DNA from: Xanthostigma xanthostigma
Lineage: Eukaryota; Arthropoda; Insecta; Raphidioptera; Raphidiidae
Assembly: GCA_963575645.1 (NCBI GenBank)
Contig: OY754465.1
Span: 40,016,401-40,080,400, forward strand
Reading direction: 5' to 3'
DNA: 64,000 nucleotides
Both the position numbers and the translations under genes were made by a program. The notes beneath the pieces are model-generated. The model did not search any database, was not told the origin of the DNA, and saw nothing but the letters and a program-made list of their open reading frames with translations. Below are positions 1-64,000 of this stretch, in pieces (position 1 is the first letter of the stretch; the number at the start of each line of letters is the position of its first letter).

Positions 1-640
1 TTTGCATAGAACCGTCCACTATTGCGGCAACACGAATTTGATGCAACAAAATATGTAAACACAGGCAAAGAAATGCATCACCAACGTCGGCGTGAGTAGT
101 TTATCATTTTAATTAAAATGTACTCTGATATGATGTCTCTTGTATGACTCAAATACTGGAATATATAATTATTGCTAATCAATCAATATAAAATAAAGGA
201 CTAAGTATCTACACCGCCGATGTAGGTATAAATGTTTACATCACTATAATTGAAAATATATATAAATATAATCATATAAACTCAGGTGTATTTCGGAAGA
301 GATTTTTATATTAATTTTGATAAATACTGCTAACAATTTATTTACGTTAGAAAAACGCGATGTAACGCAAAATAATGACTATATTTCATTGCTAAATTTT
401 TTAATGGTCAACGTTTCAATTCACTAATTGTCCTGAAGGACTCACTATATGCCCAGAACTGCTAGCGATTTCAGAGAGATTTTCCGAGATTTTTTGAAAT
501 CAGAAATATTACTAACAACCAATGACTTGATAAAAGCTTTTGAGTGATTTTTATGACTCCCAAAGAAATATCTCCAACGAGATTTTTTAAACGAATATCC
601 CACGTACTCACTGACTGTCACGTCGTGCCATATTTATAAA
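1..640. other. AT-rich DNA, no gene seen
   Basis: No ORF of note, no RNA gene and no repeat that recurs elsewhere in the window was recognised. The stretch ends at the left inverted repeat of the mariner-like element. Confidence 0.5.
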
Positions 641-659
641 GGGTGTTTTTTTTGGAGGT
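641..659 (+). repeat. Left terminal inverted repeat of mariner-like element
   Basis: It reads gggtg, eight t, then ggaggt. It pairs with the reverse complement of 1523-1541 at 18 of 19 positions. Confidence 0.9.
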
Positions 660-722
660 TTGGTTTTGAAATTGGCAACACCGTTTCAAGTGACAGTTAA
701 TTTGACAGTTGACAGATGATTT

Positions 723-1437
723 GTGGTCAGTATGTTTTGCCATTTCACCATGAATAGACTTACATCAGTACAACGCTTGCAAATTGTGCAAATTTATTTT
801 GAAAATTATGGTTCAGTTTGTCAAACTAACCGTGCGCTACGTCCATTTTACGGTCGACATAATCGTCCATCCGAGCAAGTTATTTGTAAAACCATGGATC
901 GTTTTCGAACTACGCATACTCTAGTTGATAATACGCGTCCAAAAGACGCCATACAGTGCGCACAAAAGATGCCATTGCTGCTGTGGTGCGTAGTGTTGAG
1001 GAGGACCCGAATGAGTCGATACGCCGTCGTGCACAGCAATTGGGACTGTGCCCATCCACGTTGTGGAAGATTCTGCGAAAAGATCTTGGCTTACGGGCTA
1101 ACAAGATCCAGCTTGTGCAAGAGTTAAAGCCGCGTGACCAATATGCGCGCCGTACGTTCGGTGAATGGGCCGAAAACAATATTCAGCTTGATCCTCTTTT
1201 TCAACGCAAAATTTTGATCTCACACCTATGGATTACTTTCTTTGGGGATACGTGAAGTCACTAGTCTACGCCGATAAACCACAGACGTTGGATCACTTGG
1301 AAGTCAACATTCGCCGCGCTATTGGCGATATACGGCCCCAGATGCTCGATAAAGTGATCGAAAATCGGACTTCCCGATTGCGCTTCATTCAAGCCAGCCG
1401 TGGCGCCCATATGCCCGAAATCATATTTAAACATTAA
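723..1437 (+). pseudogene. Mariner-type transposase remnant, frameshifted and deleted
   Basis: Three reading-frame pieces make up one decayed transposase. Piece 1 (from about 723, likely start ATG 732 or 750, to about 940) carries a DUF4817-like DNA-binding helix-turn-helix, seen as YGSVCQTNRALRPFYGRHNR. After a frameshift near 940-955, piece 2 (956-1216) has the second DNA-binding part (SIRRRAQQLGL, STLWKILRKDLGLRA) and the linker up to KILIS, which in this family directly precedes the first catalytic Asp (ISDEAHF-type motif). Piece 3 (1228-1437) restarts at MDYFLWGYVKS, the third catalytic Asp region, and runs to the family C-terminus (taa 1435-1437). The catalytic core with the first two Asp residues is deleted. 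The product is therefore inactive. Known: mariner enzymes need all three acidic residues. Inferred: the junction near 1217-1225 is the deletion scar. Confidence 0.85.
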
Positions 1438-1522
1438 TGGCATAAAATTATATTTTAAATAAAGCCAACAACGTGGCCAGCAACCTTATTTTTACGTGTT
1501 TTATTTCATTTTAAATTTGTAT

Positions 1523-1541
1523 ACCTCTAAAAAAAACACCC
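1523..1541 (-). repeat. Right terminal inverted repeat of mariner-like element
   Basis: It reads acctct, eight a, then caccc, the inverted partner of 641-659 with one mismatch. Confidence 0.9.
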
Positions 1542-2215
1542 ATTGTTACCTGCATTCAATTTTCCAACCATCAGCCGCCGATTTTATTTACACGAAGCCA
1601 CGCCCTCCAATTTTACTGCTACAGCGAGTGGAATATATACTGTCCATTGAAACATGAAAATAAATTATCGATATCGCCGGAAATAAAGCAGAGTACACTT
1701 ATTTCTTATAAACTCAATGTCTGCGCTATTTCGGTATTGGGAAAGAAAACCCTAACTTATTTCTTCTTTATCTAAACGCATGACCTTTTGTGGCATCTGT
1801 TATCTAGCGTTTATAATAGTACTGTATTGCAGTCTTAATGATGTGGAAGCACAGACCCGTAGGTAATGGTTGAAAACAGTAAGGTGCAGAAGGGGAAGGA
1901 CAGGCACTGCTCATTTAACGAGCAACGAATTAACGACCGGGTACTGTGCATTGTAATGTCAAGTACTAAATATTTATGCATCTCTTGTGAATATATGGGC
2001 AATTATTCACAAACCAATCAATAATATTTTCACCAAATACCACCTGCCTACACAATTTTATCCGTGAAATAGCATAGCTAGTAAGTAAAATTAAGTGAAT
2101 ATTTATTTTAAATAAATCATTACATAAAATATGTGAATATTTTATTTTGCACAAATATACGTAGTTTATCACGGTATGGAAATTAAGTAGTACCTCTACG
2201 GTAATATATTATACA
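1542..2215. other. Unrecognised AT-rich DNA
   Basis: I see no gene, RNA or repeated family here; the short ORFs look random. Confidence 0.45.
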
Positions 2216-2713
2216 GCTAGCCGTTACCAGCGGCTTCGCACGCGATTGAGACGAAGCACGGATGTATTCCCATTATTTGGCATAGTTACTCATTTCTCGA
2301 AGTAGACCCCCCTAATAAATTTCAAAATTGATGACATTCACGTGATCAATGCCCCGACAAACCTTGTAAATAACACCTATGCTGATTTTTTAAACTATTT
2401 ATCTCTTTCCACCCTCTGAAGGGGTTGTTTCTGAAAAAGCACAAAACACAATATGTTTATTTATTTGTTGACATGAGTAATCCTGCGCATTATCGAATTG
2501 ATATATCTATCTTATATGATTTCTCCATGCAAATTTTGAACCCCCGTTACATCCTTTTAGGGGTCGAATTTTCAAAAATCTGTTCTTAGCGAATGCCTCT
2601 GTCATAATAACTATCTGTGTGCCACATTTCAGTCCAATCCGCCCAGTGGTTTGAGATTTGCGTTGAGATATCAATCAGTCCGTCATGGTTTTCTTTTATA
2701 TATTTAGATATAC
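2216..2713 (+). mobile_element. RTE-type LINE 3' region (or SINE sharing its tail)
   Basis: It opens with ctagccgttaccagcggctt and contains a blocky 3' UTR-like section with cccgttacatccttttaggg, then a stretch telling of a conserved tail (gaatgcctctgtcataataa, tccgcccagtggtttgagat), and ends ttatatatttagatatac. This layout matches the 3' ends of RTE-clade LINEs that are very common in moths, butterflies and other insects. No reverse transcriptase is present, so it is a 5'-truncated copy or a SINE parasitising that tail. The family name is from memory of such repeats, not a search. Confidence 0.6.
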
Positions 2714-4795
2714 ATCTTATTTTAGTGTTGTGAAGAAAATTTGTATTTATTATTTTTTTATATATTTAAATGGTAACTGACAGGTCTCTTTTGAAAATTA
2801 CTATTGGATTGCTAAGAATGTATGTATTTGTTTTAGATAAAAGTACGAGTGTTAAATGGGTCATTACTACTGCTATACAGGCATGAAAAACAGCTATTTT
2901 ACACGGAGGTGTGCAAAAAATATTTTATATGTTTAAAGCACTATAATTATCCTGTACCTTATAAATAACAAAACAGAATTACCTATGACTTTCTTGTTAT
3001 TCATCGGTTATCTGAGCTCTGTACACCAAGAATTATAAGGAATTTCAATAATAATCCTTTATACTAGTATTGTTTATAACTATCACTGTTTAGAATGAAC
3101 GAAAAGCCAATACCAATTCTAAATCAAACTCGTACGAAGCCGGGAAAAACAACTGGTAATTTTATAATATCTGCATTCTGACTCGGCATGTGTTTTTCGC
3201 GATGAATGTACTTTACGTATTGTTAACTAGAGTAATTAACGGATGCATTAATTACTGGAAAGAATGCGTTAAGCAGCCTCTTAATGACTTAATTAACAAT
3301 GATTTGTGCGAACAAGACGCGCATATCCTTAAATGTACACTACCGATCGACAGTCACATGTCCTCTATAATCTAATCGTCACATGTCTTCTAAAATTCGA
3401 ATTTCAAATTATTTATTTATATTGAATGTCTTTATTATAAAGAACCTTAAATAATCCTATTTAAAATTATCAATTATTATTTATTTATGAACGATTCTTA
3501 TCTTTAAAAATAAATCAAACATTAATTTTCAAAATTTTAATTAATTTTCAATTAAAAGTTTGCAGGTAATCATTTTTAATATATTTTTTGTATAGGTTAG
3601 TACCGGAACTTATTTAAAAAAAGACGTTAATTTAAAAAAAAACGGTTTTAATTTTACAGTGTACCCCGCGTTATTCCGAGGTTTGCTGGAATTAATTTTA
3701 ATTTTGATGGAATAAAAGTTAACATTAAATGGCTGAACAGTAGTGTATGCAATAAACATGTGCAAAGCAAACATTGCAGAAAATAAATCAATTGACACAC
3801 TGGAGAAAAATAAACAGTTCTTGTTTTTAAGTGTATTTTTTTATTATTATTAACATTTGCAATGTAAATTTGAACTTATTTTTAATTTATTTTACACATT
3901 CAATATGAATTTTAATGAACGTAATAAAATATTAAATTTTCGGCGCCATAGTGTGCACATATACAGAAAGAAAAGCATAAATTTTAATTATTTTCTCATC
4001 CAAGTCTCGTGCACTATAAATGCAAAACTCGAGTTATTTGATAAATTGACTACGACAAAACTGAATATGTTATTAGTATAAAATAAATTGCTTTAAAACG
4101 TGTAATATATTATGTATTTAGATGGACAAATTTACACACACAAAATTACTAATAACACACAGCTGACTGACTCCACCGTAATCCAACAGACTGAGAACAT
4201 TTGGAAAAAGAAACAATGGGATCGTCCCACATATTTTTTTTTATTAAAATCTACATTACAAGTAGTGCATGAAATACCTCTTTTGAGAACTTTTTTCGGA
4301 AACTTTTTCTACAATAAAAAAAATCCCAAAAGTATTTATTTTTCAATGGACTTTTAAATATATAATTATGCGGCTGCCGAAATGACGTAGATAATATTCC
4401 GTCTGTGATTGGTTTACTGTATCTACTCTCAGGTTTACAGATCTATTAAATTGAAAACCACAATGGAGATAATGTATATACATCTCTTTCTATAGATAAA
4501 GAAGTGTGACAGTCTTTTACGTGATCGTATGGCGGGTATGTGCTCACCGTAAAAATATATTTTAAGTGGAAGGATAAAGTATAAAATTGGTTTACATTAT
4601 TTATGTATGGGGAATAATATGCACTATAGGATATATTATAACAAGAAAGGAATAAGTAGCGAGTGGGAATATAAAGTAAATCTACTTGTGACTTCTGAAT
4701 TAAATTAGTGTATTTATACTATGACTGAAGTCTAAAAGGTACGCTAAAATATATGAAAGATTTGTTGATCTTGATTATTTCGCTATCAAACAAAA
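2714..4795. other. Gene-free AT-rich stretch
   Basis: Only short ORFs (for example 3190-3375, 3857-4081, 4112-4357) with no recognisable domain. The 4255-4350 part has loose similarity to 12440-12540 (shared tatttttcaatgga), so it is probably an old repeat. Nothing else can be supported. Confidence 0.45.
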
Positions 4796-4850
4796 ATTTA
4801 CCCGGGTGAAACCGGGTCGGAAGATATAATTATAGATATAAAGAAACATA
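4796..4850 (+). repeat. Short fragment of the cgggtg-type LINE/SINE repeat
   Basis: The segment ttacccgggtgaaaccgggt followed by cggaag resembles the start of repeat family H (16788-17132) and the fragments at 27358 and 31776. Too short to classify further. Confidence 0.4.
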
Positions 4851-5077
4851 ATAATATAAACAGTTTTGCCAAATCGTACTAAATCTATTGCTAAATTTTA
4901 TTTTCTAGTTAGATAAATCGCAAACAAATCTAATAAGTACGCTTTTAGAATATTAAAAAATGTATCTAATATTTACCTTTTTTCTATCTGTATTTATCTA
5001 TAAATTTAAAGTTTGAGATTAAACTTAAACAATTTACTGCGACTAAATTACTGAAAAAAACTGCGTATTTTACACTA
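4851..5077. other. No feature seen
   Basis: AT-rich sequence without recognisable content. Confidence 0.4.
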
Positions 5078-5310
5078 CTCACTACAGAAGTAAAACTGGT
5101 ATAGATAAAAAAAAACAAATAATAGCACCGGCCGCCGGGATCGAACACAACCTTTAGGTAACGATGCAACCATTCAACTTCGCCGCCAATCTAGCTTAAT
5201 GCTCTACGGTCATTTTTTATAGTATATGGTATACGTACACTGCGACACGTTCGTTACATTTTAAATTTTCTGAATCAATTTTACCCTATCGTGTCAAAAG
5301 AAGTGTTACT
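5078..5310 (-). mobile_element. tRNA-derived SINE, family B copy 1
   Basis: On the minus strand a tRNA-like head is visible at about 5128-5195: an A-box-like tggcggcgaagttgaatgg and a B-box-like gtgttcgatccc. The flanks (acagaagtaaaactggtata on one side, acacgttcgttacatttt on the other) recur around 57752-58010, which shows a repeat family and not a single tRNA gene. The 5' and 3' ends of the tRNA part do not form an acceptor stem. Confidence 0.65.
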
Positions 5311-5700
5311 TAAAAAATCTAACAACTAACAAACCTGATTAATGAAGTCAATTATATTATTGCGGTTTTATTTGATTTGAGAAGCAGGCGATAACCCATA
5401 TCGTGATCATATTATGTTCACTGTTTAGCATCAAAGGAAAGTGTCTTAGATTCCAATCATTCACTAAGATCACGAATTCACCATTACTCTCCATAGCAAC
5501 TATTTATGTACTGCGGAACCATAAATGTCGCTCTCATTAAACAAACTATCGAATCACGGATATTGAAACAATATCTATAGTAAAAACAGTTCAACTTTCC
5601 CTTCAGAAGTTACTGTATGCTACAACAGGGGTGTATTTACTATCGACTCATTGTTTCCGGTATTTTAACAGATTTTATTCAGTATCGTGAGACAAGACAT
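5311..5700. other. No feature seen
   Basis: AT-rich sequence; no gene or recurring repeat recognised. Confidence 0.4.
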
Positions 5701-5760
5701 TTTTTAAGATAAGATAAGATTTTATTGTCACATTATAAAAAAGTTACAATTTTACATATT
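5701..5760 (+). repeat. Likely LINE tail fragment
   Basis: The run taagataagataagatttta followed by ttgtcacattataaaaaagt looks like the simple-repeat 3' tail of a non-LTR retrotransposon common in insects. Fragment only. Confidence 0.35.
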
Positions 5761-6754
5761 TTTATATACTGGAATAAGCTTAATGCTAACATAATGTTGT
5801 TTATTAGTAGTCTTATGCGTTACCATTATTATTTTTTTTGTATATAGGGCAAATTAAAAAAAAAACCCTACGTTAGATCAAATCAAGACATTAGATCGCT
5901 TTATAAGATCACCTATCACTAAAGGACTTGAAAATGATTCTGTCAATTCCGATTTTTCTAGTTTCGCACGGGTAGATTTTGATTTGATAGTGTAGGATCG
6001 TTTATGGAGATGATATTGGCTACCCTTGCGCACAAACGAGTTTCGGGTCGGACAAGTCTGTTTTCTAGAAAACAATTTGGAAGTGAGTTGTGGAACCGAC
6101 ATTTTTACTACTTACAGCTTGTGTTCCGACTACCATCATTAAAAAATCTAGTATGTAAATGACAAAAATATTGGGGGGAAGGGGTGAATCCTAGTGAACT
6201 CTGGCTGCGATTTTGGCTCCTGAGATTATTTATTTTAATCAAAAGAAACATCACCCCCAATTCCATGTCTTAAAAGTATAACTATTTTCCAGCTGCACCA
6301 GCATCTTGAACGTGATAAACGAATCCATTCACTCAAGTAAATTTCAATTCTAAATAAACTTTTCGAAAACGAGAGTCGCATCTTTTAATTTCTTAGATAT
6401 AGAATAGATTTTAGTAAGTAAATGTGTAGTTTGAAGATTATATCAGATCAAACATCTGTAAGATTAATTTTTTTACAAGAAGTAGAATATTTCAAGTTAA
6501 ATGCAATAAAAATTCCAGAACAAATCATTTATAAAATTCTTGTTTCTGATACGTACCTGTTTTGTACTATGCGCTCTAGTTTAAATGTCATCCAATTTAT
6601 ATGCAATAACATATTTTCAATGAGTTATAAATATCAGAAGAATTTTTAAGATGCAAAACTTTACTTTCTATACTACCACTGAAAACTTGTTATAGGCGTG
6701 TTAGATAATAAAACATGGTTTCAAAATTTCATGTTCTTTCTGCATACAGTCGGA
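5761..6754. other. Gene-free AT-rich stretch
   Basis: Short ORFs at 5878-6102 (minus) and 6422-6649 (plus) show no recognisable domain. No RNA gene or repeat partner was found. Confidence 0.4.
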
Positions 6755-6992
6755 TTCATGAATTTTCAACTTATTTTATTCGCGTATTTTCAAGTTTTTA
6801 GTCTCTACTTCCCAACAAAATGTTTCCTTTTACGTTGTCCAGCCAATCTAAAAATATGCTTGAGACATTTAATCTCAAATTAATAGAGGTTTTTTTCTTA
6901 TTGATCTATAACTGCCACGAAGTGAGAATCAAGGAGACGTTGAAAATACATGAGTGGATTAGTTCGGGCAGGTTGAAAATACACGAGTTCTA
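6755..6992 (+). repeat. Family D short inverted-end element, copy 1
   Basis: Copies of this roughly 220-bp family also lie at 40022-40245, 53085-53315 and 58627-58775. The left end carries tattttcaac-type words repeated two or three times; the right end carries the inverted word (gttgaaaataca) twice, at about 6939 and 6971. The core contains the shared cacgaagtgag block. The build suggests a MITE-like DNA element with clustered subterminal motifs. No coding capacity. Confidence 0.6.
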
Positions 6993-7189
6993 CCGTATTT
7001 TATCAAAATTAACAAGATGACTTATTGTTGGTTTATGTATTATTTATTATTTAAAGTAGATAAATATTTTAACAGTAACAGGTGATATGAAAATACAGAT
7101 GGAATGAAGTTTTACAGTTTAAATCGAAGTAAAAGCAGGTGTCCAGACGGTTCCGACTTTCTAATATAAAAAAATGAGAGAGGCCGTCA
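6993..7189. other. No feature seen
   Basis: AT-rich; nothing recognised. Confidence 0.35.
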
Positions 7190-7262
7190 GTAAACTGGAA
7201 CGCCAGTTTGCAAGGGGACAGAGTTATACAGATTGATCGGCGACGGTCGAACTGTATATGAA
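7190..7262 (+). repeat. Repeat F, copy 1
   Basis: This stretch (aaactggaacgccagtttgc, agttatacag, gtcgaactgtata) matches 47347-47419 at most positions. It is a short repeat of unknown origin. Confidence 0.5.
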
Positions 7263-7313
7263 CGCAACTATTACTATTTTACTTACTTATTGTCATTAAT
7301 TTATTGATGAAGT

Positions 7314-8030
7314 GATATCTCGGTACAACACTTTCACGGTCACCTGGTGTTTTGGCTCTAGAAAATCGAAAAATAGATGGATTTCAATGATCTCGGTCTC
7401 AAAAAGTTCCATTTTACGGCGGATTTATGAAAATATTAGTTCACCCCGGAATTACAATTCGCATACCCGTTTATCGTTCACCCCGGAATTGTTTTTTTAA
7501 AAACTCCACATTTGCCCCTTCCCGTTTCACTGCGAGACAATTCGCATACCCCTTTATCGTTCACCCCGGAATTACAATTCGCATACCCCTTTATCGTTCA
7601 CCCCGAAATTACAATTCACATACCCGTTTATCGTTCACCCCGGAATTGTTTTTTTAAAAACTCCACATTTGCCCCTTCCCGTTTTACTGCGAGACAATTC
7701 GCATACCCCTTTATCGTTTACTCCGGAATTACAATTCGCATACCCGTTTATCGTTCACCCCGGAATTACAATTCGCATACCCGTTTATCGTTCACCCCGG
7801 AATTGACGTCAGAAACAGTTATAAAGAATTATATGTAGAAAGTCAATTTTTTTTGCATTTAAAATCATGAAACTGTGAGAAATATTGATTTTTTCAATTT
7901 TCGTATTTTTTTCCATAAATCCGCCTTAAAAACGAAGATTTAAAAAAAAAATTCATCGAAATCGGATGATTTTTCGATTTTCTAGAGCCAAAAAACCAGG
8001 TGACCGCGAAAGTGTATAATAACCGATATC
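7314..8030. mobile_element. Foldback element with minisatellite core
   Basis: Two arms of about 120 bp are in inverted orientation: 7314-7436 and 7910-8030. They share ctttcacggtcacctggt (one mismatch), ttggctctagaaaatcgaaa and ggcggattta. Between them is a minisatellite array (7440-7805) with no arm similarity. Long inverted ends plus internal tandem repeats resemble Drosophila Foldback (FB)-type or MITE-like DNA elements. The outermost matching bases are gatatc on each side; a target duplication was not found, so the exact ends are uncertain. Confidence 0.75.
7440..7805 (+). repeat. 37-bp minisatellite with 83-bp long units
   Basis: Unit starts are at 7440, 7477, 7560, 7597, 7634, 7717, 7754 and 7791. 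Short units (S, 37 bp) begin ttcaccccggaattacaatt and end gtttatcg or ctttatcg. The long units at 7477 and 7634 (L, 83 bp) replace the centre with a t-rich block and cccgtttcactgcgagac. The order is S-L-S, S-L-S, S and then a partial unit that starts like L, giving a 157-bp higher-order period. Open reading frames across this array merely translate the repeat and are not genes. Confidence 0.9.
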
Positions 8031-8544
8031 TGTATTCCTCCGGGATAAAGAATTTTGATGGCACAGAAAAATTTGTTAATTATGACAAGTACTTTTGATT
8101 ATGTTTATTCTAAGCAACATATGGTCCTACATCAGACAGTGCCCTGTGAAAGGCAATTTAATGTCGGAATATAATACTAGGCCACAGAAAGAGACAAGCA
8201 TTTTACATTATAATTTTTTATTCAGAATAAAAGGCATGTAATCCGATTATTGTTTTAATTGCAATAAATTATTGCACTGATGCATTTCCTTTTAAAATAT
8301 TCAACAGTCACCGATATACAGTGCTACGCAACAAAAAACTACACATCATGACATGCCGTCAATTTGATAACTTTCGTAATTCAGCATCAATTAAAAAAAA
8401 TACTGGTTGCAGTGCCAAACCCTGCCGACAAAATAGTGTACTTTCAATGCATTATGACGTAATCTCTTAATGTGTCCTTTAAAATGACTAGTCACCCATT
8501 TTATCAATACAACCACATTATATAGCCTTTCAGGAAAGATATTA
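8031..8544. other. No feature seen
   Basis: AT-rich sequence, no gene or repeat partner recognised. Confidence 0.4.
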
Positions 8545-8817
8545 TAGATTAGATATAGTTGGCAAAACCAAAAGTGCACATCCCGCAAGTTTTCCACTGT
8601 ATGATAAAAAAATAACAATTAAAAAATATTTTTAATAAATTTAAAAAGATTTAAAAATTTAAAGAAATAAATAATTAAAAATTGAAAAAATATTTTTTTT
8701 TAAGTTTGCAAAAATAAAAAAAATTAAGAACTATACATAATATAATATATAATTAATATCAAGTGGAATAAAATAAAACAAAATAAAAAGAAAAAAAAAA
8801 AGAAAAAAGTCAATGAT

Positions 8818-8887
8818 ACCGTAAGGAATCGAACCCAGGACCTTGCCCTTGGGAATCCAAAGGCATAACCATTACGCCACGGCTGCC
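8818..8887 (-). repeat. tRNA-like head of family A (not a tRNA gene)
   Basis: The minus strand reads with an A box (tggcgtaatgg at 8870-8880) and a B box (ggttcgattcc at 8825-8835). The 5' start ggcagcc has no matching 3' acceptor strand (the 3' side reads ttacggt), so this is a tRNA-derived RNA polymerase III promoter region of a SINE, not a functional tRNA. Confidence 0.65.
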
Positions 8888-9144
8888 TAATACGTGTAGT
8901 GGTGTTATCACGGTATACAAGTGTAGCACTTGTTTTATGGATTACACTATATTTTCACAGCAATTATTATATTGTTTTTAAACTATATTAGCTGTCAAAA
9001 ATAATAAAAAATAAAACTGTTTATAAAAATTAAACTACTGAACACATTTTAGTGAATTTAAATAGGGTTCTGGTCTGATAGTAAACAAAGTGAATAAAAT
9101 ATAACCCAAGGCAATCCGACCAAAATTGCGATCTGTAGGGTCGT

Positions 9145-9187
9145 GACGTACGTACGTACATACGTACGTACGTACGTACATACGTAC
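9145..9187. repeat. (ACGT)n microsatellite
   Basis: A run of acgt units broken by two acat units lies inside family A. The second family copy has only a few of these units at the matching place. Confidence 0.85.
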
Positions 9188-9457
9188 AGACCAACCGACA
9201 ACTGCTGTTTGTGATTTTCAATTACAATTTTAATAGTATTTATGAACTCAAATTGATTTAAAAATGGTTCTATTTTATAGATTAGAATCTCCTCTTTTCA
9301 AAAAGCTTCAATTTGAATGGATTTCGTGTGAAATTAACTTAAATATAACTTCTTATATGAACGTAAGTCAGCTCTGACGCACAAAGCGATAATAAAGCAC
9401 ATACCGCTAGTTTAGCGGTATGTGCAATTATAGATTAGAAATGAAGAACTTAGTTTG

Positions 9458-10195
9458 CTACGATGATATGAAACATTCATTATTGACATTATAATGCGAT
9501 ATTAAAAAAATTGAAAAAAAGTTTGACCCTGCAGGCCATCCCTGAAACTTCCCGCTATTTTCGAGTTCAAAACGCTCAAAAATATATAAAATATAGCAAG
9601 AAGTTAAATTTTTTAGCTCCCAGAGCTCAAAAAAAAAACACTTTCTTAAGAATTTTTCGTTCACGATATCTCTTGAACAAATAAACCGATTTTGATGCGG
9701 CTTGAGGCAATCGACGCAGTTTTTTGAGAAAAAGAGCTGATTCGATTTCGGAATTTATCGGTTAAGTAGTTTAAAAAATATTCCAAAAAAACAACATTCT
9801 AAAAATGTTTAAAACTAAGTTCAGCAAAGTCACGTCAGATGCCGCAAACCGCGTTTCAATCGGACACTCCGTTCAAAAGTTATAAGAGGTTAACATACAA
9901 CTTGCAAGTACACACACACACACCAACATACAGCCCTACGAACATCAACGCCAAAATAGTAAGAATAGCTTCCTAGGACTTTAAAACGTCGAGATCTGAC
10001 GAAAACTAGATTTGCGAAAATCGAGATGAAAACAATAACGTCCCAATTTTTTTGGAAAAAAAATTGATTTCTTTTTTCTTTATAGCGGGAAGTTAAAAAA
10101 ATTTTATTCAAACCTAATTTGCAATAAAGGAGATTTATAAAACAAAAAAATAAATAAAATGCTCCAATCAGGACTCCAACCCGAATCTCCACTAC
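9458..10195 (-). mobile_element. Family C tRNA-headed repeat, copy 1
   Basis: On the minus strand the element starts with a tRNA-like head (about 10195-10155: gcagtagtggagattcgggt then tggagtcc), continues with a body containing agttaacttcccgc-type ends, and finishes with taatatcgcattataatgtc at about 9475-9505. The body matches 62456-63560 in the other orientation (tgtccg, cggtttgcggcatctgacgt, atggcctgcagggtcaaac). A short version at 52138-52275 joins head directly to tail. Contains a short ca repeat. No protein is encoded. Confidence 0.65.
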
Positions 10196-11282
10196 TGCAG
10201 CTATTAATTAATTATTTGTATATTAAGAACCTTACGTCTTTATGACCGTAACGAAATCATACGTTATGGTTATAGATTATAGTTGCTCGACAACCAAGAT
10301 TATTAGAATACAAACCCTTCAGTGATTCATTATCCGCAAACTACTGTGTGGACGATTTTGTTAAAAAGAAACGTTTTGATCATTAAATACAACCTAGCTG
10401 TAATATGGTGCAATGAGACCATTTTTATCAGTCTTCGTGCACTGAAGAACTGAAATATGCCTAACAAATTTCGTTTAAATTAATAAGTATTTCGAGAATT
10501 AAAATTTCCCGCATTTGATAATCTTTGTGAATAATTTAAAATTCATCATTCGTAATGTAATTTTACATAGAATCACTCCCGACACTCAACGGTTTCCTGA
10601 ATTCATTTTGGTGTCGTTTTAGTGGAAATTGTATTTCATTTTGGACACTAAAATAAAAAATAGTATTCGCCTCGGCTTTGCAATAGTCGGGTAGAAACAA
10701 CTGTGTGTTGTTAATTTCAATCCTTTCTTGTATTAAAATACTAATCATAATTATATTATTGAATAATTCACATTCTCAAATTAATGACTGCTGTACCACA
10801 TTCTTTAACTCTGTGCCATTGTACCATTATATTATACAGTGTTTGTTTCTGATATGCCACTTTAAAAAATGCTGAGCAGGTCCACATAATTGTACGTCAG
10901 GTCAAAACATTAGTGACTGTGCAATGTGAAACATCAGTTAAAAAACTGTAGATAACTTTAAGACGGTACATCTCGTTTCATTTTGTTTCGCAATAAGTTA
11001 AGAATGAACGCAGCCAGTAGGCCAGAAAAATATTGATCGCATATAATTGCTGACGTTTACCACAATAATTGCACTTTTTATTTTGCATTCTTCAGACAAT
11101 TAAAGCTGTAATCTTCAACAAATATTGTCAATATCGCTCTGTCTGTTTTATAGCAGATAGTCTCACAAATAATAATAAAATATATAATTTGCACTTATTT
11201 TTCACTCGGCACTTGGTAGAACATGATTAATAACAAATAGTAAAAACAAAAAACACGTGAAAATTCTACAAAATATTTTGTC
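10196..11282. other. Gene-free AT-rich stretch
   Basis: No gene, RNA or repeat partner recognised; the ORF at 10563-10748 (minus) has no recognisable domain. Confidence 0.4.
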
Positions 11283-11340
11283 TTCTCAACGGTCGTTTCG
11301 GACATTCAGTTCATCATCAGGAGTACTGATCGTTGAGAAC
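11283..11340 (-). ncRNA. Degenerate hammerhead-like hairpin (Penelope-type)
   Basis: On the minus strand a cctgatgatga core is followed by a weak stem and ccgaaac, between inverted arms ttctcaacgrtc (11283-11294 and about 11329-11340). The ctgatga and gaaa blocks are those of the hammerhead catalytic core, but the cleavage triplet is not of the required NUH form and stem II is imperfect, so it is probably a dead remnant of a Penelope-like element terminus. Confidence 0.4.
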
Positions 11341-11612
11341 AGAAAATATGTTGTTTTGACGTGATAACGTCTTATAAATTGATGAATCACCAATATTATA
11401 AATTGATAAAACACCGGCTGCATGTACGAAAAAGTGTAACGTAACGTTCCTAATGTTCGTAACGCATAACGCGTAACGTTCCGCCTGACCCTGTGCGTGC
11501 TTTTTGCTAATTTCTCGCTCAATTTAAATCAGATCGGTTTGAAACCAGTCTTAAACGAAAGAGGAGAACATTTTACATAGATTTCGTATAACAGAATTTG
11601 CCTAAACAGTTT

Positions 11613-11666
11613 TTTTATACAAATTTATATAGAAAAATATTTTATACAAATTTATATAGAAAAATA
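11613..11666 (+). repeat. 27-bp direct duplication inside HINE
   Basis: Two tandem copies of a 27-bp unit starting ttttatacaaatttatat. The same duplication is present in the copy at 44698-45700, so it predates both insertions. Confidence 0.85.
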
Positions 11667-12009
11667 GCTGTATAAATGCGATGTTGTCTAATGCATGGCG
11701 CGACGCGGTCGGTTGTCTTTGTTTGCCGTACATGGAAATTAGAAGCAAACGTATGTCTTGTCTTAACATGAAAACGGCTGCATTTCTAATGTTTAATTCA
11801 ATTTTTTGACATTAGTATATTGTGAAATGCAACGCCTTCTAAGTTAAGTATTGGAATAACTAATTATTATTAGAACATAATACTTTGTAAGTTGCAAACG
11901 TCACTTTTGACATTTCTTATCATTCCGACACCAAGGATAAGCGGATTGAAACCAAATTTTGGGAGGTTTAGGTTATGTATTACGGAATACGTTATCACGT
12001 AAAACTATC

Positions 12010-12032
12010 GTCCGTAAACCGACTTTACAGAC
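12010..12032 (+). other. 3' stem-loop of HINE copy 1
   Basis: gtccgtaaa (12010-12018) pairs with tttacagac (12024-12032) at 8 of 9 positions around a 5-base loop. A hairpin just inside the 3' end is the classic terminator-like signal of rolling-circle transposons. Confidence 0.7.
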
Positions 12033-12045
12033 AACCAATTTTTTT

Positions 12046-12604
12046 ACTATTTATTATAAAATATGTTTGTAGAATAATTATAACGGTTCAGTAAATGGTT
12101 CGAAAATAGCAGACAATTAAGAGAAAGGGTTGTAAAATTATGTTCTTAACAAAATGTACCATTATCATATGGTTCGCATGGTTTGAGGCGCAATACGAAG
12201 TGGTCAGTCCATACTGAACTGTATAGTAAGTTTACTGAGGAGAGTAGTGCGGCGCTGCATGGCATATAGTGGACAGCCCGCAGCTTGCAGTAATGACGGA
12301 ACCGCAATAAGTTAAATATCATAGACGTACCGATAACTACAATGAACCAGCAGCTCTTTTTTATTGTTCAAATATTGGAACAGTTCTAGAACTCTTCAGA
12401 CAATTCGCACTTAAATCAGATCGGAATGAGGTCCCGTTTGTTTGGGAATAATATTATGAAGTAATTTTTTAAAGAATCTTACGGAAGCTTTTTCTAATAA
12501 TAAATACGTCCCGAAAGTGTGTATTTTTCAATGGAATTTTGGACATAGGTAAATATTATAATATATTCTTTTAAAATCTATATACCTAGTAACGAAACTG
12601 CGAA
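12046..12604. other. No feature seen
   Basis: AT-rich; part of 12440-12540 loosely resembles 4255-4350. No gene recognised. Confidence 0.4.
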
Positions 12605-12745
12605 AGTGTATTAACCTTTTGTGTAGTGCATAGTTGTAAAACATTAAAGTTAGTGGGTTAGGATAAAACATTATTTTGTGAGTGTTTTTTTTTTGACGCT
12701 TACACTAACGCCATCAGATTTTTGGTGAACGTCAAAATATTCAAC
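12605..12745 (+). repeat. Repeat E, copy A, left half
   Basis: Matches the reverse complement of about 30155-30318 (shared tattaaccttttgtg, gttagtgg, cactaacgccat, ggtgaacgtcaaaat). The repeat is cut at 12745 by a HINE and resumes at 13166. Confidence 0.75.
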
Positions 12746-13165
12746 AAAAAAATTGGTTGTCTGTAAAATCGGACGATAGTTTTACAGGATAACGTATTCC
12801 GCTCGAATATCATATTTAATAATACATAACCTAAATTTTAGTAGCTGTCAAACTATATTTTTACCGACTAATAATTTGATCAACCAAAGCAAAATCCATA
12901 TTTTTAAGCAATTATAAAAGACATTTAAAAGAATGTATATATATTATATTATATTTGTTAACAAACCGTATAATTTATCTGGCCATCTGTCAGATGTAGC
13001 TTTCGCTGGAACAGCCGAAAAAAATGTTGAACGCACACTACTCTCTGACGTCATGCGAGAAGAGAGAGACTATCGCTTATATCGCGCTCTCGCTTGCGGA
13101 ACGTTACTCTTTTTCGTGCGTGCAGCCGGTGTTTCATCAATTTATAAGACGTTATCACGTCAAAA
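12746..13165 (-). mobile_element. HINE copy 4, inserted in repeat E
   Basis: On the minus strand the element begins ttttgacgtgataacgtc (13165 downwards), shares the caccggctgcacgcacgaaa block of copies 1 to 3, and ends with the ttggttgtctgtaaa terminus at about 12752. The 3' hairpin has lost several bases (ctgtaaaatcggacgat) and the middle differs from copy 1. Its ends are fixed by comparison with the uninterrupted repeat E at 30003-30318. Confidence 0.7.
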
Positions 13166-13324
13166 GATCAAGGAGTATGGCGCAGTGTATATTTATTCTT
13201 TAACTAACTTTTCTACCTGATAATTTGATTGGTGAATTGAAAGCAAATTTTATTCTTACGAATAAATTTGTTCCACGATTAGTAACTTCTATCTTTAATA
13301 ATGGTCGCTGAATATGGGCATTAG
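13166..13324 (+). repeat. Repeat E, copy A, right half
   Basis: Resumes with gatcaaggagt and matches the reverse complement of 30003-30148 (shared tttggtgaattgaaag-type block, cgaataaatttgttcca, atatgggcattagta). Confidence 0.75.
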
Positions 13325-14198
13325 TAAAGTAATGATACGCCATTGATAGGTCAGTGACGCGCACGCGGGACTACCAATTTTCCTAATCGTGATATTACGA
13401 CTGAGTAGTGCGCACCACATCATAAGTATGTCCGTTACTTTTATATACCTACTTACATGGAAACCAGTCATTACGCCATTATTATTTTTGTGTGCATATA
13501 CTTTACTTAGCCATACTAATGCTTTCTCTTTCTTTTTTTGTTTTATAAGTATTTTTTTTCATCTGTTCGCTAAACTCTATTTTTTTTTTATTTAGAAACA
13601 TCTCAACAAATGACAATGTGCCTCGATTACTAGGTCATTTATAGAAAGCTTAGAGTTTATTATAAATACTGAGTTAGACTTACTTCAGCGTGCTGGTGAA
13701 AAATGTTATGAGAAAAAAATGTGTTTTTATTCAAAGCATTTTTAATTTTTACTAGTGCTCGCCAAGTGATTAAATTTCGACCGTAATTCATTAAATCTTT
13801 AAGTTTGAACGTTATGTCATACGAATGGTGACGATTGATGAAAAATGACACTATCAGTGCATTGGTAGCGTCACTATATCTTCTTCTAACGAACACTTGT
13901 TGAATGACGAAAAATATTGCTGTATTGATGAGAAATAATATGACCAAGGCACAGTTACTATACACTAAAACAGATATATATCATTTTAGTGTGATATAGG
14001 TAGCTGAATGTAGTTCGGTACAATGTTTAAGTCAAAAGCGACGAGCGCACGTTCCGTGCAGGTAGCTGGGAGGTGGTGGGAGTCTCAACGGCTCTAAAAT
14101 GTGCCTTTGCGACGCTGTTTGTGAGTAACTTCCAAACTTTTTAGATCCGTGGCGCGTATTATACTTGTGTTAATTCGTACACATCATGATAAAGCATA
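13325..14198. other. Gene-free AT-rich stretch
   Basis: The minus-strand ORF at 13660-13965 (101 codons) has no recognisable domain and is probably chance. Nothing else seen. Confidence 0.4.
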
Positions 14199-14275
14199 AG
14201 GCCTAGTTTATATGAGAGGCGTTCAACGCGCGTTGGCCCAACGCGCGTTGAACGCCTCTCATATAAACTAGGCCT
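14199..14275. repeat. Perfect 77-bp palindrome
   Basis: Arms of 38 bp (14199-14236 and 14238-14275) match perfectly around one base. Arms start aggcctagtttatatgagag and contain caacgcgcgttgg at the centre, which is itself nearly palindromic. It could be the minimal form of a MITE reduced to its two ends. No target duplication seen. Confidence 0.85.
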
Positions 14276-15405
14276 AACTTGTGCACTTCCCCTCATAACG
14301 AAGTAAGTGATGTAGGTAAGTTTCATCCCAATGTGTGCAGTATTCGAAGTTTCCACAAAACACTTCCTGTTTTCATAATTTGTGAATTTTTTTAATTACT
14401 TACGTATTTTGAATAGTATTTCAAAAAGGATGTAAGCATACTGAATATAAATATTCTTCATATAGAAAAAAAAACTATAAACTTTATAGACATTACGCAA
14501 CTGAATTACAAAAGTCAATTCGAAAACATTATTTTGATATAAAAATTACCAATAATTATTTAACAAGTAACTCAATTTAGTGATGTCGTAATTTTTGCAA
14601 GGCTAATATTTTACAACAAAATCCAATAAAATGTGAAAATATAGTCCTAGAATGTAATATTGACACTTGTGTCAGAGATTTTTATTGGATCGTAAAAAAA
14701 TAAAAACATTTCACTTGGAATATACAAAATTTAAACGTTACTTATTTTTAAAAGAAAAAATGGCATTTACTAGTTACATTTATTTTTGACAGTTTAATGG
14801 ATTTATACAAATTAAATCACATTAAGTAAGCAAGTTTTTCTATCTTAAAAATCAAGTCAATAAAAATAGCAAAAAAGATGTTTTAAAATTAGACATCGTC
14901 TAGCTCGCAGGGACAATCAACAAAGTTAATTAGTAATATTAATAACTAGGTCAGCGATTTATTACTGATTTTTACAAAAGTTATGAACAGTGATATAAAA
15001 ATAACCAATTTAAAAATCAGTTCATAAAAAACATCATCAAAATCATTGATTGACTGGTTAGTTCAAGTTTGTATGTATTATACAGCTACCTGACATACAA
15101 ATATCAAGTTTTGGTTTAAAAAAAAATCGCCATCATTATGTACAATTTAAATGAAATATTATATCGTTCAGCAGCTGTTCATTACGATCGTCTATTCACC
15201 CGCATAGCTCTATATTACGAGCACACACCCAAACACAAACAAAAACGTATTTAAAAATCCATTTTAGCACTGGCTGTGCCAAGTTGGATGAATTAGTTTC
15301 AAATATAATACAGCAAAACTATATTAACTGTACATAAAACATTGAAATAAATTTATTTATCATTATTATTATAACAAAAATATTAAGAGCACTGTGGTTT
15401 GAATC
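14276..15405. other. Gene-free AT-rich stretch
   Basis: No gene, RNA or repeat partner was recognised in about 1.1 kb. Confidence 0.4.
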
Positions 15406-15447
15406 TAATAAAAAATAGAGAATAGTTACTTCTTACCACAACAAGTT

Positions 15448-15497
15448 TATTAGTGGATGTACATTTCGAGAGCTATGCTCTCATCTTCAGCAATACA
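15448..15497 (-). ncRNA. Hammerhead-like ribozyme motif, left arm
   Basis: The exact inverted copy of the motif at 15507-15556, read on the minus strand. Confidence 0.5.
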
Positions 15498-15506
15498 CTA
15501 AACTAG

Positions 15507-15556
15507 TGTATTGCTGAAGATGAGAGCATAGCTCTCGAAATGTACATCCACTAATA
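15507..15556 (+). ncRNA. Hammerhead-like ribozyme motif, right arm
   Basis: Core ctgaaga at 15514-15520, stem II gagagc (15522-15527) with gctctc (15531-15536), gaaa at 15537-15540, then atgtacatc with a possible auc cleavage triplet. One extra u lies between the core and stem II. Stem III is tiny, as in Penelope-type hammerheads, and stem I pairing is poor, so activity is doubtful. A mirror copy is on the minus strand at 15448-15497. Confidence 0.5.
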
Positions 15557-15604
15557 AACTTGTTGTGGTAAGAAGTAACTATTCTCTATTTTTTATTATT
15601 ATTA

Positions 15605-15830
15605 TACTAGCGGTCCCGTCCCGGTTTCAGGCGGGTGCCTAAGAACGAATGGGGGGAAGGACACGAGTACGCATGTTATCTTAGTTTACCGAGATGAATG
15701 CTGTGTCCAATTTTCATGATGATCGGAGTCACCGTTCAAATTACACCGAGTTTTTGTCGGACGGACAAATTTTGAGTTACATTTTGCAACATTTTTCATT
15801 GATGCTCCGCTCCTATAAGCGTGTAAAAAA
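15605..15830 (+). mobile_element. Repeat family H (LINE/SINE-like), copy 1
   Basis: It opens gcggtcccgtcccggtttca and shares with 16788-17000 a long block (gagtacgca, cttagtttaccgagatgaat, catgatgatcggagt, gtcggacggacaaattttga). It starts only a few bases after the 95-bp inverted repeat. A 3' tail like that of copy 2 is missing. Non-coding; probably a fragment of a non-LTR element or a SINE. Confidence 0.65.
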
Positions 15831-16787
15831 TACATTTCAAAATTTTTCAGAATTTTTAAGATACATTTGTACAGAAAAAATCTTTAAAATGCTAATTAGA
15901 CTTCTCGTAATTTCAAACTCCTGTCGTGCTGTTAAGAAATTACCACGTTATTTGAAGAAATTTTTAGCACAAAAATGTGTTTTTTTGAAATTTTCAGGCA
16001 AGAAATTTTTTTAATGCCCACAGCTAATAAAAACAACAGCAAAATGCCTTTTGTGACCACAGTTTTAAATTTGCCGAGAACGTAATTACAGAATGCATGT
16101 TTTTACCTTAAAACAAAACTAATCGTGCTTAACCACCGATGTGTGCTGGTAATGTGTCGTTTTCATTAATTAATTTACAAAATGTTTACCGAATATTATG
16201 AAACCTGCCCTACTATTTGCTGATTTGTGCGCAGGTTTATATTTCTAGTGTGCGACATCGAGCAGTTTTGTGCTGTGCTGATCGAGCAGGTTTATGCTTA
16301 ACACGTAAGTACGGTTTTTTAAATTTTAAATTTAAAGAATTCAGTTTAAAAAAAGATTTATTTTAAATTTGAAACTAAAGTTAAAATCAACTTTTCAAAT
16401 TTGAATAAAACTTGGTCTAGATAATGCATTCATTTTTATTCTTCACGGGTGGTAAGTAATTAGAAATACAACAGTAGATGCGTTTAAAAGGTTTTTAGAA
16501 CATCTCTTAATAATTATGAAAGTTATTATTTATGATTACGATGTTGTGACTGCAAATGACTAATTGGTTGATTTGTAATTAATCTATTCAATTTACATCT
16601 CATTTTTATTTAACTGCTTGTTAAATTAATAAACGATATTGAAACTAGAAGATCGCCAAATTGACAGAAATTAGTATGCGATCCGCATTTGTTCATAAAA
16701 TCGAGGATATCAAAAGGGTATAATTAAAAGTAGGTATCTATAATCTTTGTACAGAGTGTTAAAATACAGTTTGGCGAATATATTACA
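15831..16787. other. Gene-free AT-rich stretch
   Basis: No gene or repeat partner recognised. The ORF that runs through 15694-16014 begins inside family H and has no domain. Confidence 0.4.
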
Positions 16788-17132
16788 CTAAAGCTGTCCC
16801 GCCCGGTGTCACCCGGGTGTAAAAGAACGAATGGGTGGGGAGGGACATGAGTACGCACAGTCATCTTAGTTTACCGAGATGAATTTTGTGTCCAAATTTC
16901 ATGATGATCGGAGTTACCGTTCAAAAGTTTTTGTCGGACGGACAAATTTTGAGTTACATTTTGCAACATTTTTCATTGATACTCCGCTCCTATTGGTCGT
17001 ATTATATAGCCTATAGCCTTGCTCGATAAATGGGCTGTTCAACAAAAAAATTCAATTTGAACTAGTAGGTCTTGAGATTAGCGCGTTCAAGCAAACAAAC
17101 AAACTCTTCAGCTGTATATATTAGTATAGATG
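16788..17132 (+). mobile_element. Repeat family H, copy 2, with RTE-like tail
   Basis: Starts ctgtcccgcccggtgtcacc and shares the block of copy 1. Its 3' part (atagcctatagccttgctcg, gcgcgttcaagcaaacaaac, tattagtatagat) is the sort of tail shared by RTE-clade LINEs and SINEs in insects. An inverted fragment of this tail lies at 38445-38560. Confidence 0.65.
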
Positions 17133-18686
17133 ACAAGGCTCCAAGAAATAATTGAGTCACACCGTGCTGAGAACATCTGAGTTCAATTCCTGACAGTGAT
17201 ATATGCCTGTTTCTTAAATTAAAGTGTGCCTAATTTTCCTAACTTGTCTTATAACGAGTTTTTAGAACACAAAATTTTTAGTAAACGAAGCATGGGTTTC
17301 CCAAAATCATTATTAAAAAAGATAGCTAGGTATATTTCCAATATCACTGATCCAATTAGCATCAAAATCAATAAGTCGGAAGTGCATAATTATTACTAAT
17401 AGTTGCATTTATGCAGAAGTTATTGCGAATGAAATAAATTCCGCGGACACCAGAAGAAAATCACAATTCTGTACGTTTCGAGAACAGTGCCTACATTCAA
17501 AATCCGACCTGAAACGTATCTTCATTTTCTTATAGAATATGGAAGCAGTGTCTTAATTAGGGCGCAGACCCTGGAGGGGCGCAGAAATGACCAGACCAAG
17601 ACCAAGTTTTAAGATTAGAACATTTTTCAAGGGCGCAGTTATAGAAGCTCGCACTGGACATAAAAAGCTAGTTACGCTACTGTATGGAAATAACATAGGT
17701 AATAGTACATAACTCTTCAATGATACGTTTCGAAATATTATACACATTTTTTGGAAAAGTGGATTACGAACCTCTTGCCAAAGTAGGTAGGCCTAATGTC
17801 CTAACACCCTGTATATTACGAATGCTTGCTGAATGCAGGCAGGAAATACGAGTTGATTATTAACGTTACAAAACGATTATAACCTAGTCATCATTAACCG
17901 CACATTTTAATTAAACCTGAAAGATGTTTTGCAAATTAATTAATATGTCAAAATATTTTATTATTTATAGACAGATTTTTTTGCAGATTGAAGACTGTAT
18001 GGACAGTATAGTATGCATACTGACCTAATTTCTAAAATTAAATACATATATGTTGTTATACATATATGTTGGCTGATATAAAATTGATTTCGGAAATTAT
18101 CTGCTTGTATCGGATCCGATCATTTCTGGTTGTTTTTAATTTGATTACAAGTTTTGTGGGCCAGCAACCGACGATCTACGTTCAGATAACAAATCTGTAT
18201 TCCGTATACACACAGGCACACGTATCTGTTAGGGATGTACAAATTATACAACTTTTTGAAGATGAAATTATTTATTGACTAGGGATGGAGGGCCGATATG
18301 CATCCAGTATTATACCGGAAGAGGATTTGCATTCGATGTCAGGCACAAAATTTTGAACAGTAATAACATTTATAAACCAAACACAGGCCCGGTATTTAGC
18401 GCTTTCGATCATTTTACAGAAATTTGATCCAGTAATCAATATATTTTTAAAGATTGTGTTTTATAAAAGGCAACAGAAAAAAATCAGGCTTAAATGTAAG
18501 GATTAAGGCCGGATTCCAATATGGTATACGGGCTATTCGGACATTTTGCGGAACAGGATCTAGTTTCGTTATCCAGATGTTTGTAAGAAAGTGAAAATAA
18601 TTGCAAGAATAAAATCTCACCACAGTTTTTATAATTTATGTCTAATTTGTATAGTATTCCAGATACTGACAACAAAAATTGATTAA
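17133..18686. other. Gene-free AT-rich stretch
   Basis: A paired gggcgcag word at about 17560 and 17633 may belong to an old DNA element but no ends could be defined. ORFs at 17553-17747, 18066-18278 and 18490-18675 have no recognisable domain. Confidence 0.4.
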
Positions 18687-18907
18687 AAAAAAATTGGTTG
18701 TCTGTAAAGTCGGTTTACGGACGATAGTTTTACGTGATAACGTATTCCATAATACATAACCTAAATTGTAGTAGCTGTCAAACTTGGGCCGAAGCATACT
18801 GCGCTCTCGCTTGTACGCACAGGGTCAGGCGGAACGTTAGGAACGTTACACTTTTTCGTGCGTGCAGCTGGTGTTTCATCAATTTATAAGACGTTATCAC
18901 GTCAAAA
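18687..18907 (-). mobile_element. HINE copy 3, internally deleted
   Basis: About 221 bp that keeps both ends. On the plus strand it opens with an a-run then ttggttgtctgtaaagtcgg and the intact 3' hairpin, and closes acgttatcacgtcaaaa. The middle (the 27-bp duplication and surrounding body of copy 1) is missing. It retains the gttccgcctgaccctgtgcg block seen in copy 1. Confidence 0.7.
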
Positions 18908-19494
18908 ATTGGATTGGTCTGTCACCGCTTTGATGTTTTCCAGCATATTATCTGTTAAATTAAATAATAAAATTTTACTAGTGTTGTCCAGTAGGTACAC
19001 TTTTATACGGTCAGATAGATGGTGAGAATAATTGAAAAATGAATGCTAATCGCCGGCGTGTGGGGTTTCTCCAAGCCCTGTTAAATCATATAGCCAGGTA
19101 AATGTAAGTGTGTATGTACCCAATATGAGGCGTTATAAATAATTAGGTATCCATTAGCTCCATGTATGAGCCTTCTCAAGGTTGCCCCACACACACACAT
19201 GTAACAGTGATCACTGACATGCGGAAGCTGTGTTTAAGTTTATTACACGAATATGCTTTAATAAAACATCATAGGTTATGTACGTGCATCTATGTAATTT
19301 TAGTATATCTACCATTGATTCAGAGCACAGTTTGCGCAGACCAGAAAAAGTTACGCTTAAAAACAAAGATGTGTGTCGGTTCGTGAGCACTTGACAAAAG
19401 CTACTTTATATTTATGTTTAAAATTTATGTATACACAAACAAAAATTAAATGTTATTTTTTATATTATTGTCATTAATAAAAAACTAACAAACA
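18908..19494. other. No feature seen
   Basis: AT-rich; no gene or repeat partner recognised. Confidence 0.4.
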
Positions 19495-19610
19495 ATAATT
19501 TCATTCCAATCTGGGATTTGAACCTAAGAGGTTTAATATCCTACAAATTGTGCACATATGACTCGACGTAACGACCACGACTACCGTTTGTCCATGGCTG
19601 ACGACCTTAA
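19495..19610 (-). mobile_element. tRNA-derived SINE head (single copy in window)
   Basis: On the minus strand a tRNA-like segment shows a B box (ggttcaaatcc) and an upstream tcgtggtcgttacgtcgagt A-box-like region. An a/t-rich stretch follows at 19430-19495. The tRNA arms do not close, so a SINE is more likely than a tRNA gene. Confidence 0.5.
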
Positions 19611-19668
19611 AACAGGTGTACAAAATGCACTTCTAATTTTAATAACACAAATACATATGCACCTAGAC

Positions 19669-19800
19669 CAGTAATTCCCAAAGTGGTCTATATCGACCCC
19701 CAGGGGTCGACGACAGCTTACAAGGGGTCCATGTCAGCGAAAAAAAAATTGGGGGTCCATAAAATGAAAATGGGGGTCAACGATAGTGGATCTCCAAACA
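19669..19800 (+). mobile_element. hAT-type element end, fragment
   Basis: cagtaattcccaaagtggtc is a close variant of the cagnggttcccaaa start of one large hAT family, followed by the usual runs of c and g (gacccccaggggtcgac). The opposite end was not found within the next kilobase, so this is a truncated copy. Confidence 0.5.
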
Positions 19801-20637
19801 AAAAAAAAGAAATAAACTGGACATCGTTAACCGAGGGGATTTAAGATTAAACCTAGAACTAAATTGATGCCAAATGTTGAAAATTTATTATTAAAGCATC
19901 AGGTTCATCCCTCACACAACCAGGTCGGAATACAGAGTGTTATTTGAAGGTTATATATTATATCAGTATTCATAAGCACGTGTAAATAAAACTTAAAATA
20001 TAAAATAATACCTATTAATATTCAAATTATTTTGTTGTAATCTTACTATTTTTGTTTGATGCTGAATAAGTTTGATAATTGTTTAAACAAGAAAAAGCAT
20101 TTGCTGTTATGTATTGCCTTCTTATTGAAGAGAACGCGTTCGGAAATATTTCTACCGTCCTAAATAAATCGATGACAACTGAAAGCAACCGATAGAGTTC
20201 TTTAAAAGATATAGCGATCGGCAGCCATAATGGATATCTATAGCTTATTGCTGAAATATAGTAAACGCAGTCCATTGCCCTAAGTCGATGGTACATACAT
20301 TTTTATTTTACAGAAATCACAGACAAGCCATATATAGTCAAAGATGCAATAAAAGTAGTTAAAGGACAAACATTAAATTTAAGTATTGAATTTCTTAAAT
20401 CGGTAGAAACCTAGAAGACACATTATTTCATAACTAGAATTTTATAGGTATCTAATATCTATGATTTTAAACATCTGTTCATCTACGAAAATCTATTTGA
20501 AGCAATAAACTTGAATTTATCAGTTTCAGAGTTATAATATTGGTTTAAACAACACCAGCGAAACGAAAATCAACCACTAACTAATCAGTTTAAAAATTAA
20601 TTAAGTAATAATTGTTTGCAGTCGTTGTTCACTGATA
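19801..20637. other. Gene-free AT-rich stretch
   Basis: The minus-strand ORF at 20027-20296 has no recognisable domain. No repeat recognised. Confidence 0.4.
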
Positions 20638-21188
20638 ATAGTTAGGAAACTGACGCGCAAAAAACCATGTCATCCCAGCCTTCTGCCGTTTGGTACATAA
20701 GCTATTTAGGTAATTTAGAGCATTCATTCTTATATGATATATAGACGGAATCTGGATCCATTTTAAGATATGGGGCATAAAAAATTTCAAAGGTGGTAAA
20801 AAAGGGTTAGAGCCAAATAACCCAGAAATACCAGCGGAAGAAATTTTTAATCAACTGTACGCTCCCCAAGCCACTCCTAAGAAAATGGATTTATGATCAG
20901 AAATTTATTTTCTTAGAAGTGGATTGGGGAACGTGCAATTGATCAAAAATTTCTTCCGCTGGTATTTCCGGGTCATTTGGCTCTAACAGAACCTAAAAAA
21001 AATTTTTAAATTTTAACCCCTTTATTTACCACCTTTGAAGTTTTTTATCCCCCCTAGCTTAAAATGAGTCCATATTCTGCCTATATATCATATAAGAAAA
21101 AATGCTATAAATTACCTAAATAGCTTATGTATCAAGCGGCAGAAAGTTGGGACGAGATGGTTTTTTTGCGCGTCAGCTCCCTAACTAT
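20638..21188. mobile_element. Foldback element, arms of about 250-280 bp
   Basis: Left arm 20638-20885 and right arm 20908-21188 are inverted copies around a 22-bp centre. Ends read atagttaggraactgacgcg or the close variant; shared blocks include aagctatttaggtaattta and ttccgctggtatttc. The right arm has about 30 extra bases near 20990-21020. There is no ORF and no clear target duplication. Likely a non-autonomous DNA transposon of palindromic build. Confidence 0.75.
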
Positions 21189-24100
21189 AAGGTTCTAAAG
21201 AAGAATTCGATACTAAAAAAATTTTTTGTTTGGAAAAGCGTTCTATGAAGACATTTCACCGGTTTTAAATTTCATTCTGGCTAAAATGTCATCTTTTAAA
21301 GTATATCACCAATGCAATAAAATCAGATACGTGCATGCTTGTATATATGTGTGTGTAAGCATTTTTCTGCATTCTTGCAGTAGCTGCAGTAATATATCGA
21401 AGATGGTCGTTGATCAGAGATCGGCAGTTCGCGCCATTGCAGATATAGGTTTTATATGTATAATTAATGATGACAGGCCTTTATCGGTGACAACATGCAG
21501 TGTGTGCAGCGCTTGCGTGACTGGAGACTACGCCAAACGAGTGTGGATCGCGCTATACCTCAGATGTTAGATTAAACATAGAACAGCAATCGGCTGGATT
21601 CTATCGATATTTTGCTATCAGACCAGACATTCAAAACCTATTAATTGGGTGAAAATAAACAATATTTTAACATCACTACACATTCAGCTAAAGACAATGA
21701 GGTTCAGTGCGGCCCTGGATAATTGGAAATACGTAAATGAACTTATTAATACTATCTAAATCGCTAAAGGGCTGAGCTTTCCTGACCAGATACATCGGAA
21801 GTGCCACAGAGATAGATTTCTAGATCGAAAACCAGGAGTTTCGTACATTAAAAAATGAATATTTTAAGAATTTGAGTTAAATCATAGATAAAGTAATGAT
21901 AGCTGCACAATTTACTTTAGAGGAAAAAGTAGAACGTTAAATAAAAACATTTTTTTGTTTATAATACCATTGGATACAGTATACAATTTATTTATAGGTG
22001 TGAATCTTAGACAATAGATATTTGAATAACATTTAGTTAAAATTATGCATATCCGGGAAAGAAGGTTTAAATTCCTAAACAAGGATACAGATTTCTTGAC
22101 TTTCTCTAGTTTTTTGAATCATACACAAAAACGACACACGATTTTTTTAGGAAAGTGGATAGGTACAAAAGCGAAACGAACACTCCAGCAAGTCTACATT
22201 TGATGAGTTCATATAAATTGATTGTAAATTATAGACGCTCAAATGCTGAGACCATCAGTGTCTATGGGTGTATCGGAGAATCTGCCAGTTAACATACACA
22301 AACCGGCTAGTACGAGCTCGGGTTCCTGGAAGTGTTTATTCCCATAAAACGTTGGATTGTTAACTGCATTCCAATGCTTCCTCTGTGAAGTGACGAGCAT
22401 CCATATGTGTTCATGAGACCTATATTTTAAAATTAAAAATGAAGTGCCTTGTTAGGTTTTCTGTGATAAAAGAATAACTTTGATCAAGATTATGATTTCA
22501 ATACGGTTTGTTTCCTTGCAAAAGACTGAGTAAGGAGAAAAGAACCATTGAACATTTTAAGATAGGAATCAACATTGTTAGAGTGTCCGAAGAATCCAAC
22601 CATTCATAGTCTGAGGTCAGAACACAGAGTGCATTTGTGAGTTTAGACATTTCCGCAAACATGTGGAATAATAATTTCTATACGATAGATAGATATATAA
22701 GCACAGTACATGTTGTGCCCATAGGTTATGTCAGTCCACGTCCATATACTGTATAAGATACACAACTATTGTACAACCAAACTGAATCAAAGATAGATAT
22801 TAGAGTCTCTACAGTTGAAGGTATCAGCAAACAAAATCAAAATACAGACACACTTGTAGAATCAAATGCACGAAAAGAAATTGAGGAAAAGATTTTGCAA
22901 AATATTAAGGATAAGTATCAGTAAAATGTAAAATAACACAGTGGAGATTATTTTTTATTTTTTTGTTTTCTTCATTAATAAACCTTCCAATCATCTCCAA
23001 TTCACAATAAAGAACAAACGCCTAACATCACAACAGTCGTGTCGATATTTTGATCTTGTTTGACGTCGCACGAAGCCGACTAGCGCCGCTAGTGAGTAAT
23101 AGAGAATTATTTAACTCACTTTTTATAGAAATCGCGACATGTTTCCACGGTGATAAGTCAAAAACTTTAGTTGGGCATAATGTGTCAAAAAATGTAATAA
23201 GGAAAACTTCCGTTAAATTTACATACAATAAAATTCACATAAATAGCATAATATAAAAGGTACATGAGAATTATTTATTTATCAATTTATAATATATAAA
23301 TAATTAATTTGTTCACACTGAGAACGTAACGTCAAATTATGGCACCAATGATCTTAATTTTACTTAAATCGCCATCAGCGCAACAGCCCGGAACACAACA
23401 AACATTTCCAGATCTCCTAGTTTAACCCATGTTTTCTTTGTAATTAAAAAACTTTATAAAATTATAACTATTTTCACTAATAATAGACATTGCTTACTGA
23501 CATATGCAAAACTTGAGTTGGAAGTTTCCCTTAGTGCTCACCACAAACTTAGCATCCCTGCACATAGCCCATAGGTTTAAAGAATGTCCCTGTCAAATTT
23601 TGTTGAAATTACTCCACTTATTTTGCAATAACCAAGAAACTGAGCGAACAAACAATCAAAAGTAAACTCCAAACGATCGCAAACTACATGGGCGTAGAAA
23701 AATTCTCTACCCAACTTGATTCGCATGCACGCACGTGTAGATAAAACAAAGCAACAACGACGTCCAACCATCAACAATTGAACAGGACATTGCAGCTCTA
23801 CAGAGAGCAATGCTGTTACACACAGTTCTATAAATGCTTGGCTATAAGCTAATCGTACTCATATCAATCAGAAGATCGCAAACAACTCGCAATGGACAGT
23901 TGCCCCCCGATTAGCCTTTATCACAATAAATAAATGCCGTGCAATTGTCTATTTACCGATGCGGTAAAAAGCTATACATTTGAACAACGAACACCATACT
24001 ATGATCCATCTCTGCCACACCATAGCGGCATAAAATGTAGGTGTCTCGTTTAGTTTAGTCTTAGTTTAAACAAGCTTTTGCACGCGGCTTCGCTCTCGTG

Positions 24101-24191
24101 AAAGTAATTTTGAAATGCTAGTTTTTTTTTAAACAACAGATATTTAATTAAATCATTGTTTAAAACAATTGCGACAAATTATAAATAACTA
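21189..24191. other. Gene-free stretch of about 3 kb
   Basis: No gene or repeat was recognised. The longest ORF, 21226-21570 (114 codons, cysteine-rich in its second half), lacks any known domain. Overlapping ORFs on both strands at 23028-23256 are likewise unrecognised. Confidence 0.4.
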
Positions 24192-24410
24192 ACGATGAAG
24201 GAAGGTTTTGGTTGAGGATCATAAATAAATAAGCTTTACCAATGTTTCGCTAGTGGCCAACGTTTCGAAAATATTTTCATCTTCAGGGCCTCAAGCTGGT
24301 CGAAAGGTGGTAAATTGTTAAAACAATATACATGATCATATTAAAAAAAAATATGATCATTGGTAAAGCTTATTTATTTATGATCCTCAACCAAAACCTT
24401 CCGTCATCGT
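24192..24410 (-). mobile_element. Penelope-like element terminal repeat with hammerhead
   Basis: Inverted arms of 52 bp (24192-24243 and 24359-24410, one mismatch) flank a 115-bp centre that contains a well-formed hammerhead ribozyme on the minus strand. Penelope-like retroelements are known to carry minimal hammerheads in their terminal repeats, which may lie inverted. No reverse transcriptase or GIY-YIG nuclease is present nearby, so this is a terminal fragment. Confidence 0.65.
24249..24296 (-). ncRNA. Type I hammerhead ribozyme motif
   Basis: Reading the minus strand: gcuugaggcc, core cugaaga, one u, hairpin gaaaauauuuuc, gaaac, guu, then ggccacuagc. Stem I forms from ggcc with ggcc, then after an internal loop from agc with gcu. 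Stem II is gaaa/uuuc with an auau loop. Stem III is only about two pairs, as in the minimal Penelope-type hammerheads that act as dimers. The guu triplet fits the NUH cleavage rule. Pairing is much better than in the other hammerhead-like copies of this window. Confidence 0.65.
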
Positions 24411-25935
24411 AACATTCTATTGGATCAACACTATACTTCATGCTGAAGATATAAACAACTAACAACAAACCAACGAATCAGTAGCGTGGAGGAAACGAAC
24501 AATAAATGGAAAGAAAATAATTTTTGTAAATAGAACGCAAGTAAGGTGGGCAGAACTATATAAGTTATGTAACAAAAATATTCATTAAATTAAAAATAAA
24601 CAGTGGAACTTCGTGAATTCATACTCCGATCATTCGAATTTCTCATTACTCGATTAACTGGTCCCTTGAACTCCCTATATAACCAAATGTAATATTTTCT
24701 TGGATAATTCGAACACCAACTTCGATTATTCGAACTTTTTATCTGAGCTCAATAAACTTTTTACCCAATAAACTCATACCTAAAACAAAAGACACTTTTT
24801 CTGGAATTGTACATTCTATCTGTTATAAATGTCGTTACAAATACAGCCAGTATATTATTTTTTTTCATTACTTTTTCGCTACCGTACCTTGAGAATCATT
24901 AACCGAAATAAGCTGTGTTTTAGATATCGAAAATGTACAATAGGCTCTATACTACAAATTGAAAGCACATTAATTAATCAGTTTTGCAACAAATTATTAA
25001 ACACACTGTAACAGCGAAAAAACATAGATACACGAAGCGAAAAAAATATATTGTCAATAAATTAACAGACATAACATGTTTATGTTTCTGAACTAGATTT
25101 TAACAGCGTGGAAGCATTTCTTAAAAAAACGCTACCGTTTTTACAGACATCACATACTATGTATTTCTGATCTAGATTTTATTTCACTGTTACGTTTGCA
25201 AACAAAGGTAAAAAAAAACAATTAATAGAATGCAGAATACCTATAATAAGAAATCAATTAATGATTACGACCCGAAAGGTAACATCAACATAGTAACAAT
25301 ATAAGACAAATGATAGACACATGAAAGTTGATCGTCACTTGTTTCCTGTGAGCAATCAGCAAATTGTGTTGATACGACAACGCGAATAACATGACAAGAA
25401 AACTAATAACCGATAAAAAAGATTAAACTAACGTTATACATATGTATGTACAAATAGAAATACATACACAACTGTCAACAAATGACGCCGCGGACGTTCT
25501 TACTAGAGTATAGACGTCAGTATACAGTGAAAAAGTAAATATGTTCTATAAGAGACGATACTTCAACAAGGAAAAGATTTTAAAACAGGATTGAAATATA
25601 CATTCTACTTTACTCCAAAAATGTCCTCGATTGATTTTCTCACGGGGCAGAATTTAAAATTCGCGCTTATGCTTGATTTGGAACGGAGAACTGAAATTAA
25701 ATTGCAAACAGTTTGGCGTCAAGTCAATCAGTCTGTTTACATATTATGACTGTACTCTAGTGAGAGAATAGTATACAGCGTGTGTTAGGTAAGAGGAAAT
25801 AGTAGGTACCTACAATATAATTTAGATCAAATTCTTTGAGGCAACAAAAAATGCACTGTGAAATAAAATATATCCGAAAACAATTCATTATTATTATTAT
25901 GTATAAATCTGTATTCAATGTAGGTACATATTGTA
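24411..25935. other. Gene-free AT-rich stretch
   Basis: No gene or repeat recognised; ORFs are short and without domains. Confidence 0.4.
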
Positions 25936-26704
25936 TACAGGGTGTCCCATTAAGAATGGGACATAGAACAACCGCAGATTCTCCAATTCAAAATAAAACG
26001 ATTAAGCGAAATATGCTTAGATAAAATGTTACTCGTTTCCGAAATACGGGATGTTGAAGTTGAAAACTGAAAAATTAATAATGTCCATAATTTTTTTAAT
26101 ACACCGTATAATTTTACTCAAACCGGCACACTTGTTAAATATCATAAAATGCACCTAACAATAAAAAAATTAGTTCAGTACGCTCTACCAGAGGCGTACG
26201 GCAGGAGTAAGTAATGCTTGTACCCCTTCTAAATGTTACGCCGCTGTCTAAATTTTAATTTTGACTATAATTTTAATTTTTTTGATATTTTCTAAGTCAA
26301 TAATGTACACTTGTTAGTTTGTTGTAAAGTCATTGGTTTTCGAGATATTCGCAGTTTTTTTAAGACAAAATTGTAAAAATGAATATTATTAATAATAATA
26401 CAAATAAAAAGTACATGTCTATCTATCTTTAACTGCGAATATCTCGAAAACCAATGACTTTACAACAAACTAACAAGTGTACATTATTGACTTAGAAAAT
26501 ATCAAAACAATTAAAATTATAGTCAAAATTAAAATTTAGACAGCGGCGTAACATTTAGAAGGAGTACAAGCATTACTTACTCCTGCCGTACACCACTGGT
26601 AGAGCGAGTAACATTTTATCTAAGCATATTTCGCTTAATCGTTTTATTTTGAATTGGAGAATCTGCGGTTGTTCTATGTCCCATTCTTAATGGGACACCC
26701 TGTA
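25936..26704. mobile_element. Palindromic Tc1/mariner-like element
   Basis: Left arm 25936-26356, 74-bp centre, right arm 26431-26704. Ends are tacagggtgtcccattaaga, flanked by TA on both sides (25934-25935 and 26705-26706), which fits the TA target of the Tc1/mariner superfamily. Arms are highly alike, but the left arm has about 147 extra bases (roughly 26036-26182) that the right arm lacks; the join in the right arm falls at a shared cg. No transposase is encoded. Confidence 0.75.
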
Positions 26705-26706
26705 TA

Positions 26707-27357
26707 TTATATAATGTAAATTATATATCAATGTATGTATCAATTTTAGGAAATCTATGAAATTGCAAGTTTAAAAATATAAACATTTTATAATTTTTAT
26801 CAGTAAGTTAAGATGATAATATGCAAACTTATTTTCCGACACTCTCAAGTGCTTAAGTCCAGATCTGGATATTTGATTAAAATCTGTAGTTATAAAGTGA
26901 TACTAGTATAGATGTAAGTTTAGTTTTAAAAACTCATATTTTTAGCGATTTTCATTTTATATATAAAAACACTCATTGAAATTAAAATTCGTTTCAATCA
27001 AGCAAAAATAGCTTGACTCAAGTAAACTTCAGTTGCGATTGATGCTGATGACATCAGTTGTCGAGCGTCTATAATTTATAATGTATCGATGTAAACTTCG
27101 TTTGGAATACTTACACAAAATTAATTTGGTTCAAATAGCATTCATTACAACCACGCCTAAACATTGGACGTATCTTTGCCACATTCTTTTGGTGCTCCAA
27201 TAAGTTTTTTTTTGACCCGGTTATAGGTAACGCTAAGGTCGAGATATTTAAAAGAAAATGTATTTATGGTTCAATTTGGCTCATATTCTGAATGTGTGTA
27301 AAATATCATCATAATATTCAATTCACGAGAAGTGAATAATTTAAAAGTGCAGTGATT
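26707..27357. other. No feature seen
   Basis: AT-rich; no gene or repeat partner recognised. Confidence 0.4.
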
Positions 27358-27395
27358 CGCACCCGGTCGAAGCCGGGTTGGTAAGCTAGTAAATT
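27358..27395 (+). repeat. Fragment of the cgggtcgaagccggg repeat
   Basis: The words cacccggtcgaagccgggtt and ggtaagctagt match the style of the 5' end of the RTE-associated repeats here. Fragment only. Confidence 0.35.
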
Positions 27396-28161
27396 AGAAA
27401 ACTGTTATAAAATTATTTTGCATAAATCGTCTGCAGCTATCAATTAACATTTAAACGCGTTTGCAATCGCATTGCAGTTAAAGAACTTTGATTTTATATA
27501 AAAAATGCACTTGTTCTAAACAAGTGAATGAAATATAGAGACGCCAGGAGCTAAAATCAACTATATGTATGTATAATTAATACAAAACCGGATCAACAAT
27601 CCATCACAACCATAATAAATTTCCGAACACACCGTATAACAGTTGTTGATGTCACATTATAAAGTAGGTTATCCATCCATTTCGCTCATTAACAGCTTTA
27701 CAGCGCAGCAATGTTATTAAAACAAGCCCGCCAGCAAATGAAGCCTCCGGGTTGGAGCAACGAAGAAACAGAAACGATCGCCAACAGCTTCTGATTATAA
27801 CACATAGATCCAAAGTGTTGGGCATCAGTGATGCTCAACTCTTTAACAAATGCACCAGTGTTTTATATGTTTCATGCAAAATGTAATGGCTCATTAGGGC
27901 CGTGAGAAATTGATATTTATAGCGGATGTTGACCAGGAATATTTAAGTTGACTAACTGAATGTCACATGCCTATTAATTAATCTGTCAATGTTTTACACA
28001 TTGGAGATATAATCAATGTGTACCATCGTGCCAAGTGAAGCCGTCAAGGTATATTTTTTTAAAGGTCTGCTCAAACCAACGCGGGACTGACAACACAGAC
28101 TGCTGGCGAGACGACCTCCAAATATAAAATATACCTACGAATAAATGTTATATTTTACTAC
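27396..28161. other. No feature seen
   Basis: No gene, RNA or repeat recognised. Confidence 0.4.
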
Positions 28162-28169
28162 CTTCCAGG

Positions 28170-28619
28170 CAGTGCCGGATTAAGACTCCTTGATGCCCTA
28201 AGCGTTTCTCGCCTATGGGCACTCATTTCTAACAGCAGCCTTAAAAAACTGTCATGTCATGTTAGGTTTATTAAAAAAAATTCAAATTGTGAATGTCATA
28301 AGCTTAAAATTGATAGAAAAAATTAAAAACTATAGAATTTTAAGGGAAAATATTAAATTTTACAATAAATTAATGCTCTCATTTTTATACAGTTAATTGA
28401 AAAAAGTTAAAAAAAATTATTATTTATTTTTAATTTCAGTACTTCTGAAGACAATTTTATATCAGTAGATCATATTTTTGAGAACCTAACAAAAAGAAAA
28501 AAAATTGTTGACACGGTCTGGTGAGGTATTTTTCACTTCTGAGTTGTGATTTTTGGTACCCCCTGAGACGTGATGCCCTAAGCAATTACTTATTTTGCCT
28601 CTAGGTTAATCCAGCAGTG
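28170..28619. mobile_element. Non-autonomous hAT element with 8-bp target duplication
   Basis: The 450-bp element starts cagtgccggattaa and ends ttaatccagcagtg, a 14-bp terminal inverted repeat with two mismatches. It is flanked on both sides by cttccagg (28162-28169 and 28620-28627), an exact 8-bp duplication, which is the hallmark of the hAT superfamily. A second inner word, gatgccctaagc, occurs near both ends but in direct orientation. The interior is AT-rich and non-coding. Confidence 0.9.
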
Positions 28620-28627
28620 CTTCCAGG

Positions 28628-28847
28628 TCTGATTTTTTGTTTGAAACATGAGCAAAAAATCTCTTATTTAATTCACATTTCACATGGAATGTCCATGCTT
28701 AATGATTATATTGACTTTACGTATATACAAACAATAAATAAAAAAATAATAATATAGTTTAAACAACGAAAATCAATTAAGTTCAAAGATGGACATGCTT
28801 TACATTTTTGGGCAATGCTTATCTCTGTTTTGTTGTAACACAATAAT
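28628..28847. other. No feature seen
   Basis: AT-rich; nothing recognised. Confidence 0.35.
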
Positions 28848-29118
28848 CATAGGCGTACGCACGATCCATGGGTGCCCGTGCATCCACATATTAGATAAAT
28901 TTGATGATTTTTTCTGTTTTCTTTTTTTAAATTCTAATTAATTTCATTTATAGCTGCCGAGATTTAAGGAAGTTTTTTCTTCCATAACCTGTTGTTGACA
29001 AGTAATGAAAGAGAAAAGTTCCCAAGTCTGAACGTTTTTATGACGTCATCAATAAAACCAAATAGCCAAAGACAGATTGGTGTACCCAGAAATAATAGAT
29101 ATCCTGCGCACGTCTATG
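28848..29118. mobile_element. Probable hAT-like MITE
   Basis: Ends cataggcgtacgcacgat and the reverse complement of the right end, catagacgtgcgcaggat, agree at 15 of 18 positions, followed by a looser match (gggtgcc against gggtaca). The flanking octamers do not match, so a target duplication cannot be shown. Confidence 0.5.
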
Positions 29119-30002
29119 CTCGAAATAGACGTCAGTGAGGGAATTTTCAAAACAGTTCAGCAGCTTTTAAAAAATATACCATTTTTAACCGGGAGAAAAT
29201 ATTATAAAATATTTTTTTCGAGATACAAAATGCATTTTTGTTTCTCTCATTATTGAAACTGTTCTGTGCAACGGATAATGTGTATACCGCAGCGTTTTAT
29301 ATTTTTATATTTTCGTCTGGAGACTGTACGTTTCCGCTTTCACGGTCACGCGGCGATTTGAGTAGACCTTTACGGTAAAACATCAATGAAATGGTTTGCA
29401 TTTAAAATTGTGCGCTCACAAATATTCGAACTCTTTATTTTTTTATGCATATTAATGCAAATGTATTTTCATTGAGGGGTTCCAGACTTAATGAATGCAT
29501 GCAATTAGGTAAACGTTTTTAATAAGCCATTAGAGGTGTGCGAAAATTTAGTATTGCAAAGAAATCACGTTTTCGTTGGCTGGTCGATTTGTAATTAGAA
29601 TCAAGCCCACAGATCACCCGAAGTGAGTTGGGACTATTTGTATACCCCATCAGATCTCCAATGTACAAATCTAGCATTATGCTGCTGTGTGCCAATTGGC
29701 AAGGTCGTTTGGCAAAGCTGAAATCGATGTAGACGTAGCCGTTGGCACCTGCCAATTGGTAAATTAATGCCAAGCGACTTACCAACCCGAATCGCTCGAA
29801 TATCAGTCTACTTCAAAGACTGCCGATCAGAACAAGAGGTGCATTTGCAATCAGTAAATCCTTCTCGGTGAAGTTGTGAGACTAAATGCCAACAGATGTG
29901 TGCCAATTGACATACAAATACCGAAGCCTTTGAAGTCTTTCAGCAACATGAGTAATCCAAATTGCTTGTTATGTATTATCTATTGCAATTTACAAAAAAA
30001 AT
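29119..30002. other. Unrecognised stretch, locally less AT-rich
   Basis: The part 29560-29800 is richer in g and c than its surroundings and repeats the word gccaattgg (near 29691, 29753; related words near 29893). A minus-strand ORF (29519-29785, 88 codons) has no recognisable domain. Function unknown; it could be an old repeat or an exon remnant. Confidence 0.35.
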
Positions 30003-30318
30003 ACTAATGCCCATATTCACCGAATACTATTAAAGATAGAAGTAACTAGTCTTGGAACAAATTTATTCGTTAAAATAAAATATACTTTCAATTCACCAAG
30101 CAAAATATCAGGCAGAAAAATTAGTTAAACTGTACTACACTCCTTGCTCTTCTTGTTGAACATTTTGACGTTCACCCAGAAATCCGACAGATGGCGTTAG
30201 TGTAAATGTCAAAAAAAAGTTTCACAAAATAATAATGTTTAATCTTGACCCAATTGCACACAAAACTTCCACTAACTTTAATGTTTTAAAACACACTTCA
30301 CAAAAGGTTAATAAACAA
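30003..30318 (-). repeat. Repeat E, copy B (uninterrupted)
   Basis: This is the inverted partner of 12605-13324 without the 420-bp HINE. The join point in this copy is about 30149-30154 (gctcttcttgttg). It shows the original state of the target. Confidence 0.75.
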
Positions 30319-31594
30319 AACATAAATAAATTAACAAGAGCAAACTTGTAGATATAATACTATTATACTGCACGTTTATAGGTTAGGTATTATGATCTAT
30401 GTGGCGGCTATTTTAAATTTTATCAGGCGAATAAAGGTTTATACCCTCGAAGTAAGACAGAATAGATTTATACCTCCAGTAAACATAATTATGTTTGGTG
30501 AATTGAATTATCGCTATTTATTCGAAGGAATAGATACCTGAAGAACAAATGAACCGAATAAATAACTACTTACGCTCGCGGTGAATATGCCCATAAATGA
30601 AATAAACTTTGACTATACACTAGTGGACTATTCAAGCCCATTTGTATCGCGTAACCAACAGATCACACCACACCGGTTCAGTCCTGATTAGTGATAAAAT
30701 TAAATAAGGCCGGGTGTAAGTTTTACTTCATTTTGAAGTAACAAGTTAAATTGTACCTGTGACTAGTAGGTAGGTACTTAATTTCTTTAGAAGGGCAAAG
30801 CGTGAAATTACGTTGCGTCTACTGCCATTTATTTACATTTATTTGCATAAGTTTCGACGCATGTAGAATGTACATTATCGTCTATTGGAGCGATTTGTAC
30901 TCACGCGTGTTTTTTATTAGACGAGATACGCCTTGAGCAGTCCATATGAAATGGCCTACGGTAAAAACAGATACAATATTTTCTGTAATAAAACAAATTG
31001 TGTTCAATTTGTGAATAAGTAGATCATCCGCAATTAAATAGAATAGCTATTGAACTTGAAAACAGTGAAAAATGCAAAAGTACGCGTTTTGCTTATAACG
31101 ATGAGAAAATAAAACGACAGAGAAAGAATTAACGTGTCTAATATGTTGGTACGAAAGCATTACATATTACAGAAAGAGACAGGTAATGTGCTCGTTAACG
31201 TAAATATGATTACTACAGTGGCATTCACCGATTATATTTTAAGAAAATCAGGTTAATTCATATGTAATTTAATATATATTTACTAGGTTTGTTATAATTT
31301 TATTTCGTCGATTTATTCCAACACTATACTATCTCCTAACCTCAATTTTATTATTTGACTTGAATCAACCGCCATCGCCCATCAAAGACACAATGACAGA
31401 TAGAGTGTAGAGATTATAGACGTTTGACAAATGAGGTCATTATTCCAGAACTGTTTGTTTCCAGGGAAAATTAAAAAAATAGCATCTTAACCGATTTTAA
31501 TGAAATTTCGTAAATGTGTCTTGATTGGTGCAACTTACGCTAGAGGATAGTTTTTATTAAATATTTTGCACAAAATTACGGTGTTTTGTGAAAA
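30319..31594. other. Gene-free AT-rich stretch
   Basis: No gene or repeat partner recognised. Confidence 0.4.
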
Positions 31595-31770
31595 AAACTG
31601 TTTTAGTAACATGCAAAGACATCTCATAGAATTTACTCAAAGCTGTTAGTTCCAAAGCAAACAAAAAAACTGTTTTAGCACCAAGTAGCGACATCTGTTA
31701 AAATTCGCTCAAGGCTATTAGTTCAAAAGCAAAACTGGTACATGTTGTTCAAAGCTATTAGTTCAGACGC
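31595..31770 (+). repeat. About 72-bp tandem repeat, 2.5 copies
   Basis: Units begin with aaactgttttag (about 31596 and 31668) and share gacatct, aattyrctcaa and gctrttagttc. A third, shorter unit starts near 31733. Confidence 0.75.
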
Positions 31771-31775
31771 CGGCT

Positions 31776-31832
31776 CGCAAATGAACTACATTTTACAGAA
31801 TTACATCTATCGCACCGGGACGGACCGCTAGT
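31776..31832 (-). repeat. Inverted fragment of an RTE-associated repeat
   Basis: The sequence atcgcaccgggacggaccgc and ctagt is the reverse complement of the agcggtc-type start seen in family H. Short fragment. Confidence 0.35.
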
Positions 31833-31842
31833 TCACTAATAA

Positions 31843-32018
31843 TATAAGGTTCGTTCCAAGCAGCCGCGAACGGTAATAGAACCGTACACAGTCTTGTCAC
31901 TGCGCAAGACTAATTTGCGCACTAGCTCAAAAATCGATACTGCGCAAGACAGTCTTGCGCAGTAACAAGACTGTGTACGGTTTTATTACCGTTCGCGGCT
32001 GCTTGGAACGAACTTATA
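31843..32018. mobile_element. MITE with 67-68 bp inverted arms
   Basis: Left arm 31843-31910 starts tataaggttcgttccaagca and right arm 31952-32018 is its inverted copy with three small differences. The 41-bp centre carries further copies of tgcgcaagac. It is non-coding, of unknown superfamily. Confidence 0.8.
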
Positions 32019-33659
32019 ATAAATAATATCTGTATACTATACTAGTGTTTTCATAAACTTTCTGTAAGTTCGGGTCTATTTGGTCTATTTTGAAAAGTTT
32101 AGAGGGGCATTTCAGTTTTTTTTAGATAAACGGGAGTTTATTGTGCTATATCTCCCAATCTTTTATATCTCTCGATCCAGTATCCTCGTTCTTTGCACTA
32201 GCTTGTGCAATCCGTGGACTGGGTGAACATTTCAGTTTAACTGAAGGGTTAGGTTTTGATTTTGAAACATTTTCGGAAGTTGCAATTCTTAGGTCTGAAA
32301 ATTGTCGTCAACAGCTTAATACAATCCTTATGCTGGGTGGCCGAAAGCATTGCCAAAAATGATTTAATAATGACCTTCACGTAATTCGAGTTTAATAGAC
32401 ATATGCCGTTGTGAAACTCTCTGTCATGTCGAATATTACTTTTCAAGCTAAATTTTGGTCAAAATGCGTACAAAAATATTGTTTAGAAGTCGAAATTGCA
32501 CAAAAAAAAATATGTTAAATAGATGTATACACAGTTTAAAAAAATATCGTTTCGATCGATCTAATCTTTTTCTATTAGGTTAGTTTTAAAACTATACTAT
32601 GCTTTTCTTATAGAGAAATATGCGAGATCATAATCTAAGGTCATTGTTAAATCAGATTTTCTGACAATGCTTTCTGCAGCCCAGCATTAAATTAGCTAAT
32701 ATTTCACCATGACACGAACCTACTATTTTTTTTATCCAGCAGTGACCTATATTTTGCAATTATATAAATACAAATTTGTAAATTTAAGTTACGGTAAAGC
32801 GCAGTTTAAAGTCAAACTAACCATTTTTACATTGTTGTTTATGTGTGGTAAAAACACTTAATTTCTCACCTACATTATTGTGAGCAACTGTACTGTTTTT
32901 TACATTCAACCTACCGCACCATTAAAAAAAGATTTTAGAAGTTAAGTGTGAAAAAAATAAATATGCTGACCATTAAATTTGTCGCTTTTACCTACAGCAC
33001 GCAGCGTTTATTTTAGAATTTTTTATAACTGATTTAAATCACAGTTGTTTTGGAAATTTATTACGAGATCCGGTAACAAAATTGAAAAATCTTTCTACCG
33101 TGAAGTTAGACGGAGCTTTGTTATTAAACATGGGTGTCACGCTAGCCGCAACTTTTTTTTAATTTGTAAATTTTTTACTTGCGACTGGTTTATGATTCTT
33201 TTGTATTTTCTCTAATATTTTAAATATTTTCGGAAAGGTGAGAAGTAGGGACGAAAATTTTTGAAAAAATAAAAGGCGCAAAGCAACTCGCATTTTTGGA
33301 CTTGTACGGCCAACAAAGTTACGGTTAATTTCACGGACCCAAATGTACACTGTCAACATAATAAATAGAATTAAAAACATGTTAAGATGTAGAAAAAATT
33401 TTAAAAAATATGATACATGCAGTTTTGCCTTTTAGCTACTATTGAGGTAAGTAATACCTATACCTGTTTTTTACTTTTGCATTACTGACAATAACTCGTT
33501 TTTGCAAGGCCGGCAAAATTAGAACAACGCATAAAATACAGGAACATTAAACACGATAGTTCCTATACCTTATTATCATTATTATTAGAGGAGTTCGAGT
33601 TTCCTAAAGGTCAAAAAACGTCCGAGTTGTAAAAATACTCGCTCGTTCAGTCAAGTAGA
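32019..33659. other. Gene-free AT-rich stretch
   Basis: ORFs at 32141-32362 and 33159-33380 (minus) have no recognisable domain. No repeat partner found. Confidence 0.4.
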
Positions 33660-34260
33660 AAAATACAAAAAAATCGGTCAAATGCAAGCTTATACTTGCA
33701 TAGTGTTCCGTACCATTGCCCTCCACTCGTGTGTTCTATTGACAAATTTTGGTTCTGCAGTTATAAAAAAATAAGCAATTATATTGAGCGCCTTAGAGTT
33801 TTTAAATTCTGATAATTTTCGTTCAATCTCTATGTTCATGATTTCTTATAGTTTTTTCTGAGCGATCTTTATGGTGATAAGATTGAATTATAAAGCGTTT
33901 TATAAGAGTTTTCCCGAAAAATATAAAAAAATACATCATACTGAAGTCGTACTTCAATAAGCTTTCATTTGACATCCTACAAAATGCACTTGAAAAAAAA
34001 TATTTTTTTCTATTTACCAATTTACCCCCTGAAATTAACTTCCAGAATCAAATTTTAACTTTTTATAGTTCATGTCTGTATTTGAGCCACCATACTCTAT
34101 GTCTGCGCCAAATTTAAAGTTCTTACGTCAAATAGTTACAGAGAAAATGAACTGTGACACTGAAATGATACCGCAAGTGTTTCGTTTTGCACTGAACACT
34201 AAAAAGATTCGAGTCAAATTGCATGTCAATCCTAGAATGTTATTAGATAGATATTGAAAA
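33660..34260 (-). mobile_element. Fragment of the ggttccgta insect repeat
   Basis: It starts with aatcggtcaaatgcaagctt and gtgttccgtaccatt, a decayed form of a very common insect repeat end that normally reads ggccaagtgcgagtcggact and ggttccgta. The rest is body sequence with no functional ORF. Assignment is from familiarity with this repeat; the far end is not defined. Confidence 0.45.
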
Positions 34261-34983
34261 TTATAGATGTTCGAGACTATGGGTCATAATCTACTGATGA
34301 AGGTTTATTAATAAATGATAAAACGAGGGTAAGAAATCAGACTGGACGTCAATGACCCCAGTTACGACACTGAATAGACGAGCTAAAATGAAAAAAAAAT
34401 TCGAGTCGAGATAGAAAAAAAATTACATTCTGAAAAAAAAGAATTCGCTTGATTGACCTTCTAATCAATGGATTTTACTTCTCGACCCAAGTTCAGAGTT
34501 TGTTAATTACATGATCTTTCTAATAAATATTAAAAATCTTTTCAGTCACGTTCAATTTTTTCCCGTAATACTTGACTCGAAAATCGAGTAGGTATTCTGT
34601 TCACTTAGAGCCTAGCAACTGTGCCATTTACCCTGCTGAATATAATATTCGTATAATATAACATGATATTATAGCGAATAATAAGTTAGTGCGGTCAATG
34701 TTAATCACACTGCAGTGTTACGTATATTTTGAGAGACATTGATTAATGCCTGTTAATTATGTGATTTGTTTTAGATAACCATTTATATTTATTTGATAAT
34801 TTAAATATCTTGTTAAGTTTGACAATTTATCATTCCGGTTCTGTCGCGGTAAAGGTCATATCTATGTGTTTTTGCATAAATAATATTAAGTATCCTGGAA
34901 CTATTATTTTTATTTTTTAGTTATAATAAAGCTACATATTTAAGTATTAACCGATAATTTTGGATATTAACCAGTATATGCTC
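34261..34983. other. No feature seen
   Basis: AT-rich; nothing recognised. Confidence 0.35.
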
Positions 34984-35070
34984 TTTTTAGGGTTCCGTAT
35001 CCAAAAGGGTAGAGTCATACTGTTATTACTGTCTATCTGTCATATCTTTCTGAATTCTAAGCTGGCAAGC
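34984..35070 (+). mobile_element. Opposite end of the ggttccgta insect repeat
   Basis: tttttagggttccgtatcca, aaagggtagagtcatactgt and ctgtctatctgtc follow the usual start of this repeat family. Truncated downstream. Confidence 0.5.
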
Positions 35071-36237
35071 AATACAATAATGAAATTGAAATATATTATG
35101 CAAGTTGATGACCTAAACCAAGACAAAAACTACTACCGTATATTGAGGCGGGGGGGAGGAATCTTTTGAATATAGCCACGTAGTGTCCACGAATAGGTCT
35201 AATCGTGTACGATCGAATTTGGAAACTGTTTAACCCAGAAAGATGAAGATGGGTAGATGTGTGATTACTTTAAATACCTAATAAAAAATGAGAATATTGA
35301 GTTCTGTTTTAAAAAAATAATCAAAAGGTAAGTTAATAACTATTCGTGGCAGAATTTTTCTTGTTTCAGTTCGACCTTAATTATTTATAATATTTAATAC
35401 TCACACTTGTAATTTTATGTTTATCGAAAAACAATGTTGTAGACTAATAGACAATCTTACCTGTAACAAAAAAAAAACGAAAATTAATATCATAAAAATC
35501 TAATAATAATAATTTAAATAACTATAGGTATATTGATAAAAAAAATAATGTACGGGATTTATTATTTTTAAAAGAGTTGTTTAGAAATGGTCAAATACTT
35601 TCGTGTGGGTATGCATAAATGTAAGAAGGCGGTAATGAAAGTGTTAAAAATAAAACCAGCAGACAATCAACAGAAATCATCAACTGTTTTTCGACATATA
35701 GTTAATGACTCTCAGTAAAGATACATTCAACTAAAAATGTCATCACTTTTGTTCCTTTTGTAAAACATAAAACTGTGTTCGGTTGTGTCTTTTTTATTAT
35801 TTAGTTAACATAATTAACAAAACAGCCACAAATATTCGCATAGACAGTCACCGAACTAAAGCACTCGTATTATAGTACTACATCTGTGACCAAAAAGCAA
35901 AATGGTGAATGTCGATTTTTTGTCTTTACACAACCCTACCTACTTACAAATTACGTTTATAATAATAGACATGACGAGGCTTTTTAAAACATCGCCTGAA
36001 CCGATTAGAAAATGTATGTGTTACCACCGAGAAGGTAGCAAATAGAAAAAAGCATCAAAATCGGTTCACAAATGCTACAGATATAAGATAACATACACAA
36101 AAAATACTGTAATAAAAAAGTCTGTGAGTGTCAGCTCCGATGCACGACTGGAGTTTACTTCTTAGATATGCTGTGTACTGTATTCCATCTCATTCTTTCG
36201 CACGTTATATCCTACAGATATATATGTTTGTCTCTTT
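35071..36237. other. Gene-free AT-rich stretch
   Basis: No gene or repeat partner recognised. Confidence 0.4.
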
Positions 36238-36291
36238 TGAAGCGGAGGAGCGTAAGGCCACACTTGAAGCGGTGGAGCGTAACGCCTCACC
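36238..36291 (+). repeat. 27-bp tandem duplication
   Basis: Two adjacent units starting gaagcggaggagcgtaaggc and gaagcggtggagcgtaacgc. They lie within a short unrecognised ORF (36128-36358). Confidence 0.7.
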
Positions 36292-38444
36292 AGTTGATTT
36301 TACTGCTCATAAAATTGCCGTACCGGGATTTAACTCAAAATCTTTTCTTAAGGAGTAAACTCCAAAAAGTATAAGGAACCATTTCGTAAATATTCTGAAC
36401 AAAATGGCGTATCAGTTTAGGTCAACCCACCAAGAAGTTCTAGCTGAATAAACAAAAAATTAAAAAAGTAGCACGTCGAATTGATAACCTCTTTTTTTAA
36501 ACATTTCATTTTATAACTTGTTTTTTACTGTAATTTTTTTACGCATGACTCGTAACGAGAAGGGTGTGGTTTCGATATCGACTCGATTTTGTGAAACAAT
36601 CGAGGCCTACGCCTCGTCATCTAAACAACGCCACAACAGTGTATATAAAGTATCTTATACAGCACAGAAAAACACACTAAAAAAATATCAAATATTCGGT
36701 ATATATGTTACTTTGCCTTTAGGTCATAGAATTATAGCAGCGTTTATTATAGTGTTTTTATTATATTCACTTTTTGTGTATAGTATAATACCTCGTCCTT
36801 CGATATCATAATGATCATTCCCAAACGCCTACACAACCAATTCCATTAAGAAGAAAAAAATAAGCGGTCGGTTCACAACTAACACACGTGCAAAGTAGAT
36901 GAGCTTTTGTTTCATAACATATATTTGCCTGTTCAATATCCATAGAGACTCTCTATATTTGCCTCTTGCCAATAATCATAAAATAATACTCTCCAACAAC
37001 CAGTGATGGGCACCGTGCAAAAGTACATTTACTAAATACTATACCCTTGAAGTAAATGCTTAAAAAGCTTCTTCTTCCACATTTTACTGCTTTCGACATC
37101 CTTTAGATCCACGATCGGGAAACTATTATGGTGAACATGAGGATTGAAAAGTCTTGAAGATAGCGCTCGGAGTGCTCTATATCTCATCATCGTTTACGTG
37201 TCCGCTTTTCCATCTTTCTCATTGTTCATTAAAACCTACCGATGTATAAAAAACGCCGTGAAAAAATAAAGGACCTCCTGACGATAGCAGAATAAACTAT
37301 ATACCATCTGACAACAAAATTTCTCCGTTGTGTTGTCCTGAACAATGTTAAAATATTGTTAAAATTAAAAGACACAACACAAAATATTATCTCACGGGAA
37401 ACGTAGACCAGGCGACCAGATAAAGTCAAAGTATCTTCTAAACTGAGGGCACCCACACCGTCAAAAAACCCGACCACATAGTCTTTCCTACCAACAAATA
37501 TACTGCACATGCTCTGTTACGCGAAGCTGGTGTCGACTGCACAAAGAGTTTTTTTGAAAATCAATTACTTGTGAGATCTTTGTAACCTGCAGTCGGTTGT
37601 TCGATTGTACTCAAGACAAATAGTCCAGTCAATGCACACAAAAAACGGCCAAACCTGGCAATTCTACCAAACAGCACCGATTAGCACCAAAATTTGGCTG
37701 TAGGTTGTACTTCAAAGTTGTCAATATGCCGAGGGTTCCTTTTACCCTGGGGGTGGACGCTACCTCTTCTCGAGGATTTATTAAAAATAATGGATAGATA
37801 GACTAATTCTAAGCAGCTTTTGTTCTATAAAGTTTTTACTTAAAGTCAATACTTTTCGACTTATTCGAGAGTGGAAACACGTACAATAGGAATCTTCTTC
37901 ATCAGTGTTGAGTTTCAAGCGATCATAAACGCAGTTTTACTGCTCTATCAGTTTCCTGGATTTCCCGACGTGGTCACATCTGATGCAAGCTACGCATCTT
38001 TTCAATGCTACGAGAAGTTAGTACGTAATCAAAATTTGGATTGAAAATGAGATGGAGAACGGGCAACCGATAAGTCGGTGTTTTACTTCACCTACAGTCC
38101 TGCAGTCTCTGCGATAGTTGCATTGTAAATAAGGCACATATAGTATAGAAAAGAGCGCATGAATGCTTTGTAGTGATCTATCCGTATAAGATCTGGTGTC
38201 AACACCACACCATCCTAACACAACGGAGATTCTCTCTTTCTCAGAGAGCACGAGATCGTATCTAGGCACTGTAAATTAGCTGCACCTTTTATGTAAGCGC
38301 ATATAGTTATATGGGACGCCTATGTATACTGTGTGTCCATTTACTTAATTCAGTATTCAAAATACTTATTCGCATTTATTAAAAAACCGTAGGCGGCATT
38401 GGGCAAACAACCATAAACAATATGGCGTAATACAATTTGTTTGT
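36292..38444. other. Gene-free stretch of about 2.1 kb
   Basis: ORFs at 36518-36811, 37229-37510 (minus) and 38018-38269 (minus) are 83 to 97 codons long with no recognisable domain. No repeats recognised. Confidence 0.4.
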
Positions 38445-38560
38445 TTGTAGGCTTATTTGTAGGGGCTAATCTCTAGAACTACTGAACCGATTCTAAAAAT
38501 GTTTGCACTAATAAAAAGTTTCACTATCGCTAAGTAATATAGACTATGTTTTATTTTAAT
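38445..38560 (-). repeat. Inverted RTE-like tail fragment
   Basis: tttgtttgtaggcttatttg, gggctaatctctagaactac and tgaaccgatt are the reverse complement style of the tail at 16990-17132 (shared gcgctaatctc-type block). Truncated copy. Confidence 0.5.
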
Positions 38561-38799
38561 AAGATTAAGTTCTTATTTCAAAATCTCAATATTAGAGAGT
38601 TGAAAATATGCGTAGGTACGTAAGTTATTTTTATCGTGAATGTGAATTTTGCATAAACGTTTTGAACATGTAACACGGAAGAGCTAAATCCACTACTGTT
38701 GTCGCTGCCGTGTTTCATCAATCGCGTGTGGAGCCACGGGTAGTGGCTAGTAGTGTAGATTTATGTCATTGGCAACAGTTTACGAGAGCCAATAAATTA
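38561..38799. other. No feature seen
   Basis: Nothing recognised. Confidence 0.35.
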
Positions 38800-39350
38800 A
38801 TTATAGTTGGAAAAACCAAAAGTGCACATCCCGCTAAGTTTTCCACTAGGTATATGAAAACAATAAAAAAAATTCAAAAATATTCAAAAATTAAAAAAAA
38901 CATATAGAAAATGTATATATAAATATGTAAATAAATATCAAATAGATGTAAAAAATAATGTCGGCCAGGATTGAGCCGGTGATTTTGTCCGTATCAACTA
39001 TTAAGTAAAAGCCTTTGTTTATAAAAATTAAACTACGAAACACATTTTAGAGCAATTAAATAGTCTTTAAAGTAAATAAAAAGTAAACCACGGCAATCCG
39101 TCAAAAATTGCTACTTGTTGAGCTCGGACGTATATACATTCGTACATACCAACCGATAACTGCTGTTCACGGTGTTCAATCACAATGTTACGAGTAACTG
39201 AACTCGAATCAATCTAAAAATAGTTCCGTTTTATAGAACACAATCTCTCTTTTTCAAAAAACTACAATTTTAATGGATTTCATGCGAAATTAACCAAGAT
39301 ATACTTTCTTGTATGGACGAAACTTGTCTCTAACGCGTAAATCGATATTA
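38800..39350 (-). mobile_element. Composite repeat family A, copy 2
   Basis: It shares with 8545-9400 the words ccaaaagtgcacatcccgc, agttttccact, ttataaaaattaaactac, ggcaatccg and aaccgataactgctgttc in the same order. The tRNA-like segment (about 38965-38990, ggattgagccggtga) is decayed, and it is some 300 bp shorter. Confidence 0.6.
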
Positions 39351-40021
39351 GAGCACCTACGCCAGCAGGGTATCAGTATGTACTGCAAAAACGCAATAAT
39401 TCATATTCAGACTACGACGAACAAGTTCTGCTATAATCGTGTGACGTCCACGTTTGTTGACAATCGAACAAAACCATCTACAAATCTAGCTTCAGAGCGC
39501 GCATCATGTAAAGCCAGCATGTATAAAAATCATGTATAAAAATCAACACAACATCCCCTAGAATCTAGCAGGGAAAACAAATCCAGTGTAAAAATCAGCG
39601 TCATTTGCAGAGGACTAACGGGAACTACATAATTCTCAAGCGAACAAAAAAGAGGCATCGCTGATTGACGGTTGTTTATTGGACACCCGCTATCCAGTGA
39701 CACCATGTACTAACACAAATAGGGGCACATGTATACATCGTGTTACTACAAAGGAGGTACAATGGAATGCGATAGTTCTGGAATTGTACAGACTAAATAT
39801 ACAGATCCCATCTTTAACTATAAATTCACTTTAATAATGAATAAAACTATTATTCTGTCGCTATAACTAAATTCATTGTTCAAATCTCATTTTATCGATT
39901 ATGCATTTAGAATAATAAATTCATTAATGCACGGTCAGAATTAAAATTTAATTAATCGAACTCGACTATTGTAGACTGTAGGCAAGCATGTACGTTTTGA
40001 TAGCGAATTACAGTTAATCTA
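39351..40021. other. No feature seen
   Basis: Short ORF 39309-39539 partly overlaps family A and has no domain. No other feature. Confidence 0.35.
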
Positions 40022-40245
40022 GTGTATTTTCAACATTATGTATTTTCAACTTATTTTTCTCACGTATCTTCAAGTTTCTGTCTTACTTCTCATGCAAAGT
40101 GCTTCCCCGACGCTGCTCAGCCAATGGAAAAATACGTTTGGCAATGTTTAATAAGATTTTTTCTGATTGGTGATTGCCACGAAGTGAGGATGAAGAAAAT
40201 ACAGGAGTAGATTAGTTCCAACAGGTTGAAAATACTTGAGTTCTC
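40022..40245 (+). repeat. Family D short inverted-end element, copy 2
   Basis: The best preserved D copy. Left end: tgtattttcaac near 40023 and again near 40039, then a cacgtatcttcaag variant. Right end: gaagaaaataca (about 40191) and ggttgaaaatacttgag (about 40224). Core has tgccacgaagtgagg and gctcagccaatgg, shared with the other copies. Confidence 0.65.
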
Positions 40246-40594
40246 TTGTAGTTCTTGATTGTGGTTTCGCTCATGTGAATGTCGATTCTGCCAACAAATT
40301 TGTTGGTTTAATGTCGGTTTTGACGAAGATCCTAGCTTTAACCCAAGACTAAACGGTTAAATACTTTTAGTTTGGATACTAATTGACAATGCATTGTGTT
40401 TTATGGAAATCGGTACAGTCGTTTTCACGTGATGTCGATTCAGAAAGACTTTAATGTAACCGCCACATCCCATCGATATATCAAAACATTTAGAAACACA
40501 CTTTACTGGCAACGTTCAATAACAATTTTATTTATTTTCTTTGCTTATTCAATTTTATTTAACCTATTTTATTAATTGATTGATTGATATAGCT
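40246..40594. other. No feature seen
   Basis: Nothing recognised except the octamer atatagct at 40587-40594, the left target duplication of the next element. Confidence 0.4.
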
Positions 40595-41144
40595 CAGCGT
40601 TGCCAGTTTTTTTTTTTAGCCAAGTCGGGATTTTGGAACTATTTGAGTGAAAACAGCGGGATTCTTTCGTCGAAAGCGGGACATAGTAAAAAAACGTAGG
40701 TATATAATCAGAAGTTTTCAAATACCTATTTATCTTTTTATTTGAATTAAAATTACGTTTACGTGACAATAGATATAGCAAAAATAGCTATAGAAAATGT
40801 ATTTTAATAAAAATATAATATTTTAAATCAGATTTACCCTATCGTTAAATAGTTGAGTCTTATTCGTCTTCAGAATAAAAAAAAAAAAAACATAAATCAA
40901 AATCAAAAAAGTTTTATTCATTAGAAAAATATGGCGTTTCAAACAATAGTCTGTGGAGTGAGTGTTACAAATTGCAACTTACAATAAGAGAATAATTATT
41001 TATAAGAATTACTTATTCATGATATTTCTGTGAAGATTTATCTTCTTTTAAAGTTATCCCCGAGTTATCCCCGAAAAGCGGGACATTTAATTTTGATTTA
41101 AAAATCGGGACGTCCCGCCAAAATCAGGACGTCTGGCAACGCTG
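40595..41144. mobile_element. Non-autonomous hAT element with 8-bp target duplication
   Basis: The 550-bp element starts cagcgttgccag and ends ctggcaacgctg (perfect 12-bp inverted ends) and is flanked by atatagct on both sides (40587-40594 and 41145-41152). Subterminal gcgggacat words appear near both ends in inverted relation. cagcgttgcca is a common start of insect hAT elements. A stretch at about 40882-40925 looks like a foreign LINE tail nested inside. Confidence 0.9.
40882..40925 (-). repeat. Likely LINE 3' tail nested in hAT
   Basis: cataaatcaaaatcaaaaaa then gttttattcattag is the reverse complement of a ttgattttgattt-type tail known from non-LTR elements of insects. How far the insertion extends to the right is unclear. 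Confidence 0.4.
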
Positions 41145-41152
41145 ATATAGCT

Positions 41153-42172
41153 ATACTTGATTTCTGTTGTATTTTTTGTGTTCTTTATTTTTGATGTCAA
41201 CATCACAATCCCTAGAAATATTTTTATAAGGAATAATATGAACCGGAAATTCAAAGATAGATCTACATTCGACGCAATACATACACTGTTTTCATTCTCT
41301 TTCAAAGGAAGTCGAAGACCATTTTTAAATTCTCCTCGTCGCTTCCCTCCTCTGTTCTCTATCTGGAGCTTTGCCGTTTTATGTGCAATAATCTAAAATG
41401 TCAGTGGTTTATTACAATTCATGATTTATGCCTTGTACTATTTTCAATGATAACAGAGAGCTTGCTTTTATCTAGGTTAATTCGATCAGCTCATATCACA
41501 TGCACACACGTAGATAACATTTGCAAAGGCAATAGTTATGGAATGATGCATCGCATAGTTACGAGACACGGCTCACTACGCCAGTGATTTCAAACCGGTG
41601 TGAAAAACAGTGCAAAATGGGAGCGAGTCGAAGGGGCTTAGGTCCCCCGCGCCGGCTCTCTTGGAGGGACGTCAGAAGCTACTCTAACATGTATTTCCAT
41701 TTTGATGTAACATTTGGTCGAAGCTATATCATAAATTATTGTAATACGGTTTATTTTTATTAGTCTGGAATTTTGTATAAATAAATGCACTATTTTGTTT
41801 TACTGTATGACAACAAACTATCTTTTTATTAGAACACAATTTCATCTTTATTAAAGTATTTATTCTTAAAAAAAGGGGGTGCGTGTACTTATATGCGCGA
41901 TTTAAAAGTTATACTTCTTTAGCGTTATTAAAAACTAATGTTAAATTTGCAGGCAAATTGTTTATTACAATAAGGACTCGAATGAGATGAGAATAATTAA
42001 TACAGCTATTATAGGCTACGCGCATACGAACAATGAACATAGTTACTACCTCTATTCTGTTGGTACCCTTTTTATGTGAGCAATTTGTCCTTGTTAATTT
42101 TGATGTTACAGTGTATCGCGCATCATCAAAAATAATGCTCGTAATTTTTTCATAACGCGCCAAAAAATTAGG
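41153..42172. other. Gene-free AT-rich stretch
   Basis: ORFs at 41157-41396, 41381-41587 and 41909-42163 (minus) have no recognisable domain. Confidence 0.4.
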
Positions 42173-42272
42173 TATTTATGAATGTACAGTTCGAGAGCTA
42201 TGCTCTCATCTTCATAGCAATCATTAGCTGAAAACTAGAGAAATAAGCTCTCGAAAAGCACATTCATAAATA
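42173..42272 (-). mobile_element. Degenerate hammerhead-bearing inverted repeat
   Basis: Arms tatttatgaatgtrc (42173 onward) and its inverted partner ending at 42272 enclose ttcgagagctatgctctcat, the same block as in the 15406-15598 repeat. On the minus strand the core reads atgaaga instead of ctgaaga, and gaac instead of gaaa, so two invariant ribozyme positions are lost. A dead relative of the Penelope-type terminus. Confidence 0.55.
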
Positions 42273-42404
42273 AAATGGCCGGAGTATGCAATGACTAAAT
42301 TTGTTGTTTTTTATATTATTTCAACCGCAGTGCTCCTAATTACTAAATTAGTCTTTATTCTTTATCAATAAAATATTTGTTTAATTGCGAAAGGTGAATC
42401 GGAA
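42273..42404. other. Upstream of the 176-codon ORF
   Basis: AT-rich; no clear promoter element seen. Confidence 0.3.
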
Positions 42405-42935
42405 ATGGCGCCAATTTTATGCTATGTAACGTGCGAAATTTGCCTACTGGTGTCCCAATCGGCACTTGAATGTGTCGCAAAATATCATAAACGTACCGGC
42501 AAATGTTTTAAGTGGGTGAAACGACTGCAGTCTCTTTTTAACTCAACAATTCGATTCTGTTTATTGGTTCAGTTGTTTTACGATTATAAGCCCGAATGCA
42601 TTTTTAACGAAATTTGGCATGAACATACTTTGGCTGAGCCATTTTGGTATATAAATCAATTTGCGATCAAAAAAACATACGTCCGTAGGTTGAAGGCAAT
42701 TGGAAATTTTACAAATATCGACGAGGATAAAAAAGTAAATCTAATAGACAAAAACGGTAGTTCAAAACTTATTCCGTGGTTTCAAAGGATAGTAAATTCA
42801 GAAAATAATAATACAAAAACAATAACATATTTTAATATGGCATATGAAATGAAGCCTCATAGTGTGATAAAGGTTGGGAGCCTCTGTACTAGCCAATCCC
42901 AACTACTTATACTACAATCAGCTAACTCTATGTAG
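42405..42935 (+). CDS. Unrecognised 176-aa ORF
   Basis: This is the longest ORF of the window. The frame opens with ATG at 42405 and ends with tag at 42933-42935. The product begins MAPILCYVTCEICLLVSQ, has several cysteines in its first 35 residues, a lysine-rich stretch KRTGKCFKWVKRLQ around residues 28-43, and a middle part rich in aromatic residues (FWYINQFAIKKTYVRRLK around 100-117). I do not recognise a domain, and there is no convincing signal peptide beyond a weakly hydrophobic start. It lies 130 bp after a decayed Penelope-type inverted repeat, so it might be a mobile-element product, a single exon or chance. No partner gene lies nearby. Length alone, in a region where chance ORFs reach about 60-110 codons, is the reason to list it. 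Confidence 0.3.
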   Translation: MAPILCYVTCEICLLVSQSALECVAKYHKRTGKCFKWVKRLQSLFNSTIRFCLLVQLFYDYKPECIFNEIWHEHTLAEPFWYINQFAIKKTYVRRLKAIGNFTNIDEDKKVNLIDKNGSSKLIPWFQRIVNSENNNTKTITYFNMAYEMKPHSVIKVGSLCTSQSQLLILQSANSM

Positions 42936-44697
42936 CATATAAGTGGCCGGTAGCACTGAACTACCTGAAGCCTGCTCAACAGGCCCGTAGTCAAAGCCAG
43001 CGGGTTGACACTCAATACTTTTAGATAGGACCTTTATTCGACTATATTTCATTCTAATTACGAAATTACTTCAGATGGTAATGATCTGAATTAATTTTGT
43101 AATTTTTTGGAACTACTGTTAAGAATTTTTAAAAAATGTGAGCTGCCGCGTGACGCCTGGCAGATGTGAAACATAAATTTAAGCGAAATTCTAGTAACTA
43201 AATGTCGCCGTCATCTAGATATCCCCGTTAACAAGTCATGTTACAATCCAACGCATACACACAGCAAGCGTTACGCGCTGTCATTTAACGAAAGACGGCG
43301 TGCCATTACTGCTATCCAAACGCACGAGTAGATATTTCACATAAAAAACGGGATTCTTCCTAATTCTCAAACTTTGGATCAATGAAACAATCATCCCAAA
43401 AAAAACTATTTCAATCGGTGTTTTTTGCAGGAGTTATTGTTAACAAAAAAAAAACAGACAGACAGACACATGCACAGCCATCATCAAGTTTCTTTAGGTT
43501 TTTCTTCTTTTTTTGATAGACCATTCAGAACCTGACCTTACTTTGGACACGATTTTTCGACTCTATTACCATTTCCTTCAGAACACGATGTAAAAACGAC
43601 ATCCCCACGAGATTAGCTAAACTGAAGGCCTCCTCTGGTTTTTTTCTAGATTACTTACTGCAAAAACTGGACGCTTTGCTTACAGATCGTTTTCAAATTA
43701 CAGTGGCATTACTGTTGATGTTATGCTCAAACATATTGACATTAACTGCCAGTATATTTCAGTTTTGTAACTTGTAACGCATAAAATCTCTAACTGAGGT
43801 GCCTGCATTTAAATTTATGCACATAAGTCGTAACAAAGATTCTAATACAAAATGTTCGTCTTCGTATCTTAGGTATTTTTTTCAATTTATATTATTATAA
43901 CAATAAACTGAAAATACAATCGATACTTTTGCCATTGTCGACATTACAAACCCGGAAGTGCATATATGATTTTTAAGACACGTATTTAAAATTCCATTCT
44001 ATGTGAACCATCTTATACTTTCGTTATACGTTCCTTACGACCACGGTCACAAATAACGAAATATTAAGGCGACCTCCAAAAAAATCTCGTAGTTGTAAAT
44101 TCCAATATGGCTTGATACTACAGTACTTTACTGAATCGACATTAACCAATAACCAACACCACCTAAATGAAAATGCAGGTTGTGCTGTTTAACTCTAGAA
44201 TGTGAATATCGAGCATCGGTAGTCTACACCGCGATTTGTCAGATTCTGTCGATTTTTTTACAAATCAAAAAATAAACCAAGCTAGACGAAATACTTTTTT
44301 TTCACTTAGAACATGCTCAGAAACTTATGTCATTTCATTCTACTTTTTCAGATTTCATAATTAGATAGTACCTAAATTGAATCTTTAGCGAAACTTTCTG
44401 CTTTGGCCAACATCAGACGAAAAGTGAGACGCTTCTCCTTCGGCGACTTCAACCGGAAGCTGAGAAGAAAGAGAGAGAAAATCGTTTCTACTCTCCTGTC
44501 AAAGCATCATGCGCACTCCGCATACATACACAGTGTGCACTGTGTGTACTGTATACGTAGCATTTTCTTTAGCCACGGCAACAAGTTCGACATAACCGTT
44601 TCGTAATAAAGAAATAATAAAATCGTCAACAAATACCAGAAACTAAGAAGTTTCACTTCTAACTCGTGAGAGCCTCACGCATTTTTGTTTTTTTTTT
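42936..44697. other. Gene-free AT-rich stretch
   Basis: The ORF at 44403-44606 starts with an arginine-rich piece but has no recognisable domain. No repeat partner found. Confidence 0.4.
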
Positions 44698-45700
44698 TTT
44701 TGACGTGATAACGTCTTATAAATTGATGAATCACCAATCTTATAAATTGATAAAACACCGGCTGCATGTTCGAAAAAGTGTAACGTTCGTAACGCGTAAC
44801 GCATAACGCGTAACGTTCCTAACGCGTAACGTTTTTTGCTAATTTCTCGCTCAATTTAAATCAGATCGGTTTGAAACCAGTCTTAAACGAAAGAGGAGAA
44901 CATTTTACATAGATTTCGTATAACAGAATTTGCCTAAACAGTTTTTTTATACAAATTTATATAGAAAAATATTTTATACAAATTTATATAGAAAAATAGC
45001 TGTATAAATGCATTGTTGTCTATTGCATGGCGCGCGCGCGACGCGGTCGGTCGTCTTTGTTTGCCGTACATGGAAATTAGAAAATAACGTATGTCTTGTC
45101 TTAACATGAAAACGGCTGCATTTCTAATGTTTATTTTTTGACATTAGTATTTTGTGAAAAGCAAAGCCTTCTAAGTTAACTATTGGAATAACTAATTATT
45201 ATTAGAACATAATACTTTGTAAGTTGCAAACGTCACTTTTGACATTTCTTATCATTCCGACACCAAGGATAAGCGGATTGAAACCAAATTTTGGGAGGAT
45301 GTTTGATATGCAAATATGAAGTGGCCTATTGTTTTTGGGGAACATCGGCGCATGCGTAAAAGAATATATCTCTTATAATGATGTTATATATAATAATAAT
45401 ATAGTTTTTAAAACGGTTTTTACTCTATTTTTACTAGAAATTTTTGTAAATTTTTTGGGGAAAATCGGCGCATGCGCAAAAGAGATACATGCCATAGTTG
45501 TTTTTTATATAATAATAGTGTACTTTTTATAGTGTTTTATTATTCTACTTAATAAAATTTACCTAAATTTGAAGCGAAAGATGCAATATCATAGATTCGA
45601 ATTATTGTAATTATTATATAAATTTAGGTTATGTATTACGGAATACGTTATCACGTAAAACTATCGTCCGTAAACCGACTTTACAGACAACCAATGTTTT
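44698..45700 (+). mobile_element. HINE copy 2 with extra 324-bp segment
   Basis: Matches copy 1 (11354-12045) from end to end. 5' ttttgacgtgataacgtc follows a long t-run; 3' hairpin lies at 45666-45688 and the end ccaatgtttt at 45691-45700. Short aacgcgtaac-type repeats at 44780-44833 are more numerous than in copy 1. The 27-bp duplication is kept. A segment at 45299-45622, absent from copy 1, breaks the alignment. Confidence 0.7.
45299..45622 (+). mobile_element. 324-bp insertion in HINE copy 2
   Basis: It lies between gggagg and tttaggttatg, which are adjacent in copy 1. It holds two units, about 120 bp apart, that share ttttggggaa, atcggcgcatgcg and aaaag, followed by tatataataata. The ORF at 45329-45532 translates this duplication (FLGNIGACVKE and FLGKIGACAKE) and is not taken as a gene. 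Origin unknown; it is either an insertion here or a deletion in copy 1. Confidence 0.55.
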
Positions 45701-46599
45701 GTTTAAATCATACATTCACACCTGTGCACACAAAAAATGTTTAAAAAAAAAACAAGAAATGAAAAAACATTTCCCGGCTTCAGGTTAAAATATTTTTCCT
45801 CGTTTGGGCGTTGTCCAATAGCTTCGGCTTCGGTCGAAGATGAGGAAAAAACCGAAGTTCAGCTTCGGACAAAAAACCGCCTTTCGATAGAACTCTAATA
45901 CCTACTTTATATCCGACTCTAATTCTGTAATTCTATTCTAGAATCTATTCAGCTCTTTAAATGAATTTAACACACATATAGGTTTATCAAACACGATTTT
46001 CATAGTTGTGGTTGCGAATGCACGCCGCGGGTTCTTTCGTGGTGCTAAAGTCATTTGTTTTATGTAACCGCAATAATGATTGCGAAACTATTCACAGCTG
46101 CTCACGGCTCACTAGAGATATACAGAAATAATTAAACATAGATAGATATTTTATAATCTATAAAGAGCATCTACTATGCTTTAGCTTGTTAATTCTCGTG
46201 ATTGTACTATACGTATGTACATATATATTGTATTAAGTATATAAAGTACTCAAGTATCGCATTTACAATCATGTTCTATGTGTTTTGTTCGTAATACTCG
46301 CTTAATAACATTATACAGGGGCTGTTAGGCGTTTTTTAAATTAAATCCATTATGGAATGCTGAGTATACAGATGTCAAAATTTATACTGTCTATTCCTTA
46401 TGCTAGGATGAGTGAGATTCAGCTCTCAAGATTATTGCTAGTTACATGCCTTCTGATAGCGAGATGGTTTATATTTAGCAATGATCCTGAGAACTACATC
46501 GACCGTATCATCAATAGAAGAAGTGTTACTCCTGATAAGGATAGTTTTAGTTGTCGGGCATTCAGTGACGTAACAATAGGTTGGCAGAACGGGCAAAAT
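45701..46599. other. Gene-free stretch
   Basis: At 45825-45890 the word cttcgg/ccgaag recurs in both orientations and could form a small hairpin. No gene recognised; ORF 46357-46662 runs into the next repeat. Confidence 0.35.
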
Positions 46600-46632
46600 A
46601 CCACGGTCTCCCGGCCGGAGGACGGCCTGAAC
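46600..46632 (+). repeat. Repeat K, copy 1, left part
   Basis: taccacggtctcccggccgg resembles 49372-49391 (gccacgggtctccggctcga). The repeat is cut here by a hAT-like fragment and resumes at 46875. Confidence 0.4.
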
Positions 46633-46874
46633 CATTGGCGTAACAAGAGGGGGGTCAGGTAGGCCTGGCCCACCCTAAAATATTAATTGTTTACTTATAA
46701 ATAACAAGATAAAACTACAATAATCTACATATTTTCTTTGTCGTGAAAATTCTCCAGAAAGTCATGTTGATCGATTTCGCTTGTATGAACAGTTTTCAAA
46801 TTATGTATCTACCATTACCAGGGTAGATAGAGTTGAAAATGTGCCCCCAGGATAAAATCGTTGCTACGCCTATG
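46633..46874. mobile_element. hAT-like MITE nested in repeat K
   Basis: Ends cattggcgtaacaagagg and (reverse complement of the right end) cataggcgtagcaacg agree at about three quarters of positions and follow the cagtggcgtaactag pattern of an insect hAT group. Flanking octamers gcctgaac and gccccggc agree only in part. 242 bp, non-coding. Confidence 0.5.
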
Positions 46875-46980
46875 GCCCCGGCTCGAGAGGGCAGTGAGCG
46901 CAGGAGGATCGTAACACTTATTATTACAAAATTCAGTAAAATTTGCTACGGGTCTCAAACGGTGTAGTTATATGCCTAAT
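46875..46980 (+). repeat. Repeat K, copy 1, right part
   Basis: ccccggctcgagagggcagt, gcgcaggaggatcgtaacac and gctacgggtctcaaacggtg match the order of words in 49380-49630 (ccggctcgagagccg, aggacaggagg, gctacaggcctcaggtgg). Confidence 0.5.
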
Positions 46981-47346
46981 GCCACTACGGGCATCTATAG
47001 TCTACAATAGTTGGATCGTTAAGACAGCTGAACCCCAACATCCGGAAGAATATTCCACTTCCTGTCTCAAAAGAAATAAATATAAGACGACAATTATGGC
47101 GGAGGTTTTAATAGATACAAAAAGTCGGAAACGTGAAACTAAAAAATTCGGAACGGCTACCAAATTAAGTTTTGCAATGAGAACTGATAGAAAGAAAACG
47201 CCGAAGATGACGTAAGAAATTGTGATAGCAATAGAAACGAAAGGTATCCGAAGACAGGAACTGAACATAAACATGTTGAATTAATAACAAGAGCAGCTGT
47301 TGTGGAATGGCAATCCACAGAAAGAAGTCACGTATAATCAACGATC
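46981..47346. other. Unrecognised stretch
   Basis: ORF 46943-47215 encodes a basic tail (TKSRKRETKKFGTATKLSF) of unknown meaning and overlaps repeat K. No domain recognised. Confidence 0.3.
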
Positions 47347-47419
47347 TGGAACGCAAGTGGCAAAGTGGGCAAAGTTATACAGTTCGGCCGGCGGCGATCG
47401 AACTGTATACATTCTATAC
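47347..47419 (+). repeat. Repeat F, copy 2
   Basis: Shares ctggaacgc, agttatacag, cggcgaYgRtcgaactgtata with 7190-7262. Unknown origin. Confidence 0.5.
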
Positions 47420-48900
47420 ATATTTTGGATAGTCATACCTTCCAATTATCTCTTCAAATAATTTGTTATAATTATCCTGTATTGAGCTCTATAAATTTTC
47501 TGTTTTTCAGCAACACTAGCCCTTACCATGGCAATGTTTTCTTCAGATCTAGTATAGCGATTGTAAACATGTTGACTGTTAGCTTCTACTGAACCAAACA
47601 GTTCAAATGTTTTTTATAAAATTCTCAACAACTTTACTAAATGGTGCAACATTTCTTCCGAAATGCGAACGGCATTATCTCGCAGTTTCCGCAAAAAATT
47701 CCCCATTTTGGTAATCATTTTTTTTAAAAAGTACGCATTCTTTATTGAAAAAACGTTCCATGACAAGCCACAACTAATGGATGGTTGACATCTGTCACTA
47801 TGGTACAGCATTCAATAAAAATTGTATAAACGACGGCCAATTTAATTCGGAAGGCCAAATTTGGTCACCTTTTACTAGATACACTTAAAAAAATTAAATA
47901 AATAAATTACTCTTTTGTTAAACTAATGGGTGTCCGCGACAATTTTGCTTGTCTCTAAGGGATTCGCAGACGAAAAAGTTTAGTATACCTATATATATGT
48001 AGGTATACAAAACAATAATAATAATAAGCCATAAGTTATACAGATTTTTGTAGGTGTCGTGTTGTTTTGGCGTCGCGTGAATTATGAGACAGCGCTGTTC
48101 TTCTGTTTGCTGGCGAGTGTGTGCGCCGTGACGAATGGCACTCGTACGTTGCTCGTTTGTTTTGTTGTTGGTATATATTAATACTCTGCGCATGTGTTGT
48201 CTGATCGCGCGGGCTTCTCTCTATACTCCTGCTGATTACAGAAGCTCAGAGTCAGCACTCAGCAGTAAGTATTACTGAAAACGCGCCAACTGAGAACATC
48301 AAGGCTCTATAAAATGCAGCCTGCCGACATCTTACAGGATTATGTCTTAAGATCTTTATCGTCAATTACGCTCATTCAATGAAATTATACTTATATCTTT
48401 AATAGATTTCACTCGCACAAACTCGTCGCACTTAGGCGCGACCTATATTGTTTAAAGAACTCGATTCACAAATCACAATCATCAATACTAAATAAAAAAA
48501 AAAAACTGTAAAGGGAGGTTTTTCTGTCACTTTTTAAATAGTGGATCATGCTACAATGCTACATGTATCAAGTGTGTAAATTGTTATTTTATGACATTAT
48601 GGTCAAACGAGCACCCAACGAATTTTAAAAGTCACACAGGCAAAAAAATAATCACGCACGAGATATATATACAGTATTTCTGTACGTACCCCGTATAAAA
48701 TTGTTGATTTTCACATCATAATATCTAAGTACATATATATTTTGACTGTTGAGTTGAGTTTAATACGAAGACAACGTCTACTTTGCTGCCACTGTTGCTC
48801 ATGTGGATTTAAATGATATAACTAACAGAGACTACTACTTTATTGGTAAAATAGCCTTTCTTTGGTTTTGCTTTACAAACTAGTGTGAAATGAGCCGTTT
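47420..48900. other. Gene-free AT-rich stretch
   Basis: ORFs at 47365-47592, 47614-47811 (minus) and 47918-48193 (minus) have no recognisable domain. A small palindrome, agtatacctatat then atatgtaggtatac, lies near 47978-48008. Confidence 0.4.
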
Positions 48901-48988
48901 TGATCAATTGTGACTTGCTTCATTTCATATCTGTATAGGGGTAGATAGTCCTATACAGATATGAAATGAAGCAAGTCACAATTGATCA
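48901..48988. repeat. Perfect 39-bp hairpin, 10-base loop
   Basis: Arms 48901-48939 and 48950-48988 are exact reverse complements; they start tgatcaattgtgacttgctt and surround ggtagatagt. There is no partner elsewhere in the window. Confidence 0.85.
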
Positions 48989-49364
48989 TTTTCAGATTTT
49001 ATCTGTCTTTCAATGAAATTTGGTATCCATAGTCGGCTATATTTTCAAAAAAAAATTACCTATACGATGGTCTGTTTGACACGCATGGACACAAAAAATC
49101 ACGTATTTTTTCAATTCACATTGACAATCCATTTTCTAAAAGGTTTTACTATCAATAACACGTCATTGGGGGTATATCTAAACTTACACTTTTTGCACGA
49201 CTATTCAGATAAAAATAGAATTCCCATATCAGAACCAACATTAACGCGAGCGAGTCTGCGGGAAAGACTGGTGTTCACTTGAGTGAAAACCCACAGTCCA
49301 AATCTAGTTCAGTAGACGTAGGTACTTGTCAGCGACAGTGTTTTTTTTTTTTTTTGTAATATAA
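48989..49364. other. Unrecognised AT-rich stretch
   Basis: ORF 49013-49282 (89 codons) has no recognisable domain. Confidence 0.35.
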
Positions 49365-49628
49365 CAAAATGCCACGGGTCTCCGGCTCGAGAGCCGTTAG
49401 GACAGGAGGAACCTTACAGTTATTAAAAAATTTGGTAAAAAATATTATTGTTGTATATAATCAATTTAAGTTAAGTATTATCTCAAAAACATACACGAAT
49501 TATACAAATATCTATACTTTACTTCGTGATTTATAAAGATGAAACTACAACGCGAAGCTTTTTTATATTAAGGGAGGGTCCCATCCAATAAATTTGCTAC
49601 AGGCCTCAGGTGGTATAGACTATAGATA
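49365..49628 (+). repeat. Repeat K, copy 2
   Basis: gccacgggtctccggctcga, ggacaggaggaaccttacag and tttgctacaggcctcaggtg follow the same order as in 46600-46980. The type of element is unknown. Confidence 0.5.
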
Positions 49629-50531
49629 TAGTACAATCAATCTGGCGAAAAAAAAATCATTTCGTATCAAAAACACCCAAAAAGGTGAAACTTGGTGAGT
49701 CGTTAGAGAATGATGAAAAAAAGGTTACCTGGCAATGGCCACCTGGTACCTGTTCAAATAGTCAAAAAAAACTCAAAAATATTTTGAAATGCATTTTTCT
49801 CGAAAACTATCCATTTTACAGAAAAATTTATTGAACAAAAAATGTAGAGGGCATCGTTATCTACAATTAATGTCATTGGTGCTATGTTGTACAACAAAAA
49901 ATGTGCGCAGTAGGTGGCGCTAAAGTGCCAAAAAAAGTGTTTTTCCACTTTTTTGCCCTGAAATTTTCATTTTTCAGTTACGATTCAAATGGAAAAATTG
50001 TTCTTTTTTATTTTATAAACAACTTTTATTTCAACATTTTTTTCATACAACTTACTTTTCATACAACTTATTTTCACTTCAACAAGCTGCAGCTCTGAAA
50101 CGGTAAGTTGTATGAAAAAAATGTTGAAATAAAAGTTGTTTATAAAATAAAATGGAACAATTTTTCCATTTGAATCGTAACTGAAAAATGAAAATTTCAG
50201 GGCAAAAAAGTGGAAAAACACTTTTTTTGGCACTTAAGCGCCACCTACTGCGCACATTTTTTGTTGTACAACATAGCACCAATGACATTAATTGTAGATA
50301 ACGATGCCCTCTACATTTTTTGTTCAATAAATTTTTCTGTAAAATGGATAGTTTTCGAGAAAAATGCATTTCAAAATATTTTTGAGTTTTTTTTTACTAT
50401 TTGAACAGGTATTTGAACAGGTACCAGGTGGCCATTGCCAGGTAACCTTTTTTTCATCATTCTCTAACGACTCACCAAGTTTCACCTTTTTGGTTGGTTT
50501 TGTTGAGGTTTTTGCCAGATTGACTGTACTA
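49629..50531. mobile_element. Foldback element with about 426-bp arms
   Basis: Left arm 49629-50054, centre 50055-50103, right arm 50104-50531. The arms are nearly identical in their inner 380 bp and differ more at the outer ends. Ends read agtacartcaatctggc. The right arm has a 12-bp tandem duplication (tttgaacaggta twice) and the left arm has a doubled catacaactta. ORFs on both strands here are mirror images of each other and are not genes. Superfamily unknown. Confidence 0.8.
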
Positions 50532-51159
50532 ATACGCCACTGCTGCTGATAGATGTAGGAGGTAAAACGAAATGAAAATAATATTAAACTGAAAATAGAA
50601 ATATTCTCTCACGCATCATATACATACATTTTATTTAAATGAAATCTGTCATGCGACTAGTAATTTTTCTAAATGAAACGAATCATATTTCGTTTAAATA
50701 TAGATTCATAGAAACAAGAGTGCCTGTATACTATAATTAACATAACGAACATTCTCAACCTACTTTGTTGGTGATGTATTTGGAACGCGCCGTCGAACAT
50801 AAAAATGATCGAATATTCTTTTTTTCTAATTCGTGAGAGAAAACAAATCATAATATGCGTGATTTTATCTTTGAACTACAGTAGAATATTAATCACTATG
50901 TAATAGACATAATATTGTTTAGAAAATACAGTAGCAAGGTGGGGATCTGCTTAGTAAGAAGATTGGGGAAAGCAATTATTACTGAGTAGCGGCGTGACTT
51001 GAAATTTCAGGAACAAATATATAATATATTATGTCAATGGTGCGTGTCTACTAGCGACCAACAATTAAATGAGCATATTCATAGGGACCACCTCTTGTTA
51101 AAAAAAAAGACGGGTTGCACTCCGGGAGTGCCGGCAGAAGTGAAAACTTGAATATTAAA
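50532..51159. other. No feature seen
   Basis: AT-rich; ORF 50669-50851 (minus) is unrecognised. Confidence 0.35.
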
Positions 51160-51470
51160 GTCTTACGAATTTTCGATCAGGTCACGTGTCCTGACGCAAG
51201 TTTAACATTTTTTACCCATTACAAAAAAAGTGTACAAAAGTTTTCGTCTTACGAATTTTCGATAGGTCTTACGCATTTTCGATCAGGTCTTACGAATTTT
51301 CGATCTGACGCGAGTTTAACATTTTTTACCCATTACAAAAAAAGTGTACAAAAGTTATCGTCTTACGAACTTTCGATCAGGTCTTACGCATTTTCGATCA
51401 GGTCTTACGAATTTTCAATCTGATGCGAGTTTAACATTTTTTACCCATTACAAAAAAAGTGTACAACGCC
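51160..51470 (+). repeat. Nested tandem array, about 115-bp period
   Basis: The block gcragtttaacattttttac starts at 51196, 51310 and 51425, giving periods of 114 and 115 bp. Between these blocks lie three or so copies of a 21-bp monomer, tcttacgaattttcgatcag plus g (with acgcatt variants). The ORF at 51115-51423 merely translates the array. Confidence 0.85.
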
Positions 51471-52137
51471 GCTAAACAAGTTTTCACTTTCAAAAAAACA
51501 TAGATCCGTTCAATCCGTAACTCGTTTGTGCGCTACTATCTTCTCTAAACGACACTACTCTAACTGATATTTTGAGTGCGGATAGTGAAGGATCAACATC
51601 TCATTTATGGTATATACAGGATGTCCAAATGGCTAACACGGGTAACTTGGTTATTAGTGGAGATACAAAGTCGGTTAAATGGGCAAAGTAGTGCAAAAAA
51701 TTGTGCTCATTAATGTCCCGTCGAAAAAACAATTGAATTTTTACACCCTATGAATTTATTTAGAAAATAGTGAAAATTGCTCTTTTTGAATAAATGTTGG
51801 ACGACTCCATTCAAATTTTACACTGTCTTTAAATACAACTGAAATGTTTATAAAGGAACGTTTAAATAGCCAGCATGCAGCCCCTCTCATAACATTTTGT
51901 GTACGCTTCGTAGTGCGTGATGCGTTAATTTGTCAATGTTATACCAGCGGAAGTAAAACCTATCGATAGTGCGTGAGGCAAAGTCCAAATGCCGTAAGTT
52001 AAACACCGCTACATCACTGACCGACAACGGCAGTTGAACTCAATCTCCGTTTACACAAACTCAGTGGCGTTTTGTGCAATATTAATATTGCTTATTAATA
52101 ACGTATGGTTTCGTTAGGGTCACAAGAAAGATTCAAT
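51471..52137. other. No feature seen
   Basis: No gene or repeat recognised. Confidence 0.35.
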
Positions 52138-52275
52138 GATAATTCAGCCGCCGCGATAGTGGAACATTCAGGTTTGAATCCCGACAGTGAGTTGAATAGT
52201 ACATTTTTCTAATATCGCATTATAATGTCAACAATGAGTGTATCGTAATATTAAAACAAACTACGTGCAGGAAGA
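52138..52275 (+). mobile_element. Family C, short head-to-tail copy
   Basis: A tRNA-like head (gcgatagtggaacattcagg then tttgaatcccg, a B-box-like block) is followed directly by the family tail (taatatcgcattataatgtc) without the 600-bp body. It shows that head and tail belong to one element. Confidence 0.6.
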
Positions 52276-53084
52276 AACCAGAGTGATCCTATAAAATTTG
52301 TACTTAAATCAGTTCGGTGTTTTTATTTTCTAGTAATCAAATATGGCTTAGCTGCCATTAAGCTGATGACGAAGCAGTGTGGAACTTACACTTTGGAACG
52401 TATCAATCAACTCCATATATCTAATAATTAACTATATGAATCATTGTCTATCTACTCAATGTGCGGTGAGTGAAGACAACAAAGCATATCGAAGTAAACT
52501 CTCTGATTATTCCGACAATACTATATATTAACATGGAGTATATGTCTCTTTATCAAAACTTTTATGTCTTTGTCTATGGCGTTAGCCAATCAGAACCAAC
52601 GAGATCTTAGGACTTAAAAAAAGATTGAAGTATATGTTTGCACCCTATAATGGTTCGATTGCGATTTTATTCCTATGCTCGGTATATAATAAAAGTGATC
52701 AACTCACACTATTCTTGCATAAGAACGCGTCGACGCACTATCCGCACAGTTTCACTGTAGCACGCTCTACAACACTGTTGCACGCGTGGTGTTATTCAAG
52801 TGAACGGATGTTAGACGGTGAACGATATAATACAGAAGTGAGACCCAGTAATTAAAACTAGTGTCAAACTGTTACAGCACAACATCCTCTCCATATATCT
52901 ATATAGATTTTGTATATATTAATTTGCATATTTTTGATGAAATATTAAATTGTTTTTTACTGACTGCTCCTAATTTAAAAATTTGCTTATATCATGCTGA
53001 TAATATAGAAATATCTAATTATTCTATAAAACTCAACGTGACGACTGACTCACTATAACTGACTGCTTTATACGTAGAACTCAT
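52276..53084. other. No feature seen
   Basis: ORFs 52625-52855 and 52861-53058 are unrecognised. Confidence 0.35.
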
Positions 53085-53315
53085 GTATTTTCAATCTATC
53101 GAAACCAATCGACTTATGCATTTTCAACTTCTCCTTCATCCTCACTTCGAAGAAGTAATAAACCAATCAGAAAAAATCTTTATTAATTTGAAGTTAAACG
53201 TTGCCAAACATATTTTTCCACTGACTGAGTAGTGCAGGAGGCAACAGTACGTGGAAAGTATACGGACTAAAATCTTGAAAATACATGAGAAAAATCCGTT
53301 AAAAGTAGATGAAGT
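53085..53315 (-). repeat. Family D short inverted-end element, copy 3
   Basis: The reverse complement aligns with 40022-40245: shared ttcatcctcacttcg, ccaatcagaaaaaatctt, gttgccaaac, tatttttccactg. End words tattttcaa and cttgaaaatacatgagaaaa are repeated. Confidence 0.65.
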
Positions 53316-56300
53316 TGAAAGTAAATTAATCTGACTGAATCTGAACGATCAGTATAAATATATGGAAGCAAAGGCAAACGGATGCCATGCAGATTATTGT
53401 CATAAATTTTCCGAAGAAAAAGCCATAGCATTTTCCAATTTTCAAGTACCTAAAACAAAATTTGACTGTTTTCTCTCTCGTAAAGTGACCAGTGGAACAG
53501 TTTGATTTTTTATTTCAACATCTGGCGTTCGCTGCCAAGTCGGCTCAGCGCGCGGTTAGGTCACTGTACAAATTTGAATGATTGTAAAAATGATCGATAT
53601 TTTGTGACTTATCTATAATTAACTTAACTTTTTGTTTTAACTTAGTTAAATCAATTCTTGTAGATAGTAAGCTCATAGTAGAGATCGGACGGGCAGTTTA
53701 TTCTTCGTAAAGATTCGTACATTTCGAGCATAATCTTACAGACGATTCACTCATGGAAGATGCACTGTTATAAAAATACACACTGTAAAAAAATCCTTAA
53801 AAATCTTGAAAATACATTTTACATAGGTATAGATGTATTTGTTACGTTCAGTCGAAGTGGCGGTGGAACTTAGCGTCTGTCAAATAATTCACTTCACATT
53901 ATTTGCACTGGAACCATGTAAGCGCCTAACATTTTTTTATAAGCGATAATCTGCATATTATTACAAAATATAATATAAAACATTTTTTTTACAATGCAAG
54001 CGACTCGATCAATGTTCAGCTGCAATAATCCTCTCCCAGTTATATAGGAGCTACGAGACATATCGGTGTGAGCATGGAGGGGGAGGAGCCAAAGTATGTA
54101 TAAGATTTGAGTAGTGTGTATGTGAGATCTTCATTCCGCTCACTGCCTTTAACTTTACGCAGTTCCGTACACCATGAATAAACTAACTCCCTATAACTAC
54201 GGTAAGCTAATTCGTTAATGATGCAGTTTATTCAAATTGTGAATCGATTCATTAAAAAATTATCTGTTATTTTTAATAACTTATTTAAAAAAAGTTTGTT
54301 TTGGGAAATAAAAACGCTTGAAGTAGGTACAATTTTTTCCTTTATATTGATTATTAAATTTAAATTAGCCGTACGCGTTTACCACACACTCTCGTCAACC
54401 GGGCAATGTAAAAAATATATCACACCTTGGGTGTGTGGTATAACAGTGTAGTGTAGATAATTCAGTGTTTACACTGAAAAGTGTACGTTAGGTGTACCAA
54501 AAGTGTAATTTGTTCTATCACGTGATCTACAATACAATACGTTCCCCTGCTCAAGATTCGGAACTGCCAGTGTTTACACTTTTATTCCAACATTGAAAGT
54601 ATAACAAACGCAATAGTATGAAAAGTGTTAATACTTTTTACACTGGAGCACAATGCCATGCAAACTTATTGTTTACTAATGAGGAATAATGTACACCGTT
54701 CAAAAATATAAAATTTTGGTATGTTGAACGACTCTGTTTGTCTGTACGATTCGTTCAATTAGAACGAAACAATAATGAACGAGCTATTAAGGCACAGTGA
54801 TTATAATACATATTATATAAATGTTATTTAAGGAAGAACATTGACTAGGGCACAGTGACTTGGCTAGTTTTAGTATATTATAATAGCTACACATGTATAT
54901 GACTAGTACAGTTATAGAGTAACCAGAATTAGTTCGTTCTCTTTATTATATAATTGCCTATAAAAACATTGATTGGAAGTTTGTTCTTTAAAGAAGAAGC
55001 CTTCCTGAGAGAAGAGAATAATGCCTTGTATAATAAAAATACTGCAACACTAGATTACATACCTCCAATATAAACTACTAAAATAGGTTTAGTTTATTGA
55101 AAATCTTGTAGGAAACGAAAATAATTAAGACTGTACAAAATTATAACGGGACTTGATTTATAACTCAACGATTATATTATAATGTTGGAGAGACTATTTT
55201 TTATTTAAAGAAAAAAGAACTAAAAATATTCATTGGCACTACATACAGTACAATTAGTGGTTTAAAAAAAATCCATACAGTTCACGTCTAAAACTAACTT
55301 ACTTTTGAACGAACAGTTGCAGAGTTTGCGCAAAATTGAATTAACAAACAAAGTTTTTGGAAATTCAAAAATAACACTAGGGGCACTATCAACTCAATTT
55401 TTTTTAAATAGTCAGGAAGATCATGTTGCACTTTATTTGAAAGAGACCTAAATATTTTTTCGCACCCACCCCCCCTAAAATAGCTGCTGTTCATGCCTGT
55501 AGTTAAATGACCCGTTTAACATTCGTTCTATGAACTAAAACAATAAATTAATATACTTACAGGTCATTGAATGAATCAAACAGTAGTTTTCAAAAGCGAC
55601 TTGTAATTTACCATTTATAATACCATAAGAAAAACAGAGAGAAGGCAACACAAAGCAGGCGTAGTTTTCGTAAACAAACCAAATGAAATGCAATATGGCC
55701 GCACACAGATTTGACTACAGTTCTTATAAATGCTATTTTGAAGTGAAAATCAGACACTTACTTTATAATCGGTACGTGCAAAAAATGTAGTATATATCTC
55801 GAACGTAATAATTTTATGAATTAACATTGACAGTCGTTTTTCCGTAATGTAATGTCAGAACTCGCACATAAAATAATGCATTATAATTCATAATATAATA
55901 GACAAACAAGACACCATTAAATTATCAAGTTAATGAGCAGTATATTATTACTTTTAAATTTGTCAACCTCGATTTATTTTTCATGAACAAGGTCTCAGGA
56001 TTATAAATCATTTTTGAAGCAGTTTTATTGAATTAATTGATAATGAAATAGTATAAACAAGTAGGTAGTTGTTTTTTATCAGTTGCGTCTTTCCGTCAAT
56101 TATACGACTTTTTACCTTGAAACACCTTTAAATTCTTTTGTCAACATGCTTTTGTTAAGATACTACTTACATTAAGGCTTAAAAAATGACTGTGCATAAT
56201 GCAACATATTTGTGACTTAACAAAAGACGCATATTATTTCATGACAAAACAAAAACATTTTGAAAAATCTACCCAAAAAAGGTGTTAAATAGTCAAAACG

Positions 56301-57751
56301 AAGTCTCATTATACAAAAATAAATTTACATAAGTAATGTATATCATGCTGACTGAAGACAGCGGGGGTCCATCCTACGGGTTCGCTACAGCAAGCAGCAC
56401 TACTAAAACCTGTAAACTTATATGAGCCGTCTTCTTCAAACTACATACGCCGGCCTGGCCCGGCTCGACAACACGAGGGTTGTCCTAAAAGTTTCTACAA
56501 AAAATGCCTTTATATATTTATTTATTGTGTGGCAGGTTCGCGATGTGATCGATCGCTGACGTCTCCGCAACTCGAGGTTCGTGTCTTGAGTCATCATTGA
56601 TATCTCTCGACTAATACAAGAACTATTACACATTGTGATTGTACCTTAAAAATTATTTTCTTTTATAGAAAAACAATTGTTATAGTACAGCGTTTTAAAC
56701 AATAGGTATTTTTTTATTTTTGTTTCCCACCGATAAGTTATTTTACTTTAAACTGAATATGAATTATTTTTTATAAACTTTCATTTAACTTGCTTTGTCT
56801 GTCTGTCTGATATAAATCTTGCACTTCCGGTTATACGATTTGAATGAAATTCCGCAGACACGTCAACGATTTTGTTAGAATTAAGTTAATTCAAATATTT
56901 TTTCACGTTTAGGAATTTACATTAAGCTTTAGTATACCTCAATGAGTCCGCTCTCCACTATTTCAGTACCGTAGTATAGGTAGGCTATTTTGTTTACACT
57001 GACAGTTAATTGATAAAAACTATTCCACGTCGCTCAGTACATAGTACGTATACAAACGGTATACAGCGCTAAATCTATTGTGCCTACCCACTAAAAATTA
57101 TATATCGGACAACGAAATATACTTACTTAAAAAATTTGTTGTTCTTGTTAAAATAAATGTTATAAAATTTAAAACAACCTAGTAACATATTACCTAGTCT
57201 ACCCTTTTCATATTTAAATTATCACACAAAAATGCATTTTAAATAACCTTCAGCTTCTTTTTTTGAGACATCTACAACATCACTAAAAATGCTTTAAAGT
57301 TTATCTTGATTTTGTGTAATATTTTAAACACAAATGGGCTTTTTTAAGTTATATGTGAGAAAATGTTACAGTAAAACATATAAAAATACATTTAGTTACT
57401 TCTTATTGATACCCGTAGTGTTGTGATCTTATCTTGGATTTTGTTATAAATAAATCAAAACCTCCTAACAATAAAAAAACTATATTAAATCTATTCGTAA
57501 CTAGAGAATAAACGAATGTTTGTAGAGATTTGAAATAGGTATAGGTATTTCATACCGAAATTTCAAGATTTCGCAATTCCGGAATTTCAGATAAAAATTT
57601 TAAACATAGCAAATCCGGAATTCAAGAATTAATTTCGAAATTCCAGAATTAAAGATATCAAAAAAGTGCTTAATTTGTCAATCAAAATGTTGCCATTAAT
57701 AATTGATGATATCTTTAGAGTCGTATGTTCCTAATTATAACTAGTTGTGTG
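53316..57751. other. Gene-free stretch of about 4.4 kb
   Basis: The largest stretch with nothing I can name. The word gtgttWacact recurs around 54465-54640 in both orientations. ORF 55294-55494 (minus) and ORF 56436-56633 (minus) show no recognisable domain. The part 57560-57660 is low-complexity (aaattccrgaatt words). Confidence 0.4.
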
Positions 57752-58010
57752 TTTTTAACACTACATACAACTGAAGTAAAACTGGTATAATTGTAAAAAA
57801 AAAAAAACAGAAAAAATAATAATGGCCCGGAATGGGACCAGCGACCTTTAGGTTATGAGGCAACTGCTCCACCTTTACTTTATTTTATATTCTAAAAATG
57901 GTATTTATCGTACCTATATGGTATAGGTATGTACATTACAACACGTTTGTTACATTTTCAAACTCAGGAATTAATTTTACCTTTGCCAAAAAAAAATTTA
58001 GGTACTTCAA
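57752..58010 (-). mobile_element. tRNA-derived SINE, family B copy 2
   Basis: Shares with 5078-5310 the words ctgaagtaaaactggtata, acctttaggtta and acacgtttgttacatttt. The B-box region is decayed (aatgggaccagcgacc). Confidence 0.6.
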
Positions 58011-58626
58011 AAAGACATGTTTCTTCTAGTTGTAGTATTTTTGTAGATTTTTCTCGATATTGGAACTATAGTTCTGAACTTGAGAATGGTCCAATACTGA
58101 AGGCCCTACCTACTTGTAGATTTACATATAGGTACTACTAGTACCACAGGTAAGCAATCTTTAGTTTCTACATGAAAATAACCCAATGAAGTACTTAACA
58201 ATTTTTTCCCTTTTACTTTACACATTGTAGATATGTCTGATACACCGGTACTTATAGTTGAGTGAAGAAATGGACTGACGGATTAACATCTTAAAGTCAT
58301 TACGTCACCAGCCATTAGTTGAGTTACTTCTTACACTTCGCGAAGAAGACAAGTATAACTAAACAGAGTGTAAAAGTGCAAGGAAATATGAACGATCAGC
58401 AAGAAAAGTGAAGTTATATTCAGCATTGAACCCCGCCATGTAACAATCACAGTTGGAGACTCATATTGCTGGCGACAGCCGGTTATACCACGGCTGGCGC
58501 GATCCTATAGACTGGGGCCCCCTCCGTAGGGCACACCGCCCGTTGCCGCTGGCTTCGATTCAATATACAGACTGAACGACAGACTTCGATGAAGTCTCGA
58601 AAATCTACTAACCTACAGTAGGACTT
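58011..58626. other. No gene; short GC-richer patch
   Basis: 58430-58560 is richer in g and c (ggttataccacggctggcgc, ggggccccctccgtagggca) than its surroundings. It may be a decayed repeat or old LINE fragment; not identifiable. Confidence 0.35.
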
Positions 58627-58775
58627 ATTTATTTTCAACCGGTCATGGTTTTCAATCCAGTGCAGTTACAGACCAATCTGAAAAAAACCTTTATTTATTT
58701 GAGGTTAAAAGTTGTTACACGTATTTTTATATTGGCTGAGCAGCGTAGGAGGAGACACTCTGCGTGAGGAGTAGG
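58627..58775 (-). repeat. Family D, copy 4, truncated
   Basis: The reverse complement matches part of copy 2: tattttcaacc end, accaatctgaaaaaaacctt, tatattggctgagcagcgta. The far end is lost. Confidence 0.5.
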
Positions 58776-59982
58776 GATACCGTAATATGACGGTGAATAA
58801 CGTTACAAAAGACGTTTGCACAAAAGTAAATGAATGTGGTTTTCCCGGTTGCAGCGGCATCACCGTAACACAAGAAAGCATTATCCATTTACTTCTAAGC
58901 ACACGTTTTTTGTTACACCATTCAACGTCATATTACGACCGCTATATTACGGTACCACTTTAGCGTGGAGATTGAATCAGTTGAAAACAGTTACGCACAG
59001 GGCAAGGAAGATGGTTAGAGAAAGGATAAATAAATGTGCAGTTGATATAATATTTATACATATACCTACTTTACTAATATTGAGGGTTAGGACTCAGGGA
59101 ATCATTGTCATAAGGCAACAACATATATGGCAACTCTTTCATTAAGGGCTATCCCGAAAGATGACTGAAGAACTATATACTGTAACTTATATAGTAGAAA
59201 CAGACTTCGATTAATGGTAAGCCTTCCAAACTGCATAGACAATGCAATGAGGAAACAGACACAGTCCACAGGTATCCTGTACAAATCGCTTACGGCAGGT
59301 AATTGATAGACAAAATTCCAGAAGACTATATATCAACTAACTAGTTCGCGGTTTGTGCGAACTAGTACAAGGAAAGAGAATATTAGATTGGAATCGGATG
59401 GTATAAGAGATTGGAAGCTCACAATATTGCAATGTATTCACCGAAAAGATGGCTCTCAAACAAAAAAAAGTGAAGATTGTTTTAAGTACCTATAGTTAAG
59501 CCTTAACTTAACTTAACGCTTAAGGAATAGTTTGGTGAAACATCCAATATGTCGTAAACAATGTGCTCCATGGGGGAGGTCAGTAGGTCGCAACTGAGTC
59601 ACGGAACATAGGTACACTACCTATATTACCAACCGATCCAAACGATGCTATGATATTATTATATAAAGTGCTATTGTGCAATTTCTTATCTCGAGTATTA
59701 TATATGTATATGAAACCATTGTTGTACTTATTGTTGACTCTCTGTGTCGTCTCTGTTGTTGTTGATTTTATTGCAGTTGTTTTTTTCTTTTTTTCAGAGT
59801 ACCAATAAAACTACAGTGTTTAGAGTCTGAGAATATATTTTTTTATTTATCTATGGTTAGAAGACAAAACTGCGCACGTCGAATTTTTCGTATTTTTTAA
59901 GCGATAGGAACTATAGGACTACTATCGGATATAGAAAAATTGACTCGTTATGACGTTTAAGAGCCCGTTTCCCCTGGTTTTC
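58776..59982. other. Gene-free AT-rich stretch
   Basis: ORF 58834-59145 is unrecognised. No repeat partner found. Confidence 0.35.
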
Positions 59983-60318
59983 TCAATGCAATACAGTGGT
60001 CTGCGGTCCCGTATAAATCTGATCGTAAAACGAGAGATAAAATTATGAAAAATTATTTTTATGGAGATTAAGGATCAATCTATGTCCCTATTGTACCATT
60101 TTTTTAATTTTTTAAGCAGAAAAATTTTTATAAAAATTTTAAAAACCGTAAAAAGTGTCTTTTAAAAGCATTCGCCATTAATTAACAAAGTAAAAAATGA
60201 AAAATTTGTTACAATACGGACATAGATTGATCCTTAATATAACTAGAAAAAAATATGCCGTAGCCTGTTTTCCAAAATTACGACCCAGTTTATACGGGAA
60301 GCCGTAGCTCTGCAATGA
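59983..60318. mobile_element. Decayed foldback element
   Basis: Imperfect inverted ends (tcaatgca, ccgtataaatctgatcgt against tcattgca, ccgtataaactgggtcgt) and an inner inverted pair (ttaaggatcaatctatgtcc at about 60068 and its partner ending 60237). 336 bp, non-coding; older than the other foldbacks. Confidence 0.55.
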
Positions 60319-62455
60319 AAAAATATCGTAATATGTTGAATTGACTGGTGCTGTAACTACGGAAAGAACGGGTGTTTTTGAAATTATCATCTGTGCTGGC
60401 ATGTGCCGTTAAAATTTAGGGCTGGGTTGTATACTATATAGTGGTTTGATATATTCGTTGCAACGATTTTAATTTAAAGTTCGCTGCATACGAGGCTGGA
60501 TTTGCCGCTAGATTTCACTACTAGTTTTCTTAATTGCTATTATGTGCTCGCTTCACACAAGGGCGTAGATATTTTTTTTCTGGGGGGCGGGGTATAAAGC
60601 TAAAGAAATCAATATTTTTAAGTTTTATTAATAGGAACACCAAAACCAAACGACTAAACTAAAAAACTTTGTTTTGGGTAGAATTTGAAGATCCAAAAAA
60701 AAGTCTTTTTCATATAGCCACACGGGTCTCGTAAAATTCACGTAATAATGCGGGACATTTCCTATAATACGGGACACGGAACTTTAATGCAGGACTGACC
60801 AGGGGTTTGAAACTCAATGCTATTCGAGCTTCTCTTGTTTGTCTGAAGGAATAATTTTAATGCCAACATGATAGCATGAAAATTAATGAAAATGTACTTT
60901 TGACGAACTTTTTTCAGTCATTGGCATCGCTGAAATGGCGCCAGCTCACCAAAGCGCATCAAAATTGTCTACTTATGTTATGAACAATATTATTTAATAA
61001 AAAAGGATAAAAAACTGTTCAATTCTTACAAAATTACAATTATAAGAGGAAATGTATTTTAAACATCAACCATTTTGTTCGAAACGTGCTTGTTGTGACA
61101 ACACCATTCCCAGGGCAGCTACGACACACACACCATTTTACACAGTTGGTATTAAAATCATTCCTTGTCATTTAAGAAGTCACCTTGCCATCACACGAGA
61201 CATCTTTACAAACACACACTATGTCATAATGTTTGTTTGTGGGCCTTTGTTCATGTCACCCACGTTACAAGATACCGTTTCCAGATTGGTTCTTGCTCAG
61301 AGCCAGCAGATGACCTTGAAAGAACAATAGCCCCTGTTCTTATTGTAATTTTGTGAGCTAGCAGGCGAGCCCACAGTGACTTCATTTCCAGCTTTGTACA
61401 ATTGTACCAACAGAAGTCCAGCGTTTCAACATGGATTATCGCCGTGGAAAATAAACAAGATTACCTTTGTCAGCAGTACGTAAGAAAAAATGTAACATTG
61501 CCAAATATAATAGGTAAATATGTTATCTATAATACTTATTTTATTGATTTATATTGATATTTAACTTCCAATAGGAAGTTATTGTATTTAATAGTAGAAG
61601 AAAAATTATCTGAAAAGTCAAAACAGAAAAAAAAATTTGTCACAGCATAATTAAAATGGAAGAGATTAATTTTACATCTATACACATAGAATATATTGAG
61701 AATTTTAATTATGAAGAGATAATAAAATAAATATGAATTCAAATAAAATTATGTACCTACATAATAAAAATTCAGAATTAATGACAAAATAAGAATTTTG
61801 AATTAAAATTATGTAAATAATAAAACTGTTTTAATTACTATGGCACTAGTACAGGTAATAGAGAATTTTTTTCTGCATTATCCTACAACTTTTTTTTGTT
61901 TTCTTAAATAGGTTCAGTATCACGTACTGACCCTAAATGCACAAAATCCTTACAAATTAGGAGGGCGGAAGTGCCGCCATTATGACAAAAACCGTTTCAG
62001 CCTATATCTCCCTAACCGTGCACTTGAGGCGAAAAAAGGTAATAACCTTTATTGTAGATAAATAAATTTACTATCTTTTTTGTTCAATACTTTTTTTTTG
62101 TATCACTTACCGTTTACGACTTATTCAACTATTACGATTTGTTTATTGACTTTTGGATCCATATCTCTTCTAATAATTGTTTAAACAATAAAATGCTAAT
62201 GACTTAAGTTTTAAATCTACAAATTTTCTACAGCTTTTAATTCAAACTTTTTTTCTAAAATTAATATTTTTTAAGTTATAACGCGCTAATGTCAAAAAAC
62301 CTGTGCCTAGGCGCATGAGTGGACATAATAAAATAAGAATGAATTGTAATAAAATTATGTACATAATAAAAATTCAGAATTAAAAAACCAAAAAAATAAA
62401 AAGTGTGCATTCATTTTTTTAATTGATTTCTAGTAAATTAACTGATTTATTATTA
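60319..62455. other. Gene-free AT-rich stretch
   Basis: A ggggggcggggt run at about 60583 may belong to an old hAT-like element whose ends are not clear. ORFs 61052-61330 and 61165-61356 overlap in two frames and have no recognisable domain. Confidence 0.4.
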
Positions 62456-63560
62456 ACTTCCCGCTTAAAAAAAAAAAAATTTTTTTTTCAAAAATCGGGA
62501 AGTTATTGGTTTCACCCCGATTTTCGAAAATCGAGTTTTCGCCAGATATCGACGTTTTGAGGTCCTAGGAAGCTATTGAAACTATTTTGGCGATGATGTC
62601 CGTAGGGCTGTATGTGTGTGTGTGTGTGTATGTATGTATGTAAACCTTTTATATCTTTTGAATGGAGTGTCCGACTGAAACGCGGTTTGCGGCATCTGAC
62701 GTGAACTTGGTGAACTTAGACTTCCTGAAAATTTGAAACGATTCGGCCCAAAAAATTTTGAGAAATCTTAAAAAAACAAGTTTCAAAAATTTTTTAAAAT
62801 TTGTTTTTGTAAAATATTTTCTAAACTACTAAACCGATTAATTCCAAAATCTAATCAGCTCTTCTCCTTAACAAACTGCGTCGATTTCCGCAAACCGCAT
62901 CAAAATCGGTTCATTTGTTCACGAGATACCGTGAACGAAAAAATCGTAAAAAAGTGTTTTTTAAAATGACTCTTAAAATTGTTATCAGATCGATTTTTTT
63001 GTAATAAATTACTTTCTTAGGCTAAAAAAACTGCGTCGATCGCCGCAAACCAGATCAAAATTGGTTCATTTGTTCATGAGATAACGTGAACGAAAAATTA
63101 GGAAAAAAGTAATTTTTTATAATTACTCGTGAAATTCTTATCAAATCGATTTTTTTGTAATAATTTACTTTCTTAGGTTAAAAAACTGCGTCGGTCGCCG
63201 CAAACCGCATCAAAATCGGCTCATTTGTTCACGAGATATCATGAACGAAAAATTTGTAAAAAAGTGTTTTTTTTTTAAATTGCTCGTAAAATTCCTATGA
63301 GATCGATTTTTCTGTAATAAATTACTTTTTTAGGTTAAAAAATTGCGTCGACTACCGCAAATCGCATCAAAATCGGTTCATTTGTTCATGAGATATCGTG
63401 AACGAAAATTTCGTAACAAAGTGTTTTTTTTTTTTGGGCTCGAAGAGCTAAAAAATAAACTTCTTGCTATATTTTATATATTTTTGAGCGTTTTGAACTC
63501 GAAAATAGCGGGAAGTTACAGGGATGGCCTGCAGGGTCAAACTTCTTTTCAAATTTTTAT
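62456..63560 (+). mobile_element. Family C, copy 2, with tandem expansion
   Basis: Starts near acttcccgcttaaaa and ends at atggcctgcagggtcaaac followed by a truncated tail. Its order of words matches the reverse complement of 9458-10195: gtcctaggaagct, gtccgtagggctgtatgtgt, gagtgtccgactgaaacgcg, tttgcggcatctgacgtgaa. The clear tRNA-like head of copy 1 is not seen. It is longer than copy 1 because of an internal tandem array. Confidence 0.65.
62868..63425 (+). repeat. 155-bp tandem repeat inside family C
   Basis: The block caaaccgcatcaaaatcggt lies at 62891, 63046, 63201 and 63358 (with small changes), a period of 155 to 157 bp, about 3.5 units. Each unit ends cgtgaacgaaaaat-like, then aaaaaagtgttttt. 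Copy 1 of the family holds only one such unit (around 9640-9720). Confidence 0.9.
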
Positions 63561-64000
63561 TTATGCAACTGTATTAGATTCCATAGCTCATAAGTTGGCT
63601 AATAGTTGTGTCACTGTGGTCTGTGGAGTAAAGAAACTCAGTCATAAATTAAATAATTAAATAAATAATATATAAAACAAATAATGAAAGTCCTATATTT
63701 TTGCAACTTTACAAAAATACTTTTTTTTTCGAAAAAAAGGTGGCAACTCTAATTGTAACAAACAGTACCTACTGTATTATAGTTATTATTATGAATATAC
63801 AATACATTTTTTTCCATATTTTTGTGACATTTAACATAATTCTATTTTTTGTAAACTATTTCTTTGCAGATAAATTATATGTTGTAAAGTTTTGTAATTC
63901 TGGATATAAAATGAATATAGCACATCCCTATTTGATATCTGCAGTCTATACGTGTCTGTGTTAGTATACTAACACATGTATTAGTATGTATATCACTATA
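63561..64000. other. No feature seen
   Basis: AT-rich end of the window; ORF 63701-63964 is rich in aromatic and hydrophobic residues with no recognisable domain. Confidence 0.35.

Follow-up and report, generated by a model that had tools for sequence, protein, structure and literature searches.

Penelope-like retroelements of the Penelope/Poseidon type, such as Penelope of Drosophila virilis, PAc of Anolis and the Pen families of Adineta, combine a reverse transcriptase (RT) and a GIY-YIG endonuclease with a pLTR (portions used here of PMC3846280, PMC8969392 and PMC11167929). Common to those elements and to the insertions described here, as far as the same portions go, are an inverted pLTR at the 5' side, an optional tail of 30-40 bp, short target duplications, A/T-rich targets and 5' truncation (PMC3846280, PMC8969392, PMC11167929). 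How such elements are copied into the genome is unsettled. The excerpted text of one study, which describes an inverted pLTR and an optional tail on one inverted pLTR, prefers self-priming on antisense RNA and leaves the matter open (PMC3846280), whereas in vitro work on the Penelope protein of Anolis found that it cuts both strands of the DNA and extends them, with reverse transcription starting at two adjacent sites and the tail being the stretch between them (PMC11167929). The hammerhead motif of Penelope required protein to cut in the in vitro work, and the start site did not differ between strands, which counts against two-site paired priming of the kind considered below; later steps of integration were left open (PMC11167929). 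A minimal hammerhead lacking a closable stem III is the form given for Penelope-like elements in the consulted sections of two reviews (PMC7761336, PMC6155905), the first of which describes the repeats of retrozymes as running head-to-tail.

Here, we describe an analysis of a short insertion from Xanthostigma xanthostigma and of its relatives elsewhere in the 623-Mb genome. The window, that is, the whole stretch of DNA that was analysed, comprises 64,000 nucleotides (C2:40016401-40080400). Minimal type I hammerheads of Penelope-like elements were reportedly described by Cervera and de la Pena in 2014 and by Lunse et al. in 2017, and the initial annotation had placed such a motif on the minus strand of the window. 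Direct reading, a motif search and the predicted fold bear this out, locating the motif at 24249-24296. Stem I is formed by the strands GCUUGAGGCC (24296-24287) and GGCCACUAGC (24258-24249), with eight pairs over 10 positions and U.U and A.A mismatches, and it contains both the GGCC/GGCC pairing and the distal GCU/AGC pairing that had been assigned to it. The core CUGAAGA (24286-24280) is followed by an extra, bulged U (24279), a 4-bp stem II of GAAA/UUUC (24278-24275/24270-24267), the conserved GAAA (24266-24263) with its following C (24262), and a GUU triplet (24261-24259), after which, at 24259, established hammerhead rules predict the cut. The features of a type I hammerhead, a conserved core with stems I and II that is open at stem I, are thus found by direct reading, and the predicted fold of a sister copy, L025, has the same two-stem shape. 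Stem III would comprise A-U and C-G pairs with no loop and cannot close within one molecule, leaving no usable stem III; the locus also lacks a tandem hammerhead partner, the second arm being inverted and ending before the core.

The window contains the pattern CTGANGA-N(4-25)-GAAACG two times, against a mean of 0.09 in 100 shuffles, none of which reached two. Fold stability is unexceptional (z of -0.63 for the window copy, with 48 of 200 shuffles folding equally well, and z of -1.11 for the sister copy). The proposed search with Rfam hammerhead models returned no match at gathering scores in the whole window, and none at E<=10 in either 24000-24600 or the sister copy (L025:1500-1660). These models require stem III, and Penelope motifs are without it. 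Judged on its sequence, the window motif is a genuine minimal type I hammerhead motif, ordinary for its kind, with predicted ribozyme activity. The initial ranking of this site as the best preserved of four is valid at most inside the window, because the form that prevails in the alignment of copies has a stem II longer by 3 nt. Elsewhere in the window, at 15406-15598, lies an inverted repeat whose 95-nt arms match perfectly, are separated by 3 nt and each carry CTGAAGATGAGAGC..GCTCTCGAAATGTA; this palindrome represents a second Penelope-type hammerhead-like family, with GAGAGC/GCUCUC as stem II as opposed to GAAAA/UUUUC in the main family. It has a single-arm relative at L028:239-336 and a weaker (about 70%), decayed, two-armed relative at 42173-42340 of the window. 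A third hammerhead-like site, on the minus strand at 11268-11354, has CTGATGATG..CCGAAACG flanked by 27-nt arms of 85% complementarity; its motif, at 11294-11320, was rejected for carrying GAC in place of the required NUH triplet.

The hammerhead of the main family had been described as lying between inverted arms, in an interval of 24192-24410. That interval does hold the motif and two 53-nt arms (24192-24244 and 24358-24410) that are 98% complementary. The insertion itself spans 256 bp, 24194-24449, and is flanked by 14-bp target duplications with one mismatch, TATAAATAACTAAC at 24180-24193 and TATAAACAACTAAC at 24450-24463; the interval given earlier thus leaves out the tail and the duplications. 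Nor are the arms foreign to the motif, since the left one forms the 3' end of the very copy that carries the motif and the right one is a shorter, inverted copy. The long arm (24194-24343, minus strand) is a spliced pLTR copy without a tail that corresponds to positions 221-474 of the reference copy introduced below, less the intron; its RNA 3' end lies at 24194, and the aligned copies share a sharp edge near 24192. Its exon-exon junction, CUUGAG joined to GCCCUG, falls between 24290 and 24289 on the minus strand, at the same place as a GT-AG intron in other copies. An A/T-rich stretch at 24344-24357, whose assignment is uncertain, joins the two head-to-head arms. The short arm (24358-24411, plus strand), defined by arm complementarity and copy mapping, is a pLTR 3' end without the hammerhead core, and the tail (24412-24449, plus strand), defined by copy mapping, is found at the outer end of this arm only. 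It is probable, in a judgement made jointly with the paired-priming explanation given below, that 24194-24449 is a short non-coding Penelope-like insertion in which a long and a short pLTR copy lie head-to-head between 14-bp target duplications.

Related copies are numerous. A DNA search with 24180-24420 gave at least 113 matches with only 40 of 2923 candidates scored, so true copy numbers are larger, and a search with an upstream part of locus L027, a query that contains no arm, gave at least 43 (40 of 411 candidates scored). Sixty loci (L006-L065) were mapped to positions 1-511 of one real copy (L066, E1), in which the intron occupies 275-375, the core begins at 379, the tail-less end lies at 474 and the tail extends to 511; positions 147-214 are a self-complementary stretch. 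Removal of two duplicates (L036, identical to L027, and L043, identical to L031) left 58 distinct loci. In its 53-nt inverted ends and target duplication the window insertion resembles a terminal-inverted-repeat DNA transposon (MITE), in which the hammerhead-like motif would be fortuitous. Yet arm lengths and inner joins differ from copy to copy, the tail is usually present on one arm and absent from the other, the longer copies run into an endonuclease gene of Penelope type, and spliced copies refute a transposon of this type, which we consider extremely improbable.

The longer copies extend 5' into a piece of a gene. At four loci (L063, L073, L074 and L075) the pLTR, or its 5' part, lies directly behind a GIY-YIG endonuclease piece, which confirms the initial link to Penelope. 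The piece at L063 (YSLQCNNCNAIYVGQT...) scored 29.2 bits against GIY-YIG (PF01541; cut-off 22.6), with the endonuclease C-terminus in another frame about 80 nt before a pLTR that is itself split by an insert; L073 scored 30.1 bits (same model and cut-off) and continues into the start of the pLTR, the endonuclease at these two loci lying 80-110 nt upstream of the pLTR. L074 has the same order as L073. Used as a DNA query, the endonuclease part found at least 43 matches (40 scored of 517 candidates). A 2.36-kb insertion on C3 (about 30680265-30682623; L075/L076), between GATAGTTTT repeats that form a 9-10 bp duplication, begins with an inverted 3' end that bears the tail and continues with an RT piece, an endonuclease piece and a pLTR with the hammerhead and part of the intron but without a tail. 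Its 443-aa stop-to-stop frame (L075:1549-2880) matched RVT_1 at E 4e-6 and 27.1 bits, slightly under the cut-off of 29.6, and at this one locus shows Penelope-like motifs as judged by eye. In PDB sequence searches, the RT matches of L075 were all weak (best 8bgj_A, E 0.011) and the endonuclease piece of L073 found nothing of use; taken by itself, the endonuclease piece of L075 had no GIY-YIG match at E<=1. Reading frames are broken in the copies that were read. Both RT and endonuclease are linked to this terminus, so the earlier reservation that a Penelope-type RT might not accompany it does not apply. These sequence arrangements confirm that the window insertion is a pLTR, the end fragment of an element of the Penelope-like kind, which is a known one. 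The DNA retrieved around such copies (L067-L076, of which L075 is 5' truncated) showed no pLTR-ORF-pLTR tandem, in which respect it would differ from the known Penelope/Poseidon-type elements; L066, taken up as such a pair 2.4 kb apart, was rejected as two separate insertions. A related endonuclease subfamily on C6, C1 and C5 (76-77% identity, at least 13 matches) has nearly equal scores and looks younger than the one studied. Directly upstream of the truncated Penelope copy at L073, frames at 635-1434 resemble an LTR-retrotransposon integrase by eye.

Introns in Penelope elements were reportedly noted by Arkhipova et al. in 2003. In the present family, copies either run from CAGCTTGAG directly into GCCCTGAAGATG or carry a GTATG...CATAG intron between the two. 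This GT-AG intron is about 100 nt long (98-103 nt in 11 of 12 rows; 51 nt in L050), and the window copy is spliced. The family differs from the minimal type I hammerheads of Penelope-like elements in having the 5' strand of stem I interrupted by the intron, in having no Rfam match and in an ATG frame that, read by eye in the common copy, ends after 15 codons. By direct reading, the 5' strand of stem I takes GCUUGAG from the first exon and GCC from the second, and an unspliced RNA is left with just the inner GGCC/GGCC pairs; we infer that splicing supplies the outer half of stem I of this predicted ribozyme. The exact 26-mer of the spliced junction was found at 579 places genome-wide (288 + 291) and its reversed control at none, and such hundreds of exactly spliced copies again set the family apart from the known Penelope/Poseidon-type elements. 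The loci recovered with the upstream query comprise 15 unspliced, 12 spliced and one undetermined, proportions that apply to the fetched loci only. In a tree of 30 copies, shown without support values, spliced and unspliced copies are interspersed. Alignment column 117 is A in 6 of 17 spliced copies as against 0 of 12 unspliced ones, and since this A is confined to spliced copies, part of them may have descended from an intronless source.

RNA 3' ends face outward at both edges of 37 of the 58 distinct loci; 17 appear one-ended and four are unclassified. Exactly one arm carries the 37-nt tail at 33 of the 37 two-ended loci, the exceptions being L015 and L042 (ambiguous), L031 (no tail) and L058 (both arms tailed). 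Were the tails independent of each other, roughly half of these 37 loci would be expected to have exactly one. Among the loci recovered with the arm-free query, 10 of 12 two-ended ones likewise have exactly one tail, and 6 of the 17 one-ended copies are tailed. Two-ended copies that nearly always bear exactly one tail are a further difference from known Penelope/Poseidon-type elements. Target duplications scoring at least 10 flank 28 of the 37 two-ended loci as opposed to 0.2% of 1332 mispaired control flanks, and the base at +1 is A in 22 of 29 and 19 of 29 cases at the two cuts. Among the first 100 of the 579 spliced-junction places, all on C1, 16 neighbouring pairs lie less than 1 kb apart, and 15 of these are outward-facing (-,+), head-to-head. 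The sole close head-to-tail pair, with 46 nt between its motifs (C1:73588237-73588308), is a possible natural dimer. These orientations bear on a reading of the family as a metazoan retrozyme, a kind of small, non-autonomous element that carries type I hammerheads in tandem and propagates through circular RNA. Like retrozymes, the copies are short, non-coding, hammerhead-bearing and many; they are arranged head-to-head, in contrast, and belong to a coding Penelope family whose longer copies carry the ORF. With one head-to-tail pair in 16 among those places, the tandem reading was rejected, and we regard a retrozyme origin as very improbable.

Do the two arms of an insertion share a source? Splicing state was concordant at all 10 loci informative for both arms (five spliced/spliced, five unspliced/unspliced, none mixed). 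At variable site 443 the arm pairs were CC in 5, TT in 29 and mixed TC in 1; at site 470, CC in 5, TT in 30 and TC in 2; and at site 421, TT in 5, AA in 20, AT in 1 and CA in 2. Mismatches between arms numbered 71 in 2691 compared with 96.1 expected from the between-locus rate, and 16 minor variants were common to both arms as against 70 in one arm. Moderate divergence between the arms of one insertion, together with the three clear mixed pairs at sites 443 and 470, could reflect separate insertions, or two unrelated RNAs used by chance at one break. A single target duplication nevertheless encloses both arms in the 28 loci noted above, the outward order is near-strict, and splicing state agrees throughout in spite of the mixture of unspliced and spliced loci in the unbiased, upstream-query sample; independent origins of the arms are accordingly quite unlikely. 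That both arms derive from one source is well supported. Because the mismatch between arms is only moderately under the between-locus rate, a single RNA molecule goes beyond what the counts show, and RNAs of one source suffice.

These observations suggest a mechanism in which the element's endonuclease would make a staggered cut in A/T-rich DNA and both exposed 3' ends would prime reverse transcription on sense RNA of one source. One end would start at the distal site, yielding the tail, and the other at the proximal site, yielding none, and the two cDNAs would be joined where they meet. The hammerhead would be the usual minimal Penelope ribozyme, with a predicted function that needs a partner motif or protein to cut. 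We think it likely that the window insertion is a Penelope-like product of this kind, for which sense RNA of a single source was primed twice, each time at a different start site. Weighing against this view, besides the in vitro result on start sites, are the four departures from the one-tail pattern, the apparently one-ended and the unclassified loci, the modest agreement between arms, the shortfall of the RT and endonuclease matches at L075 and the absence of an Rfam hammerhead match. The self-priming model preferred in the excerpted text of PMC3846280, in which a first cDNA or antisense RNA folds back and copies itself into a head-to-head palindrome, would equally yield arms of concordant source, and the head-to-head arrangement is the commonest here too, in the close pairs counted above. 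Copying back would, however, repeat the tail on the second arm, and arms of very unequal length are joined directly in these insertions. Furthermore, self-priming on antisense RNA would retain the intron, yet spliced junctions are abundant and five insertions have both arms spliced. Simple fold-back copying was rejected on the one-tail counts, the unequal arms and the spliced arms, and self-priming appears improbable overall. The counts favour two primings on sense RNA over self-priming on antisense RNA, because spliced arms need sense RNA and copying back would not yield one tail. A stricter form of paired priming, in which the reaction is obligatory, a single sense RNA molecule, spliced or unspliced, is primed by both 3' ends of the same staggered break from start sites 37 nt apart, each insertion receives exactly one tail and the full stem I arises only via splicing, is advanced tentatively, as slightly on the doubtful side of even.

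A literature search of titles and abstract beginnings, with key hammerhead papers outside it, found no report of a one-tail rule or of an intron within a ribozyme stem, and we do not claim their absence from print. For the study of Penelope integration this family offers a useful test case. Its hundreds of copies, removable intron and countable tail make the question of mechanism addressable by statistics on genomic copies, and an intron inside stem I would make folding of the ribozyme depend on splicing, a link that lends itself to testing.
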